DNA of 64,000 nt from assembly GCF_000219625.1 (NCBI RefSeq), contig NC_018212.1, forward strand, positions 1,488,001 to 1,552,000. The letters are read 5' to 3'. The stretch is from Zymoseptoria tritici IPO323. Lineage: Eukaryota; Ascomycota; Dothideomycetes; Mycosphaerellales; Mycosphaerellaceae. A program made the translations under genes and the position numbers. The notes under the pieces were generated by a model. The model saw only the letters and a program-made list of their open reading frames with translations, had not been told where the DNA came from and searched no databases. Positions 1 to 64,000 of this stretch are shown here, in pieces (the stretch's first letter is position 1; each line of letters starts with the position of its first letter).

Positions 1-241
1 GAAAGATTGAACATCATCCGCGTGCACGACCAACATCCGAGTCAAACAAGGTCTCAGAAGTGGAAGCGTCTAAGAAGAGCAAGAGTCAACACCTCGATTC
101 GCATTGACTTGCTATGATATCAAAAAGAACAATATCTGTCTAACGATCACCCGTACAAGAAACGCTCCTTCCCTTTCATCCGCTTCCCATCCCGTCATCA
201 ACTCCAACCCTTCCATTAATTAGTAAATCCCAATCTCATCT

Positions 242-1177
242 CTATAGCAAGCAGGCCAAAGCTCCGATAACAATCACAACAGCGCTGGTCGCAATGCCGA
301 TCGACGATGATGCGGCACCCTGGTAAGCCGCTGGTGGAGTGCCATCGGTACCGTTGCCTCCAACAGGGGCGGTCTCAACTGGGCGAGCAGTAGGGGCGGA
401 GCCTTCGGGCGCGGTGCCTGCAGGAGCAGTTCCGGCCGGAGCGGTGCCAGCTGGGGCGCTTCCAGCTGGGCTGTCAGATCCAGGAGCAGGAGAATCACCT
501 CCGGTGGCAGCAGGTGGGTTGGAGCCGCCATCAGCAGGACCTGTTCCGGCCGGAGCAGTGCCAGCTGGAGCATCTCCAGTCGGGTTCTGAATTTGCCCAT
601 CAGATATTTGTTGGATTGGCTTGCCGCTCGGTGCCGGGTTGCTGTCGCCACCGGTGGGAGTAGCGTCGGCGTTGGACTTGGGTGGCATGATGGTGCCTTC
701 GTTTGCGTCGCAGTTGCATGGCTCGGTGATGGTCACGGGGATGGTGGATGGCTTGGACAGGTCGGAGTGGCAGACCGTGCAGTCCTTGACGGTGACTGTG
801 TAACCTTGGGGTACGTGAGATGGGCCGGGAGTCCATGTGGGCGTGGCCTCAGCGCAAGACTCGGTGACGGTGTATGTGACTGGAACGGTTCCAGTTGGGC
901 ACAGAGAGAGGTAGGTGGTCGTGTAAGTGGTGACGTGGCCAGGGGTTGGGGTGGCGGATGGCGCAGCACCCGAGGTGCAGTCAGGGCAGTAGGTGACGGT
1001 CACGCCGTTGGTGACGGTGATCATGGTCTCCATGGACGCAGACGTGCAGACATCGTATGTGACTGTGGTATAGCTGATGGGCGCGGACTCGTAGGCTGGC
1101 GGCGGCGCTGAAGTGGTCTGGGCATAAGCGCCTTGGACGGCGACAAGCGCAGCGACAGCTCCAGATCGGTATTTCAT
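242..1177 (-). CDS. GPI-anchored, Thr/Pro-rich cell-wall surface protein
   Basis: Predicted surface protein of 311 aa, single exon, with an ATG start. Residues 1-19 form a signal peptide ending AYA. The middle (about 30-160) alternates Thr/Val-rich stretches (TYTTTY, VTYTVTESC) with paired cysteines (CPDC, CTVC, CNC), as in fungal cell-wall proteins. Residues about 200-265 are a degenerate 5-residue repeat of the PAGTA type. The last 23 residues are a small-residue site followed by a hydrophobic tail ending CLL, which is the layout of a GPI-attachment signal. It probably sits in the plasma membrane or becomes cross-linked to wall glucan. No enzyme domain is recognised. The repeat is likely to vary in length between strains. 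Confidence 0.8.
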   Translation of the reverse strand: MKYRSGAVAALVAVQGAYAQTTSAPPPAYESAPISYTTVTYDVCTSASMETMITVTNGVTVTYCPDCTSGAAPSATPTPGHVTTYTTTYLSLCPTGTVPVTYTVTESCAEATPTWTPGPSHVPQGYTVTVKDCTVCHSDLSKPSTIPVTITEPCNCDANEGTIMPPKSNADATPTGGDSNPAPSGKPIQQISDGQIQNPTGDAPAGTAPAGTGPADGGSNPPAATGGDSPAPGSDSPAGSAPAGTAPAGTAPAGTAPEGSAPTARPVETAPVGGNGTDGTPPAAYQGAASSSIGIATSAVVIVIGALACLL

Positions 1178-2117
1178 TGTGGCGATTTTTGAGTTGTTCG
1201 TTGCGAGAAGTCGCTGAAGGTGCTATTCGGAATGATGCTGATGAGGAATAGACGTGCGATGAACAGAATGCGAAACGAAGGTGGGAGGAAGACTGGTACT
1301 TTGGAAGATCGAACGAGTGAGATCTACCGAAAGCAGCGATTGTGAAGGACGAAAGACGAAAACGAATGCAGTGTCTGGCGTTATGTGCCTTATAGTGAGT
1401 TGCTGGGCGCGGTCGAAGATTGTGTTGATTCGGAACGCATTCCTAGCTGAGATTGTCGGCGTGGAGAGCTGGCGTACATTCCACGAGCTCCAAAAACATA
1501 CGGATTCGGGCTGGAGGCCGTAGCTGGCGTGCCCTCAAGACCTTGACTCTGGAGCCCACTAATGGTAAGATCAGTGAGGTAACGGCCGCAGTTTGGAGCG
1601 CCTTCAGATGCATGCGCCAGATCGTCAACTGCTTCCAACACATCGACTTACTTTGCAGGCCATGAGATCCTCAAATTTGACAGACCGCGCTGCACGTGGT
1701 CAATGCTTGCATCGTCCGCAGTCTCCCGCCATCGCGGCTCGCATGTGGCTGGAAAAGCCCATTGACGATTGCGTTCCGCCCAGAGATTGTTGTTTACATT
1801 CCTCTATTCACGCACGACTGCCGATTCGGAACAAGCGTGCTCGGCCATGGTCCGTTTCTCTGACTTAGCCGCTCGAATGAGACTGATCGTGTTGGCTGTG
1901 CAATGCGCGATGTAGCAGCGGATGCTGTCAAGACTGCCACCACTGGCCTGGGAGAACAGGGAAATCGTCCAATTCGAGCACCAGCCAGAAGCAGTCGTCG
2001 ACTTTTACTCTGATTCAGCTCTCTTTCCGTGAGGATGTTCATTCGCACGTAAGCCACTTCAACGCCGCGGAGCATTGGCAACGTCTCGGAGACGATCGGC
2101 AGCAATGATCAAGACCA
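1178..2117. other. intergenic, upstream of the cell-wall protein gene
   Basis: This stretch lies between two minus-strand genes and must hold the promoter of the downstream cell-wall protein gene. Only short overlapping ORFs without family features occur, and I see no repeat or RNA gene. Confidence 0.5.
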
Positions 2118-3080
2118 TCACGCTCCGCTCTGCTCAGTACTTTGCCTCGAAGTACCAAGATGCTCCAGCACAACGTCGAAGTTCGGAGCCCACCAAAAGA
2201 GATGCTTCTTGTCTGTTCCATGCTCACGCCACGATACCAGCGGTGGTGGAACAAAGTCCAGCGGCTCGAACATCTTTTTGAAAGTCGGGCCATACTGCAG
2301 TTCCGGAACATCGCAGAGCCAGATACCGACATCCGCGGCGCACAACGCATCGAAATCCGTGGAGGAGTCACCAATGTATATCACATGTGGGCCGACCCCA
2401 CCCCACATGCGTCGAGATGGAGGCATATAGCGGAGCTTGTCAGCAGAGGTGCGAATGTCCATGTTGAGAGGATGACAGACTCTCCCAGAGCTACCGAGCG
2501 GCGAGCAGAGACCTTCGATCTCATTCGCATGGATATGCATGTCATTGATGAGGCGGCAGAGACTGTCCTTAGAAGGATGGTCGAGTCGCATGGCGGACTG
2601 CCACAAAGTCTGGCGGATAGCAATCTCGCTCCAGTTCACACTTACGATACTGAGGCCACCGCCGTGGATCACGCCGCTCGTGTCGTCGTGGTCCGGAAGA
2701 AAGAGCTCGAAGAGCTTGACCCAGCCCTCGCGGAGCTGTAGGTTTCCGCTCTCGAGGGAGCGGGCAACAGTCTGCTTGACATCTTCGAGCGTGACGCCGC
2801 GAAAGAAGCCAGCATCTTCAACTCGCTTCGCGCTCCGAGCTTCAACCCATCTACGAGCTTCTAGCCAGCCGCTGTACTCCTTGCGATCGTAGTCTTTCCA
2901 AGGGTAGGGTTCGTTTTTGTAAGTGTTGTAGTCTTTCGTGTAATCATCGGAGATCTGGTTCCAGCTCAGTTTCGGGCTGGCGGGAATGTCTCCTAGTACG
3001 CTCATGGTATCTTTGACGGTCAGAGTCGAGTCAAAGTCCAGCACCAGATGTGTAACGCGCTTGAGCCGATGTGAAGCCAT
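2118..3080 (-). CDS. HAD-superfamily phosphatase-like hydrolase
   Basis: Predicted cytosolic phosphohydrolase of 320 aa. The N-terminus has the HAD nucleophile motif DFDSTLT, with Asp15 and Asp17 as nucleophile and acid/base. Near the C-terminus GDSSTDFDAL matches the metal-binding motif IV. The insert between them fits a C1-capped subgroup of the phosphoserine-phosphatase type; fungal relatives include the family of yeast YCR015C. I chose the ATG at 3080 because it has a good context (CGCC before ATGG) and lies 14 codons before the nucleophile motif; the frame is open further upstream but has only a GTG there. The substrate cannot be told. It is divergent from SDHB. Confidence 0.75.
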   Translation of the reverse strand: MASHRLKRVTHLVLDFDSTLTVKDTMSVLGDIPASPKLSWNQISDDYTKDYNTYKNEPYPWKDYDRKEYSGWLEARRWVEARSAKRVEDAGFFRGVTLEDVKQTVARSLESGNLQLREGWVKLFELFLPDHDDTSGVIHGGGLSIVSVNWSEIAIRQTLWQSAMRLDHPSKDSLCRLINDMHIHANEIEGLCSPLGSSGRVCHPLNMDIRTSADKLRYMPPSRRMWGGVGPHVIYIGDSSTDFDALCAADVGIWLCDVPELQYGPTFKKMFEPLDFVPPPLVSWREHGTDKKHLFWWAPNFDVVLEHLGTSRQSTEQSGA

Positions 3081-3389
3081 GGCGAAGGACGTGCGATGTC
3101 GCACGCTGCTGGATGGTGCTTCTGTTATGATTCCATCGAGATGTTTGTGGAAGGATCTCGCACACGCTCTCCCCATGGAATGTCGCGATAGTGCATCCGA
3201 CTCATCGTCAAGAGGCACAGTGATGTATCAACGCGCCGGAATTGTTGTCACATGTCAGAGCTGGGGTCAATCCGTAGTCTGTAAGGTACTGTGGCGTGGC
3301 GACCTCGGGAACAACGTCGCTCCCGCCGGAAATAAAGCATCACGTGCGACGCAGCGAATTTGAGGTCAGCAAGTCCGCAGGGCGCTTTG

Positions 3390-3394
3390 ATTGG
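3390..3394 (-). promoter_or_regulatory. CCAAT box in the HAD/SDHB divergent promoter
   Basis: The plus strand reads TGATTGG at 3388-3394, that is CCAATCA on the minus strand, about 123 bp upstream of the SDHB start. CCAAT boxes bound by the HAP (CBC) complex commonly drive respiratory genes in fungi. Function here is inferred from position and sequence only. Confidence 0.35.
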
Positions 3395-3516
3395 CCTTCG
3401 GCACGTCGAGTTTCTGGCCATGCTGGCGGCATCATAGACTTGCACCTTTGTTTTAAACACTCCACGCCTCACGACTCCATCCCACCACACTCTCCACTCT
3501 TCTCACATACCACACA

Positions 3517-4524
3517 ATGGCTCTTCGACTCGCGACGAGGCGCTTTGCGCCAATTGCCTTCCGCCGCGGAATGGCCACCACGATCGAGCACACCAAGGAG
3601 CCTATCTCCGCCACCGCCGAGGCACTCTCCGCCTCGCGGCCTCCTATCAAGGAAACGAAGACGTCGACCGTCAAGGAGCCACAGATGGACGCCGATGCGA
3701 AGACAAAGACCTTCCACATCTACCGATGGAACCCCGATCAGCCCACCGACAAGCCCCGCATGCAGTCATACACGCTGGACCTGAACAAGACGGGTCCTAT
3801 GATGTTGGATGCTCTGATCAGGATCAAGAACGAGGTGGACCCGACCTTGACATTCCGAAGGAGTTGCAGAGAGGGTATTTGCGGCAGCTGTGCCATGAAC
3901 ATCGACGGCGTCAACACATTGGCGTGTTTGTGTGAGTAGTGGACAAAAGATGCATCGGGCCAGTTCGGGAACTGACGATTTGGCAGGCCGCATTCCCACC
4001 GACACAGCAAAGGAGACTCGCATTTACCCACTTCCACACACCTACGTCGTCAAGGACCTCGTGCCAGACATGACCCAGTTCTACAAGCAGTACAAGTCCA
4101 TCAAGCCATACCTCCAGCGCGACACCGCACCACCAGATGTATGCACCATCCTTCACCTTCCCATACTTGATCTCCTGACTGACACATCCACTTGCAGGGC
4201 AAAGAGAATCGTCAGTCCGTCGCCGATCGCAAGAAGCTTGATGGTCTTTACGAGTGCATTCTCTGCGCATGCTGCAGCACATCTTGCCCATCCTACTGGT
4301 GGAACTCGGAGGAGTACCTCGGACCAGCTGTCCTTCTCCAGTCATACCGATGGATCAACGACTCGCGTGACGAGAAGACCGCACAGCGCAAGGACGCACT
4401 CAACAACAGCATGAGCTTGTACCGATGCCACACCATTCTGAATTGCTCAAGGACCTGCCCCAAGGGCTTGAACCCCGCTTTGGCCATCGCGGAGATCAAG
4501 AAGAGCATGGCTTTCACGGGATAG
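3517..4524 (+). CDS. sdhB: succinate dehydrogenase iron-sulfur subunit, mitochondrial
   Basis: Iron-sulfur subunit of respiratory complex II, passing electrons from the flavoprotein to ubiquinone at the mitochondrial inner membrane. Exons are 3517-3931, 3987-4138 and 4198-4524, with introns GTGAGT...GGCAG and GTATGC...TGCAG, giving 297 aa. Residues 1-20 are an Arg-rich mitochondrial presequence. Cluster ligands are visible: [10 protein letters not shown] for [2Fe-2S], and [12 protein letters not shown] with [12 protein letters not shown] for [4Fe-4S] and [3Fe-4S]. Residues that define the carboxamide (SDHI) fungicide and quinone site, Pro220, Asn225, Arg265, His267 and Ile269, are all in the sensitive, wild-type form. 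A CCAAT box lies about 120 bp upstream. Confidence 0.97.
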
Positions 4525-5172
4525 ATGGAACGAGATGATTGGAAAGCGGGGAGTTGAGGAACGGGATCTGTTTTTGCGTGCTGGCATCGCCTAGATTTGT
4601 CCCAGTCAAGAGGGAGCAGTTGTGCCGATTTTGCGGCATTGTGGCAATCAGTGAGCCACGGTTCTATCGTTTCATGTGTAAATAGCAATTGCATTTGCGG
4701 CTGTCTCGAAATCGACGGAAGACATTTTACAACATACTCAAGTCTGTTCCCCTGGTACTTCTCGCACGGATGACAACATGTCGCCGCATCAACGAGCGCT
4801 GGTGTAGGGCATCGCTGCTGGCTTCTGCAGCTTGGTCGGATTGACCTGTGGTTGAGGAGGATTGATCTGTCCGCTAGGCATGTACGATGTCTCCAGGAAG
4901 TTGCTGTTGCCAGGATAGACCTACGAGCGTGTACGCGGTAATGAGAAACGTTTTCGAGATTGATTGTTCGGAAAAGTCCCTCGCCAGTTACTGTCGTTGA
5001 TGTTTGCCACAATGAGCATCTTTCCACTCGTGACATATGGTTGTGTCTCACGTCGTGAACTTCTTCTGTACTCGTGAGTCTACACGTAACTGAACAGGAC
5101 TGTAGACCTGCACGCTTGGGCGACCAGGGAACAACATAGGGACCATTGTTTTACCGAAGCAGAGCATACTAT
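4525..5172. other. intergenic, SDHB 3' region
   Basis: This is the 3' flank of SDHB. No convincing gene is seen; the ORFs here are short and overlap one another on both strands. Confidence 0.5.
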
Positions 5173-5523
5173 ATGACCTTCACATTGGATGCCATCGAAA
5201 CAGAAGATGACATGGAGACCGACAACCCTAAGCGAATGGCAACCCTAAGTATGGTAACCCTAAGGCAGTCCGATCCACGAGATCTGCCGAGCAAGGAGCT
5301 GGACCGAGGCTTGCGTCGCGAGAAAGTCAACATCTGCTTGAACATCACGCTCTCCGGGGATATCATTGCGACAGCGGCTAATCACGACGTGGCAAGGCTG
5401 CGGTATCCGAAGCATCAGGACTGGCGATACATCAGAGGGTCGCACATCATCCTCGCGGCGGGATCTCCTCATCTCATCGGGCTGATCAAGAAGAACGCGG
5501 GCCTGTTGAGAGAACCCTACTGA
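5173..5523 (+). CDS. doubtful small hypothetical protein upstream of PEX10
   Basis: ATG-started ORF of 116 aa ending 18 bp before the PEX10 start. Codon use looks moderately coding, with C or G frequent at third positions, and the C-terminal half has a mixed helical composition. No family is recognised. An opposing ORF covers 5260-5553. The ORF contains three AACCCTAAG repeats, so its N-terminal third is partly repeat-derived. It may be a real small gene, an upstream ORF in the PEX10 leader, or chance. Confidence 0.3.
   Translation: MTFTLDAIETEDDMETDNPKRMATLSMVTLRQSDPRDLPSKELDRGLRREKVNICLNITLSGDIIATAANHDVARLRYPKHQDWRYIRGSHIILAAGSPHLIGLIKKNAGLLREPY
5224..5264. repeat. three dispersed telomere-like AACCCTAAG units
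   Basis: AACCCTAAG occurs at 5224-5232, 5241-5249 and 5256-5264, spaced 17 and 15 bp apart. The core CCCTAA is the fungal telomere hexamer on its C-rich strand. Spacers differ, so this is not a perfect tandem array. Confidence 0.6.
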
Positions 5524-5541
5524 CCCAGGAGCACTTCGAAC

Positions 5542-6726
5542 ATGTCGGATCACATCTCAGACCGCGGAAGGTCACCGCCGACCTCGTCGGATCCGACGCA
5601 GAACTTCAACTACCCCTACGCTGCCGCTCCGGACATCATTCGCTCGAATCAAAAGGACGCCTACTTCCAATCAGTACTTCTCACCCAGCTCTCGTCTGTG
5701 ATCCGGTCTCTCTACGGGACAAGAGCGGAGCACAAATGGACGAATGAGGCCTCCGTCTTCACGGAACTGCTCTACCTCTCCTTGACAACACTCATCGGCA
5801 ATCGCACACTCGGGGAGGAATACTGTGATCTCGTCCAAATATCGGTGCCTGAGCACTCTCTTCCGTCCCTCCTCCGCCGTTCTGGCTACATAATTTCCTC
5901 GGTTCTCCTCCCCTACCTCCTTGCCCACTTCCTCCCAGCCCTACGTCGCCGGCTTCGCGCCAAGCTCGAGGTCAAACTCCGCAAGGCTCATCATCGCCGA
6001 GTCTCATCTCCTTCGCGGATGAAAGCACCACCGACCAAGCGTGCCCAGTTCCAAGACTACCTCCTCAAACACCTCGATACCCTCACCTCGCCGGCTCCGG
6101 TCTACGCCGTCAGCCTCGCCGTGTTCTACTTCTCCGGAGCCTACTACCAACTTTCGAAGCGCCTCTTCGGTCTCCGCTATGTCTTCACGCGGAAATTGAC
6201 CGAATCCGATCAACGTGCGGGCTACGAAGTTCTGGGCTTCCTACTCGTCGTGCAGATGGTCGTGCAAGGCTACCTGCATATCAATAGCACCTACCAACAA
6301 GTCCAGACCGACCAGTCTTCCAGTCTGACCGGCAGCGCCATCGACGAGGACGGCGAAACCGCCACGGAAAACGCTTTTGCGACACCTCTTCTCTTCGAAC
6401 CTGCGCCGGCTTCACTCCGCGGCAATGACCCCGAAGTAATCAAACGCCGCGTTGCACAGGTCACGCACACGCCGCTAGTGACGGACGGCAAGGGCAAAGC
6501 TTCGCATCGGGAGGACTTGTCGAATGAAGAGGTCATGCAGTGGATCCCAACGGAGCAACAGAGGAAGTGCACATTGTGCCTGGAGCCGATGAAGGATCCG
6601 AGTATTACGACGTGTGGGCATTGTTTCTGCTGGACTTGTGTGACGGAGTGGTTGAGGGAACAGCCTATGTGTCCTTTGTGTAGGCAGCCGGCGGCTGTGC
6701 AGCACGTTTTGCCTTTGAGAGGGTGA
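5542..6726 (+). CDS. pex10: peroxisome biogenesis factor 10 (RING E3 ligase)
   Basis: RING peroxin of the PEX2-PEX10-PEX12 ubiquitin ligase in the peroxisomal membrane, which ubiquitinates the PTS1 receptor PEX5 for recycling. Single exon, 394 aa. The N-terminal half is the Pex2/Pex12 domain: it begins with a conserved Pex10-type segment around AAAPDIIRSNQKD and continues with hydrophobic stretches near 110-130, 185-205 and 230-245. The C-terminal C3HC4 RING (about residues 336-376) has CTLCLEPMKDP, CGHCFCWTC and CPLC. Length is usual for filamentous fungi. The ATG at 5542 is the first in frame. Confidence 0.95.
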   Translation: MSDHISDRGRSPPTSSDPTQNFNYPYAAAPDIIRSNQKDAYFQSVLLTQLSSVIRSLYGTRAEHKWTNEASVFTELLYLSLTTLIGNRTLGEEYCDLVQISVPEHSLPSLLRRSGYIISSVLLPYLLAHFLPALRRRLRAKLEVKLRKAHHRRVSSPSRMKAPPTKRAQFQDYLLKHLDTLTSPAPVYAVSLAVFYFSGAYYQLSKRLFGLRYVFTRKLTESDQRAGYEVLGFLLVVQMVVQGYLHINSTYQQVQTDQSSSLTGSAIDEDGETATENAFATPLLFEPAPASLRGNDPEVIKRRVAQVTHTPLVTDGKGKASHREDLSNEEVMQWIPTEQQRKCTLCLEPMKDPSITTCGHCFCWTCVTEWLREQPMCPLCRQPAAVQHVLPLRG

Positions 6727-7629
6727 TGGCATGTTACCCGAGGAGCATGGCGATGCAGATTCGTTGACTTTCGTGGATATAGATAGACTCGATAGATCGA
6801 AGACCACGTATGGATGAAAATAACGACTTCACGGTGCCTGGCGAAGGCAACAATGCTTTTCGCTGAGATACAACGCTCTGCGATTGTGCCTGGAGGAGGC
6901 GAAGACATATACGTACTCATCAGGCTTGATGAGCCACTCATGGCGTGGCTCGGCGTGTGTCATGGGACAAGCAAGAAATGCGCGTGGTATTCCGTCCGTC
7001 ACAGCGAGACAGCGGGCTTACGTTTCGTCTGGCGCTCGGCAGCAACGTGGCGGCGCGTGGATCAAGAATAGACTGAGGAAGGTTTGATGGTATGGTTCTG
7101 AACTTTGGTAAAACTAGTTGTAGTTGCGCCCCGCAGGTGTGAAATGACCATGTCGATCGCGTGGAATACGGGCGTGTTTGGCTGTCATTTCCAGGCACAT
7201 CACGTCCTACACCACCCTCTTCTCCGACCGGCACCTTACCCTCCGTCGTACTCGTGGACTTCTTCCCGCCATCTCTCCTTCCTGTTGTGAGAGCTGGGAC
7301 AAGCGACCCGTCTTTTGCCCTGAATCCCCAGGAACCTTTCCACAGACCCCCCGCCAGCAACTCCCTGTCGACGAACTCCACTGTGGGCCGATCACGACCA
7401 CAAACCAACGACTTCACTTGATCATGCACGACGAATAGGGCATCACTGTGGGATATTCCTCGAAGACAACTCCGCCGAGCGATCCTGCGCCGAATCACGT
7501 CCTGGCGAGCTCAAACAACTGCGGCGCCACGGCGCAAGATCAAGAGCTCAAGGTGGATCCATACAAGTTTTGAAGACGAGAGAATCTCGCATTGATTGAG
7601 AGAGGAAACGTGGTTCAAGACCGCCCAGC
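6727..7629. other. intergenic, PEX10 to ArfGAP
   Basis: Spacer between two plus-strand genes that must contain the ArfGAP promoter and leader. Several overlapping short ORFs occur on both strands; none has a recognisable feature. Confidence 0.5.
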
Positions 7630-10600
7630 ATGGGCAATGTCGCCAGCAGACCGGACGAAGGTCCCGTTTTCCTGAGCGACCAAGGACGCTGTCAGTCGCA
7701 AACCGTTTCCGGTCAACAGTCTTCACTCATATTGACAGCTACTAAACAGTCTCGGTCGCAAGTCTGAACATCACCAACTCACGAAACCAGACATTACTAC
7801 GACTTACGCCCAATTCTTTCCCTGCCTCCCGATACACAGCGCAACGCGATGCCTCTCCCTCAGACGACCCCCCGATCGAATACGTCCAAGACCCGGATAG
7901 TCTGACACCCTCCTTCCTGATCCGCCTAGCGAACAACGATGATCTCAACTTTCACTTCACCTTCATTCTCCGTCAACAAAATTCTTCCAACGCGCCGTCA
8001 AATCCCACCGATACGACGGTCCCAGGCCTGACCTACATTTTCGCCTCCACGCCGAAAGAGGTCGAGAACTTGGTCGTGCGCGAATTTCACTCCGATCCGA
8101 ACCTCCACAAGAACGCCAACGTTCAGCTCATAGGCGACTATGCGACGGGAGGAAGTCCCAGCGTGCAGTTCACATGGATGTGGAAGTGGCGGCCTCCGAA
8201 GCCCACCGAGGATCGGGGAGGTGGATGGAGGAATTGCTGCAGTTTTGTGGAATACAACCAGAGAGCACATAGATTGGACACGCTGGGAAGCTTCAGCTTC
8301 TGGGTGCAAAACACACAACGCTATCTGGGACCGGCGCCTAGGTCGCCTCGACTGGAGATCAGCCATCCACCACGGTTGCGAGTGCCATCCACACAGTCGA
8401 TCGAGTCACGCGTTAGTAACTTCAGTGACTCGGATGGCGAGGGAAGCTATGGCAGGAGTTACGAGGATCCTCAATCACCTTCATTCGAGCCGATCCCGGA
8501 AAATGGGCTGGGTCTGAGCATGTCAACCAGTGGACCAGTCAAGGTGGATGTCGCAACGTGCAAGCCAGGGGAAGACCCGTCATTGAACGAGGATGGTCCG
8601 CTCTTCCGGGCGACGATGCGATCGCTGGAGCAAAAGACGGGAAACATGAGATTGCGGATGAAGAGGGTGTTGAAGACGGCGGAAGCGGCACAAGCGGCAC
8701 AAACGGTCTGCAATCAGGCAGCGGCAGATTTCACACAAGCGTTGAAGGAGGCTTCAAGCTCGAACGCCAATGCCGTGCAACCTGCGTTGGAGCACTACTT
8801 CGAGAAGATCGCGAAGGAGATCCTGCTTTACGAGAAGCAGAACACGATCAATCTTCAGCGGCTGATCATCGAGCCCGTCAGCAAGCTCTACAACTTTGAG
8901 ATTAAGCAAGCCGATAGCAAGAGGAGAGAGTTTGACGAGGAGAGCAAGGAATATTACGCTTATGTCGGGAAATACCTTGGGCAGCGGACAGAGTCTGTCA
9001 AGGAAAAGAAACAAAAACAAAGCGACGAGAAGTACCAGGCGAAGAGGCGAACTTTTGAGCTCAAGCGGTTCGACTACTCCAGCTTCATGCATGATCTGCA
9101 CGGCGGGAGGAAAGATCAGGAGGTCCTATCTCAACTGACAAAATATGCTGACGCCCAGGCGAAAAGCTACCTCTTGACGGCGAAGAAAGTCGAAGACATG
9201 GTGCCCCAGCTCGACGCTCTCGTGGCGGAGGTCAAGATGGCGGACCAGGACTTTCAACTCCAAAGGAAGGAGCGCGAGGAGAAACGACGCATGCTAGAGA
9301 CGAGTAGCAAGCTGGTCAGCGAAGACGGAAACGTCATGCCGCCTGGTGGGTTGGCACCTTCGTCGTCAGTTAGGGACTCGCTGAGGCCTGTACCGGACGG
9401 TGATGCGTCTCGATCGCTCAGTGTTTCTGCATCAATGGCCATGTCGACCTCACCGCCGGATTCGAGACCGTTCTCTATGCAAACGAACACGAATGCGTTA
9501 TTGAGCACGCCCGCTGCTGGAAGTACCAGCACGGCTCCCAGCCCGAACAACAAATTCAAAGGGATTCGAGATCTGGAGGACAACAGTGGCATGGCGCAGA
9601 ATGGAGGCACACAGCGGAAGGAAGGTCTGCTGTGGGCGCTGAGTCGACCGGGAAGTCATGTCGATCCAAAAGGCATCACGAAGCCGAGTTGGCACAAGTT
9701 TTGGATTGTGCTTGACCAAGGGCGACTTTCCGAGTATGTCAACTGGAAGGAAAAGCTGGATCTTCACATGGACCCGATCGATCTCCGCATGGCTTCAGTA
9801 CGAGAGGCGAGGAACTCTGACCGTCGCTTCTGCTTTGAGGTTATCACTCCTCAATTCATGCGTGTCTACCAAGCTCCGTCGGAGGACGACATGCGATCGT
9901 GGATCGGCGCCATAAACAACGCGTTACAAAGTGCGTTCGAGAATAAGAATCAGCAACTTCCCACGACGCCTGCACCGCCCGGCAGCTCATCTCACCACCG
10001 CAAAGACATCGCCGCTGTTCTCACGGGAAAGAGCTCCTCATTCTCCGGCCACCGCCAGACATCCAACCCCAATCGCCACGAAGCTTCTAGAGCCGTGTCT
10101 CGACATGCTACCACAGGTGACAAGCCTCTGTACCAACGCAACGAGTCAATCTCTACACCGAATTCCTCCGCCGAGCACTCCGCCCTCCTCATGCGAGTCC
10201 GTGCCGCAGATGAAGGCAACAAATTCTGTGCTGACTGCTCTTCTGACCACAAGGTCGACTGGTGCAGTATCAATCTTGGTGTACTTCTTTGCATCGAATG
10301 CTCAGGCATTCACCGCTCCTTGGGCACCCATATTTCCAAAATCCGTTCCCTTGTTCTCGATGTCGCGGCTTTCACTCCAGACATTATTGAAGTTCTGCTC
10401 TCTGTCGGCAATCGCTGCAGCAACATGATATGGGAAGCGAAGCTCGATCAATTCCTCAAACCCAGTCCGCACTCTACCCGCGAGCAAAGGCTGCACTTCA
10501 TCACTGCGAAGTATGCCGACCGGATGTACGTCCAAAAAGCCGTCACGCACACGAATCCGGATGATTTGCTCCTGACGAGCATCAAGAAGAACGACATCCA

Positions 10601-11189
10601 ATCCGTAATGCATGCGCTGGCACTCCGCGCGACTCCAAACGCAGTTGATCGGTCACGGTCAACTCCGGCTTTGTTCCTTGCTTTGGCTGCAGCCGATCCC
10701 GCTTCACCGGCTGCATCCATGACGAAACCTCTTGCCGGTGCGACCGGCTCTATTCCGCGATCATCTTCCCCGGGTCGTGTACCGGAGAAGAGGAAACCTT
10801 TCGCTATTGCGGAAGTGCTGCTACAGAACGGAGCAGACATTCCACCGCTTGACAAGAGTCCGTTCCCACTGACCGAGGCAGCGAGAGCATACGTTGAAGC
10901 GAAGCACGAAGCGCGAGTGGGCAAAGCGCCGGAGAAGGATGGTCTCTCCCCTCTCCCAATCATGGGATCGAATCCAAGCTCCAATTTCTCGAACATGAAT
11001 GGCAGTGGCGGAGGAGGTAATGCAGGCGGTGGAAGTAATGGATCGCCGATAATGGGAGGAAGAGGGGACAAGGAGCGAGAGAAGCTGATCAAGCGGAACA
11101 GCAGTGGTGTCAGACCGAGCAGCCACGGCGCAAGGTCCAGTCTAAGTGGAATCGGGTTCGGAGGTGGTAATTTCGAGGACAAGAAGTAG
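7630..11189 (+). CDS. BAR-PH-ArfGAP protein (ACAP / Age1-Csx2 type)
   Basis: GTPase-activating protein for ARF GTPases, acting in vesicle traffic at curved membranes. Exon 1 is 7630-7690 and exon 2 is 7750-11189; the intron has a GTCAGT donor and CTAAACAG acceptor, giving 1166 aa. The short first exon supplies the start MGNVASR, with Gly2 and Ser6 as in N-myristoylation sites. After a conserved N-terminal region come a BAR-like helical region (about 305-545), a PH domain (about 642-755) and an ArfGAP zinc finger (about 830-950) with CADC, CIEC and the arginine finger in HRSLG. Ankyrin-like sequence follows, then a Gly/Ser-rich tail. Joining exon 1 rests on frame and family resemblance. Confidence 0.9.
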
Positions 11190-14100
11190 AACTTCGGGGA
11201 TGTCCTGGGAAGTGGAACTGATGATGATGATTGTAACGAATACGATGGCATGGGATGCATTGGATATTACGATGGAAGTGACCTGCGAGGCAGTGTTTAA
11301 GAGCGGCTGGAGCTTCAATCATGGTCGACATTGCCGGGCCACGTCAGAGGCTACCTCCAACAGCTCGATGGATGGGCGTGTCAGCGAGCCTAGATGTTTG
11401 AAGGGAGCCGAAGCAGCATCTGGCGGCTACGATGGAGCTGCGAAAGCACCAGGTCCGATCGCTGCGCCGATGTCGTTCTCCGATAGCATATATCGCATGC
11501 GAAACCGCTCGAGGGGTACGCTTGCGCTATTTCTTAGGTCGAAGGCCTGATCTTTAGCATGAAATGAAATGGCAATGAGCTTTGTCCCGCAGACGCTCTC
11601 CAAGAATTCTCTCCGCAGACCAAGTGCTGTACAATCCGTCTCAGGACATGCTATTGTTTGGCACTTTCGACCTTGGAGCGAAGACCTTGTTGTGGTATTG
11701 ACACGTTCTGCTCACGGACCGCTTCTTCGCCGATCATTGCAACTGCCCTCAAGACAGCCCCTTATGTACCAATGTCGACATCGTTTCTCGCCATCTATTA
11801 TTTTGCGAGTATAGATGCCTTTCCGGAAAGGCCAGTCAATGCAGAGTCCGCATGACAGCCTCATGTTTGCAGACCCCGAGCTGGAACGGAGTCTCGCATC
11901 GCATGCGGATGCTCTGCAAGGCAAAAAGAAATCTTCATACGAAAATTCAGCATTGTCCAGTCAAGGCCACTTGTCGATTCGAGCACATCATCGGACATCA
12001 TCGAGCGAGGTTGTTCGTTGCCATTCTTTTGAGACACATGTACAGAGTTCGCAAGAGGTTGTCGTAATGGCAGGCTTCCGATAGGTATGTAGGACACGGG
12101 TGTTGCGGCACGGATTGTAAGGTGCCCGACGCGAAAGATGAAGGACATGATAGCTTGGTTCGTGTGTAGTTGTACGCATATCCGGGATTCTGATACACTC
12201 CCCGTCGCTACGGGTCTATTGCGTCGTGCAATCCCGCACAGATGCTGCTGGTAGTATCTGATAGTGGGCCGCTGTGTGCTTTTCATCGAAGGAATGTAAA
12301 GAGTACACATCGTATGCAAGGGACCCTCTGCAGGCTCTGCTTCCGAGATCATGCAACTGGTAGATGAGTTCAGGTTCTCGTCCGCGTCGCCTTGTCTTCA
12401 ACTCTGTCGATCCGTCTGCGTGATCTGCAACCTCTCTTACACTGCATGGCATTTCGACGTCAGCTAATACCGCTGAGCCCCCGAAACCACTCCGATAGCA
12501 AAGTCACAAGCTCCGCAACCGCACATCGCATCCCGCCGAACTCGAACATCGACTACAATCCTAAGCCCAGGGCTTCTTCGCCCGTGCAACTCGGTCCTGT
12601 TTCCGCCTCCTTTAACTTGACCAACGATGGACTGGACCAAGTTCGGAGCTCAGTCCTGTCGCCGCACGCAACGCAAACCGATCAAACCCATCGAGGAAGA
12701 GTTACAGTGTAGTCAATAGCTAGGGATGCAACCATTGCTCATCGATCGGATAGTCGACCTGCTCTCCAGTGCTGTTCTCCCAGGGTAAAGGAGAAAGTCA
12801 TGATGTTGTTCAAGGCTATGGAGCGGACAACTGAGGTCAAGGCGGAGGTTGAACGAATGGCTGCCAGGATAGTAAGGAGAGGAATGGTCGCGAAAGGGCG
12901 TGTCAATGGTATCGCTGCTGAAGTGACACCGCGGCAGACTCGACTTGGGTGATGATGAGGAAAAGCCAGAAGCCCAGAGCTGAGACCGAGCGACGATCGA
13001 TGGCGGTATTAATGGAGCGTGGACTCCTGTCATCGAGATGCGGTGCACTAAGAACAGACCATAAGCTGATTATACTCGCAGGCCTTCCGGCAGAATCCCT
13101 ACGCGGACAGTGCCCTTGTCGAAAGCAGAGGTGCAGCAAGGCGAGTAGGCGAGTAGATGAGGCCATGTACACATTTCATCGCAAGGATTGACATGTGCTC
13201 GAGCTCGGTGCAAGAGTGTTAACACGCCGCACGGTCGCGACCCCCTATCTCGTTCACGTTCTCTGCCACGCCTGTGTCGAGTACGACGAGTAGCTCCATG
13301 CTCTTCTTGACTTGCATGCTCAAGTAAACATCACACACAATTGTGGGTGTCGATCGATCGATACTGTGACTGCGCACTTCCACTCGTCGTCCGAATGCGA
13401 CGCGCGACTTGTTCAACCTGCATCTGTCCCATCATCACTTTGCCATTCTGACCGCTTCTGCGCTCGCCTTTGCGGCGTTTCTTTCGACCGTTGTGCTTCG
13501 CTGGCCGAGTGAGTGATGCCAGCAGACAGCAAAGTTGTGATGGTGCAGCGACTCACGAGCGTATGGCTACCGAGATACGACCAGTCTACTCAAGGGTGTG
13601 CCTCTTGTCCGACGCTTGTGCATGCATTATTCCCCCTCGACGTTGTATTTCAGGCTCTTGTGATCGTTCTTTGTACTTGTAGGGCTTTGTTCCATGGCTC
13701 GAGGACTGCAGTGTCGACCGAAGATGCTTGTTGAGCTTGCGAGAGGGCGTTGATCGAGGTCTCGTTGTAGGCAGGAACGGTTGTGGACTCCCGATGGAAT
13801 TGGCATGTGACTGCAATCGATCCGCGTTCGTGAATCTTCATAAATCTCTGTGGCGAACTGATAGAGCTGCAAGGCTTCGTGAAGTGAGTCTACGCCACCG
13901 TAGCCGAATCTCTCGTCTTCTTCTCGTATGGTCGAAGACGGCGTCTTCAACCTTGGTTCGTATCGTTGGGCCGTCCTCCCTGAACACCCTTCTTCGAGAT
14001 CCCTCATCCAACAAGTGCACATTGTCAGCTGCCAAACCTGTGTGTCAATCTTTAGCTCTGCTGGTCAACAAAAGGGCTCTGCACATGAAAAGAACTCACA

Positions 14101-14270
14101 TCTGCCAAACACCGCCACCTTTGGCTCCACTTTGAATCTGCAGCCGCAGAACTTCGTGATCGACGACTGTCGATTCTTCCACCCTTCCTGATCACCAACC
14201 TCAACTTCGTCCATCACACACCAACACCACCGACGTTGCATGACCAGCAGTACCATTGCTGGCCTTCACC
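11190..14270. other. 3-kb gap without a confident gene
   Basis: This is the longest gene-poor stretch outside the transposon. Weak candidates only: a plus-strand ATG ORF at 12446-12712 (88 aa, basic, no known motif) and minus-strand open segments at 13627-14035 that could be exons of an unrecognised gene. No repeat, tRNA or transposon remnant was recognised. Confidence 0.4.
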
Positions 14271-17200
14271 ATGGCGCCGAACGCCGCCCAGCAGTTGCGA
14301 GACAAGCTCGATGGGACTCATTCCCTCTTGGATGAGATCGAGGCCGCATGCAACAACTACGATGCGATCGAAGCCCTCCATGATCGAATCGACGCCACAC
14401 GCCATGAACTTCAGTCCACACGCAATGACCTTGAGGACGCACACGATGACCTTGAGGCCAAACGCAAGGACTACGACGAGTTGCGCGAGGCCAACAACAC
14501 ACTCCAAAAGAACTTTGATCGCGGCATGTCCCTGCAGCGCGATTTGAGTAAGCTCTACAGCGGCGCGCGAGACGAGCTGGCTAGAACGAAGGACCTCTTG
14601 AACGAAGCCTTGTCTGCCAACAAAGAACTGACCGAGAAGATCGGCAGCAGTGCCGTGAAAGACCAGGCAGAGCAGATCGTCCAGCTCAGGCGCGAACTGC
14701 AACTCGAGCAAGACGAGAGCGCTCACTTCAAAACCCAACTGCAACAAGTGCAAGACGAGAGCGCTCGGATGAAGACCATGCTCAAAGTGAGTGAGCTCCT
14801 GGAGGACGTCCGTATCGTTGGGACCATTCGAGCCAGATCTTCCACTACACCACCACCGCCACCATCATACCCCTCACCACCTCCACCTCCCCCTCCGATC
14901 TCCGATGAGTATTCCGACGAACTCCTGACTCAACAGCGCGAATCGGAAGCCGACATCAAACACATCCTGGATGAAGACGAGAATGATATACTGGGCTTGA
15001 ACGATACTCCGAAGCTCACGGCGAACGTCAAGAAACATGAATCGCCGGGCAGCCACACTTCTTCGTCGACCGAGATCGGCATCGGTGCCGCCAATCTTCA
15101 TCAGAACAAGCTCCGCACAGTCGTGGGCGAGGAATCGTCGACCACGCAATCCGATACTCGCATCGGGCACGTCATCTTCAATCCCGATGGCAGCGAGACG
15201 TTCATTCCTATGCCACAAAGCCTCGGACACAACCGCGAGGATTCGTCTCAGATGAACCAGGAAAATGCATACACGCAGGTCGACTTCAACCGCGTGGCTG
15301 GAGTTGCGATATTCGCGGAAGACGTGGCGGATGAGGACAAGTTCGAGTACTGGCGCTCATTCGCGAACAACAACCCACGCCACAGTGCGACCTCATGGCG
15401 ATGGTATTATGAGCGATACGTCCGTCCTTCATTCGTGGCACAGCAGGCCGCGAGGCTCTCGAAAAACAGTGCGCCCTCTGCAGAGGTGGCAGGTGAGGAT
15501 ACCCCGAGCCTGGCGGAAATACACTCGAGTGTGACAGTTGGTTGCGATAAGATCAGCCTCTCCGAAGCTGCGCTCAGTCCCGTCAGTGATCATTTTTCTG
15601 ATCCCGCATGCCTTAGGCGGGCTTCGCGCATGGTCTGCGTGAGCAATGTCCCACCCACGATGACACTCCACGAGGTCCTCGAGCAGCTCTGGGTCCCGGA
15701 CCAGAACGCGGTTCTGTTTTCAGCCAACTACATTGAGACCTCCAAGATGCGATTCAAGTCGCCATGCGAGCGAAACACTGTGCTCTTGGTGTTTACCACG
15801 AGCAAGGCCGCCTTGCTCTGTGCCTACGGTATGCGTCCGGAACACTGGTGCAGCAAGTCGGAAGATTTCATCCGAACACAGCTCACTCGTGTGCGAGGTG
15901 CCGACACTGCAATCAGTCGGGAAATCCAGTACGATATTAATCACCATGGTGCTACGCGGGTGGTTGGGGTCTGCTTCGAGACCGATGGACGTGAGGAGTT
16001 CGGATCCGAAGTGATGCAGGCAATGGAGCTCGAATTGTCGATGACACCCATCGACGGCCGAAGGCACAAGCTCCCCTTGAAGAAGTCCATTGCCGTCAGC
16101 GGGGATAAATATATCACGGTGACGTTCGAGTTCGCGTCGCTTGCGGAATCCAAAGTGGCGTGGCTGAAATTCAACAAACTCCACGGACGTCCTCAGACGG
16201 ACGCCAAGGGCGATTTGAAGTGTTTCTACCTCCCCGATCCGATCGGAAAGACGCTCGAGCCCGACAGCGGTACGATCGAAGATACCTTGGGTTTGCCGGC
16301 GCAGGACACGGAGGGTGATCTCTCGGCCGAAGCGCATGGCGTGGGCTTTGGCGCAGAGGATCAGTCAGGCAGTGTGGCAGTGAAAATGCCGATGACCAAG
16401 GCCAAGGGCGCGTTCGTGCAGCACATGCCGGTCACGCCAGCGCACGAGGCCGAGGACGCTGGAACCAACGGAGGCAACGAACACGACCAAGAATTGCTCC
16501 AGCGTCGCATGAAGGAGGCTGTGGCCCTCGCGATGTCGCGTAGGCCCATCATGTATGCTCACGAGGCCGACAAGGGCGATGCCGACGAATCTCTGAAGCA
16601 GGGGCAGATCTCGGACAAGCGCAAGATGAAGCTGGCCAACATCGCCAAGAAGGAGGCCATGATTGCCGAGAACCCTATCCTCAACGAGCTCGACAAGACC
16701 GTCGAGAGCGAGTCGGATGATGAAGACGTCCAGACCTGGGTGACGATGGGAAAGTTGACCGGGTTAATTGGCGGAAAGGGCGCCCCTTCCAAGACTCCCG
16801 GCCCAGGCAAGAAAGGCAAGAAGCGTCGTAACAAAATGAATGTGGTCATCGAAACCACCGCCAGCAAGGAGAGAGCCCGGAACGAAGATGAGAAGCAAGC
16901 GCCGGTTGATACCAACGCATCTCCAGGCAGCGGTCCCGTGCCTCATGTGCCCGGAGGAGATGAGACCGAGGAGGCAATCAACGAGCGGAAAGCGCTGGAG
17001 AAGTTCATGGCCCAGATGTGTTTACGCTTGGGCAGTACTCTTGAATCTGTTAACGCAGATGTGCAGAATATCGGCCACATGAGCGAGGCCACGCAGGTAG
17101 AAGAGGAGAACCACGGCAAGAATGCTTCGCCCGATCAAGGCGCTGACAACTCCGCGGAGCATTTGGACGGCTCCAAGAAAGACGGCAAGAAAACGATGGC

Positions 17201-17453
17201 GGCCGACCACGTCCCTGAGGATGACAAGCTTGCTTCGGAATTGGATGCAAGCGAAAGCCAGCCAAAGGTGCCGAGCGAGAAGGAAGTGGCGAACACTTTG
17301 TTCAAATTGTGCGAGCATATCGACCCGACTGATATCCTCGGCACGGCCCAGAAGATCGTCATAGTTGGCCAGAAATCACAGGCGTTCGAACAGGCGATGC
17401 AGAAGGCGACGAAGAAGAAGAAGCAGGCGTTCGCTGTCAAAACAAAGGCTTGA
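14271..17453 (+). CDS. large coiled-coil protein with Rap1/Myb-like segment, function unknown
   Basis: Single-exon ORF of 1060 aa. I chose the ATG at 14271 (context CACCATGG); the frame opens 5 codons earlier without an ATG. Residues about 10-170 form a long heptad-rich coiled coil, followed by a poly-proline tract near 200-215. Around 352-386 the sequence EYWRSF, NNPRHSATSWRWYYERYVRP resembles the short Myb-like domain of Rap1/TERF2IP telomere proteins. Residues about 455-520 start with VCVSNVPPTMTLHEV, reminiscent of an RRM first strand. The C-terminal third is charged and disordered with a lysine-rich end (KKKKQ), which could be a nuclear signal. I do not recognise the family. A GTGAGT inside the ORF near 14787 could be an intron donor, but the frame stays open. 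Confidence 0.75.
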   Translation: MAPNAAQQLRDKLDGTHSLLDEIEAACNNYDAIEALHDRIDATRHELQSTRNDLEDAHDDLEAKRKDYDELREANNTLQKNFDRGMSLQRDLSKLYSGARDELARTKDLLNEALSANKELTEKIGSSAVKDQAEQIVQLRRELQLEQDESAHFKTQLQQVQDESARMKTMLKVSELLEDVRIVGTIRARSSTTPPPPPSYPSPPPPPPPISDEYSDELLTQQRESEADIKHILDEDENDILGLNDTPKLTANVKKHESPGSHTSSSTEIGIGAANLHQNKLRTVVGEESSTTQSDTRIGHVIFNPDGSETFIPMPQSLGHNREDSSQMNQENAYTQVDFNRVAGVAIFAEDVADEDKFEYWRSFANNNPRHSATSWRWYYERYVRPSFVAQQAARLSKNSAPSAEVAGEDTPSLAEIHSSVTVGCDKISLSEAALSPVSDHFSDPACLRRASRMVCVSNVPPTMTLHEVLEQLWVPDQNAVLFSANYIETSKMRFKSPCERNTVLLVFTTSKAALLCAYGMRPEHWCSKSEDFIRTQLTRVRGADTAISREIQYDINHHGATRVVGVCFETDGREEFGSEVMQAMELELSMTPIDGRRHKLPLKKSIAVSGDKYITVTFEFASLAESKVAWLKFNKLHGRPQTDAKGDLKCFYLPDPIGKTLEPDSGTIEDTLGLPAQDTEGDLSAEAHGVGFGAEDQSGSVAVKMPMTKAKGAFVQHMPVTPAHEAEDAGTNGGNEHDQELLQRRMKEAVALAMSRRPIMYAHEADKGDADESLKQGQISDKRKMKLANIAKKEAMIAENPILNELDKTVESESDDEDVQTWVTMGKLTGLIGGKGAPSKTPGPGKKGKKRRNKMNVVIETTASKERARNEDEKQAPVDTNASPGSGPVPHVPGGDETEEAINERKALEKFMAQMCLRLGSTLESVNADVQNIGHMSEATQVEEENHGKNASPDQGADNSAEHLDGSKKDGKKTMAADHVPEDDKLASELDASESQPKVPSEKEVANTLFKLCEHIDPTDILGTAQKIVIVGQKSQAFEQAMQKATKKKKQAFAVKTKA

Positions 17454-18443
17454 TTCCGAGCCAGGCAGAATTGAGTGCATTTTGAAATTCAGCAATGCAT
17501 TGGGCTTGGAGCGTCGTGCTCGGAAAAGTTGGCATGACAATGGGGACTTCTCAGTCATGCTTCAAACAAGGCAGAGGACAAGTCAAGTTGCCTTTCTGTT
17601 TGCTTGGCTGGCGACACGGCGAGTCGATCAAAAGTCATGTCATTGGGACGATTTTCTTGATTGGAGTTGCTGTTCTTCAAGAAGCGAGAAGATAGTCCTT
17701 AGTAGAAATTGAAAATCCGTTTCGAATCGTGATTGCCAGCAGACCCATGGCACCATATTATGATGCGTTTGATCGGAGATCACGATCGTGAGACGGGGCG
17801 AGACGAGAGTGTAACGGAACAGCATGGCGATTAATCTTGAGGTCAGGAATTTTTCGAGCACGGCGCAAGTGAGTGACAAGTGATCCGATTGATGAAGATT
17901 TTGAACACGCCGCCAGACTCCACACTGTTTCTGTATATGTACTCGCCTCGTGTCGACGACTGCTTGTACGTTTTCGATAAGGCAGTAGGCTCTTCGGCGT
18001 TTCGCAGCAGTGGTGTTCGGTGGGAGACCATGCCTGCTCGTCGCTCTGTGTATTCTTTAAGTGCCTCAGAATTGACAACCGCTTGTTGTGGATGAATCGT
18101 CCATGCTGCTCGCAACCGAAGAGGAAGGGCATGGTGTCGACGTATATGTTGACATCCTCCACCACTGAAGCTGCGGCCATAGTTGTTCCGTTCGGCCGAA
18201 GTCTTCGATTCGGCAGGAGTACCCAAGCCCTGGCATGGCGAGATTACGAAATTCTCGAGGCGTGATAGTGTTGACTTCGTTCCTGGAGCATGCTTTCGTG
18301 CATACCTCATCGTACGTAGAATATACACCTTTCGGACAATACTATCGTCGGCTCCATGACAGCGTAGTTGTCGATGCAGACCTGGCCTTCAGAATGGAGA
18401 CGGCGAACCAAAGCATGTGTTCTCCTCATTTGGTTGTCCGCAT
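17454..18443. other. intergenic between convergent genes
   Basis: Region of 3' ends from converging genes. A minus-strand ATG ORF at 17758-18180 (140 aa) has no recognisable feature and no coding signature that convinces me. Confidence 0.45.
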
Positions 18444-18743
18444 TCATTTCTTCCCGTCCCTGCCGACCAGAGTCTTGAGTTCTCCCTCCAGTGCCTGAAC
18501 TTCCTCGCCCTTCTCCTTCTTGACCTCGATGCTCTCCAATTTCAACCATGACCAGTACAGTGCTTGGAAAGTCGTCATGGCGATGAGAAAGTTGAAGGCT
18601 ACAGCTCTGCCCAATCCTCCTCGGTAGAACTCCCGGTGAGGATTCGGCTTCTCCGTGGCCTGTGGTGATGGTATTGGTGTTGAGTATGAGCGGGTCGCCT
18701 GGCGAGAGAGGACTCGCTGGCGGGCGAGAAGACTTTGCAACAT
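18444..18743 (-). CDS. small predicted mitochondrial inner-membrane protein
   Basis: Predicted protein of 99 aa, single exon, ATG at 18743. Residues 1-24 are rich in Arg, Ser, Leu and Gln without acids and end RSYSTP, a typical mitochondrial presequence with cleavage site. After a short conserved-looking HREFYRGGLGRA segment there is one transmembrane helix (about 53-74, with QALYWSWL at its end), then a Lys/Glu-rich amphipathic coiled-coil tail. No family name is recalled with certainty; the layout resembles small assembly or structural subunits of inner-membrane complexes. The start was placed by the presequence; the frame is open upstream. Confidence 0.65.
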   Translation of the reverse strand: MLQSLLARQRVLSRQATRSYSTPIPSPQATEKPNPHREFYRGGLGRAVAFNFLIAMTTFQALYWSWLKLESIEVKKEKGEEVQALEGELKTLVGRDGKK

Positions 18744-19132
18744 GTTGTGAGCTGTCGGGAAGAGTGTGGAGTGTGAAAGGATACTGATGGAGTCAAAGGC
18801 AGCAGTGAAGTAGCCTCTCTGGAAGTGGTCTGTGCGTGACAGGAAGGACTTCGCAGGTCTGCAGTTAGGAAGGTCCTTCCACAGCGAATGTTTGCTTCGT
18901 GTGTCGTTGAGGATAGGCCTTGGTATTGAAGCAATGTCTGTCCTTGAGAATACTCGCAAGTCGGGCGTTCATTGACCGCGAAGTAAAGGTCTCATCAATC
19001 CACATTGGGGCGTTGCAGAGGCGGGAGTCTCCGCCGCCATCTCCCTGCCGCAAGTCGCTCGACCCTTCCCAACGACAATCCTCTTCGACTTCTTCTGTAC
19101 ACCCACTTCAACCCACGTTCATTTCTTCAAAC
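18744..19132. promoter_or_regulatory. divergent promoter region, small mitochondrial protein / ERD1
   Basis: This 389-bp spacer lies between two divergently transcribed genes. A pyrimidine-rich stretch precedes the ERD1 start. No specific operator was recognised. Confidence 0.4.
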
Positions 19133-20363
19133 ATGGTTGCAGACCCGGCAGAAGGGCCCGATGCCTTCAGCCGGGTGCTTCCACTTCCTTTCCGGCTGGA
19201 GTTCGAGGTGATTCTGGGATTCTGGCTCTGGGCACTAAATCTTCACGGTTTCCACGTTCTAAACATCGACATCTTCACCCTGATTCGGTACCCTGCTCGG
19301 CCCACAGAAAACGAGCCTCCGCTACACGTCTCCGCTTATCGACTCGCTGGATTCTTGACTGGTCTTTGGGTCGGAGCCATTGTGATATTCTGGATGTTGA
19401 CAGGCACCGATACGGATCTGGTGGTCGCATACGACTGGATACCAAATCTGCTGTTCTTTATCATGCTCGCGGCGTTCCTGCTGCCGAGATATCCCTTTCT
19501 GCGACCCATCTTTGGGAGTAACAGCTCTCACGGCATATCGAGGCTCTTCTCTGGGCTGCGCAGAGTTGCAATCGGAGGGATTGCGAGTCAAAAGGGAGAC
19601 AAGTTTGGCGACGTGCTTCTCGCGGACGCTCTTACATCCTACTCCAAGCCAATCTCGGAGATCTTCGTTGTCTTGTGCTTGTTCCTCAAAGGTTCGGGCA
19701 CGACGAATAAGCCGGATCGACTTTGTGGGCATGAGTTCATCGTTCCATTGGCCATCGCGTGGCCGTTCGCGATACGTCTCAGGCAATGTTTAAAGGAAGG
19801 GCAATGGGCCAACGCTGCCAAGTACGCAACCGCATTTCCAGTCATCGCGCTGAGCTCGATGACTCGCAAGAACCCGACGTGGATCGTCTTCTGGTAAGCC
19901 GTTGAGCATACACCCATATGACAGCATTGACTGACAACTTTGCAGGAGACTGGCAGCGATTGTCAACTCACTCTACAGCTTTTGGTGGGATGTGTCCATG
20001 GATTGGGATCTCACATTCCTTTCACGATACCGCCACAAATCTCCTTACGGTCTACGCCAGCAGAGAGTGTTCCGCCAGCCGCTCATCTACTACATTGTCA
20101 TCGGAGTTGACATCATTCTACGCTTTGCCTGGTCGATGAAGCTGTCGCTGCATGTGGTGAAATTGGATGGTCTAGAAGGCGGAGTATTCTTGCTTGAGAT
20201 CCTCGAACTACTACGGCGGTGGATGTGGGTGTACTTCAGAGTCGAAACGGAGTATGTACGAACGACTCCTGCTTCTATGGTAGATCTTTGAAACCGAGTC
20301 CAGAGCCTCCATTCTTCCAGAAATGACATTCCTCTTGACTTCCCAAACATTGAAGCCATTTGA
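19133..20363 (+). CDS. erd1: EXS-family Golgi membrane protein, ERD1 homologue
   Basis: Multi-pass Golgi membrane protein of the EXS family. Yeast Erd1 is needed for retention of luminal ER proteins and recycles phosphate released by Golgi glycosylation. Exons 19133-19893, 19946-20251 and 20321-20363 give 369 aa; introns start GTAAGC and GTATGT and end TTGCAG and TTCCAG. Hydrophobic helices recur through the protein. Family marks are the conserved N-terminal region with PLPFR, the C-terminal NSLYSFWWDVSMDWD block and WVYFRVETE. The last exon adds ENDIPLDFPNIEAI. Without the second intron the frame would end at 20291; I prefer the spliced form because it keeps the acidic EXS-type tail. Confidence 0.88.
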
Positions 20364-20494
20364 TGAGTTGTCGTCAAATTTCCATGCCACGACTTTCGGG
20401 ACGATCCCGTCTCAACGTCCGACGACTCTATTCGCACTCCAGCGCGAAGACAGCCTCGCATGCGATAATCAACACACCACCGGAGCGCGCTAGG

Positions 20495-22666
20495 ATGAAC
20501 TACACAACTCCAGATTGTAAGCTCTTCTATACCTCGAAGGCATCGACTATACCTACTGACACTGGCTGGATCGAAGACACCGCGTACGGTGGTCAGTACT
20601 CCGCGCCTTACCAATCCCAACAGCCTCCCTATCCGAACACGAACCCGTACTCCGTTCCGCAACAATCATCTGGACCGTTCTACAGCAACCAGACTTCGGC
20701 TCAGACTACGAACCAGCACCAGACGTCCGATCGAAGTCAAAATGGAGCTCTCTCCGCGCAGGCTGCCGGAGGGTCGCAGGCGAATGCGTCCTCTACGAGC
20801 TATGAAGAAGCTCTCATGAACGCTTTACGCGCAGAAGCTCAAGCGAAGGAGCCGATTTCCAGGAACGATAACAACAACGATCCACAGGAAGAGCAAGATG
20901 ATGATGAGGACGACAACAACAACGACCCTCCGGAAGCGGGTGCTGGCGACGAGCCGATCTACCAGCTTCCACCACCTCCCGAAGCCACGTACAAGAATGA
21001 AGTAGAGTTGGAGGACGCTCTCCATGCCTGGACCCTGCAACACGGCTACGAACTCGTTCGAAGAGCCAGCAAGAGAAACGCGAGTCGCCAGCTGTACAAA
21101 CGATACTACCACTGCTCCAAGCATGGTCCCGACAGGAAATCGGGGGCAGGACTGCGGGTGCACAAGAAAAGTGCTCGCACAGGATGTCCCATGTCTCTGG
21201 CTGCTGTGTCTGTAGATCCGCACGACGCAACAGGCGATTGGCAGATCAGACATCGCAAGACATATCACAATCATCCTCCTGAGGAGGCTGTCAAGCTTGC
21301 CGGCCACCGAAGGCGAGCTCGCAATGGTGCTGTTGAGCAAGCCGTCGATGGCCTCTTCGCGATGGGAACGAAGGTTGGAGACGTGTTGAAATTCTTGCAA
21401 CGTACCCATCCGGAAGGACTTTTCAAGAGGACCGATGTCGCGAATATGAAGCTGAAATTCGTCAAGCACGGAACCTGCACCTATCATGGCGAGGAGCCAA
21501 AGCCAAGGGGTCCGGATTCTGCGAGACCTGCAGCGTGTACGAATTGTCGAACGAGGAAGACGCGATGCGATAACGTGCGGCCAATTTGTGAAGAGTGTGC
21601 AAAGTCCAATACTCTTTGCGTGTACGAGACACCTGCCCCGGAGGACAACTCCGGTCAAGCCGAGGATGACGGAGACCAAACAATGGCCGACGATAGCATC
21701 GCTGGACCTTCCAATGTGTCACAAGTTGGCAGCGCTAATTATCCAGCTCAAGCTCACAAGGTGTTGGCCGCGCTCAACAGCTTTCAGCAGGAGTATGTCC
21801 GTCCGGCGCGACTCACCCTGGAAAGCTCAGCGGTAGAAGTACTCGCCAGCACAACCTGCGGTAGCGGAGAGTCCTACCAAGCCGCCATTCCACGTAAGTT
21901 CGCATATGGCGGCGACTGGAACAACTACCAAGATGCATTTCTTTCTGCGGCGCGCAAAGAGAACACCATTGAGGTCCTGCTCGGCAACAAACGCGAACCG
22001 GGCAAACCAGCCGCGGACGTCTCCGTGGAAGACTATAATGAATACATCAAACAACTTGCCATCTACAACCGCCGCAACGACCTTCTCAAGACCGCCTTCC
22101 GCGACACACTTTCCCCCGGTCTCTGGAACCGTATCAAGTTGCACCCCTCCGCGACGGAAATGTGGTCCTCTCTCGAGGACCTCTGTATGCCCCGCGGCAG
22201 TGATCAAGCTTATGTTCGGTTCACCGACCTTTTCAACGTTAGTCTTGCCACTTCTGGGACCATCGACCTCTATATCAACGATATGGAGACCAAGGCCCAT
22301 GCTTGCAACCAGATGTCTCAAGTCCATGACTCTAATCGGGACCCCGCCACTCTCAGTCAATCGACGATGGAAGTGAATAAGCGCAAGGCCGGAGGCAACG
22401 GAGAAGTGTCGGAAGACTTGTTGTGTTTCTTGTTCTTGAGAGGGCTGGGGGAGCAGTGGCAGACCATGGCGAACAACTTATGCAAGAAGCATAATTTGGC
22501 TGGGTTCGGATCAGGCGACCGCGTCAACTTCAAGGAGCTGGTCAAGTTGGTGAAGCAGGCTATGGACCATGAGGCTGGCGGCGGGAATGGAGGTGGAACT
22601 GCAAGAACTTCCTCTGCTACTGGGAGTGCGCGCGCTGGAGGCAGGGCGGCGAGGCCAGCCGTCTGA
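20495..22666 (+). CDS. chimeric FAR1 / Zn2Cys6 / Gag-like protein
   Basis: Predicted nuclear DNA-binding protein of about 703 aa. Likely exons are 20495-20516 and 20577-22666; the intron starts GTAAGC, has branch CTACTGAC and ends GAAG, joining MNYTTPD to YTAYGGQY. Residues about 145-245 form a FAR1-type (WRKY-like zinc) domain: YYHCSKHG, TGCPMSL and a closing HNH. Residues about 327-357 are a canonical Zn(II)2Cys6 binuclear cluster, CTNCRTRKTRC then CEEC. Residues about 500-670 resemble the Copia-type Gag (UBN2) fold: RNDLLKTAFRDTLSPGLWNR, EMWSSLEDLC and FLFLRGLGEQW. A Gly/Ala/Arg tail ends the protein. No reverse transcriptase, protease or LTR is adjacent, so the Gag part looks domesticated. 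The N-terminus is uncertain: the frame is open upstream to an ATG that overlaps the ERD1 stop. Confidence 0.75.
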   Translation: MNYTTPDCKLFYTSKASTIPTDTGWIEDTAYGGQYSAPYQSQQPPYPNTNPYSVPQQSSGPFYSNQTSAQTTNQHQTSDRSQNGALSAQAAGGSQANASSTSYEEALMNALRAEAQAKEPISRNDNNNDPQEEQDDDEDDNNNDPPEAGAGDEPIYQLPPPPEATYKNEVELEDALHAWTLQHGYELVRRASKRNASRQLYKRYYHCSKHGPDRKSGAGLRVHKKSARTGCPMSLAAVSVDPHDATGDWQIRHRKTYHNHPPEEAVKLAGHRRRARNGAVEQAVDGLFAMGTKVGDVLKFLQRTHPEGLFKRTDVANMKLKFVKHGTCTYHGEEPKPRGPDSARPAACTNCRTRKTRCDNVRPICEECAKSNTLCVYETPAPEDNSGQAEDDGDQTMADDSIAGPSNVSQVGSANYPAQAHKVLAALNSFQQEYVRPARLTLESSAVEVLASTTCGSGESYQAAIPRKFAYGGDWNNYQDAFLSAARKENTIEVLLGNKREPGKPAADVSVEDYNEYIKQLAIYNRRNDLLKTAFRDTLSPGLWNRIKLHPSATEMWSSLEDLCMPRGSDQAYVRFTDLFNVSLATSGTIDLYINDMETKAHACNQMSQVHDSNRDPATLSQSTMEVNKRKAGGNGEVSEDLLCFLFLRGLGEQWQTMANNLCKKHNLAGFGSGDRVNFKELVKLVKQAMDHEAGGGNGGGTARTSSATGSARAGGRAARPAV

Positions 22667-22760
22667 GGGTATCGAATTCGATTGCCTCCTTGCTTCTAGT
22701 ATTTCTCGCATCACACCTCCTGAGCTTGGACTTGCATATGATCATTATGCCACACGAATT

Positions 22761-23484
22761 CTAGCATACGCCAAAGTCGACCGAAAACTCCGTCGCCACG
22801 AAGCCTTGGTTCCGATTATTCTCCAGACCTTCCAACACCATGTTCGTACAATGAATCGTGTGCGACAGTCCCGCCATCTTCTCCACCGGCTTGCCAATCC
22901 CCATATACGCTCGATGCCACCGCCTCATCAACATCGCACAGTGCCCACGATGCTCCTCCCACGTGGTGTAAATGTCCTTCCCAAACGGCCAGTCCGACAG
23001 TTCCTCCTCGCTCGCGAACCTCTGTGTCCCGAGACTATCTTTAAAGTATGGAAAGGCCCCTTGAAGACGTTTCGGCGAGTGGATCCAAGTTTGGTACTCC
23101 TCGTGCGAAGCCCTATCCAAACATTTGGCCGGCGTCCAGGTCGCGGAGAGCATGTCGAATATACAACCTTGAGCTCGCGCTTCGGTGGAGGAATTGCCAC
23201 AGTTGGCGGTCAGGGGCCGGGCTTGCAAATTCGTCTGGACAGCGGACGGGCGGAGGAGGCTCCATATCAGGGCGAGTGCAAAGATGAGAGTCAGGATCCA
23301 GGAGTGCTGTTGGAGACGCTGGCGAAGAGAGAGTGGATGGAGGCGATGGTCGAGGTCATCCTCTTCGGAGTGACATTCGTCGTCATCGTTCTCCGAAGCG
23401 TGGTCTGTAACGACACCGTAAGGTCTGGCAAGAAGGTCAGTATGCTTCTTTAGAGGCCCGGATTTGTCCTTACGCTGAAGACAT
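22761..23484 (-). CDS. UstYa-family (DUF3328) membrane protein
   Basis: Member of the UstYa family, best known as oxidative cyclases or modifiers in fungal peptide (RiPP) and other secondary-metabolite pathways. Exons 23484-23474 and 23424-22761 give 224 aa; the intron has GTAAGG, a TACTGACC branch and GCCAG. Splicing gives the family-like start MSSAPYGVV. One transmembrane helix lies at about 45-64 (WILTLIFALALIWSLL). Both diagnostic HxxHC motifs are present: HRGHC (162-166) and HTIHC (192-196). An unspliced ORF with a different start at 23498 is also open. No precursor peptide with Kex2-flanked repeats was found nearby, so the pathway is unknown. Confidence 0.85.
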
Positions 23485-23934
23485 GTTGATTGTACCATGC
23501 AAAGGTAACCAGAAACTCCGATTCGAAGACATGATCAGGATATGCCCTTGTACGACGTCGTTGACCGTAACATTATATTTGCACGAACAAAGAAAGCATG
23601 TCCGGTTTCCCATTTGGATTGCAGATATGTTTATTGACACCCTGTTCGAGAATGAGGACAAGGAGACTTGCTCAGGCGGTCTTCAACACCACCGATTCTG
23701 GACATCTCGACCAACAGGGAAGCAAAGCACGCTTGAATGGGTGCTCGATGTGGACATGCAAGTCTTCCAGTCCATCTGTGGGTCCGTCTGTGGAGGAGAT
23801 AGTGCACCGGCTAAAGGGGCCGACTTCCGTCTCGCTTGTACCGTATAGTGTATTTCAAATCCATCTGCACTGCACCTCAAGCTGAGCCTACCCTTGACAA
23901 CTCTTTCACGGTGTTCAACCTCATACCAACTAAA
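23485..23934. promoter_or_regulatory. divergent promoter, UstYa-like / dienelactone hydrolase
   Basis: This 450-bp spacer between divergent genes could co-regulate them. Open frames on the plus strand are short and featureless. No palindromic CGG site typical of Zn2Cys6 regulators was identified with confidence. Confidence 0.4.
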
Positions 23935-24919
23935 ATGTCAGACAAGGTCATTGCTAAACCCTCCGAGGCCTGCTGTCTTCGCGGCAAAATCCACACTGGC
24001 GATCCAAAGGGCAATATCATCACGATAGCAGAGGTCGAAACTTACGTCTCCGAGCCGCCGGCTGAGAAGGCGAACGGCAATGTTCTACTTTACTTTCCTG
24101 ATGTCTATGGCATCTTCATCAATGGCAAGTTGATCATGGACGCTTTTGCCGCGGCTGGGTACCTCGTCTTGGGACCGGATTACTTTCGTGGAGTAATGAC
24201 ATGCTTTGCTGCATGGTAGCAGCAATCGCTGACTTTCATTTAGGATCCTGTGTACAAGCACTCGACCAATCCCACTGATCCAAGTGCCAACCCGGACTTC
24301 GACTTTGGAGCGTGGCTCGCGAAGCATCAAGCATTCGTAAGCCAAGTGATACCCGGAAGCACACAAACAGCTGACAACCGATACAGTCCGATCCCTTTGT
24401 TCCAAAGTGGGTCGAAGAGGTCAAGCAGAAGTACGGGAAGAGTGGTGCGAAGTTCGCCTGCACGGGGTACTGGTGAGATGCAATCAATCCATATTCGACA
24501 TCAATGCACACTGACCACGTCACAGCTATGGCGCTCCATATGTCATGGAGCAGCTGAGCGAGAAGGGAATCTGTACCGCAGGAGCGTTCGCCCATCCAGC
24601 CTTCCTGAAGGAGTCTCACTTCGAGAACCTGACGAGTAGGAGACCCCCATTCCAAGCAGTCACATACTCAAGCTGACATTCGACAGAGCCCCTCTTCCTC
24701 TCATGCTCTGAGATCGACCAGACCTTCCCGAAAGAGTTCCGTCGCCGTGCGGTCGACATCATGGACGAAAAGAAATACGTCTACCACGTACAGCTCTTCC
24801 AGGGCGTGTCTCACGGCTTTGCTCTGCGTGGCGATATGGAAGACCCTGTGCAGAAGTATGCCAAAGATGCCAGCATTGAAGGCATGGCAGGATGGTTCGA
24901 TCATTGGTTGTCAAAGTAA
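23935..24919 (+). CDS. dienelactone hydrolase family protein
   Basis: Alpha/beta hydrolase of the dienelactone hydrolase family, usually cytosolic, hydrolysing lactones or esters in aromatic or metabolite breakdown. Five exons: 23935-24192, 24244-24336, 24387-24472, 24526-24635 and 24687-24919, giving 259 aa. Four introns (48-53 bp) have CTGAC branch sites; the last donor is GTAGGA. The catalytic triad is in place: Cys146 in TGYCYGAPY, Asp193 in SEIDQTF and His225 in GVSHGF. The N-terminal half has LLYFPDVYGI and GPDYFRG, as usual for the family. It is divergent from the UstYa-like gene and convergent with the permease, with 31 bp between the two stop codons. Confidence 0.92.
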
Positions 24920-24950
24920 GCTGATCGCTAGTACGTACGCGAGGAGCTGT

Positions 24951-26739
24951 CTAGAAGAAAAACCATTGCGAAATAGCTTTTGACCTCTCCTTCCAACCCT
25001 GACCCTTGGCATACGAGCCGATCTTTGCCCTCTGCAACTTCTGCTCTCTCTCTTCGACCGTCAGACCTTGATCGTAGCGATCCGAAGTGAGATCCATAGT
25101 CGATAGTCGGACGAAGCGAGTCTTCTTGATCAGCTTCCACCCTATGATCATAACCGCCATGACAGGCAGCTGAATGTAGTAGCTGACAAAGTCGACTGGC
25201 TTGAAACCTCCTTTGAAAGACGACCAGCCTTGCACCAACACGAGCACGCTGTTCAACACGACGGAAAGGATGGGTCCCCATGGGTATGCCCAGTTCTTGA
25301 AAGGGAGAAGATGCTCCAACCCCTGCCTCCTGATCGCAGTGCGAAATCGTAACGATGAGAGACCGATAGCGATCCACGCCAGCTGGTTGGACACGCCGAC
25401 GATGTTCTGTAGCCAGGTCCAGAGTTGTCCCGCTCCGATGTAGCTCGCTCCAAAGCACAGTCCGCTGATTACCATCGTGGAGAGCACAGCAACCCAAGGT
25501 ACAGCTTTCGGACTGAGCGTAGCAAAAATCTTGGGCGCATGGCCGTTGACGGCGAGCGAGTACAGCACTCTTGAACCCGAGAACAAGGAGTGGTTGCCGG
25601 CGCTGATAACAGAGGTCATGACGACTGCGTTGATGAAGGAGCCTGCAACTTGACTCCCAGCCAGCTCGAAAACCTTGGTGAATGGCGAAGTCTGACTGTC
25701 TCGTGTTGCCAGTCCCTCGGTATCGTACGGGACGTTGAGACCGATCAGGAGGACCGAAAGGATGTAGAAAATGAGGATTCGCCAGAATACGTTTCGCACG
25801 ACTCGGGGGAGAGTTCGAGATGGCTCTTTCGTCTCGCCTGCGGTAATGGCAACACTTTCAACGCCACCGTATGCGAAACTCGCCGTGACGAAGGTAGACG
25901 CGAAGCCGCCGATACCGTTGACGAACGGTGCATCGCCTTTATACCAGAACGAAGTGCCGATATACTGGTCGTTGACGTTGGCTCCGCAGTTAACCACGAT
26001 CCCGAGGATAATGAAGACAATGATAGTGACGACTTTCAGCAAAGAAAGCCAGTATTCCATCTCTCCGTATGCTCGGACCGTAACGATGTTCAACGCGATG
26101 AGCACAAAGAAGAAGATCAGACTGATTCCCCATCCAGGAAAGTTGTCCGTCCAGTAAGACAATAAGAGCTGCAGAGCGATGAGGTTGCTGGCCGTCGACA
26201 CGGCGTTGTTGAACCAGTAGTTCCAGGTCATGGCAAACCCGAACGAGTCGTCAACGAACCGGCTGCATGCCTGCGTCAGCAAACCTTCGTCACACCGCTT
26301 CCAAAGGAGAAAAGGACTCACCCAGCAAAAGTACAAAAAGATCCAGCAATAGGCACGAAAGCTGCCATCTCTCCCAACGACAGCATCGTGATGAAGACAA
26401 TACAGCCTACGATGGAGTAGCTGAGCAGCATCGATCCGGGTCCTCCTCGACTGAGCGACGTTCCCGTACCCAGAAAGAGTCCAGTGCCAACTGTTGAAAG
26501 CAAAGGTTAGAAGGCTCTGTTGGTTGCTCCTGCCGATTTGTGGACTTACTAGTGCCTCCGATTGCTATCATTTGCACTTGTCGGGCGGAGAGCTTGCGGG
26601 CGAGGGTATCATCTGTTGGAGCTGGTGGAGGGAGGTCTCCGTCCGGCTTTTCGTTGACATCGTAATGTGTGTTGCTCTTGCCATGGTTGGGCGGGCCTTT
26701 CGCCGAAGCTTCGACGTCTTCTGAGCTTGAGTTGCTCAT
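24951..26739 (-). CDS. amino-acid permease (APC superfamily, YAT type)
   Basis: Plasma-membrane proton-coupled amino-acid permease. Exons 26739-26550, 26490-26322 and 26262-24951 give 556 aa; both introns are 59 bp (GTAAGT and GTGAGT donors). The cytosolic N-terminus of about 50 aa is acidic. The first transmembrane segment carries the family signature IGTGLFLGTG, followed by about 12 hydrophobic helices and a charged C-terminal tail ending WFFF. SFAYGGVESVAITAGETKEP matches the conserved segment around helix 6. The middle exon end was set by the continuity FCTFAG to RFVDDSFGF. Substrate specificity cannot be told from sequence. Confidence 0.93.
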
Positions 26740-27126
26740 TGCGACTGGTTGATGAAAGATACAGAGGTCCTCGGAACGCAAAGTTCGTAAGACGAGAGAG
26801 AGATGTAGGGAAGTGGTCCACAATATAATTGGAGCAGCCAAGGTTCGCGTAGTATGAACTCAAGCCTGACTAGCCTGGCCTGGCTAGTTTCCTTGTGCCA
26901 CCTTCCGCATTCTGCAGCGTCAGCAGGGGGTCTTCAACTCAGTTTCACAAGCTCACAAGGCTGTTATGAGGCCATGCAGGGTATTGATGTTGTTTTTCAG
27001 AACGTCTGTGCTGATACGAGTGGCCTGATCAGACGTGAGACGTCAACAAGGTTGAACATCTGCAATGGAACGAGGAGCACTGCGACACATATCCATACAA
27101 TCTATTAACAATACACCACGTCGAGT
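26740..27126. other. intergenic, permease promoter / PAN1 3' flank
   Basis: This 387-bp spacer holds the permease promoter and the 3' flank of PAN1. Nothing else is recognised. Confidence 0.5.
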
Positions 27127-30100
27127 CTACAGCACTCGTCCAGCAACAGGCGCCGTACTGCGATCCTTAGTCTGTACCTTCTTTAGGCCCTTGCCGAGCT
27201 GAATCTGCGATAGAAGACCGCTCACATCTGGCGGGCCTGCGCTGCCAGCAGAGGCAGCGCCTCCCGGAAATGTACCGGGCATTGCAGGGGCAGGTGGAGG
27301 ACCTGGAGGCGGAGGTGGCGCACTGCTGCCAGGCATGGGAGGCGGAGGAGGAGCACTGCTACCTGGCATAGGCGGAGGTGGAGGAGCACTGCTGCCAGGC
27401 ATCGGCGGTGGTGGAGGTGGCGCGCTTCCACTCGGGGCAGGAGGCGGAGATGAAACCCGTCCAGCTTGAGCTGGCGAGCCAGGGCCCGCGGACGATGGGC
27501 TATCCATCGCACTCAGCGGTCTTGGTGGTGCCATGGTGCCGAACAGAATAGATGCCAATTGCTTCGCGCTACCCCCCTGTGGCTTATCATCGTCGTCCTC
27601 ATCATCAGACGAGTCCACGACAGACCAGTCGTCTTCATCTGGCTTCGGAGTGCCAGTGAAGCGTGCTGGGGGGCCAGTGGCCTCGGGAAGAGCCTGCTGC
27701 TGTTTGGCGAGATCCTGCTGAGGCAAGCGGTGGAATGGATTGGTGTCGGCCTTCTTCTCAGTCTCGGCAGAAGGTGTGGTCGCAGTCGGAGCGCCCATAC
27801 TCTTGAAAAATGGATTCTTCGACTGCTCGGGCGGACTTGTCACAGATACGCTCGGGCTGGCCACGGCTGCGGGCGGAGATGGAGGAATTTCCGGCGCCTT
27901 GGGCAGCTCCATGCTCTGTATTGGAGTACTTTCCACTGGGGTCGCTTGGGTCGGACCGTCATCATCATCGCTCGAGTCATCGTCGTCCATGTTCTCCAAC
28001 TGCAGACGAAGCTGTCGCTCCCTCTCCTTAGCAGCCTCGATCTCTGCGCGTTGCGCAGCGAGACGAGACTCCTTTTCGCTCGCCTCTTTCTTCGCAGCCT
28101 CTCGCCTCTTCTTCTCCTCTGCCTTCTTGACCTTGCCAGCTTTGACTTGCTCCTCCAGCGCCTTAAGCGAGGCCGCGGCATCCTCCCTTTGCTTCTGAAG
28201 CTCCCTCTCCTGGCGAGCCTCCTCGTCCCTGTCAAGATGTTAGCGTTGTATCGCATCGTTTTGTATAGGAGATCGACATACTCCATCTGCTCCACTTCCT
28301 GTGCCATAGCGACCTCTTGCTCCTTAAGAGCCTGCTCTTTGATCTCAGCCACAGCGTGCTTAGAGTCCTGATCACTCTGCACGCTCTCACTTCTCGTCTT
28401 GCGAGGAAGCGGAGGCGGAGGCTTGGATTTACTTGCGGTCGGTGACGGAGGAGCGATTGACTCTCCTTTGAGACGAGCTTGCCTCTCCTGCTCACGCTTG
28501 GCATCCTCTTCCTCGGCCAAACGCAGCTTGTCTTCTCGCTCCTTCTTCTCCCGCTCGGCGCGTTGAGCAGCAGTCTCGCCACCTTTGCCGGGAGCTTTGA
28601 GTCCAAGCGCCGCCAAACGTTCAGCCATGCGCTGCTCCGCTTGTTGCTTGATGAAAGCAGCGCGCTCTTCCGCGGTGCGATAGCTGGAGTACGACGATCC
28701 CGAGGTTTGGGGAGTGGACGCAGCGGGCCTGCTCGAAGCTGAACTGTCGGTGCGAGAGATGGGAGAGCTGATCCGTTCGGGCTCGGCTGCCTTTGGCCGT
28801 GTCTGCGATTTGTCCTCTGTCCGCACACGAGCAGCTCTCGAACTTCGCTGTAGGTCGAAAATGAAATCCTTGACCTCGTCTTCAACACCAAGGCCGTCCT
28901 CCCACCTGCGGCGCTCATGCTCGTCAGAAGCAGACTCCCCGCCCTCCTTGAGATTGGACTCCAGACTCTTGCTGTACTCGGTCACACTCTCCTCGACATC
29001 GCGGACCATCTTCTCATTGTCCTCCCTCTCGCGTGATACCCGCTTGTTTTCCTCTTCCAGTCTCCGCGCGGAAGCAGTACCGTCATCGGGAACCTCGACC
29101 TTCTTGCCGGTCAGCGCGGCAGATCTTTGCTGCATCATAGCCTTCGCTCTCGCCTTCAATCGATCGCTCTCCGTGACAGCACCGCCAGGACCAGTACCCA
29201 CTATAGCCGCAGCAGATCCTGGATGAGCTTTGGCATCGCGCAAGCGGAATAGCTCCAGCTGAGCATCCGCGATCGCACGCTCGCACTTCCTCACATGGCT
29301 AGCCAACTCCGGAAGACGATCTGACAAACCACGAAGCTGTCTCTGCAGCGCGCGTCTTTCAGCGTCGGAGTCGCCAGATCTAAAGGCACTACCTGGATGA
29401 GCATCAATGTCCTCCTGAATCCTGCGAATCCGTCTAAAAAGCCCCTCACTTTCCTTCCGATCCTTTCGATCCAGAGCATCCTCTTGCTCAGCCTGACCTT
29501 CGTCTTGAAAGTCCATTGCATCGAGCAAAACTTGCTTCTCGCGAACAGCCTTCTTAAGCTGATCGAGGCTCATTTCATCTGCGTTCATGCTGCTGGTATC
29601 ACTCAAAGCCGGAGAAGAGCTCCTTCCATCTTGACCGACCCTGCGCCTAGCAGAAGATCGGTATCCCACATCGTCATCGTTGTTCTTGAAAACCGTAGCG
29701 TCCTTCCGGTTGTTGCTTGTAGCTCCATTTCCTCCGCGGAAAGAGCGCGACTTCAAGTAGCTCACGCCCGTCTTTTGCGGCTGCAAAAATGCTCCGGTTG
29801 ACTTTCGTTCCTGGGCGTCCTGGCTGAGCAAGTTCTTCATCGTTCCAATACTGTCATTGATGTTGCGTGCCGAAGGTGGTATGAGCTCTGCAGGTAGCTG
29901 ATTTGGCACTGGATATCCGTTTAGCTTTCTGTAGATCAAATGCATGGCCACAGCGAACTCGTCCAGATTTAGTCGTCCCTTGTTGTGCGGATCGCTCAGT
30001 GTCCAAATTCTCTCCAAGTCAGGCTTTTCCAATCCAGACTGGCTAAAGATCTCAATCGCCTGGGGGCCCGTGATATATCCCTTCCCAAACCCATCCCACG

Positions 30101-31460
30101 CCTTGAACATGTCGTCGTAGATCTTCTTTTCATCCTTCGTTACTGCCCACGGAACGGTAGCGTTTCCTCGAAGACCAGTCGCGCTGAAACCAGATTCTCG
30201 TCCTGCCTGCGGCATCATTTGCTGCGAGAGAGCTTGCAGGTTGGGAAGACCACTTGCTGGCGCGTTGACCAAACCCCATCGTCCAGGTGCGCCAGTCGGC
30301 TGCGCATTGAGAGGTGCTGCCATTGGATATCCGGTTTGCTGTGGAGACAGTCCCTGGCCGAAGCCTGTGGGCATTGGCGGCATTGGCGGTCGAGGTCCAG
30401 TGTACCCTTGCGCCTGGGGCATCCCCCCTGGATATCCAGTCATTTGGGGCTGTAATCCAGGCTGTTGCGGTTGCTGGTATCCAGTCATTTGTGGCATTTG
30501 ATAACCCGTTGGCTGCGCTGTCAATTGGCTGAGGAGTGCCTGGTTGTTCGGGTTTTGAGCTTGCGGCTGCTGGATCTTTGGTGGCTCGTTGAAGTTGGGC
30601 GCATTGGATGAGGGCGCTTGCTGAGGTGCGTCGTCTGGCGCCGCAAACGAGATGATGTCTACCATGCTGGAGACCTCATTGCGTACTTTCTCTGGCAATG
30701 TCGAAGGCATATCCTTTCCGGTGAGCTTGAGATTACACAAGTACATGGACAATGCGAATTCGGGAAACAGCAGTTGGCCCGATTTCGTAGTGTCTGAGAG
30801 TGTCCATATCTGTGCCAAGCTATTCCCATCCAACTTGCTTCTGATCAACAGATCTCTGGCCTTGTCTCCGCTCAATGCCTGCTCGCCGCCCGTCGCGCTC
30901 TTGAATAATTGCTCGAACTTGGCCTGGTCCTGAGCGGTGATGAAGCTCAATCGCAGGTTGGGAATCTTGGTTCCTGATTTCGCGGAAGGGGGAGGAGGTA
31001 CACTTGGAGCACCGGCGCTGCGGAATGAGTTGGCCACATCATTGCTTGTCATGCCAGTTGGCTGCGGTCGTTGGTATCCTGTCGGCTGCGGCGGGACCGG
31101 ATTCTGCTGAGGTTGCTGATACCCAGTCTGTTGCGGCTGCTGAAAGCTGGACTGAGGAGGCTGCTGCTGCTGCTGAAACCCGGTCGGCTGAGGTTGTTGA
31201 AAGCCGGAGAATTGCTGCTGTTGCTGGAACTGCTGAGGCGGTTGCTGAGGCGGGAATCCAGTCGCTTGAGGCTGCAATGAGGCGCCGGGGTATCCAGTGT
31301 ATTGCTGTTGTAGCGGTGCCTGGCCGAAGCCTTGCGGTTGCTGGCCGAACTGCTGCTGTGGTTGGCCGCCGTATTGCGGCTGTTGTGGTTGGCCATATTG
31401 CTGCTGACCAGGGCGGGCGCTGTTGGCACCGCCCAGGTATGAGTTCGAGGCGGAATACAT
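27127..31460 (-). CDS. pan1: actin cytoskeleton-regulatory complex protein PAN1
   Basis: Endocytic scaffold at cortical actin patches that binds epsin/AP180 adaptors through EH domains and activates Arp2/3. Exon 1 is 31460-28282 and exon 2 is 28228-27127; the 53-bp intron has GTATGT and TTGACAG ends, giving 1426 aa. EH1 is at about 170-260 and EH2 at about 445-535 ([11 protein letters not shown] and [11 protein letters not shown] loops). The N-terminus and linker are Gln/Pro-rich with many QxTG motifs ([21 protein letters not shown]), the target form of Prk1/Ark1 kinases. A central coiled coil, a Lys/Glu-rich helix, a poly-proline region ([11 protein letters not shown] repeats) and a C-terminal WH2-like [15 protein letters not shown] follow. 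Domain order is that of yeast Pan1. Confidence 0.95.
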
Positions 31461-31647
31461 GACAGCGGCGCCGTGGTGCGGGAGGGAGTGAGTGGGAGGT
31501 TTTGTCGAGGCAATGGGAGAGAGATGGTGGTACGCAACAAGCTCCGGCCGCCAAGGGGATAAGTAGTTCTATAGAAGTCTTACGTCATCCGTTCCTTCCT
31601 CAGCCTCCCGGCGAAGAAGACCGTCTTACTCTTTACTCTTCATCAAC

Positions 31648-31878
31648 ATGTTCCACTGGAACGCTCCGGAACGGGCAATCGAAGCCTTTGACGAGATCTT
31701 TGACTCTCCTACGATCACTGAACATAAGGAAGTTTCACACAGAAGCCAGATGCAGCCATTCTGGCGGGCCAGCGAAGCCAGGAGACGACGGGAGGTCTTG
31801 AGTACAATTCTGCGATTGCATCCCGACCGAGTGGAGCAAGACATGGCGGCATTCATTGACATCACCAACTTATCCTGA
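31648..31878 (+). CDS. doubtful small ORF divergent from PAN1
   Basis: ATG ORF of 76 aa (MFHWNAPERAIEAFDEIFD...) about 190 bp upstream of PAN1 on the other strand. It has mixed helical composition and contains WRASEARRRREV. No family is recognised, an opposite-strand frame is also open, and no splice signals are needed. It could be a real small protein or chance. Confidence 0.25.
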   Translation: MFHWNAPERAIEAFDEIFDSPTITEHKEVSHRSQMQPFWRASEARRRREVLSTILRLHPDRVEQDMAAFIDITNLS

Positions 31879-31913
31879 GTGCTTCTCAAAGATAAAGAAT
31901 TCATTCGATACCA

Positions 31914-32333
31914 CTACAAACTCTCCGCCAACCGCCTCATCCGCCGCTTCGCCATCTTCGCATCTTTGATCCACTGCATCAGACTCTCTCCACGGCTCTC
32001 AGCTGACAAAAGAAGCTGCGCCAGAGTTTCTGGAATATCCTCATCCACCAGCTTACCCATTTGCGGAATTGCGGGCTCCGGTGGCCGGGTCCCTCGATTA
32101 GGCGGCTTCTTGGAGGGTTGACCCGTGCCTGGCACGTTGCCCTCTTTGTCGTGATCTCTGTTGGGCACCACCCAGGTCCCGACCATGGTTGCGTGGACGC
32201 TTGAGTCTGGAAGGAGTTGTGCTTCTTGTGTGACAAGAGGCGTAGACGATCCGAGAGTTCGACCCGGTCCCTGGTATGTCTTGTCGCTGGCTGTGGTTGA
32301 TGCTTTCCAAGGTGGAGCAAAGTCAGAGTTCAT
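31914..32333 (-). CDS. hypothetical protein, 139 aa
   Basis: ATG-started single-exon ORF. The N-terminal half is polar and proline-rich (GTGQPSKKPP), and the C-terminal 45 residues look like two amphipathic helices ending in a basic run (KMAKRRMRR). It lies immediately downstream of the F-box-like tandem array and on the same strand, so it may be a truncated relative, but I see no direct sequence match to that family. No function is proposed. Confidence 0.35.
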   Translation of the reverse strand: MNSDFAPPWKASTTASDKTYQGPGRTLGSSTPLVTQEAQLLPDSSVHATMVGTWVVPNRDHDKEGNVPGTGQPSKKPPNRGTRPPEPAIPQMGKLVDEDIPETLAQLLLSAESRGESLMQWIKDAKMAKRRMRRLAESL

Positions 32334-32985
32334 GCTCAGTGAGTTGGATATTGATTTGGATATCTCGTACTTCAGGATCCAGTCTTATAGGCTCGCACAG
32401 CGACGCATTCACCAATGCAGCACAACTTGTCCTTTGTGGAACGGCATAAGTATGTTTGTCCGCCAAGTCGAGGTTCCGAGAGAGCGTGATGCGAACTATG
32501 CCGTGAGACACTATGGAAGATCGAAGTCACTCAGACCGACGGCCACTCTCCTTTCATAGATGAGCAATTGGCGATTGAATGATGGACCTAGCAGATGTGC
32601 TCCGTCACATGAAATGGGGGTTGCTTCCTTGTCCGTCGTTTGACTCGATTTGAACATCGGCAGAGCTGGAATTGTGATGCGTGTCAGCGGCAAAACAGAT
32701 ATCTGATATCAGCTATGGCTAACAGGCTACGGTCTTGGTGATGGAATCATGCCACCCCTGCTCGAATCCTCGCAGACCTGACATTGCTCATCGAAGCAAA
32801 ACAAACCCTTGCTCGAACAAATTCACCTCAGATGAGGGTCGGAGGCTCAGTCAACGCGTCCTTTGCTGATCATGTTCCCACTTTGGCATCTCGTCCGCAC
32901 CGGGGCAGCAAAACACATATCGTGATGAACAGTAGTAATGCTTGCCGTACGTTGCAGTGCTGCGAATGGCCGAAGCTCGAATCTC
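32334..32985. other. intergenic, no gene recognised
   Basis: This 650-bp spacer is between minus-strand ORFs. Only short open frames occur. Confidence 0.45.
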
Positions 32986-34128
32986 TCATGCCCACGATCT
33001 CCTTGCACTGTTGATGTATCTCTCAACAGTCATTTCGCGGCCGAAGCAATGGTACTCCCAGTCATCTGGATCTTCCCGCGATCTAAGCTTCGCCACGGCA
33101 ACAGTGTTGGGCTGTGTGACCTGAGCCTTGACGAGCTCCTCCAATCTCTCCAGATTCGACTGCCATGTTTTGGTCTCAGCCGGGGTGAGGGATTCCAGCG
33201 TCATGTCAACGTAGAGTTTGCCAAGTTTTGTGGACACGAAGGCAGTGAGCTCTTCGTCAGTGGCTGTCAAGAGCTTGATGCTGTTCAGGCCGCGAATACC
33301 TCCCAGGTCATGCGCAACATCACACCAGAGTATTTGCGCATCGCTCAAGATAACATCCAAGGCCTCTCCGCGCTGGAAGGCATCCTCGTCCGGATCTTCC
33401 TCGAACACATCGTGACGAGAACGAAAGTAAGATGGATGCACCTTCACCTTCAGCCACTTAAGACTCCTGAAGTGTTCGCTTGACAAGACATTGGCATGAA
33501 CCGACCAAGATGCGCTGATGTGTATCTTGGTAGCCCATCTACACAAGATGCTTCGTGGCTGTTCGGCAATTGTCCTTCCTGAGAAGACCCTCGACGAGCT
33601 GAGATCAATCCATTGGTCTTGCACGTAGGCCTTGGCAGCGGTTTCAGAAAATGCCTTTGAGACCAGGAACTTCTCGACCTGAAGCGGAGGGAATGATCCG
33701 ATCCTCGGGAACGTCTCTAGCTCGCATTGCCCGTACTCATCTCTGATATCGTCTTCGGTCGATTCCGCTTGAGACTCCGCCCACCCGACGATTGAGATTG
33801 TGCGGAGGATTGTGTGTGATGTGACAAATGCCATTTTGAATGTCATGTTCTGGATTTCCAGAGGAAGCCCAAGAAGGAAGCAGTCGGCGCTTTGTGGTGG
33901 CGACTTCTCAGATGAGCACCACAGCACATCCGCGGCAGCAAGTATGATCGTCTTGCTCTTCACATTCCAGAACAGATCGTCAATGAAGTATCCTTTTCCA
34001 ACGCCGAGTGTCTTCTCGGCTTCTTCGCGCACTATGTCGATGTCGAATTTCGCTTCTGGATCCCAGTCATCCCATAATCGTAGTACTGTGCGTCGCAAGC
34101 ATTTCTCGATGTCGAGATTGGTCGGCAT
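32986..34128 (-). CDS. F-box-like family protein, tandem copy 1
   Basis: Single-exon protein of 380 aa, ATG at 34128. It has no clear enzymatic domain. The segment LLGLPLEIQNMTFKMA is a degenerate F-box-like start, and FPPLQVEKFLVSKAFSETAA aligns with the equivalent segment of the two neighbouring genes (FPQPKVCQFFISK and FPPRKVCDFMVSK). The later segments FRSLKWLKVKVHPSYF and WQSNLERLEELVK also find partners there. If a true F-box protein, it would act as an SCF ubiquitin-ligase adaptor; that is inference. Unlike its neighbours it has an extra N-terminal region of about 85 aa and lacks a long disordered tail. Confidence 0.7.
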   Translation of the reverse strand: MPTNLDIEKCLRRTVLRLWDDWDPEAKFDIDIVREEAEKTLGVGKGYFIDDLFWNVKSKTIILAAADVLWCSSEKSPPQSADCFLLGLPLEIQNMTFKMAFVTSHTILRTISIVGWAESQAESTEDDIRDEYGQCELETFPRIGSFPPLQVEKFLVSKAFSETAAKAYVQDQWIDLSSSRVFSGRTIAEQPRSILCRWATKIHISASWSVHANVLSSEHFRSLKWLKVKVHPSYFRSRHDVFEEDPDEDAFQRGEALDVILSDAQILWCDVAHDLGGIRGLNSIKLLTATDEELTAFVSTKLGKLYVDMTLESLTPAETKTWQSNLERLEELVKAQVTQPNTVAVAKLRSREDPDDWEYHCFGREMTVERYINSARRSWA

Positions 34129-34651
34129 GTTGTTCTGGGAAGGATGCTTTCCTGATCTTGTGCAGAGAGTGTCTTGTGGCTGGATGAAGTGAGGATTTGG
34201 AGGACAGAGTTGAAGTGACGCTAAGATCAGGCAGCATTCGCGCTTGCCTGCGAGAACGCGACCGCGCCGACTTCACTTCCTAATTCAGGTGAGCTCGCAT
34301 TCGGAGATCTTGCACACGCAAGTGAGACACAGTCAAAGCTATGGTCAATCCATTGTTCATCATGATCTACCGCGCAGAATGCCACACTTGCATAGAACAG
34401 CTATCCTCTGCCGTTCCTTCCTATTCGGGCAAGTCTTGGCGTGTCTGAGCTGTTTCGCTCAAGCTGACCCAGACTCCCGGACTCCGCACTTCATGACAAA
34501 GAGCATATCAGAACTTCTGCTAAAAGCCCTGACCATTCCTGCACCCTTCTCACCTCTCGGAACTCACACTGAACAGCAGCTGCGGTCTGCGACCTTCTCG
34601 CAGCACAATGAGCCTCCTTCGGCACAAGGGCTCTTTAAGACCACGTGTCGC
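34129..34651. other. intergenic inside the tandem array
   Basis: This 523-bp spacer holds the promoter of copy 1. A plus-strand frame at 34244-34858 runs into the antisense of the next gene and is rejected as a gene. Confidence 0.45.
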
Positions 34652-37117
34652 CTAAACTTCGAGCAAGCTGACATGACGAAACAACCATCGGACCAAGTCG
34701 TCAGCAGTGGCATCGTATCTGCTCAGGCCCAGAGTAGCACCTCCCAGCTCCTTCCGCACGTGCTCTTCGTCTTTTCCCATCAGGACCATGAAAGCCATAT
34801 AGCCAGCGAGATTCGCATGCTTTGCGGTCTCCGGCCATCCCATCACTATCAAAGTTGACTGAATGGCACTCTGAAGCTGATCAGCGGCTGACTCGATCTC
34901 ACCGGCGCGGGCGAGGGTCAGCCAGGACTCTTCTTTCCCAGCTCCAACTTTTCGCACGGTAGCGTCGCCTTGCTTGATCTGTTCTGGAGGCGAGGAGTCT
35001 GCGGTAATGTGGGATCGACTGTCCTGGTCAGTGATGCCTTTCCCCTTCGTGATGCGCCTCTTCTTCGAGGTAACATCATCATCGATGATATCCGATGAGT
35101 CGATACGACGCTTGCGGCCGCCGTTCGGAGTTTTCGGCTCCATCTTCTTGCTGAGAGGGCTGCCCTCGACGAAGTTCCTTTGAGTCTGCGCAATGTCCAG
35201 GAATGGAACATCAGTGTCCAATCCTCGGCTTGCGCTGCCAGCGGTGGATCGATTCCGCTCGCAGATCTTCTTCGCAGCATCTGTGGCTTCTGTCTTCGGC
35301 TTCTTCGTCTTCTCTAGCCAGCCAAGGAAGCCCTTTGGATTTTTCACTGCTAGCCGGATGATCTCTTCCACGGAGCCAGGAACATCGCCAGCATCCATCT
35401 CTTTACAAGGGCCGGTCGATCGTTCGCTTGCGTCTGCCAGGTGTCCGATGTGTTCTGGAACGTGATGCTCCGACAATGGTGGTCTAGGTCTCGTCGAATC
35501 GTACTTGGACGATGTCCGACAAAGCGATGGCGAATCTCCGCAGTAGCCAGGTGATGTTGGACAGAACTTTGGTGAGTTCGAGGCGCATGGAGCTGTGCTC
35601 GGGGATACCAACGGGGTGGTAGGGCTGTACTTTGGCGATGCTGCACCGTCCTCGGATTGCATTCGAGACAAGCACGCTTCGTCGCAACCCATTGGTGTTG
35701 TTGGACTGTACACAGGCGACTCTGCACCTTGCTGCGGGGATTTTGGAGCGGAGGCCTATGCTTGGTAGTCACCTACAGGTGATTTCGGATGATACACAGG
35801 TGATGGAGGACTGTATAAAGGTGATACATAACCGTCCTTGGGGAATGTCGGAGCGTGTGAGGATGATCTCCCGGCAAGCTCGTACGCAGGTGATGTTGGA
35901 TTGTGACCTGGTGATATGGGGGCGGCCGAGTGTGAAGAGGGAGGGGATGCTGGACAGTAGCGAGGTAAAGTCGGACCATGCGGAGACGATGTCCGATTGT
36001 TCGTCGGAGATGCTGGGCAGTACGAAGGCGACGACGCACAGTTGTAACGTGGTGACATTGGATTGTAAGTGGATGACGTCGGGTAGAGTGGAGGCGATGT
36101 TGCGCGATACTGAGGAGATGACGAGCGGTAAGGAGGCGAAGTTGGACAGTACCGGGGAGATGCTAGGCGGCGGCTGCGTGATATCGGGGAGAGCGAAGAT
36201 GATGCGAATTCGTTCGGATGCGGTCGGGATCGTGGCGTAGAGGACGCCGGAGACCAGAAGTCTGATCCCGGAGCGTGCGAAATTGGTCTTGAGACGTGCT
36301 GCGGCGACCTGGTGGCGACTCGGTGTGACTCAGGGGCGCAGGGAAAGATTTCTGGACAGTACGCCGGTGACTGTGGATGATACCGAGGGGATGTCGGATA
36401 GTATGCGGGCGATGTCGGATAACTTGGTGTCATTGATCTGTAATTGGATGATGTCGCATAGTACTGCGGCAGCGATGGTAGCGGCTCATCTTTGGGTCCT
36501 GTGGCGGTCGCAACCAACATTTCTTCCAGGGCCATAACATTGCGCCGCCATTGCCGTTTGTCCGCCTCAGTCTTGGTATATGGCTGAAATCCGGGCGATA
36601 CTCTGAATGTCAGCAGTCCTGCAATGTCCTTGATCCAGGCAAATCCCTTCAGGACCTTGTTCAAGTCCTTCTTTTCATACGCACATGTCCACGAGAAACG
36701 AGGTTCCAATGCCTCGAAGAAATCGTAAGTGACTCCAAGTGTCAGATGTTTCAGCCGGGGAAGAGATCGGATAATCATGTAGCGTCGGGCAGTCATTGTC
36801 ATGGTCTGACAAAAGCGTGACACCAGCGATTTCGAATCTTGCAAATTGAATGTCTTTTCTTGAGAGCGACCTGTGATGTCGAATTTCTGGTTGCCCACCC
36901 ATGCCCGCGATGCCTCGAGGAGAAAGCGCTTCGAGATGAAGAATTGGCACACTTTGGGTTGGGGAAAAGGGCGCAGCTCGTACGACGAGTCGTTCCGCTT
37001 TTTTTCCATCTCTGCGCTGTCCCATTGCTCCCAGTTGACGTAGTTCATCTCCTCTTCCGGATACGCAAGATCAAAGATCTCGTCCACCAGCTCTTGCGGT
37101 AAGTCAAAGAGTCCCAT
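34652..37117 (-). CDS. F-box-like protein with RNA polymerase II CTD-like repeats, tandem copy 2 (in-frame TAG)
   Basis: N-terminal region (about residues 1-220) begins MGLFDLPQELVDEIFDLAYP and shares ELRPFP.PKVC and AWVGNQ with the next gene. Residues about 225-530 are a degenerate Tyr-Ser-Pro-Thr-Ser-Pro array (YPTSPAYYPTSPRYHPQSP, YCPTSPPY, YSPPSP), like the RNAPII CTD. The array is broken by a TAG at 35758-35756; the same frame continues beyond it with VYSPTTP, KYSPTTP and FCPTSPGY. The C-terminal domain ends ATADDLVRWLF, matching AAIDEFVRWLF of the neighbour, so both halves are one gene. A 45-bp intron 35776-35732 (GTAGGT...CGCAG, phase 0) would remove the stop and give 806 aa, but it lacks a good branch site. 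Alternatives are a nonsense mutation or readthrough. Confidence 0.65.
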
Positions 37118-38173
37118 CTCGACGGCAGAGGCTGAATTCACGATGGAGAATGCGGAGATGTTGCGCAAGGCGCTTCAAGAAACCCTCCAGAGCTCGAGTC
37201 TTCGGGTTGCCGAGCACGCAGAATTCGACTTTGCCTTAGCGGCAGCGCAAGTCGACCAGCACAGTAGCACGATGAATGCCGAGAGCCCCCAGTAGTCGTG
37301 CGCGCAGGAGGGCTGAAGAAATCCTGGCCGATGCAGTCCTTCAAAGCAGCGGCGATGTAGCGCAGTACAGGCTGGCGCAGTTTTGGTGGCGGAGCTTTTG
37401 ATGTATCCTCAAATTTGGTGGATGTTCCTGGAGAGAGTGGAGGCAAGAGGCGTGTCGTGAAAAGAATCAGGCAGCGGAAGTCCCCGCTAGTCGGCGCAAA
37501 GTGGATATGCAAACGTTACTAGACTGCTCAGCCACACTCTGGCCGAAGAAAGCTTAGCGTCTTTTTCAAGTGAATGTTGCTCAAATGCAGCCCGTGATCG
37601 ACGAGAGATGAGACGCAATGCGTAGAGATGGTGAAATAAAATCACTGAACACGTAGGAACGACTGGAATAAGAAAATACTCCTCACGATCTGTGTTGAAA
37701 TGAAAGATGCACTGTACCTGAAACGAAGCAAGCCCCAGAACTTCATAGCGCCGTCCCAAATTTACCAATCCTGAACCACCAGCTGTCGCAATGCGCAGCC
37801 ATTGACAGTGCGAAGCAATATCTGCAAGCCTTTTCTTACCATCGTGCGCACCAGACAAGCGTACCATCTTCGGACATTGTATGATCTGAGAGTACATGTC
37901 AGATCGAGAGGATGTTAACCCCTTCTCTCTGTTGTCCACGCCCGGCAAATTGTTTCCCAATCCTCTGCATGACCTTCATGACCTTCGGGTGCGGCCTGGA
38001 CAACATGTCGCTCACTGCACGCTTCTTTCCCAACCTTTCCAATTTGATCTTCAAAACTCCCAGTCAAGCTTCCAGATCTCCAATCGCTATGCTCTGACGA
38101 GCGCATTTGCTGCACACGAGAGATTGCTCAATCCAAGCCGCCCGAGCAGATCATCTCTCGACTGCTTCCCTGC
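37118..38173. other. intergenic inside the tandem array, 1.06 kb
   Basis: Upstream region of copy 2 and 3' flank of copy 3. A minus-strand frame at 37487-37897 (136 aa from an ATG) is open but has no recognisable feature and could be decayed duplicate sequence. Confidence 0.4.
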
Positions 38174-41059
38174 CTAAGCAGAATGGGACTTGACGAAGTC
38201 GAACAGCCAACGAACAAATTCATCGATGGCAGCCCCGGTAGGAGCATATGGGCCCGTCCCCAGCCAATTCAGCAGCACCTCACGGACGGCTGCCTTGTCT
38301 TTGCCGTTCACCATCATAGCTTCTAGGTCAAGTGCAAGCCTGTTGTGACATTCTGGATAGACCCATCTGCGCTCCACCAGCTTTGGCTGAATCAGATACC
38401 ACAAGAGTTCTCCATCGATGCAAATTTCGTCAGCCTCTGAGTATCGGATACCCTCGGCCTCGTCCCTTCTGAGAGCTTGACCACCGCTGTGAGACGAGGC
38501 CTTTTCATCAATGTTACTAGGCTCTGCAGGAGCCTGTGCGGGACTCGTGGCACTCGTGAGAGCTTCTTCAACATGCCCGGATGGTCCACTTGAGCCTTGA
38601 AAGACCTCAACGGCTTCACTCGTCGTTTGATAAAACTGAATCGCCATGTTTTGGAGGTTGGTCTGCCTCCGGAGAGCTTCCGCACGAGCCTTCGCATAGA
38701 TGCGCCCGTTGACGAACTTGATGCTATCTCGACGGACCGGTGATGATGACATCGTGAAAGCCAGAGGTCTAAGTATGTCAACGACATCGCTGTGCTCGAC
38801 GAGACCAAAAGCGCTTGCATTCGATGGAGAGGCCAGAACAGACATGGCATGTGGAAGAGTCGCGAGAAAATCGGAGACTTTGTCCACTTTCTTCTGCGGT
38901 AATATGGAAAAGCGTGGGCTGCTTGTGCGCTGCTCTTCAATCAAAGACATGGCGGCTGTTGGCTTTGACGGCGACTTGACGCTGGCTTCCTGCTTTGATG
39001 CCAACGCTGCTGCATCGGAAGTGGATGTAGTCGTCGCGTGCGTGTCTGGCCCCTTCGAGATATCGGCCAGATGCTGGTGGCTGGACGGGGCGGGGCTGGT
39101 GGGATGATCGCAGACTTCGCCCGAGAGTTCCGACACAGCGAGGCTATTGCTCTGCTCAGGTTCCATGGAGCTTGCGAGACTGGCAACGCTGGGCTCATTA
39201 GTGCTGGTTTGACGAGAGAGCAGAGATTGCTTGGCCATCTCGCAGTCTCTGCAGGGGCTCCAGGGAAAGATGCAGTCACCATTGCCGGCGTCACTGAACA
39301 TAGTGGTGACTGGTCCGTCTTTGCGGATGACTGACTTCGACTGGAGAATGGTTGGCAGGCCAGACGGACCATCCATGCAGGTTTCTTGGAGAAAGAAGTT
39401 ATCGAGACGCCGATTACCGTGCTCGCGGGTTTCGGCCAGACCAGACGAGACTTGCTGGGCAGCTTCGCTATTTGCAAAGTTCTCGGCAGGAAGCTCGGTG
39501 AGTTCGGCGTCCATAATTTGCTTGGAGAAATCGGCGCTGTCGGTTATTACGCCCAGCTCGTTCATGGACATGGATGGGAGTTCGTTCTGGAAGAAAGACG
39601 CGGCGCCGACGCTTGTGTTGATTCGACAGATGGACTCCTCGTCGCCGCCGCGAAAGACCGCTTCTGGGTGTTGCTTGACTTCCATGCACAAGCTTTGTCC
39701 CGGAGGTGATGACAGCCGGGGCATCTCATCGGTGAGTGAGGTCAAAGCAGGCCCACATCCGTAGAATGATGCGGCTTTGAGATCTGCGTTGAGCATTGTG
39801 ATAAGATCTGCACGGCTGACGCCGTCCTGCTTGTCTTGCTTCGAGGGATCATGCTCATTCGAGGCGCTTTCAGCACGCGGAAAGGTGAACCCCAGCTTGG
39901 CGATCGCCATGGAGGTATGTACCGCTCCACTGTCCTCGGAAGAAGATTCGTCTTCCTGCCCGCCGTGCCCAAGTCTTTCGCTCTCGAGGAAAGCTTTCCA
40001 CAGGCGCTGGAACCCGAAAGCCTGCTGCACGGGGTAGCCTGCAGGATGCGTCTTGAGCTCGGGATCGAATTTGTGCAAGGCTAATGGAGTCAAGACAAAT
40101 GGTTTGAGCGCCTTTTCTAACGCCGAGACGTTCGTCTTCCATAGCGACTTCTGTTGCTTGCTGGTGGCGTATTTGATATCCGCAGGTGTCAACGCAAGGT
40201 GTGTCAATCCAGAAAGCCGGGTAATGTATTTGCAATCGACGAGAACCTTGACAAGGTCTTCCTCCGTGAGCGCAAACTGCCACGCGAATCGTGGTTCCAG
40301 CACTTGGAAGGAATCGGCTCCGACCCGGAGTGTAAGACGACTCAGATTCGGAAGCCTGTCCAAGGTGAGTACCGATCGGAACTGTGTAGTGAGTCTTTTG
40401 CACAGGCGCTCCACGATTGCGAAATGTGTGCGCCGGGTTCTCCAAGTGCCGAGCCCATCAAAGATAGAGTTGCTGCTGCTTGCCGGACGTGCCGAGCGGT
40501 GGATGAACTCTTGATTGCCAACCCATGCTGCTGTGGCGCATGCAAAGAACTTCTTCGAAACCATGAAGTCGCACACTTTTCGTGGTGGGAAAGGTCGCAG
40601 TTCGTATGCGAAGTTGATCCGCTTGCGCTCCATCTCCTCCTCATCCCAGTCTTCCTTGACCACGAATTTGGCGAGGTCTTCCTCCGGGTACGCATACCCA
40701 AGAATGTGATCCACAATTTCTTGCGGGAAATCGAAGAAGTGCAAAGGCTGCCTGGTCGTGACGAGCCGAACCTTTTCTTCTGTCTTCGTGTTGGCCGTGA
40801 TTGCTTCCTGTGATGTTGTGGACACTGCATCGTCGGCTGGAGCTTCTGTTGTCGACGAAGGCGACTTTGTTGTCGATAAAACTGCTCGAGGTGGGAAGTC
40901 CGCTTCGATAGCCGAGGAAGCATCGTGGAACAAAGTTGGGGACGATGAAGGTGAAGATGAAGTCGTGAGCGCATCATGGAACGACGTTGGAGACGAAGGT
41001 GACGATGCAGGAGATGGCGAAGAGGCTCGGGAGGAAGGTGCAGTCCATGATGAGAACAT
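38174..41059 (-). CDS. F-box-like family protein with long disordered region, tandem copy 3
   Basis: Single-exon protein of 961 aa from the ATG at 41059 (MFSSWTAPSSRAS); another in-frame ATG at 41365 would add 102 residues of unusual composition and is less likely. Residues 1-105 are Ser/Pro-rich. The F-box-like segment (about 110-145) is FFDFPQEIVDHILGYAYPEE, followed by AYELRPFPPRKVCDFMVSKK and a region containing RLPNLSRLTLRVGADSF that may be an LRR-like beta structure. A long polar stretch follows (about 300-860). The last 80 residues, ending AAIDEFVRWLFDFVK, are shared with copy 2. It is possibly an SCF-type substrate adaptor; this is not proven. Duplication with neighbours is clear at segment level. 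Confidence 0.75.
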   Translation of the reverse strand: MFSSWTAPSSRASSPSPASSPSSPTSFHDALTTSSSPSSSPTLFHDASSAIEADFPPRAVLSTTKSPSSTTEAPADDAVSTTSQEAITANTKTEEKVRLVTTRQPLHFFDFPQEIVDHILGYAYPEEDLAKFVVKEDWDEEEMERKRINFAYELRPFPPRKVCDFMVSKKFFACATAAWVGNQEFIHRSARPASSSNSIFDGLGTWRTRRTHFAIVERLCKRLTTQFRSVLTLDRLPNLSRLTLRVGADSFQVLEPRFAWQFALTEEDLVKVLVDCKYITRLSGLTHLALTPADIKYATSKQQKSLWKTNVSALEKALKPFVLTPLALHKFDPELKTHPAGYPVQQAFGFQRLWKAFLESERLGHGGQEDESSSEDSGAVHTSMAIAKLGFTFPRAESASNEHDPSKQDKQDGVSRADLITMLNADLKAASFYGCGPALTSLTDEMPRLSSPPGQSLCMEVKQHPEAVFRGGDEESICRINTSVGAASFFQNELPSMSMNELGVITDSADFSKQIMDAELTELPAENFANSEAAQQVSSGLAETREHGNRRLDNFFLQETCMDGPSGLPTILQSKSVIRKDGPVTTMFSDAGNGDCIFPWSPCRDCEMAKQSLLSRQTSTNEPSVASLASSMEPEQSNSLAVSELSGEVCDHPTSPAPSSHQHLADISKGPDTHATTTSTSDAAALASKQEASVKSPSKPTAAMSLIEEQRTSSPRFSILPQKKVDKVSDFLATLPHAMSVLASPSNASAFGLVEHSDVVDILRPLAFTMSSSPVRRDSIKFVNGRIYAKARAEALRRQTNLQNMAIQFYQTTSEAVEVFQGSSGPSGHVEEALTSATSPAQAPAEPSNIDEKASSHSGGQALRRDEAEGIRYSEADEICIDGELLWYLIQPKLVERRWVYPECHNRLALDLEAMMVNGKDKAAVREVLLNWLGTGPYAPTGAAIDEFVRWLFDFVKSHSA

Positions 41060-41944
41060 GGCTGATGTAGCACTTGTCGATGCTTCTATGAGAAGTGTGG
41101 GCGCACGTCGCGAATGCCGGCCTCGATGCGCAGCCGAGTCGAGAGGCGCAAAAGCGCAGGACGGTCGAGTCTCAGTCGAGTCCTTCAAAGATGCCCGAAT
41201 ACGTTGCTGGCATTCGAAGCGCAATATCGCAGTGCAATCCCGATGCACGTCGATGATGTATTGAAGAAGGAGTCCAGCTCCCCCGGAAGTCCAGTGGTGA
41301 AGGAAGCCAAAGAGTCCCGGCCCGCTAGCGTGCATTTCGCGTAAGACACGCCCGTCACTTTGCATGAGGCTCGAATCCTAAGACAGCCTAGCGCATTGGT
41401 CAAGTGAATGTTTCACACTCACACTCAGACTTCAGGCCTGCTCCACCTCTTCAGAGTGATCAACGCAGAAGTGAGATGGAAATGGTAGTAAAAGTGACAG
41501 AAGTAGAAACGCCCAAGAACAAGTAAGAAAACGTGAAAAGGGGCCTGTGTTCAAACATTAGACAGTATCGACACGCACCATCTATCTCTTGTTCTCGCTT
41601 CTGTCAGTCGCCGTCTCGATCAGCTCATATTCCTTCGTACAAGTCCTTGTCGTCGCATGCCCTTCATTTTTCTTTCTGAACACAATCTCCAGCCCATCAT
41701 AGTAATATGAGAGACTCCAGCGCCATTGATTCCTGAAAACCCCCGCCCTTTTGTGGTCCCTCGCAATGCAATATGAACAACGACAACCAACCATCCAATG
41801 TCCTGTTTTGAGCTCCAACCCGCCTGCATGCAACATCTCGCCCGATTGATGTAAAAAGAACACACTCTCTCATTGTCCCGACTTCGACTTTGACGAACCA
41901 GGTCCGACCATCGAGTCACTCCTCACGTTTGAAGGGTGCGACTC
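41060..41944. other. intergenic, upstream of copy 3
   Basis: Contains a possible in-frame N-terminal extension of copy 3 (41060-41365) and the 3' flank of the next gene. Short open frames near 41582-41919 look like untranslated sequence. Confidence 0.4.
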
Positions 41945-44900
41945 CTAATTGATGCCCTGGTACAATTCCTCGAGCGCAGCCTGTTCCTCAGCCGCAGAAT
42001 TCTTTCCCTTCCTCCCCAACGTCCACTTTGACTTCTTTTTGTCCTCGCGCTTCTTCTTCATCTCCGCCCAGCCATCGTCCTCATCCTCATCCAGGACCTG
42101 TTTTCCTCCGAGAGCAGTCTTGGGCGCGCCCTTTGCTTTGTCGATGACGCGGATCGTGGACTTGGGAGTCTGCACGGTAGTACCATTGAAGGTCGTGCCG
42201 GGAACATTTTGCGAGGACTGTTGTCGGGTAAAGGCCTGCAGGGTATGGGAGGAAGTCATGCTTTGGGTGCGGCCGGAAAGATCATCGAATTGAGAGACAG
42301 GCCGGTAGCGCGAAGCCCTACCGACGTTGCTGCGCTCGCTGGGCGCGATTGACGGAGTGTAGCCTTGTCCTGGCTGGCTTCCGGGAACAGCGAGACCGGC
42401 AACTGAAGGCGCGTGAGAGTTACCGAATTGTGGCATGACGCTGTTGGGTCGCGGCTGTCCAGGTCCAGAAGAGCCACTCCAACCTTGAGGTGGGTTCATC
42501 ATGGTCATTGAACGTTGGTGTAGGCCGTTGAAAGAGCCGTGGCTGGCTATCGACATTGGCCGTTGCGAACCGGCAAAGTTTTGAGGATTTTGGCCATTGA
42601 ATTGCGCCTGCTGCATTGTCATCATGTTTTGCATCATTTGCATCTGCATCTGCATGAATTGTTGCATCTGCTGCGAGGCAGGATCCATGCCCTGCGGCAT
42701 CATTGGCATTCCCATGGGCAGCATCGGCATCGGAGGAACACCGGACGGTGTATACACTGAAGGGGCCGCCAAATTGCCCATGGACATTGTTCTCTGCCCC
42801 ATGGCCATGTTAGCAGGCAGTGGCATATTCGGACCGTTCGCTCCATTTCCAAAGGCGGAGTTCGGGCTCCCTCGACGAGCGGCCCTGGCTCGCTCTTCGC
42901 CAGCGATAACACCGACGAGACCTGCCGGATGACCCATTGCACCAGGTGCAGGTCCAGTCGGCATACCGAAGACAGAGGCCGCAGGCCCATGCAGAGACTC
43001 CCGAGTGCTCTGTTGCACGAGTCCCGCGCCAAAGTATGGATCGGCAGGCAGTCTCCGAGCAAAAGGTGGCAGATTGCCTTGACCAGCACCAATCGCGGAC
43101 CCTGCCATTGACGTTCTCCTGTCATTCTCCGCCGCGGTTGGAGGTCGATTAGCACTCGGGAATCCATGCGCCTGCAGTATGCCAAGCGGAACATCCTCAT
43201 CGTCGTCTCCACTGTGCTGCCCTCTCATAGACTCAGTCGGCGGCGTGCCACCAATGCCGCCGAGATGCAGGGCTGGCGCGCTGTACCCGCGATCATTCAC
43301 TGGTCGATTTCCCGGGAGATCTGTTGGTCCTCCACCGGTGACCTTTTTCATCTGCTGGCGGTAGACCGACATCGTAGCCTGCTGCTGTCGACGTTGTGTG
43401 GCAATCTTCCTCGCCCGCTCGACATCATCCTCGTCGTATTCGTCATCAGATACATGCTCTTCCTCATCACTTTCATCTGAACTGCTCTCGCCCTTCCTTT
43501 GCAGGGCCTGGAATTCCTCCTTGGTAATCTTCCTGGGTGTACCGTTTGCGCTTGCGTTCAGATTAATCGATGGTCGCACTGCGCGAGACGGAGGTCCTGC
43601 AGGCGAAGATTCGAACAAAGTATCATCGCCCACCGGCCTCGTTCCGCCTCTGCTCGCCCGCGGTGTTGTGTGTATTGAGTCGCTGCCACCCTCAGAGTCC
43701 CGTGTCGAGCTGCCTGGGCTTCTCGCTCTTGATGCGCCTGCTAATGCCTGAGTATCATTTCGCAACACATGTGGGGACCGAGAATTACCATTTGAGGGAG
43801 CAAGTCGGTTGACCGGAGCAGGGCTGATGCTCGACCCTTGCGGATCGCGCAGAGAGACTTTGCGAACCCATCGGTCGTGCTCATCGATCTGAGTTTGGCG
43901 ATTCGGGTATTCCGGCTCTTTCCCTTTCCCACGCCCAGAGATTGTATCTTGCCCGACCAGACTTTCGTACGAATGGCGCGGCTCAAGGAGCACTGGCGAC
44001 GTCAATCGTTCGGGAACACGAGAGTACCCAGGATTCGTGTTGCCAAAGAAAGCTTGCGCAATACCGCCTCCCACCGGGGGACTGTCGATTCGTGGTGAAC
44101 TCCGTGCCGAACTTGAAGACAGTAGTCCGGCCGAAAGAGGGTCGTCGTAGGAATACGGCGACTCGAGCTCGTCGTTTCGAGCTTGCAATTTCGGTGATGG
44201 AGACAGTGCAGCTCGGGATAGTGCTCGTGGTGGGAACATTGGCTCCGAATCCTGCCATTCGTTAGCATCTCGTTGGCGGTGAGGATCCAGCGCACGTACA
44301 GTTCGGTGAAAATTTTGGGTGACAGGGGGAAGTATTGGACCGTCTTGCTTCTGCAAACTGTCAAACATGTTACTGAAATCATCCCCGAAATCATTTCCAA
44401 GGGTCAGCTCGGCCTTGGGCGGAACGGCAGTGCTGGCATAACTGCTAGTGGTCATTGCTCGATCCCGACCCGGACTTGAGCCGCTGAATCCATGCGGAGG
44501 GGGCACTGGAGGAACGTCATCCTTGGACTCCTTCTTTGCAGTCTTCGCAAACGAGAACGTGCGAGCGGCTCGCGAGGCGAAGGAGGCTGGTGGTGGAGGT
44601 ATGTCCGCTGGCGCAGATGCGGTGTGGAACATGCTCGTAGTAGAATTACGCACAGCCGGAGGGAACAGTTCCTCGTCCTCCGGCGCGCGATCTGGGTCGA
44701 TTGACGACGGGAGGGTGGACGTCGAGCTATGGCGCGCAGACGCCGAAGAGTCGTAGTATCCACTCGAACCTGATGCAACCGTCCCACCGCTGCCTCTTGC
44801 ACCCGTCAATGGCCTGACGGAGCTCTGCCGAGAGGAGTTTTTGCTCGCCTCGAGGGCCAGGCCTAAATCGTTCTCCGACTTCCCTCTCAGAGCGTGCAGC

Positions 44901-45082
44901 GGCGAACTGAAGGGCCTGCTCACTCCGCGATCAGGAGCGCCATATGTGACACGCTTCTTGTCTGGTCTCTCGATGACTCGGAAGGACGAGGTCGCGGCTG
45001 GCTGCTCTTCCTCGGGAAAGTCGAGACCACTTTGAGATGACTTGCGCCGGCCAAAGTTCTTGAGGTTCAACCCTTTCGGCAT
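41945..45082 (-). CDS. large intrinsically disordered protein, function unknown
   Basis: Single-exon protein of 1045 aa; start ATG at 45082 (MPKGLNLKNFGRRKS), since the frame further upstream has no ATG. It is Ser/Pro/Gly-rich with short conserved-looking islands. These are the N-terminal LNLKNFGRRKSS and SSFRVIERPD, a central KITKEEFQALQRK helix followed by an acidic run (SSSDESDEEEHVSDDEYDED) and an RQQQ coiled coil, a Met/Gln-rich stretch (QQMQQFMQMQMQMMQNMM) and a C-terminal Lys-rich block (DDGWAEMKKKREDKKKSKW). I believe similar proteins occur in other filamentous ascomycetes, but I cannot name a function. Kinase-type Ser/Pro sites are numerous. Confidence 0.8.
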   Translation of the reverse strand: MPKGLNLKNFGRRKSSQSGLDFPEEEQPAATSSFRVIERPDKKRVTYGAPDRGVSRPFSSPLHALRGKSENDLGLALEASKNSSRQSSVRPLTGARGSGGTVASGSSGYYDSSASARHSSTSTLPSSIDPDRAPEDEELFPPAVRNSTTSMFHTASAPADIPPPPASFASRAARTFSFAKTAKKESKDDVPPVPPPHGFSGSSPGRDRAMTTSSYASTAVPPKAELTLGNDFGDDFSNMFDSLQKQDGPILPPVTQNFHRTVRALDPHRQRDANEWQDSEPMFPPRALSRAALSPSPKLQARNDELESPYSYDDPLSAGLLSSSSARSSPRIDSPPVGGGIAQAFFGNTNPGYSRVPERLTSPVLLEPRHSYESLVGQDTISGRGKGKEPEYPNRQTQIDEHDRWVRKVSLRDPQGSSISPAPVNRLAPSNGNSRSPHVLRNDTQALAGASRARSPGSSTRDSEGGSDSIHTTPRASRGGTRPVGDDTLFESSPAGPPSRAVRPSINLNASANGTPRKITKEEFQALQRKGESSSDESDEEEHVSDDEYDEDDVERARKIATQRRQQQATMSVYRQQMKKVTGGGPTDLPGNRPVNDRGYSAPALHLGGIGGTPPTESMRGQHSGDDDEDVPLGILQAHGFPSANRPPTAAENDRRTSMAGSAIGAGQGNLPPFARRLPADPYFGAGLVQQSTRESLHGPAASVFGMPTGPAPGAMGHPAGLVGVIAGEERARAARRGSPNSAFGNGANGPNMPLPANMAMGQRTMSMGNLAAPSVYTPSGVPPMPMLPMGMPMMPQGMDPASQQMQQFMQMQMQMMQNMMTMQQAQFNGQNPQNFAGSQRPMSIASHGSFNGLHQRSMTMMNPPQGWSGSSGPGQPRPNSVMPQFGNSHAPSVAGLAVPGSQPGQGYTPSIAPSERSNVGRASRYRPVSQFDDLSGRTQSMTSSHTLQAFTRQQSSQNVPGTTFNGTTVQTPKSTIRVIDKAKGAPKTALGGKQVLDEDEDDGWAEMKKKREDKKKSKWTLGRKGKNSAAEEQAALEELYQGIN

Positions 45083-46596
45083 TTGTAGTTGTGCTTTTAT
45101 GTCCACTTGAGGGCGGTGCACTGCGACCGGTGTGCTGGGGGGAAGCCGATGGGTTCTAACGGCCCATGGAACGATGCTCGGGTAGATATGTATATATACA
45201 GGGTCGTGTGCAGTGCCGTTTCACATGCAAGCGTGTCTCGTCGTCGATGGACTGATCGTGGGTGGTATGTCGTGCGTGGATTGGAAGCTGCTCGGTCTCG
45301 ACACGACGAAAGCGGAGCAGGGGGCGGAGTCGACTGGGAGGGCTGGAAAAAGGATGATGGCGCGGCCGTGGACCAGGGGGTCTGCGGGTGGGTCCTGTCG
45401 ATTTGAGGAAGCAGAATATACTCGACCGCGGTATTCGGAGTGTGTCGATGAATACGACGGGAGATTTCGACAATGAGTGGAAGAAGGGTCGTGGTCGTGG
45501 TGATGGACGGGAGGTCCAAAAAGGTGGACGACAAAGAATCTCTCACGGTCCCGTCGGGATGTAGTTCTATTGGATTCAGGCACTGCAGCCTCTCAGATCT
45601 GATCGGGTGGAGCTGGGCTGGGCTTTGCTTGCTTCCTTGCCGCAAATAGCTCCAGGATCGGGCCGTACAAGCGACCCGTACAACAAGATGAAATGATCTG
45701 ACGATGAATACAGTACAGTATAGGTATCGACATTGCTCAGGCAATGGCTGATTACGAGACTCTGGAGTCTGGTCTTCGTATCGTCGAAAATCCACATGCC
45801 CACCGACCCCCGACTGACAACCATGGCGCTCTTTCCATCGTATTGACCATGTCCGGACGGTGGAGCCGCCCCGCCTCTGCATGGGCAATAAGAAAGTATA
45901 ATAAAGCGTGCCCCCGGAGCGCCCTTTGGTGATTCGCCCAATATTGTTGTCCACTATGTTGTCCACGACGCACTTCCCACCTTGACGGTACCTCTCTACT
46001 CTTGAAACTTTCCCACGATCTCAGTCTTACCACTTCGCCCGGTCCCGACCTCCTCCTATGCGAGAACAGCGCCACGCTCCACTTCGGCCATGACTTCCAG
46101 CCGGTACATGCACCTCGACCTGTTTTCGCCCCAACCTCACTCACTGCAGACTTGGCTTCTTCCCATGACATGCCGGCGACGTGATGTCGGTCTTTGTGCT
46201 TTGGAATGGTCTCAGCCTGCCGCAACGTGTCTAGCAGCTTGACTTGGTGAGGTCCAAATCTGGCCGGTTGTGGCGCTTCTCGAAGACGCTCAGCTCAACC
46301 GTCAAAACAACCAAGATTTTCTTTCCGGGAAGGCATGACGGCACGGACGTTGTTGTGCGACTACCCTCGTGGTGATGCTGTGCTGCAGCACACTCTCTTT
46401 GTCCAACGTTACATCTCCCACGCTTCCGGCGTGGGGAGTCAGCGTGCCAGGGATACCACTCTAGAAGACTAGAACCCTTCGCAAATCGCCCAAAACCCTG
46501 AGAGTTCAACAATCGACACTGGGTTCAATGGGTTGCGTGCCTCAAGGTTTGATGGCGTTGGCTAGTCCCGCCATGTCAGATTTGGGACGTTGTGCA
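45083..46596. other. intergenic, promoter region and transposon left flank
   Basis: A TATATATACA-type AT run near 45187-45200 sits about 110 bp upstream of the disordered-protein start. The rest has only short overlapping frames and no recognisable gene up to the transposon target-site duplication. Confidence 0.45.
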
Positions 46597-46604
46597 CACA
46601 GGGC
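46597..46604. repeat. target-site duplication, left copy
   Basis: CACAGGGC directly before the left inverted repeat, identical to 49403-49410. Confidence 0.9.
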
Positions 46605-46622
46605 TAGGGATGTGCGTCCACC
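46605..46622 (+). repeat. hAT terminal inverted repeat, left
   Basis: TAGGGATGTGCGTCCACC; it pairs with the reverse complement of the right end with one mismatch. Confidence 0.9.
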
Positions 46623-47060
46623 ATCCACACTATGGCCATACACGTGTATACCCACGTGGACGCTGTGTACCAAAGAATTGGTGGTGACCGTCCACAAGGG
46701 TAATAACTCACGCGTTACCTGTATTGGCATAGTGTATCGCTGCATTATCGGTCCTTCTCATTGCCGACGTTCAAAACGACGCTTCCACTGCACCTCTGGT
46801 CATTTATGACTGCTCTTGCTGCTCTTGAAGTCGACTGATCGAATTGTGGTGTTTATGAGGCTCTGAATGGCTAGTGAGGTCTGTATTCGATGGAGCTATA
46901 ACGATGGTAATAGAAGGGTTGTTGGATCGTGTGCGGAAGAAGGTAGGCTCGGTGGAGTCGTTGTTGGTGATCAAAAGGAAGGTGAGTCGCTGCTGCAATA
47001 TTGAGTCAATTACCACTTCCTTTACACCTCTAATCATTCTCAAACCTTCCATTCCATTCA

Positions 47061-49238
47061 ATGCCTGACCAACGACGACGCTCTGCAAAGAGGCGTGTGA
47101 GGACTAAGGATAGCTGCTGGCTTGAAGTCACTCGCGGCGCTCTTAAGGAGGGTAAGCGGCACCCTAATGTCGTCTGTATCCACTGCAAGGACGAGTAGAC
47201 TTCGAATGAACGAGGGCGTGTTATTGAGCATCTGAGAAGGTGTTAGCAGCTTCCGGAGCATCTGTGGAAGCAGTATCAGTCGGAGCGATTGCCAGTTGAT
47301 GAGGACGCTGCCATGACCAGCTTCGAGACCGCGCCTTCAACTTCAAGCCCTTCACGCCACCGTCAGCGAGGCATGCTTTAGTATGCTGATGCCATGGACA
47401 AGAAGGAGTCTGAGGCTGCCGTTGATGACTGCGCTCAGTGGGTGTTTGGTGCCGGTCTGCCATTGAGCACTGTGGAAGATCCTGGGTTTCTGAAGTTTGT
47501 TAACCGTCTGCGTCCTTCGTTCACACCGCCGACGCGCAAGGCTCTCACCAGCACGATACTGCCACGGCAATACACCGCCATGAAGGCCCAGGTCGATAAG
47601 GCGATCCGCCGCAGCAACAACGTCACGTTGGTGACGGATGGATAGTCGAATCCTCGCGGTGAAGCAATTGTCAACTATCTCGCAGTGCGTTGATTGGTCA
47701 GTTTGGTGTCGAAAATGAAGCCTACTAACCAACGTTTGCAGGTCACCTCTCGAGCGCCATATTTCCTCAGCTCCGTGGCCACAAGACTCGACCGCCATAC
47801 CGGCGAGTATCTCGCTAACGGCCTCTTGGATGTGATCAAAGAATATCCTGGAAAAGTGGTTGCGTTGTGCACTGACAATGCCTCAAACATGAGGTCGACA
47901 CGCTCGAGAGTAAGTCGGTATTTCTTTAATGCTGAGTCATGTCCAACTCCGGTTTAGCGCTGCTCAAATCCGGGGGCGGGAGGAGCGGCACGCTCTATCG
48001 ATAAGCTTTTGACCAATTAACTAACGCGCTAGTAGGTCGCAAGGCTGCACCCTTAAATTATCGGAATTGGCTGCTACTCTCACAACTTCAACAACCTCAT
48101 GCTCGACATTCACAAGGACGACGACATCACACTGGTATTCTACGGCATCAAGGAGGTAGCCAAGTACTTCAAGAATCATCCCTTCGCAGTTGAGACCCTC
48201 CGCTACATCGCCAATGGCCCAATTACCACCTTCCAGCTGCCTGGCAAAACACGCTGGCAGGGCAGACCAAACTGTGCAAAGGCCATTAATTCGAACCGCC
48301 GACACCTTCAGGCCCTCACCAACAACGTGGATGAATACACGGCCATGCTGCTTGGGCCTGGAGCTTCGCTGGATGCAAAAGAAGCGTGGCAACGCATCTA
48401 TACCATCCTGCAGCAGCCGACCTTCTGGTCGGATTTGAAGAGCTACCTTAAACTAATAACACCCTTCCTTGCAGTCACACTCGCATTGGAAACAGACATG
48501 CCATCGCTCTCACGCGTCTATAGCTGCTGGAAGATGCTCTTTAATACGTCATTCAACACCGGCCTCATCAGTCAAGCTGTCATTAACAGCAAGCTCGAGC
48601 ACCGATACAGACAGGCCTACCATCCCCTTATGGTTGTGGCCTACCTCGCAGACCCTTCAGTCCGTGACCACAAGGACTACCACTTCATCCTCATTGACAA
48701 CGACACCCTCGACAGTCTGCGGCCATAGCTCTACCAGCATTGCTACGACATCCTTGCTATCGACAAGACTGCCAAGTTTGAGACCTTGGATACTAAGGAA
48801 CGCATGGCTTTAACGGATAAACTGATGGCAGAGGTGGTGGCCGGTCTCACGCTTCTTCGCTCAAAGCAGGGACCATTCAGCAATGGGATAACTTGGCAGG
48901 CACACCACTAAATGACTCCCGTGCAATGGTGGTACAACTTCTTCAAAGACAGCCATCCAGCTTTAACAGCTCTCGCGCTGCTCGCACTGTCTATTGCACC
49001 AACGACTGGCACCGCCGAGCGCAACTGGTCAGCCCATGGCTTCATTCACAACCTCCGCCGTAACAAGCTCTCCTACACCACCGTTAAGATGCTTGTGTAT
49101 TTGTATTGGAACCTCCGCATACAACGCAAGCTTGCTAACAGCTCTGAGGGACTTGTCGACGACGAGGGGGATCAGTTTGATAGCCCTAAGGAGATCATTG
49201 CCAGCGTGTTCACACAGGACATTGGTGACGAGGCTTGA
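47061..49238 (+). pseudogene. hAT transposase with BED finger, broken by stops
   Basis: The frame starts at ATG 47061. A BED-type finger shows VVCIHCKDE followed by VIEHLRRC. In-frame stops are TAG at 47196, 47244, 47379, 47643 and 48726 and TAA at 48909. Each can arise from a Gln or Trp codon by one transition, and none of the six is TGA. An intron-like 47685-47741 (GTGCGT, CTAAC, TTTGCAG) still has good splice signals. Recognisable hAT parts are NNVTLVTDG with SNPRGEAIVNYLAV after a stop, CTDNASNM, and the hATC region with PTTGTAERNWSAHGFIHNLR and LSYTTVKMLVYLYWNLR. Between 47900 and 48100 the frame is less clear and a further intron or lesion is likely. Confidence 0.88.
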
Positions 49239-49326
49239 GGTGGAAGGAAGCTGAGATGTGGAGGTTTATAACATAGATTGTATACACGTGACTGACCATT
49301 CCCCTTCAGGTTATCCTTCCTTACAA

Positions 49327-49347
49327 CCACCATGGACTCCATGGTGG
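49327..49347. repeat. perfect inverted repeat in the hAT subterminal region
   Basis: Arms CCACCATGGA (49327-49336) and TCCATGGTGG (49338-49347) are separated by one base, with a further CCATGGTG at 49351-49358. Subterminal short repeats are usual transposase-binding sites in hAT elements. Confidence 0.7.
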
Positions 49348-49384
49348 AATCCATGGTGTATATACACACATTTCTTCCATCCAC

Positions 49385-49402
49385 GGTGGAAGCACATCCC
49401 TA
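49385..49402 (-). repeat. hAT terminal inverted repeat, right
   Basis: GGTGGAAGCACATCCCTA, the inverted partner of the left end. Confidence 0.9.
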
Positions 49403-49410
49403 CACAGGGC
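49403..49410. repeat. target-site duplication, right copy
   Basis: CACAGGGC directly after the right inverted repeat, identical to 46597-46604. Confidence 0.9.
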
Positions 49411-50093
49411 TGACAAAACATCCAGACTCCCGTGCTAGGTACACACATCTACTGTACTACTATACACAACCACACATACTCATCTTCTCTGCTAATTCGA
49501 ATATGCTTCCGCTGACTCGACCATACCCATCGATGTTCGTCGCGATCGGGTAAGTCTACCTCTTCCTTTCGAATATGTGGAGATTGACCTTTGATTCATG
49601 TCCCGTAGAGCAGATTGTCTCGTGCCAGATCGAGGCAGAATTGCATATATGGGGCGCCTGCTCGCAGGCATTCTGTCCTCGACGCGTTTCGCAATCATAA
49701 TGATCCGCAAACCGGCATAGAGAGGTGAGGTGAAGGATATCGAACATCTCGAGGGTACGCGGCAGTTCTCCAATGTTTTTAAGCTTCGAGTCTCCATCCC
49801 AGCTTGGCACGACGTAGCTGTCCACATCCTTGAACGACTTCGTGCACCACGTTGAGAAGACATCAAAGACTCGTTCCCTTCTTGATTCCGCTTTCGGTCT
49901 TCCCGTTATTGCGACTTGATTCCACAGCGTCTGTACCTTGGCAATTCCCACCTCGCTATCGCCCGCCGATCCTCAGACGTCCCTGATCAATTGCATTTGA
50001 GCCCTGCAAAAACTCCAGATACACAACTTTCAACCAATTCATACTTTCACTTACCACACCTGGCCGTACCTTACTCCTCAGGCGATCTCAATC
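49411..50093. other. intergenic, methyltransferase promoter
   Basis: This 683-bp stretch follows the transposon. A minus-strand frame at 49556-49951 lacks an ATG at its start and shows no family feature. Pyrimidine-rich sequence precedes the methyltransferase start. Confidence 0.45.
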
Positions 50094-51119
50094 ATGTCCA
50101 CTCCACGAATTCACGATCGAGCACAAGCCGGCTTCGCTAACAGCACGGCCTACGACTCTCACCGCCCAGCCTACTCTGACACCATCACCCAAGTCCTACT
50201 CGAGCAGCTGGATGTGGAGGGCAAGCAAGGCGCCGTGATCGTGGATCTCGCGGCCGGAACAGGCAAGTTCACAGAGGCACTGGCGAAGCGGGAAGAAGGC
50301 TTCCGTATCATCGCCGTGGAGCCGCATCAGGATATGCGGAAAGTGTTGGAGGGAAAGCAATTGAAGGGTGTCAGCGTAGTCGACGGTGTTGCGGACTCGA
50401 TGTCGAGTCTGGAGGATGAGAGTGTTGACGCCTTGACGATTGCCCAGGTGGGTCTTCAATGCTGTGACTTGTGAGGGTATCGAGCTAATTGCTCGCAGAG
50501 TTTCCACTGGTTCGCCAATATGGATTCGTTGAAGGAATTTCACAGGGTACTGCAGCCTCACGGTAGGCTGGGTCTGGTATGGAATGTCGAAGACTGGAAC
50601 GCTCCCAAGAACCACAAAGCTTCTACAGCATGGGAGAAAGTCGCACATGAGCTCAACTTTGCTATCGCGGAGGAGTCGGGGGATGATCAGCCTCGCTTTC
50701 GCCATCAGGAGTGGCGGAAGGTGTTTGACGAGCAGATCAAGGTGACTCCTTTGACCATTCTCAAAGCGAGCGATGATCAGCTCTTCTCTCTTCCGATCGG
50801 GGAGCATGTCGAACCATTCGAGGTTGCATTGCCGGTCGAAGACGCATGGAAGCGATTTCGTACGCTTGGTCAGATCTCGGTTATTGAGGGGGAACGGTTG
50901 GAAGTATGTCGGTCTGTTTTCAATCTCTGTCGAGAGCAGCAAGCTAACGATTCGCAGCGAGCGAAGAAGACTTTTATGGATGCGATCAATGGTGAGGATG
51001 TGGAGAAGAATGAAAACGGCGATGTGATCATCCATGGAAATTCGTACGCGTATTGGACTTCGAAGATCCCTGCAGAAGGTCGAGATGGTGTCTTCAGTGT
51101 TGAGCATTCCAAAGAATGA
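50094..51119 (+). CDS. class I SAM-dependent methyltransferase (type 11)
   Basis: Predicted cytosolic small-molecule methyltransferase. Exons 50094-50447, 50499-50903 and 50958-51119 give 306 aa. The first intron changes nothing in frame but removes a stop. The second (GTATGT, CTAAC, TTCGCAG, 54 bp) is free of stops, so an unspliced form would still read through. The SAM-binding motif I is VIVDLAAGTGKFTEALA (about 48-64), motif II ends with the acidic IIAVEP, and SFHWFA follows the catalytic sheet. It resembles the fungal Crg1/Tmt1-like group of Methyltransf_11 enzymes. The substrate is unknown. Confidence 0.9.
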
Positions 51120-51323
51120 GCGGGATTGATGATGACCGAATGCTCGTTGCTTCAGCCGCATGACGCTCTCTGCAGCCCTGGATTCAGTGAGGAGCCGTTG
51201 GAGTTTGCCCGTGTCATAGAACAAGACCTTCTTGCACATACATTGACAGGAAGCCACTTCAATGCCAACCTCTTCACGCGACCCTTGCCCCCAAATTCCA
51301 TCTCTGCCACTGTCCCGACGACT

Positions 51324-51720
51324 TCACTTTGACGCTGAATCGACCGAGATGTACATGACTATGACAAACAAGTCAGCACTGCACTCTCAGTGACCACGAA
51401 TCGCAACAGCACAAGAATTTGCACCTACCGTTGTTGCCTCTCACGAATGCATCGCCGTAATTCCGTCTTTGCTTGCCATCCACCATCTCCTTCGTGTCCT
51501 CTAACGCGATGTTCATGTATCCATCGACTGATTGCAGCTCGCCTACTCTTGTCAGCACGGCATCCTGCAATCGAAAGCAATTGAGGTCGAGCACACCTTT
51601 GTAGACCACGCCTGAGTTTAGCTTAACGGTCACAGGAGCGCCGATGATTTCCGACAAGAAGCCACTTGGATCGCGGGCCTCCTCGCCACTGTTTGGGGCG
51701 TTCTCCGGTTCTGCGCTCAT
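51324..51720 (-). CDS. lsm6: U6 snRNA-associated Sm-like protein LSm6
   Basis: Subunit of the LSm2-8 ring on U6 snRNA in splicing and of the LSm1-7 ring in mRNA decay. Exons 51720-51597, 51542-51429 and 51358-51324 give 90 aa. Intron 1 is 54 bp, has a CTGAC branch and no in-frame stop. Intron 2 (GTAGGT...CATAG, branch CTGAC) restores the expected C-terminus. The Sm1 motif is in FLSEIIGAPVTVKLNSGVVY and ELQSVDGYMNIAL; the Sm2 motif is AFVRGNNVMYIS. The N-terminal 20 residues are polar. It starts 200 bp from, and divergent to, TRM112. Confidence 0.93.
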
Positions 51721-51920
51721 GATTTGATGGTGTTTGTGTTGAGGCAGATCTCGCGGAGCCGGCGACGGTGATGTCGCGAAAGAGGACAGCACTAGCGCGG
51801 TTCGATGTGCGGTATGCAATATACGCGTAGCCAAAATTTGTCTTCACATGCGAATTCGTTGCAGTCTGACCTTCTTCTTGAAGATCGACGGCACCACGAG
51901 ACCAATAGAAAGAACACAAG

Positions 51921-52370
51921 ATGAAGCTCCTCACACTCAACTTCCTCACATGCGCTCGGAAGTCATGCAAATCCTCCCCCGCCGCGTTTCCTCTACATCC
52001 CAAAGAAGCCGAACTCGAACAAGTTGAGCTCGATCTAAATCCGCTATTCCTCACGAACATGCTGCCGAGACTGGACTGGGCAGCGATGAAAACTTTGGCA
52101 CAAGAAGTACACAGCGTCTAAAATGGCCCTCGATGTGTCCCATTGCTAACTGAAATTCAGCTTGGTCTGCCCAATCTTCCTGCTGAGACTCCCGCCGCCG
52201 AGGAGATGGAGTCCGAGGACGGCGAACCTTCGCAAACGCTCAAGGACCTGCATACACTGCTGATGGAGACGAGTATTGCATCGGGAAAGTTGGTTTGCGG
52301 AAACTGTGAGCATGAGTATGCTGTGAAGGAGGGCATCGCGAACTTTCTCCTGCCGAGCCATCTGGTTTGA
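51921..52370 (+). CDS. trm112: multifunctional methyltransferase subunit TRM112
   Basis: Small zinc-binding activator of several methyltransferases (Trm9, Trm11, the eRF1 methyltransferase Mtq2 and the 18S rRNA methyltransferase Bud23). Exons 51921-52106 and 52161-52370 give 131 aa, with a 54-bp intron GTACAC...CTAAC...TTCAG. The family start MKLLTLNFLTC is exact in style. Zinc ligands are visible as cysteines in LTCARKSC and in CGNCEHEY near the C-terminus, and the protein ends IANFLLPSHLV, the conserved tail. It shares a 200-bp divergent promoter with LSM6. Confidence 0.95.
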
Positions 52371-53145
52371 GAGGGTGTTCATGGGATCAGGGACCATTGT
52401 GAAGGCGTGACGGAGCCTACATCACGATCGAAGCTTGCTGCTCAAATTGGCTGCCCCATTGGCGAAGGCACGGGCAAGAGAGGATTCTCGCTGGACTGGA
52501 ACAGGAGCAGCTGCAGGTCGCGAGGAGTCCAGGACGACAGCCGAGCCCGGCTTTCTCCATCGTATGCTCGAGGACGACTTACGCGCAGCCGACATGATGG
52601 ACTGGGCACTGTCCCGCTGGAAGCGAGTCGCGAGCTGCTGAGCGACGGCCCATGATGATGGAAGAAGCATGACTTGAGATGAGATAGCGTCTTCAGCAAG
52701 CAATGCTACAGGACTTGAGCAGGAGATTTCTCAGGAGACTTCTCCATGAGATACACAAGCTCTCAAGGCGACACTGTCCAAGACTGTCTCCATTGTCCAT
52801 GTTGTTCAAGCATGTATTGTGGATCACTCCCGATTCCCCAGCACATGGTAAAGCTAGCGTGGAAGATCCCACACCACGTCATCCTACTCGTCCGAACTTT
52901 CGTAAAAGCTGCCGCGGTCCTATATTGCCTACATCCAACCACGTCTAGAGTTGGCAATACCATCTTCACTGCTCGACACTCTCCTCTCCTCACTACTATC
53001 CATAACGTAAGACGATATATCTCCATCCTCCCGAGCTCCAAATCCTCGCTGGTCGATCTATCCTCCTCACCGCTCCATTCCTTGCGATCCTCGAGTCCTG
53101 AAACCCTCCAACCACGACCTCAGACACCACTTCTCCGTCGCCGCG
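52371..53145. other. intergenic, TRM112 3' flank and protease promoter
   Basis: This 775-bp spacer has several overlapping frames on both strands, none ATG-anchored with domain features. Pyrimidine-rich leader sequence lies just upstream of the protease gene. Confidence 0.45.
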
Positions 53146-54112
53146 ATGCCTCTCGTCAAAGACCCGCCGTCCTCCTCCAAACATTCGCATCGCAATTCTG
53201 GTTCCGGCTTCCACCCATTCGGAGGTCGTCTCAGCAGACGCTTTGGCGATAATGTGCGTGCCAGACAGCCCCCCCTCCTCATCCTCCCCTCGCTAATCAG
53301 CACTTGCCCTGTCCCAGCTTTCCCCCGACGACCCATACCTGAGCTACCACGACGTACGGCTCACCCGCGAAGACGTCGACTCTATCCGCCAAGATGACTG
53401 GCTTACCGACAACGCCATCTGCTTCTGGGAGGAATACCTCGAGCGGGAAAAGCTCTCCGGCTACCCCAAAGCACACATCGTCCTTCTCCGACCCAGCATG
53501 TCCTTCATGTTGCAAAACACTCAAGATCCGCTCAGTCTGAAATCCGCACTCCCCGACTTTACGAAAACCACACATGTCTTCCTCCCTATCAACGACTGCC
53601 GACGCGTGGATGTTGCAGAGGGAGGGAGCCACTGGTCATTACTCCTCGTCAGCATCGTGGATGGGGTGGCTTTCCACTACGACTCGCTGTCGCCTTCGAA
53701 TTACCACCACGCCAAACTCGTCGCGCATCGTATAAGTACATTGCTGGGCAAACCGTTGCGGTTCATAAACTTGGAGGACTCGCCCCAGCAGGATAATAGC
53801 ATGGACTGTGGGGTATACGTGTGCTTGCTGATGCAGCATTTGCTCTTGAGCAAGTTATTGCGGGCACAGGCTCAGGATAAGATCTCTATGAGCATGCGTG
53901 GGAAAGAGGTGGATGCTGAGGGTGGCAGGAAGGAGATGATGAGGATCATTGAGGCGAGGAGAAAGGAGGGCGAGAGGAGGAGATCGTGAGTCTGCTCAAT
54001 ATGGTCGGGGTGCAATGTCTTGCTAACAGTCGTTTGCAGACGAAGTCACAGCCCTTATACCGGCTCGAAGTCGAGATCGCCCCCACGCGTTGGAGTGGAG
54101 AATGAGGACTGA
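53146..54112 (+). CDS. Ulp1/C48-type cysteine protease, NEDD8-specific (Nep2/SENP8-like)
   Basis: Cysteine protease that processes or removes a ubiquitin-like modifier; by size and motifs closest to the deneddylases SENP8/Nep2. Exons 53146-53253, 53318-53985 and 54040-54112 give 282 aa. After a polar N-terminus of about 36 aa comes DDPYLSYHDVRLTREDVDSI, typical of this subgroup, then LTDNAICFWEEYLE. The catalytic set is visible: His in EGGSHWSLLLV (about residue 141), Asp in HYDSLS (about 160), the oxyanion Gln in SPQQDNSMDCG and the Cys in MDCGVYVC (about 200). The C-terminus is basic and Ser-rich (KEGERRRSRSHSPY), with the last 24 residues from a separate exon. Confidence 0.88.
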
Positions 54113-54527
54113 GGAGGCTCAGGAATCTGCTCTTTGTCGTCTTTGGAGTTTCTTGTCACCTCCAGCAGCATGCTGGCACACTTGGATTTGTTGCGTACTG
54201 GAAGCGAGGCGTTTTTGAGGCAGCACGAGGCAGTTCGTACACTGAAGACTAATCCACGAGATATGGACGGATGGGCATGGCTTTTGTTACGATTGATACA
54301 CGACGGGAACGTGGGATGGAGCAGAGCGGAGCATATGAAATCAACCACTCTGAAACTTGTGCGTGCAATCGTCCTCCGCCGGCTCTCTTGGGGTGGCGGT
54401 ATCATTGACACCGCTGCTCTGCACTGCGGCATGCATTGGATGGTCGGTGTGTAGAAGGCGGCCGCCTGGCAGGCTGGTCTTTCCACTACCTCGTATCCCG
54501 CTCGCTCGCTCCTATCGTCCACTGCAC
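54113..54527. other. intergenic between convergent genes
   Basis: The 3' flanks of the protease and PRE4 genes. Open frames here have no ATG-anchored coding signature. Confidence 0.5.
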
Positions 54528-55404
54528 TCAAGCTGTCTGTGTGCCGTAACCTCTGATCTTGTCCGCGAAGTCCCAGCTCTGGTTCTCCAACTTCTCATTC
54601 TCGTGCAGCTCTACACCCTTCTCGTCGATCACCGCGATGCTGTACTCGTTCATGCTCCGCGCATCGCGGTAGAACAGCACCTTCATGCAAGCCTTCACCG
54701 CGGCCACGGCATCCTCCCGGCTCAACTTCGAAGCTGCCGCCTCGTCCGGCACCGCACGTCGTAAGATGGGCTGCGCGAGATGGGCGCCGAATCCTGTCGC
54801 CAGAGTAGGAGCGCTGAATGTTGTTCCCAGCAAATCGGCCGACGCGAGGAAAGGCTTATTCTTCTCATCCAGACCCGCCACGAGCAGCGCATTCCATAGC
54901 GGGTTGAAGTCCGTACGTCGCTTGTACATGACCTTGGCGAGGTATGTGTGGAGGTTCTTTGCGCTCATCAAAGCATCGCCGTCTTCGCTATCCGCCGCCG
55001 CAGCACCAACCGAGTAGTTCTCCTCCACGTCCAACGAGTTGAGCAGGCGGTCGAGGTATTGCATGTCGCTGACATCACCGCCAAATCCGACCACTGACTT
55101 GCGGTTGAAGGGTTTGAGGCGGTGGACATCGGTGAAGCGGGCGAGCGATCCGTATGATGCGAGGTTGTCGGCGGCGATGACTACGCCTGAGCTGAACTTG
55201 AGGGCGATGACTGAGGTTCCCGTGACGATGGGCGATTGCGTGTGCGTGATCGGTTGTTGGGTGCCGCCGTGCGATTGTGGGAGGTAGGAGGAGTTGTATG
55301 TGCCGTAGACATCATCGCGCGGCTGTGATGGATATTAGTTCGTGTTGATGGTGAAGATGCACGGTATGACTTGCTCTGCCCCAGGATTGCGGAAGGTGGT
55401 TCAT
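54528..55404 (-). CDS. pre4: 20S proteasome subunit beta-7 (PRE4)
   Basis: Non-catalytic beta subunit of the 20S proteasome core. Exon 1 is 55404-55375 (MNHLPQSWGR) and exon 2 is 55322-54528, giving 274 aa. The 52-bp intron begins GCAAGT, not GT, and ends CACAG; the join gives WGRPRDDVYG, the expected N-terminal prosegment of fungal Pre4. The mature-like region begins near PIVTGTSVIALKF, then GVVIAADNLASYGSLARF and VVGFGGDVSDMQYL, all proteasome beta hallmarks. A GT-donor alternative (A/GTCATA) gives an immediate stop. It is divergent from the HCNGP-like gene. Confidence 0.93.
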
Positions 55405-55618
55405 AATGTGCTGACGAGGGTGAGGAGTGAGAGGTTGATGGCGAGAATGTGTTGGTGAAGATTATTGACTGCGGTGATGATTGTTCGATGAAGCAACAGC
55501 TCAGGCAGGCGAGACACACGAAGCTCCGAGATGCAGCAGCGGGACGGGATCTTCGCCGCGTCCTCCCCGAATTGCATGTGATGAACTCGCAAGACAATAT
55601 CTTTCCCTTACACCACTT

Positions 55619-55624
55619 CACACA

Positions 55625-55656
<32 letters not shown>
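55619..55656. repeat. (CA)n microsatellite abutting a start codon
   Basis: A dinucleotide run of about 18 CA units with one TA interruption. Its last CACA is the immediate context of the ATG at 55657. Confidence 0.95.
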
Positions 55657-55657
<1 letters not shown>

Positions 55658-56519
55658 TGGCTTTGATCGACTACGGAAGCAGCGACGACGAGGATGATAT
55701 TCAGCCAGAGAAGCCTTCCAAGGTATGACGCTGCTAGTTATGCAAGAACTGAAAGGCATGGATACCTACTGACCTACCTCGTGCAATGTCCAGATAGCAA
55801 AGATCGAAGCGACTGCACCGCCAGCCGAGGAGGGGACCTCCGAGCGTGAGTCTTCTCACCGTGGATCAGCGATAAGAGAGATCTGACCAAATCCAGCCCA
55901 GCGTCCACAGCCATCAGTCCAGGACGAGAAACCAGTTTCCCTCGATACATCTGGGCCGGCACCTGGTCCTTCAATACCAACGCAAGACACTTCAGCAGAG
56001 TTCGAAGGCGACACAACACCATCTTCGCCGTACACGTACGAACGCAACCGCCTCCGCGAGCTCACCATGCCTACTATGCCCAATTTCGACATACCTGATT
56101 CACCACCTCCACCACCAGTCAACAGCGAAGAGGCCGCAGTACTCGCTGCCACAACGAAGAAGATTGAGCGCTTCCTTGAGTTGAAGAAGAAGGGTGTACA
56201 CTTCAATGAGCGTCTCCAGAATTCCACCAGCCTACGGAATCCCAGCTTGTTGCCGAAGTTGATGCAGTTTGCGGATATCACAAGGGAGGACAGCTACAGG
56301 AGTAGTCTACCGGAAGGACTGGGCATATCGGTCACATGGCCGGAAGAATGTTACGTTGAAGGTCTGCTGCGACAGAACGAGCGGAAACAGAAGAAGAAGC
56401 TAGCAGAGAGGGACAAAGTCGACTTTGTGCCGGCTGTCGCGAAAGACGAGGCCAAGGCGCAGGTGCAGAGCGCGGCCAGTGAAGTAGGCAGTGGGAAAAA
56501 GAGTAGATTTGACAAATGA
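55657..56519 (+). CDS. HCNGP-like (SAP30-binding protein family) nuclear protein
   Basis: Member of the HCNGP/SAP30BP family, nuclear proteins linked to transcriptional regulation and splicing. Exons 55657-55722, 55794-55845 and 55897-56519 give 246 aa; branch sites CTGAC are present in both introns. The acidic start MALIDYGSSDDEDD is typical of the family. The HCNGP block lies at about 120-210: KKIERFLELKKKGVHFNERL, NPSLLPKLMQFADI, then GLGISVTWPEECYVEGLL. The C-terminal tail is Lys/Ala-rich and ends KKSRFDK. A CA microsatellite forms the immediate 5' leader. Confidence 0.9.
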
Positions 56520-56864
56520 ACGAAACAGCTTGTCCTCTGATCGTTGAGTGCTTGGCGAAGATTGCGGTCGGGCATTCGCTTCTCGGGCGTTCGCTTCTGC
56601 TTTCCTAGGATAGCTCGACCGAGGGCTGATTACATTTCTAAGGTAGGGAGACAACCCTTCAGAGCACTAAAAACTTGAAGCAAGCGAGCGCCGCGAGCTC
56701 CAGCCGCAGTCATAGAACTATCCCGGCGTTAGGGTTCACAGCTGAAGCCGAACTTCGGTCACACGCTCGGTCCATAAACATGACCGCAAGTCCGACGGCT
56801 CGCATTTTGAAGTCCTTCTCTCCGCCTGTTAAGAACAACAACAAGCAAGTCGCAAGAAACTCAC
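56520..56864. other. intergenic, HCNGP-like to GNAT
   Basis: This 345-bp spacer contains an A-rich leader (AACAACAACAAGC) just before the acetyltransferase start. Nothing else is recognised. Confidence 0.5.
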
Positions 56865-57676
56865 ATGGCGTCCAACAATACATCCGCGCAGGTCACAACT
56901 CATGATACAGGTACATTGGTCGCTTCACAAGTCCTTGATACACCGCAACTGACCACATTCCCAGACCACCACGTCCACGTCGCCAAGACTCTCAGTCCTC
57001 TATTCGTCGACGATCCACCCGTCAGGTTCATACTCTCCTCACTATCCGAAGAAGCACGTCTCGCCTACATGGACGACTACTTCGGCACTCTGGTCAAAGC
57101 CGCAGCTCTCAATTCCGCGGAATTTGTGGAAGCAAATGACTGGGATTGCACCGCCGTCTGGCTACCTCCCGGGAAGAGGATAGATAATTCTTGGACGTGG
57201 TGGTCGGCAGGGTTTGTGGGATGTCTGTGGAAGTTGGGAGTGGCGGGGTGTAAAGTGAGTCCTCAACTCTGCCTCCATCTTTGAATAAAGCTCAGAGCTG
57301 ACCGGGTGCGCAGAGAATGATGATTGACTACCAATCCGCATCCGACAAATGTAAACACCAGGCGTTAGCGGGCATGGAGTCCTACCATTACCTCTTCCTG
57401 GTCGGCACGAAAGTCTCAGCTCGAGGACGGGGTCTTGCATCACAGATTATTCGCAAGAAGCAAGCACAGGCGACGAAGGAGGGACTTCCGATCTGGCTGG
57501 AGGCGACTACGGAACGCTCGCGGGATGTTTACAAGGGATGTGGGTTCGACGTCGTGGGCACTTTCAAGCTCGGGGAAGGTCATTTCGCATCGACTGGAGA
57601 CAAGGAGGACGGAGGTCCGGGTGCGACCATTTGGGCAATGTTGTGGAAGCCTGAGAAGGATGAGGATGTAATGTAA
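56865..57676 (+). CDS. GNAT-family N-acetyltransferase
   Basis: Predicted acetyl-CoA-dependent N-acetyltransferase of 250 aa. Exons 56865-57254 and 57314-57676; the 59-bp intron has GTGAGT and GCGCAG ends. The acetyl-CoA pyrophosphate loop is seen as VSARGRGLASQIIRKKQ (about 165-181), following the beta-strand YHYLFLVGTK, with the usual C-terminal PIWLEATTERSRDVYKGCGF strand-helix pair. The N-terminal 130 residues carry TAVWLPPG and WWSAGFVG, as in fungal members of unknown substrate. Nothing links it to its neighbours; it converges on the glycosylase gene. Confidence 0.88.
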
Positions 57677-57828
57677 GGAGAGTGTCTGTTTGATACATAG
57701 ACCGATTACAAGATGCCGGTCTAGTTCGGATCATGAGTCCATTGCTTGGTCGTGTTTCCAAACATGCCAGTCTCTCGTGTCTCGTATGACAGCAGTGCCA
57801 AGTCCCCGCCCAAGGGCGTGGAAGATGC

Positions 57829-60800
57829 TCAAGGGAGCGAGATCCTAGCGCTCCTTCTCCTAGCAGCTTTTCCGCCGTCTAAGAAGTTAGCAGCTTCAGC
57901 TGCGAGTTTCGCATTCTCCTTCTCAAGACGTGACCTGCCGGCTCGCTCCTTGCTCTTAGGCACACCGACAGTTCTCACAGCAGACGTGCTCGTGTCATTC
58001 GCCTTTGACGCCGCTCTAGCCGTCTCCATCTCCGTCGTCCCCGCAGCTTCATCAGCGAAGACATCCTCATAATCCAAAGTAACATTCTTCAGCTCTCTTT
58101 CCCGCCTCCTAGCCTTCGCGCGCGCTGATTTTATCAGCTTTTGGTTGGCCAGGGTCGGCGTGCCCTTCATCTTCTCGCGCGGAAGGGGCTCGATGTCCTC
58201 GCGTGATTTCCTTGCAGGAGCGACGATGATATTGTCGGCCGATATGACAGTCAGTGATGAAGTGGACGAGGACGCCGTTGGCCACTGGCGCAGCTCATCA
58301 TCATCTGCCACGTTCATCTTGGGAGTTTCCGCTTCCGCGCCAACCTTCGTTCGTGGCTTGGTCGGTGTCTCTCGCATGTTGACATTGTCGTCCTCAAGCT
58401 CTTCCTCTTCAAATGGAGCATCCAATTCTCCTTCATTCTCCTCAAGCTTGATGGGAGATGTTTCAATCCCGGCGGCCTGAGCAGCAAACTTCATTTCCTG
58501 CGGATCGTCAAACTTCATCTGTCCCAATTTCGCCTGCTCCATCTCCTCAACCGTCGCACGCCGCTTTTCGCCATTCACATGGTTCCAGATCCAGCCTTCA
58601 CGCAACCACATCCAGCGCAGACAAGCTCTCAACTCTTTGTCACCCGGCAGGACATTCTTCCACTCGGGTATGAAACCTTCCGCGGCACCCTTGCCGTTGA
58701 AGTCTTCCGCCACACCACGCAAAACATCACGGCAGAAAATCCTCCAGCTGTCCCAAGCATAGTCTCTGCAGCCTGGTATATGACCGATTTCCAAAGCGCC
58801 ACCACAATCATCAGCATCTTCCTCCACGACGTTGGCAGTGTTCGAGGCCTTGCCATCGCCTTTGTTGGGATAGTTCAGCGTCCTATACCGCTTCCCGACA
58901 ACTGGCGGGCTTTCCAGCCATGCTGCTGCCATCTTGATAAGGCGCTTCGATCGGGCGTTTTGTAGGCCAAGACTATGGACCAACAACATCAGTTCTTTCT
59001 GGTCAGCAGCTGCCAGCTCCGCCGGTGTCGGATAGAGCTTCTTCAGTTTCCAGAAGATTGGCACTGCGGCACGGCCGGTGGTCTTGTTGAGGAATGTCAC
59101 CGCAATGAGCAGCCAGAACGGATCGTGCCAGAGCTTTTCCTGGATGATGCCGAATGCAATTTCGCTGATCGGTGGGACTGGAACGACCGAGGTGCCCGCT
59201 GGCACACGCTTTCCGCCCGATGTTGTGTTGTAGAGATCGACTCGGTCGGTGATGAAATGAGGGCTGACAGCACCGGTGGACTTGAGCCTCCTTCTGGTGA
59301 TAGGTGTCTTCTTGGGTGTTGGAGCGGCGTCAAGACTCTCGCTCGTTGTTGTCGTAGGTCCTGTCTCATGTTGCGTCTTGAGATTAGAAATCGAACTCGC
59401 TGCCTTACTCTTTCGTGTCCGAGGAGCGGTGCGAATTGCCGTTTCAGGCGCTACCTGCGATTGTGTTGCGCTGTCAAAAGTGCCGTGGACTGCCGGCAAA
59501 GGGGCTGACTCGTTCTCTACTGCGGGCTCAGCACTCGATGCCTTGTCTTTCACCTTGCTCGCCGAATTGCGCCTCTGTGTGGACGTGGAAGTCTGGGCCG
59601 CAGCCTGCGGATTTGAGAGTGGTTGTGAATGGACAATGATGATATCGTCGCCCTCGCCATCAACCTCGTCAGCAGGAGCGGACTCGAGCTTGACGGACGA
59701 GACTTGCACCTCGTTCGCATCATCAACGCCAACCTCGAGCGGTGACGAAAGTCCCCTCGTTCTAGTTCGACGAGGTGGGTAGTTGCGGCGTTCAACGAGC
59801 TCGACAATTGGTGTAACGTTCTCGTCATCTGCATCTGCCGCATCTGTAAAGTTCTCTGACTCCAGCTTTGCCGCGCTCCTTCTCGTCCTTTTCGATGTCG
59901 AGAAGTGCTTGCTAGTCATTCCAGTCATCTTGCGCTTCTTCGCTGGAGCCGGCTCCGCAGATACAACAGCATCAACGACTTCCTCGACGGAACAACCAGC
60001 TTCATTCTCTGTCACGGGTGCGTTTGCGGCGGCAAGTGAAGATGTTTGCTTTTGGGAAGCACTCAGGCGAGAGCTTGCGGCGCGTGCTGGCTTTCTTATG
60101 AAGTACTGTTGTACGCTGTCATGCACTGCTTGCTCAGAAGTGGTTGGTGAAAAGCGCAAGTCCGTCACCTTATTACCAACCCCAAGAGCACTTTTCTCAA
60201 GGCCCTGCTCTTCTTCCATGTTCATCAACGAGTATCCAGCCTGCTCATTTACAAACTTGCTTGCGACCACAATATTGTCGTAATCGTCATCATCGCGCGC
60301 GCCCGTCTCCGTCAAGATGCCCGTCGTGACGAGCATTCGGTCAAGCTTCTCTTCCAAGCCAGGGCTTTGCGTCGCATTCTCCCTTCCAGGCGACGCTATC
60401 GCCGAAGTCCCCATAGCGACGACAGGATTCCTGGAGTTCGCGGTCAGACCTGGGCTATCCTGGGAATCTCGAATACTTGGAGGCTTACTGGAGGGCAACG
60501 ACCTCGTAGTAGTCAGGATACCGTGCGTGACATCTTCAACGGCGTTGTAGACGATGTCCATTGGCTCATCATAGTCCAAGACGCTGCTAGCAATCGCCGG
60601 CCGGGTGGGACTCGATGACTGGACAACCGTCTCTTCCGGGAAGTTATCGATGACGCCGTTGAATCGCGCGTGATTGTTCCCAAAGGCATTGAATGGCAGC
60701 TCTGCATGGCTCTCCGTTTCTTGACCCTCGGTCGAAGTGACTGTGTGAATTGTAGGAAGTCCTCCAGTAGCCTCCACCAAATCCTTCGCATCTGCTGATG

Positions 60801-61818
60801 AGCCTCTCTGAGACAACACGATGTTATCGTGAAGCGTAGTCTTGAGCTGTTCACCAGGAGATGGGTTTGACGAAGATTCGGGCGAAGAGCCACGTATCTG
60901 CTCCGCGAAGCTCTCCGAAACAGACCCTCTCACTTCAGGCTTCGGCGTAATCTCGACGTCGGAATCGCTGGAGTCGCTGTCGCTCGAGTCGTCACTATCT
61001 TGAGCTTGCTGGATGTCGATTAAGTGCTGCATTGAAGCTTTCGGATCGATGAACGGTCGGTCGGGGATGCTGGAAAGTCTGCGCTCTCCCGCTGGTGGGT
61101 AGATCACTCGGCTTGTGGAATGAGTAGTGCGGATAACTCTTGCCGCAGCTTTCGGTGGTGGCATCGATCGCGAGTGGTGCCGCCCCGCGGTGACAATCAA
61201 TGGGACGTCGCTCTTCATCCCAGCACCACTTGTGCTCATGAGTGCCGGTCGGCTCTGCGGCGAAGAAGAGGAAGGCTCGTTTTCGGTGCCACCATCTACT
61301 TCACTCCCTTGGGAAGATGCACCGCGATACGGGGTGCCATCGGCATTGTACCACCGCTTCATTGGCGGTTGGCATAGGCGCGTAGTCGATGCCGCCTTGA
61401 ACAGCGCAGCGCGGGCTTTCGCCTGTTCGGCATGCGTCTGTAGTGCGCCGTTCGTGATCTCTTTTCGATTTTGATTATGGCTAGCTTTGACAATCCGGCC
61501 TGTTTTGACTTTATTTTGGGCACCGACGCTCTGCTGAGACCCGGAACCGTGCGAAGTGGTCTTATGAGCCGACGGAGATGGGATCACTGGGGGCGCCGCG
61601 ACCTGGCCATGTCTGCCGTTCGATGCCGATCTGCCTGGATGATTGGATGGAGTTTTGCCGATATCATTATTCGCTCCAGACTCTCCGGAAGACGAAGGTG
61701 CGGCAGTGCCGTTCTTGATTTTCTCCAAATACTGATGCCGCCATCTCTTTCGCTGCGGTTTGCTCAAACCTTCCGGCGGATCTGGAACACCGCGAGACTT
61801 CCAGAAATCAGGTGCCAT
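57829..61818 (-). CDS. MBD4-like HhH-GPD DNA glycosylase
   Basis: Predicted nuclear DNA-repair enzyme of 1329 aa in one exon, ATG at 61818. Residues about 875-1085 are the HhH-GPD glycosylase fold in the MBD4-like form. They include EKLWHDPFWLLIAVTFLNKT, PTPAELAAADQKELMLLVHS and LGLQNARSKRLIKMA, followed by GHIPGCRDYAWDSWRIFC, whose Asp before SWRIFC (about 1020) fits the catalytic position. MBD4-type enzymes remove T or U from G mispairs. The other residues are disordered and acidic or basic, with an N-terminal KPQRKRWRHQYLEKIKNG basic helix and several KR clusters. No methyl-CpG-binding domain is seen. The C-terminal tail of about 200 aa is charged and ends RRRSARISLP. Confidence 0.85.
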   Translation of the reverse strand: MAPDFWKSRGVPDPPEGLSKPQRKRWRHQYLEKIKNGTAAPSSSGESGANNDIGKTPSNHPGRSASNGRHGQVAAPPVIPSPSAHKTTSHGSGSQQSVGAQNKVKTGRIVKASHNQNRKEITNGALQTHAEQAKARAALFKAASTTRLCQPPMKRWYNADGTPYRGASSQGSEVDGGTENEPSSSSPQSRPALMSTSGAGMKSDVPLIVTAGRHHSRSMPPPKAAARVIRTTHSTSRVIYPPAGERRLSSIPDRPFIDPKASMQHLIDIQQAQDSDDSSDSDSSDSDVEITPKPEVRGSVSESFAEQIRGSSPESSSNPSPGEQLKTTLHDNIVLSQRGSSADAKDLVEATGGLPTIHTVTSTEGQETESHAELPFNAFGNNHARFNGVIDNFPEETVVQSSSPTRPAIASSVLDYDEPMDIVYNAVEDVTHGILTTTRSLPSSKPPSIRDSQDSPGLTANSRNPVVAMGTSAIASPGRENATQSPGLEEKLDRMLVTTGILTETGARDDDDYDNIVVASKFVNEQAGYSLMNMEEEQGLEKSALGVGNKVTDLRFSPTTSEQAVHDSVQQYFIRKPARAASSRLSASQKQTSSLAAANAPVTENEAGCSVEEVVDAVVSAEPAPAKKRKMTGMTSKHFSTSKRTRRSAAKLESENFTDAADADDENVTPIVELVERRNYPPRRTRTRGLSSPLEVGVDDANEVQVSSVKLESAPADEVDGEGDDIIIVHSQPLSNPQAAAQTSTSTQRRNSASKVKDKASSAEPAVENESAPLPAVHGTFDSATQSQVAPETAIRTAPRTRKSKAASSISNLKTQHETGPTTTTSESLDAAPTPKKTPITRRRLKSTGAVSPHFITDRVDLYNTTSGGKRVPAGTSVVPVPPISEIAFGIIQEKLWHDPFWLLIAVTFLNKTTGRAAVPIFWKLKKLYPTPAELAAADQKELMLLVHSLGLQNARSKRLIKMAAAWLESPPVVGKRYRTLNYPNKGDGKASNTANVVEEDADDCGGALEIGHIPGCRDYAWDSWRIFCRDVLRGVAEDFNGKGAAEGFIPEWKNVLPGDKELRACLRWMWLREGWIWNHVNGEKRRATVEEMEQAKLGQMKFDDPQEMKFAAQAAGIETSPIKLEENEGELDAPFEEEELEDDNVNMRETPTKPRTKVGAEAETPKMNVADDDELRQWPTASSSTSSLTVISADNIIVAPARKSREDIEPLPREKMKGTPTLANQKLIKSARAKARRRERELKNVTLDYEDVFADEAAGTTEMETARAASKANDTSTSAVRTVGVPKSKERAGRSRLEKENAKLAAEAANFLDGGKAARRRSARISLP

Positions 61819-62315
61819 GGATGTGAGGATTGTGGCATATTGTTGTGGTTTGCGAGTGGATGGATGTGCGGCACAATTGCTGCACGTGGAAAGTGAGGCG
61901 TCGCGGTTGCTTAGTCATCATGGCCATCTGGTACCTAGTCTGGATAGACGGGAACTAGGTACCTGACCTTTCCATATTTCGACAGGGAGCAAGCGCTGTT
62001 TTGCACTGGTGAGATGAGTAGAATCTGGGAAGTCACAACGACCATTGGGGGCCAATCCCGATCCCAGCAATCGTCGAACACGTTTCGACATGGAGCCCGG
62101 GCATGTTCCGAGGCCGCGCTTATCAAAACATACTGTACCTAATCAAATAGAACTATCGCTGCTCCGTGCTTACAATGGAACCGGGCTGGTGGGTGCAGTA
62201 ATAAGCAGTACCTTGGTTCTATTCGAGGCAGGCAGGTCCGCACCACGCTCTTCTTCCTCTTTCCTCTCGCTATCGTAAGGAACTAAGATATTACTCACCT
62301 CCACGCAAGCCAAAG
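61819..62315. other. intergenic, glycosylase / secreted-protein divergent promoter
   Basis: This 497-bp divergent spacer contains short repeats of GGTACCTAGT/GGAACTAGGTACC around 61928-61965, an imperfect inverted repeat. No other gene signal was seen. Confidence 0.45.
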
Positions 62316-62755
62316 ATGAAGCTCCACATCTACACTTTCGTCGCCTTTGCCGTCGCCCTTGGTGTTACCGGCGAGCTAGAGAAACGTCGTCCATGCGCAA
62401 TGGGCGAGGGAGGTATGCTAGACTAATACTCGTCTTCTCCGTCTCCGGTCTGTTCAATTCCACCGTTTCTGGTCATCGCGAAACGTTCATTGATCTGGTT
62501 AAAAAGCTTGACGGTACAGGGATAGACAGACTTTGAGGATACGAGCCTGCTCTTTGTAAGACAAAACCGCCCTTCCTCGATCATCATTCCTTCCTCAACG
62601 GCAAGTTGCCCTCGGTCCTACGTTAACTCCTCCGACCCTGCTGCTAACGCCCAAAAGCAAATTGCGGACATTTTGATGGAACGTACTGCGCCAACTCCTG
62701 CCTATGCTGCCCCGACGGCCAATGTCATGGTCATTATTGCCCCCAATCGCAGTGA
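62316..62755 (+). CDS. small secreted cysteine-rich protein (effector-like), very short exons
   Basis: Exon 1 (62316-62412) encodes a signal peptide MKLHIYTFVAFAVALGVTG, then ELEKRR, a Kex2-type site, and PCAMGEG, ending before donor GTATGC. An exon at 62658-62755 encodes NCGHFDGTYCANSC followed by LCCPDGQCHGHYCPQSQ and a stop. A CTAAC branch and AAAAG acceptor precede it, and the phase fits exon 1. An 18-bp microexon 62538-62555 (GYEPAL) with donor GTAAGA may lie between, giving 70 aa; without it 64 aa. The mature part has 8 cysteines. It resembles secreted Cys-rich proteins of plant-associated fungi; no family is named. A GTGAGT overlaps the last codon and stop, so a longer C-terminus is possible. 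Confidence 0.6.
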
Positions 62756-63326
62756 GTCGTTGTCCGTTCAGGCGCCGCGGTACTGCGAGTCGTGTACTGA
62801 TTGTCTGGAACATTTAGCAGATACCGAAGCGAATGGAACCCTGAGCAGAGCAGAAGGCGGCAGGAGCGGCTTAGAGGTGGAAGGACTGTTGCGCGCGGAT
62901 CGAACTTTTCATTTATCGTGGAGGACAGAGAAGCGTGCTACCTTCCGATCATGAAGACTCTGTCTTCCGATAGAAGTTCGAAGTTACCTCTGAAATTGGT
63001 AGCAGCGAGCATTTTTCAGCAAATATTTTCGTGCAACCATTTCTCTCATTGGTATTGTTGTACATAGCCCGTTCGAACGCCCTCTCTCCCTGCCGTATTC
63101 ACTTCTCCACCACGCCATCTGGAACATGCCACATGCGTGGGCTCCCACGCGAAAGAAACCAACAAAACAGAGCATAATCGTGATTCTCATTAGCAAAAAT
63201 ACAGTAGCTCTCCACAAGAGCCATCGTCCATCAAGGTCTGCAATGATATGTGTGCAAGTCCCACGGTCACCTTCACCACATTACCATCATTACCTTCCAT
63301 CTCGTATCACTGCTGTATCGTTCGTT
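62756..63326. other. intergenic, secreted-protein 3' region
   Basis: Either the 3' untranslated region of the secreted-protein gene or, if the GTGAGT at 62752 is used with the acceptor near 62820, an extra coding tail ending at 63067. No independent gene was recognised. Confidence 0.4.
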
Positions 63327-64000
63327 TTACTCCTCCTGCCCAACAATAATAAAATGCTGTTCCCAAATCCAACCCAACGTGCTGTTCACGTCGTCCTGGT
63401 TACGCGCCAACCATAATTCTCCCTTCTGTCCCACGACGTCAAACACCTCGCCTTGCACGTACTGCAAGTATGGATAGCCGCCTTCCCGTCTGGTCTGCTC
63501 GATGCTGAACTCGAACAGGCTGGCGCAGACGAACATCACTTTGAGCTCATCGGGTTGCGCTGGTGGTTGGGTGGACGTCTCGTTGGTTGATGTGGCCGAC
63601 ACGTCGGGTGGCAAGGCGGAGTGGAAGAGGCCTGAAAAGCGCGCGGTTTCAGGGAGGCCGCCGCCAGGTTGAGGGGTAAAGTATGCTGCGTCGGAGGTTG
63701 GACGGTCGCTGGTGCTTCGTGGCGACTGATCTTGCGTAAGACTGGAGAAGAAGGACGATTGCTCGGGAGAGTTTTGTGGATTCGCAGTGGACGGGCGACG
63801 GGCGCTGGAGGTTGAATGTGACCAAGGCCGGTTGGAGGACGAAGTTGAGCCGGGGTGGTAGGCGGGACGTTGCGACTGTGAGGCGGAAGAACTAGAACGC
63901 ATCCGTGCCTCGAGGGTCTGCGAGTCGAAGCTCCGGGCGGGAACGACTGGGAGGTAGACGCCGCTATGTCGTCGACCGCCACTTTGTCTTCGGCTATTGG
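63327..64000 (-). CDS. SH3-domain protein, 5' end outside the window
   Basis: The 3'-terminal 223 codons of a longer gene; the frame is open to the window edge with no start needed (upstream of 63902 it reads ARSFDSQTLEAR). Residues preceding the domain are Ser/Pro/Gln-rich. The last about 70 residues form a C-terminal SH3 domain: FVCASLFEFSI (ALYDF-like), YPYLQYVQGEVFDVV, GELWLARNQ and GWIWEQHFIIV. The protein probably works as a signalling or cytoskeletal adaptor binding proline-rich partners. The identity of the full protein cannot be decided from this part. Confidence 0.75.
   Translation of the reverse strand, partial: NSRRQSGGRRHSGVYLPVVPARSFDSQTLEARMRSSSSASQSQRPAYHPGSTSSSNRPWSHSTSSARRPSTANPQNSPEQSSFFSSLTQDQSPRSTSDRPTSDAAYFTPQPGGGLPETARFSGLFHSALPPDVSATSTNETSTQPPAQPDELKVMFVCASLFEFSIEQTRREGGYPYLQYVQGEVFDVVGQKGELWLARNQDDVNSTLGWIWEQHFIIVGQEE

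What the first reader, a model, noticed from the sequence alone, without database searches (positions are those of the whole stretch)
34652..37117. An F-box-like protein carrying an RNA polymerase II CTD-like heptad array, split by an in-frame TAG
Seen: many Tyr-x-Pro-Thr-Ser-Pro units (YPTSPAYYPTSPRYHPQSP, YCPTSPPY, FCPTSPGY) between an F-box-like N-terminus and a C-terminal domain shared with the neighbouring gene. One TAG (35758-35756) interrupts the array and the same frame resumes with the same repeat type. Known: such heptads are the platform for CTD kinases and for 3'-end and splicing factors. Inference: the protein could mimic or compete for the CTD, or recruit a ubiquitin ligase to CTD-binding factors. 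The TAG may be spliced out (45-bp candidate intron), read through, or mark a recent pseudogene.
Basis: partly seen in the sequence, partly recalled or inferred. Interest (0 to 1): 0.8.

Follow-up and report, generated by a model that had tools for sequence, protein, structure and literature searches.

The report
Polymerase-tail-like repeats beside a Nab2-type domain
In the genome of a wheat-leaf fungus, one fast-changing gene joins repeats that look like the tail of RNA polymerase II to a domain that we otherwise found in this genome only in the RNA-export protein Nab2 and one neighbouring gene; the copy in this genome is cut short by a stop signal that is absent from the deposited proteins of a sister isolate and a sister species.

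Summary
In detail: the minus-strand frame 37117-34655 is open except for one TAG at 35758-35756, with Tyr-x-Pro-x-Ser-Pro heptads on both sides (piece 1: 8 strict units against 0.19 in shuffles, 0 of 20,000 reach it). The main new result is the C-terminus, a Nab2-N (PWI-like) domain: in this genome Nab2's own N-terminal domain finds only itself, this gene and its neighbour (E 1.5e-12 and 1.2e-8), and the top four fold matches are yeast Nab2-N. The F-box label is not supported. The TAG looks derived: both deposited relatives covering it (isolate ST99CH_3D1, Z. brevis) have a sense codon. No 45-bp intron fits; GT donors scanned give 40, 42, 56, 72 or 77 nt. The heptads are degenerate: they keep Tyr1 and Ser5-Pro6, mostly lack Ser2-Pro3, miss the Pfam repeat model in a direct scan, and show no strong selection. 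Best reading: a fast-evolving nuclear mRNP adaptor with a CTD-like tail, truncated here. An ordinary Ser/Pro-rich linker is almost as likely.

The parts
36485..37117 (-). N-terminal conserved domain (residues 1-211; LPQE...IF start, F-box-like in that motif only)
   Evidence: 87 of 219 aligned columns (40%) identical to the neighbour; found in a metagenome protein P0004 (49%) and in Salinomyces thailandicus P0006 (32%); 2 places in the own genome, itself and the neighbour; no Pfam family
35759..36466 (-). CTD-like heptad array, piece 1 (residues 218-453)
   Evidence: 8 strict YxPxSP, 7-residue period, 0 of 20,000 shuffles; RPB1 CTD matches; Pfam Rpb1_R 16.4 bits per unit, 22.4 with neighbours against a cut-off of 20.3 in the genome search, but nothing in the direct scan
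35756..35758 (-). in-frame TAG; a sense codon in the deposited proteins of isolate ST99CH_3D1 and of Z. brevis
35501..35755 (-). CTD-like array, piece 2, more degenerate
   Evidence: 6 [ST]P pairs at spacing 7 against 0.16 in shuffles, no strict unit; match to own RPB1 CTD E 0.0019
35300..35383 (-). conserved short motif VPGSVEEIIRLAVKNPKGFLGWLEKTKK
   Evidence: kept in P0005 and P0004 and, more weakly, in P0006
35039..35116 (-). two basic clusters (RKRR ... KKRRITKGK), nuclear-signal-like by inspection
   Evidence: sequence itself; first cluster kept in P0005, both roughly in P0004
34655..34888 (-). Nab2-N (PWI-like) domain
   Evidence: reciprocal matches with own-genome Nab2; AlphaFold model, top fold matches 3lcn, 2v75, 2jps; hhalign 97.2%
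38174..41377 (-). tandem paralogue (1067 aa, stop to stop): same N-domain, Nab2-N domain at 38183-38395
   Evidence: no Tyr-led heptads in residues 331-860 of its deposited 1A5 copy P0001
32989..34128 (-). weak third relative (380 aa), N-domain-like only
   Evidence: E 3e-4 in a two-sequence comparison; not listed in the genome search

Best explanation
This is a fast-evolving gene, so far seen with this layout in Zymoseptoria and in one metagenome relative. It encodes a probably nuclear adaptor with three parts: a conserved N-terminal domain of unknown fold, a presumably disordered tail of degenerate CTD-like heptads of the Tyr1/Ser5-Pro6 type, and a C-terminal Nab2-N (PWI-like) domain. Shown by computation: the layout, the Nab2-N identity, and that the TAG is absent from the deposited proteins of a sister isolate and a sister species, so the copy in hand is a truncated allele that loses the basic region and the Nab2-N domain. 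Inferred: the Nab2-N-type domain docks on the kind of partner that Nab2 uses (a Gfd1-like export factor; the Tyr that makes this contact in yeast is kept, the Mlp1-critical Phe is not), while the tail, phosphorylated on Ser-Pro by CTD kinases, is held by readers of Ser5-phosphorylated CTD. The protein would link transcribing polymerase or its 3'-end factors to mRNA export, or compete with Nab2 there.
Against: No binding or expression data. No Foldseek match reaches E 0.001, and the Nab2-N side includes this genome's own Nab2, so it is not independent. Of 17 amino-acid changes between window and Z. brevis seen in the alternative frame, 9 are (one of them only may be) silent and 8 are not silent in the heptad frame; three of the 8 hit motif residues. 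The 21-nt periodicity has decayed about equally at codon positions 1, 2 and 3. Both signs argue against strong selection on the heptads. Only 1 of 11 Tyr1 units of piece 1 has Ser/Thr2-Pro3. The direct Pfam scan finds no RPB1 repeat in either piece. Phe73 of Nab2 is not kept, here or in the own Nab2. The array has few acidic residues (13 of 321), unlike the known CTD mimics. Codon usage in array piece 1 does not favour frame 0 over the other sense frames, and two antisense frames score higher. Two deposited gene models read most of the array in another frame.
Confidence: 0.4

Rival explanations
1. The array is an ordinary fast-evolving Ser/Pro/Tyr-rich disordered linker between two folded domains. 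It grew by duplication of 21-bp units, and its likeness to the CTD has no binding partner behind it.
For: About equal decay of the 21-nt period at the three codon positions, and 23 of 61 identical codons at lag 7 against 634 of 2496 elsewhere, a memory of duplication; 9 against 8 changes in Z. brevis; loss of Ser2-Pro3; no RPB1 repeat in the direct Pfam scan; the middle of the paralogue's 1A5 copy has 8 [ST]P and none with Tyr1, and that of P0004 has 8, one with Tyr1.
Against: It is the strongest other match to the own CTD in the genome and holds the second most matches to the CTD-type pattern (8 of 80); Tyr1, Pro3 and Ser5-Pro6 recur together beyond shuffles; it sits in a protein with a Nab2-N domain.
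Confidence: 0.38
2. The true transcript is spliced as in the deposited models: three introns (36870-36733, 36383-36262, 35827-35773), so most of the array is read in another frame and the heptads between are never made.
For: The deposited 3D1 protein equals the window read with these three GT-AG introns, apart from 4 of 716 residues; the Z. brevis model also uses that frame; intron 1 has a CTGAC near its end.
Against: None of the three introns holds a stop in frame 0, so none is needed; intron 1 removes residues that have counterparts in the paralogue and in P0004; introns 2 and 3 lack a CTRAY branch-like motif; P0004 keeps an SP-rich middle.
Confidence: 0.1
3. The gene is decaying in the whole species complex; the TAG and the fast change are signs of loss of function.
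For: TAG in the genome in hand; the Z. brevis C-domain is only 81% identical; no sign of strong constraint on the array.
Against: The frame downstream of the TAG stays open for 367 codons with 364 of 367 residues equal to 3D1; the Nab2-N domain is kept in Z. brevis and P0004 with 30 invariant columns of 89 in a three-sequence alignment.
Confidence: 0.1

Closest known systems
Nab2/ZC3H14 poly(A)-binding proteins, N-terminal PWI-like domain (PDB 2v75, 2jps, 3lcn)
   Same: The C-terminal domain here is predicted to have that fold and is a sequence relative of the own-genome Nab2 N-domain; Tyr34 kept
   Different: Domain at the other end of the protein; no CCCH zinc fingers found; Phe73 not kept
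RPB1 C-terminal domain (Pfam PF05001)
   Same: Heptad period, with Tyr1, Pro3 and Ser5-Pro6 in many units; over the family cut-off only when neighbouring units are summed
   Different: Not on the polymerase; degenerate; not seen by the direct Pfam scan; Ser2-Pro3 mostly missing; Cys at position 2 in several units
CTD mimics (NIMs) of yeast Trf4, Mpp6 and Sen1
   Same: CTD-like stretch in a presumably disordered part of a non-RPB1 protein (passages of PMC7110113)
   Different: Those are single short acidic-plus-Tyr motifs; here 14 Tyr-led [ST]P units with few acidic residues
F-box proteins
   Same: LPQE..xxIF motif at the start
   Different: No F-box by Pfam; hhalign 2.6%

Membership tests
Nab2/ZC3H14 family | N-terminal PWI-like (Nab2-N) domain | tested here: met
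   The domain is present, but at the C-terminus:
Nab2/ZC3H14 family | tandem CCCH zinc fingers binding poly(A) | tested here: not met
   No zf-CCCH family in either piece, while L023 scores. So it is not a Nab2 protein, only a carrier of its domain
Nab2/ZC3H14 family | Pfam PF11517 (Nab2) profile | tested here: inconclusive
   1 of 5 members of A5 at E 0.042, not the window's; the profile also misses this genome's own Nab2
RPB1 CTD | tandem Y-S-P-T-S-P-S heptads by Pfam PF05001 | tested here: inconclusive
   Genome search: 16.4 bits per unit (E 1.07), 22.4 with neighbours against a cut-off of 20.3. Direct scan of both pieces: no family up to E 1. By plain search E 4.7e-15 to RPB1
RPB1 CTD | Ser2-Pro3 and Ser5-Pro6 in most repeats | tested here: not met
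   Ser/Thr2-Pro3 in 1 of 23 [ST]P-anchored units of piece 1 and 2 of 11 of piece 2
RPB1 CTD | attached to the largest Pol II subunit | tested here: not met
   The gene with the canonical CTD is at C4:1081806-1082531; taken as RPB1 from that CTD, no family search run on it
F-box proteins | F-box domain by sequence profile | tested here: not met
   No Pfam match up to E 10, hhalign 2.6%
F-box proteins | F-box three-helix fold and Skp1 binding | tested here: inconclusive
   Model mean pLDDT 56.6, no clear fold match
CTD mimics (NIM) | acidic residues before a Tyr-led motif in a disordered region | tested here: not met
   Only 13 D/E of 321 array residues; phosphate could replace them (inference); disorder itself was not computed
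CTD mimics (NIM) | binding to a CTD-interacting domain | not testable with these tools
   needs a binding assay

The most novel reading that the evidence does not exclude
Zymoseptoria carries a small set of nuclear proteins that bear CTD-like tails outside RPB1 (this gene, C8:269882-270277 and C7:2044494-2044655). They act as decoys or secondary platforms for CTD readers; this one couples such a platform to a Nab2-N-type export domain, and isolates differ in whether they have it in full length.
Probability: 0.15. Interest if true: 0.85.

Novelty: new variant of a known kind. Interest (0 to 1): 0.5.

Why it matters
If the tail binds CTD readers, this would be a long CTD-like platform outside RPB1, wired to an mRNA-export domain; the mimics described in the passages I saw of PMC7110113 are single short motifs. 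It would let one ask whether a cell can uncouple the CTD code from the polymerase. Even if the tail is an idle linker, the case shows how deposited gene models can hide such an array by reading it in another frame, and it adds two genes (this one and its neighbour) that carry a Nab2-N domain outside a Nab2 protein.

Tried and rejected
F-box reading: Pfam, NCBIfam, PDB profile search (one match, E 0.7, not an F-box protein), hhalign to four F-boxes, AlphaFold plus Foldseek: nothing in support. In the N-domain fold search no row named an F-box protein among the 50 printed of 190, but the model is too weak for that to count.

45-bp intron: scanning spans of 36-129 nt with the acceptor at 35756, GT donors give 40, 42, 56, 72 and 77 nt, and only 42 and 72 keep the frame. 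A sense codon at the TAG in the two deposited relatives makes an intron unnecessary.

Choosing the frame by codon usage: N-domain and C-part favour frame 0 (31.7 and 56.1 bits against -21.0/-20.9 and 3.9/-29.7). In array piece 1 frames 0, 1 and 2 score -38.5, -37.4 and -33.2 (with 0, 3 and 2 stops), and antisense frames score -114.1, 12.9 and 5.4 (with 22, 15 and 1 stops), so nothing is decided there. The training set was 10 non-overlapping ORFs of at least 400 aa, 9112 codons less the first 60 of each, piece 1 of the gene excluded, not curated gene models; it includes the paralogue and the third relative.

Selection by DNA: no Zymoseptoria sister DNA was reachable, so only the protein-level test was possible. 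Changes at the heptad's second codon position are invisible in it.

PDB profile search of the C-domain alignment found no Nab2 (one match, a designed protein, E 0.45). Only the own-genome Nab2 domain weakly matched 2v75 (E 0.48). The sequence link therefore runs through the own-genome Nab2.

P0007 (248 aa) begins downstream of the array and says nothing about the TAG; P0004 cannot be aligned at that place. So the TAG was compared in 2 of the 4 deposited relatives of this gene (P0003, P0005; not P0004, P0007).

Papers: in the rows listed by searches (20 of 111; 10 of 10; 15 of 223; 12 of 21; 10 of 10; 12 of 12; 8 of 618) I saw no title or abstract start on this gene, on CTD heptads together with a Nab2-N domain, or on CTD arrays in Zymoseptoria. 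This covers listed rows of an open-licence library only. I read passages of PMC7110113, PMC2728203, PMC6371209 and PMC13240961 (the last a simulation study on Phe73); of other papers I saw listings only.

Recalled, not from a call: that 39.7 Mb in 21 contigs fits the Z. tritici reference isolate IPO323; the general fungal splice and branch consensus; that the RBM25 and Prp3 rows are PWI domains (Prp3 is so titled there); the H3 tail letters used under noticed items.

Full report
Place and identity. The window is contig C7, bases 1488001-1552000, of a 39,686,251-base genome in 21 contigs. The gene's downstream piece is 364 of 367 residues identical to a protein deposited from Zymoseptoria tritici ST99CH_3D1 (P0003), and residues 210-440 of the neighbour are 100% identical, as rounded by the tool, to one from Z. 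tritici ST99CH_1A5 (P0001). The window is therefore Z. tritici; that it is the reference isolate is recalled, not shown.

The observation. On the minus strand one frame runs from ATG 37117 to TAG 34654-34652, broken only by the TAG at 35758-35756. Heptads of the kind Tyr-x-Pro-x-Ser-Pro lie on both sides. Piece 1 has 8 strict YxPxSP, 12 medium units and 9 [ST]P pairs spaced seven; none of 20,000 composition-preserving shuffles reaches any of these. Piece 2 has no strict unit, 3 medium units (2 of 20,000 shuffles) and 6 pairs at spacing seven (0 of 20,000). A protein search of the PDB with piece 1 returns RPB1 CTDs at E 4.7e-15. The own RPB1 CTD, searched against the whole genome with E up to 10, gives 15 matches: one is itself and the best other one is this gene (E 2.2e-9; this gene holds 4 of the 15). 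A shuffled CTD gives 1 match at E 0.039. A loose SPxYxPxSP-type DNA pattern has 80 matches in the genome against 74 for the reversed control, so single matches mean nothing, but 14 cluster in RPB1, 8 in this gene, 4 at C7:2.044 Mb and 3 at C8:0.270 Mb. The gene with the canonical CTD is taken as RPB1 from that CTD; no family search was run on it.

How CTD-like is it? Anchored on [ST]P, piece 1 has 23 units, 11 with Tyr1, 11 with Pro3, but only 1 with Ser/Thr2-Pro3; piece 2 has 11 units, 3 with Tyr1, 2 with Ser/Thr2-Pro3. The own RPB1 CTD has 49 units, 18 with Tyr1, 22 with Pro3 and 21 with Ser/Thr2-Pro3. The array thus keeps the Ser5-Pro6 side and has mostly lost the Ser2-Pro3 side. It contains 13 acidic residues in 321. 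Pfam's RPB1 repeat gives 16.4 bits for single units and passes its cut-off only when neighbours are summed; the direct scan of the two pieces lists no family up to E 1, whereas the C8 gene is found that way (E 2.9e-4).

The N-terminal domain. It is shared with the neighbour (40%), with a 613-aa metagenome protein (P0004, 49%) and with a Salinomyces protein without the array and without the Nab2-N domain (P0006, 32%). F-box tests were negative or unusable. Only the opening LPQE..xxIF resembles an F-box.

The TAG and the frames. P0003 (isolate 3D1) and P0005 (Z. brevis) both have a sense codon where the window has TAG. The 3D1 protein equals the window read with three GT-AG introns, with 4 of 716 residues different, one of them the stop. 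Introns 2 and 3 of that model throw most of the array into another frame; the Z. brevis model uses that frame too. This is probably a gene-prediction artefact: none of the three introns contains a frame-0 stop, intron 1 would delete residues that the paralogue and P0004 have counterparts for, and introns 2 and 3 have no CTRAY motif, though intron 1 has a CTGAC near its end. P0004, listed as one 613-aa protein, reads N-domain, SP-rich middle and Nab2-N domain in order. Copies without this stop therefore exist, and the stop looks like a derived allele of the genome in hand.

Is the array under selection? Between window and Z. brevis, 17 residues differ in the other frame over 154 aligned codons; 9 are silent in the heptad frame (one of them only in one of three equally short paths) and 8 change it, three at motif residues. 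The 21-nt period is visible at codon positions 1, 2 and 3 alike (0.44, 0.54, 0.40 at lag 7, against 0.19-0.32, 0.28-0.43 and 0.18-0.29 at lags 3-6 and 8-13). Same-residue pairs at lag 7 share the codon in 23 of 61 cases against 634 of 2496 elsewhere. All this fits growth by duplication and little constraint, and is the main evidence against a working CTD mimic.

Mechanism. Most likely a nuclear adaptor: the Nab2-N-type domain docks on an export factor of the Gfd1 kind, and the phosphorylated Ser5-Pro6 tail is held by readers of Ser5-phosphorylated CTD. The precedent is that Nrd1's CTD-interacting domain binds CTD mimics in Trf4 and Sen1, with a further mimic described in Mpp6 (passages of PMC7110113). 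Only the layout and the domain identity are shown here; localisation, disorder, phosphorylation and binding are inferred. In the window's own allele the Nab2-N domain would be lost.

Noticed in passing
L004:3751-6480 (G000:C8, 269750-272479): A 910-aa reading frame begins MARTKQSRRKN, which resembles the histone H3 tail (H3 letters recalled), followed by RPB1-like heptads (Pfam Rpb1_R E 2.9e-4, 5 stretches) and a UBA-like domain (E 1.1e-6). An H3-tail-like start next to a CTD-like array is striking.
   Followed up: partly
L010:496-1917 (G000:C7:2044494-2044655 and around): A 473-aa ORF with a further YxPxSP array (4 pattern matches) and a KRRK basic stretch; no Pfam family up to E 1.
   Followed up: partly
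L012:1495-2754 (G000:C7:2554137-2554421): A 419-aa ORF with an RRM domain (E 2.4e-13) and SPVYSPTTP-like units near its end.
   Followed up: no
window 38174-41377: The tandem paralogue also ends in a Nab2-N-type domain, and the middle of its deposited 1A5 copy has no Tyr-led heptads, so the N-domain plus Nab2-N layout is not tied to the array.
   Followed up: yes
P0003 and P0005 (deposited gene models): Both models read most of the array in another frame, so database searches with heptads can miss these genes.
   Followed up: yes
G000: C2:1982884, C5:2389922, C6:1023966, C11:1300084, C20:425367: Five near-identical 24-base matches to the heptad pattern on five contigs, probably a repeated element.
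   Followed up: no
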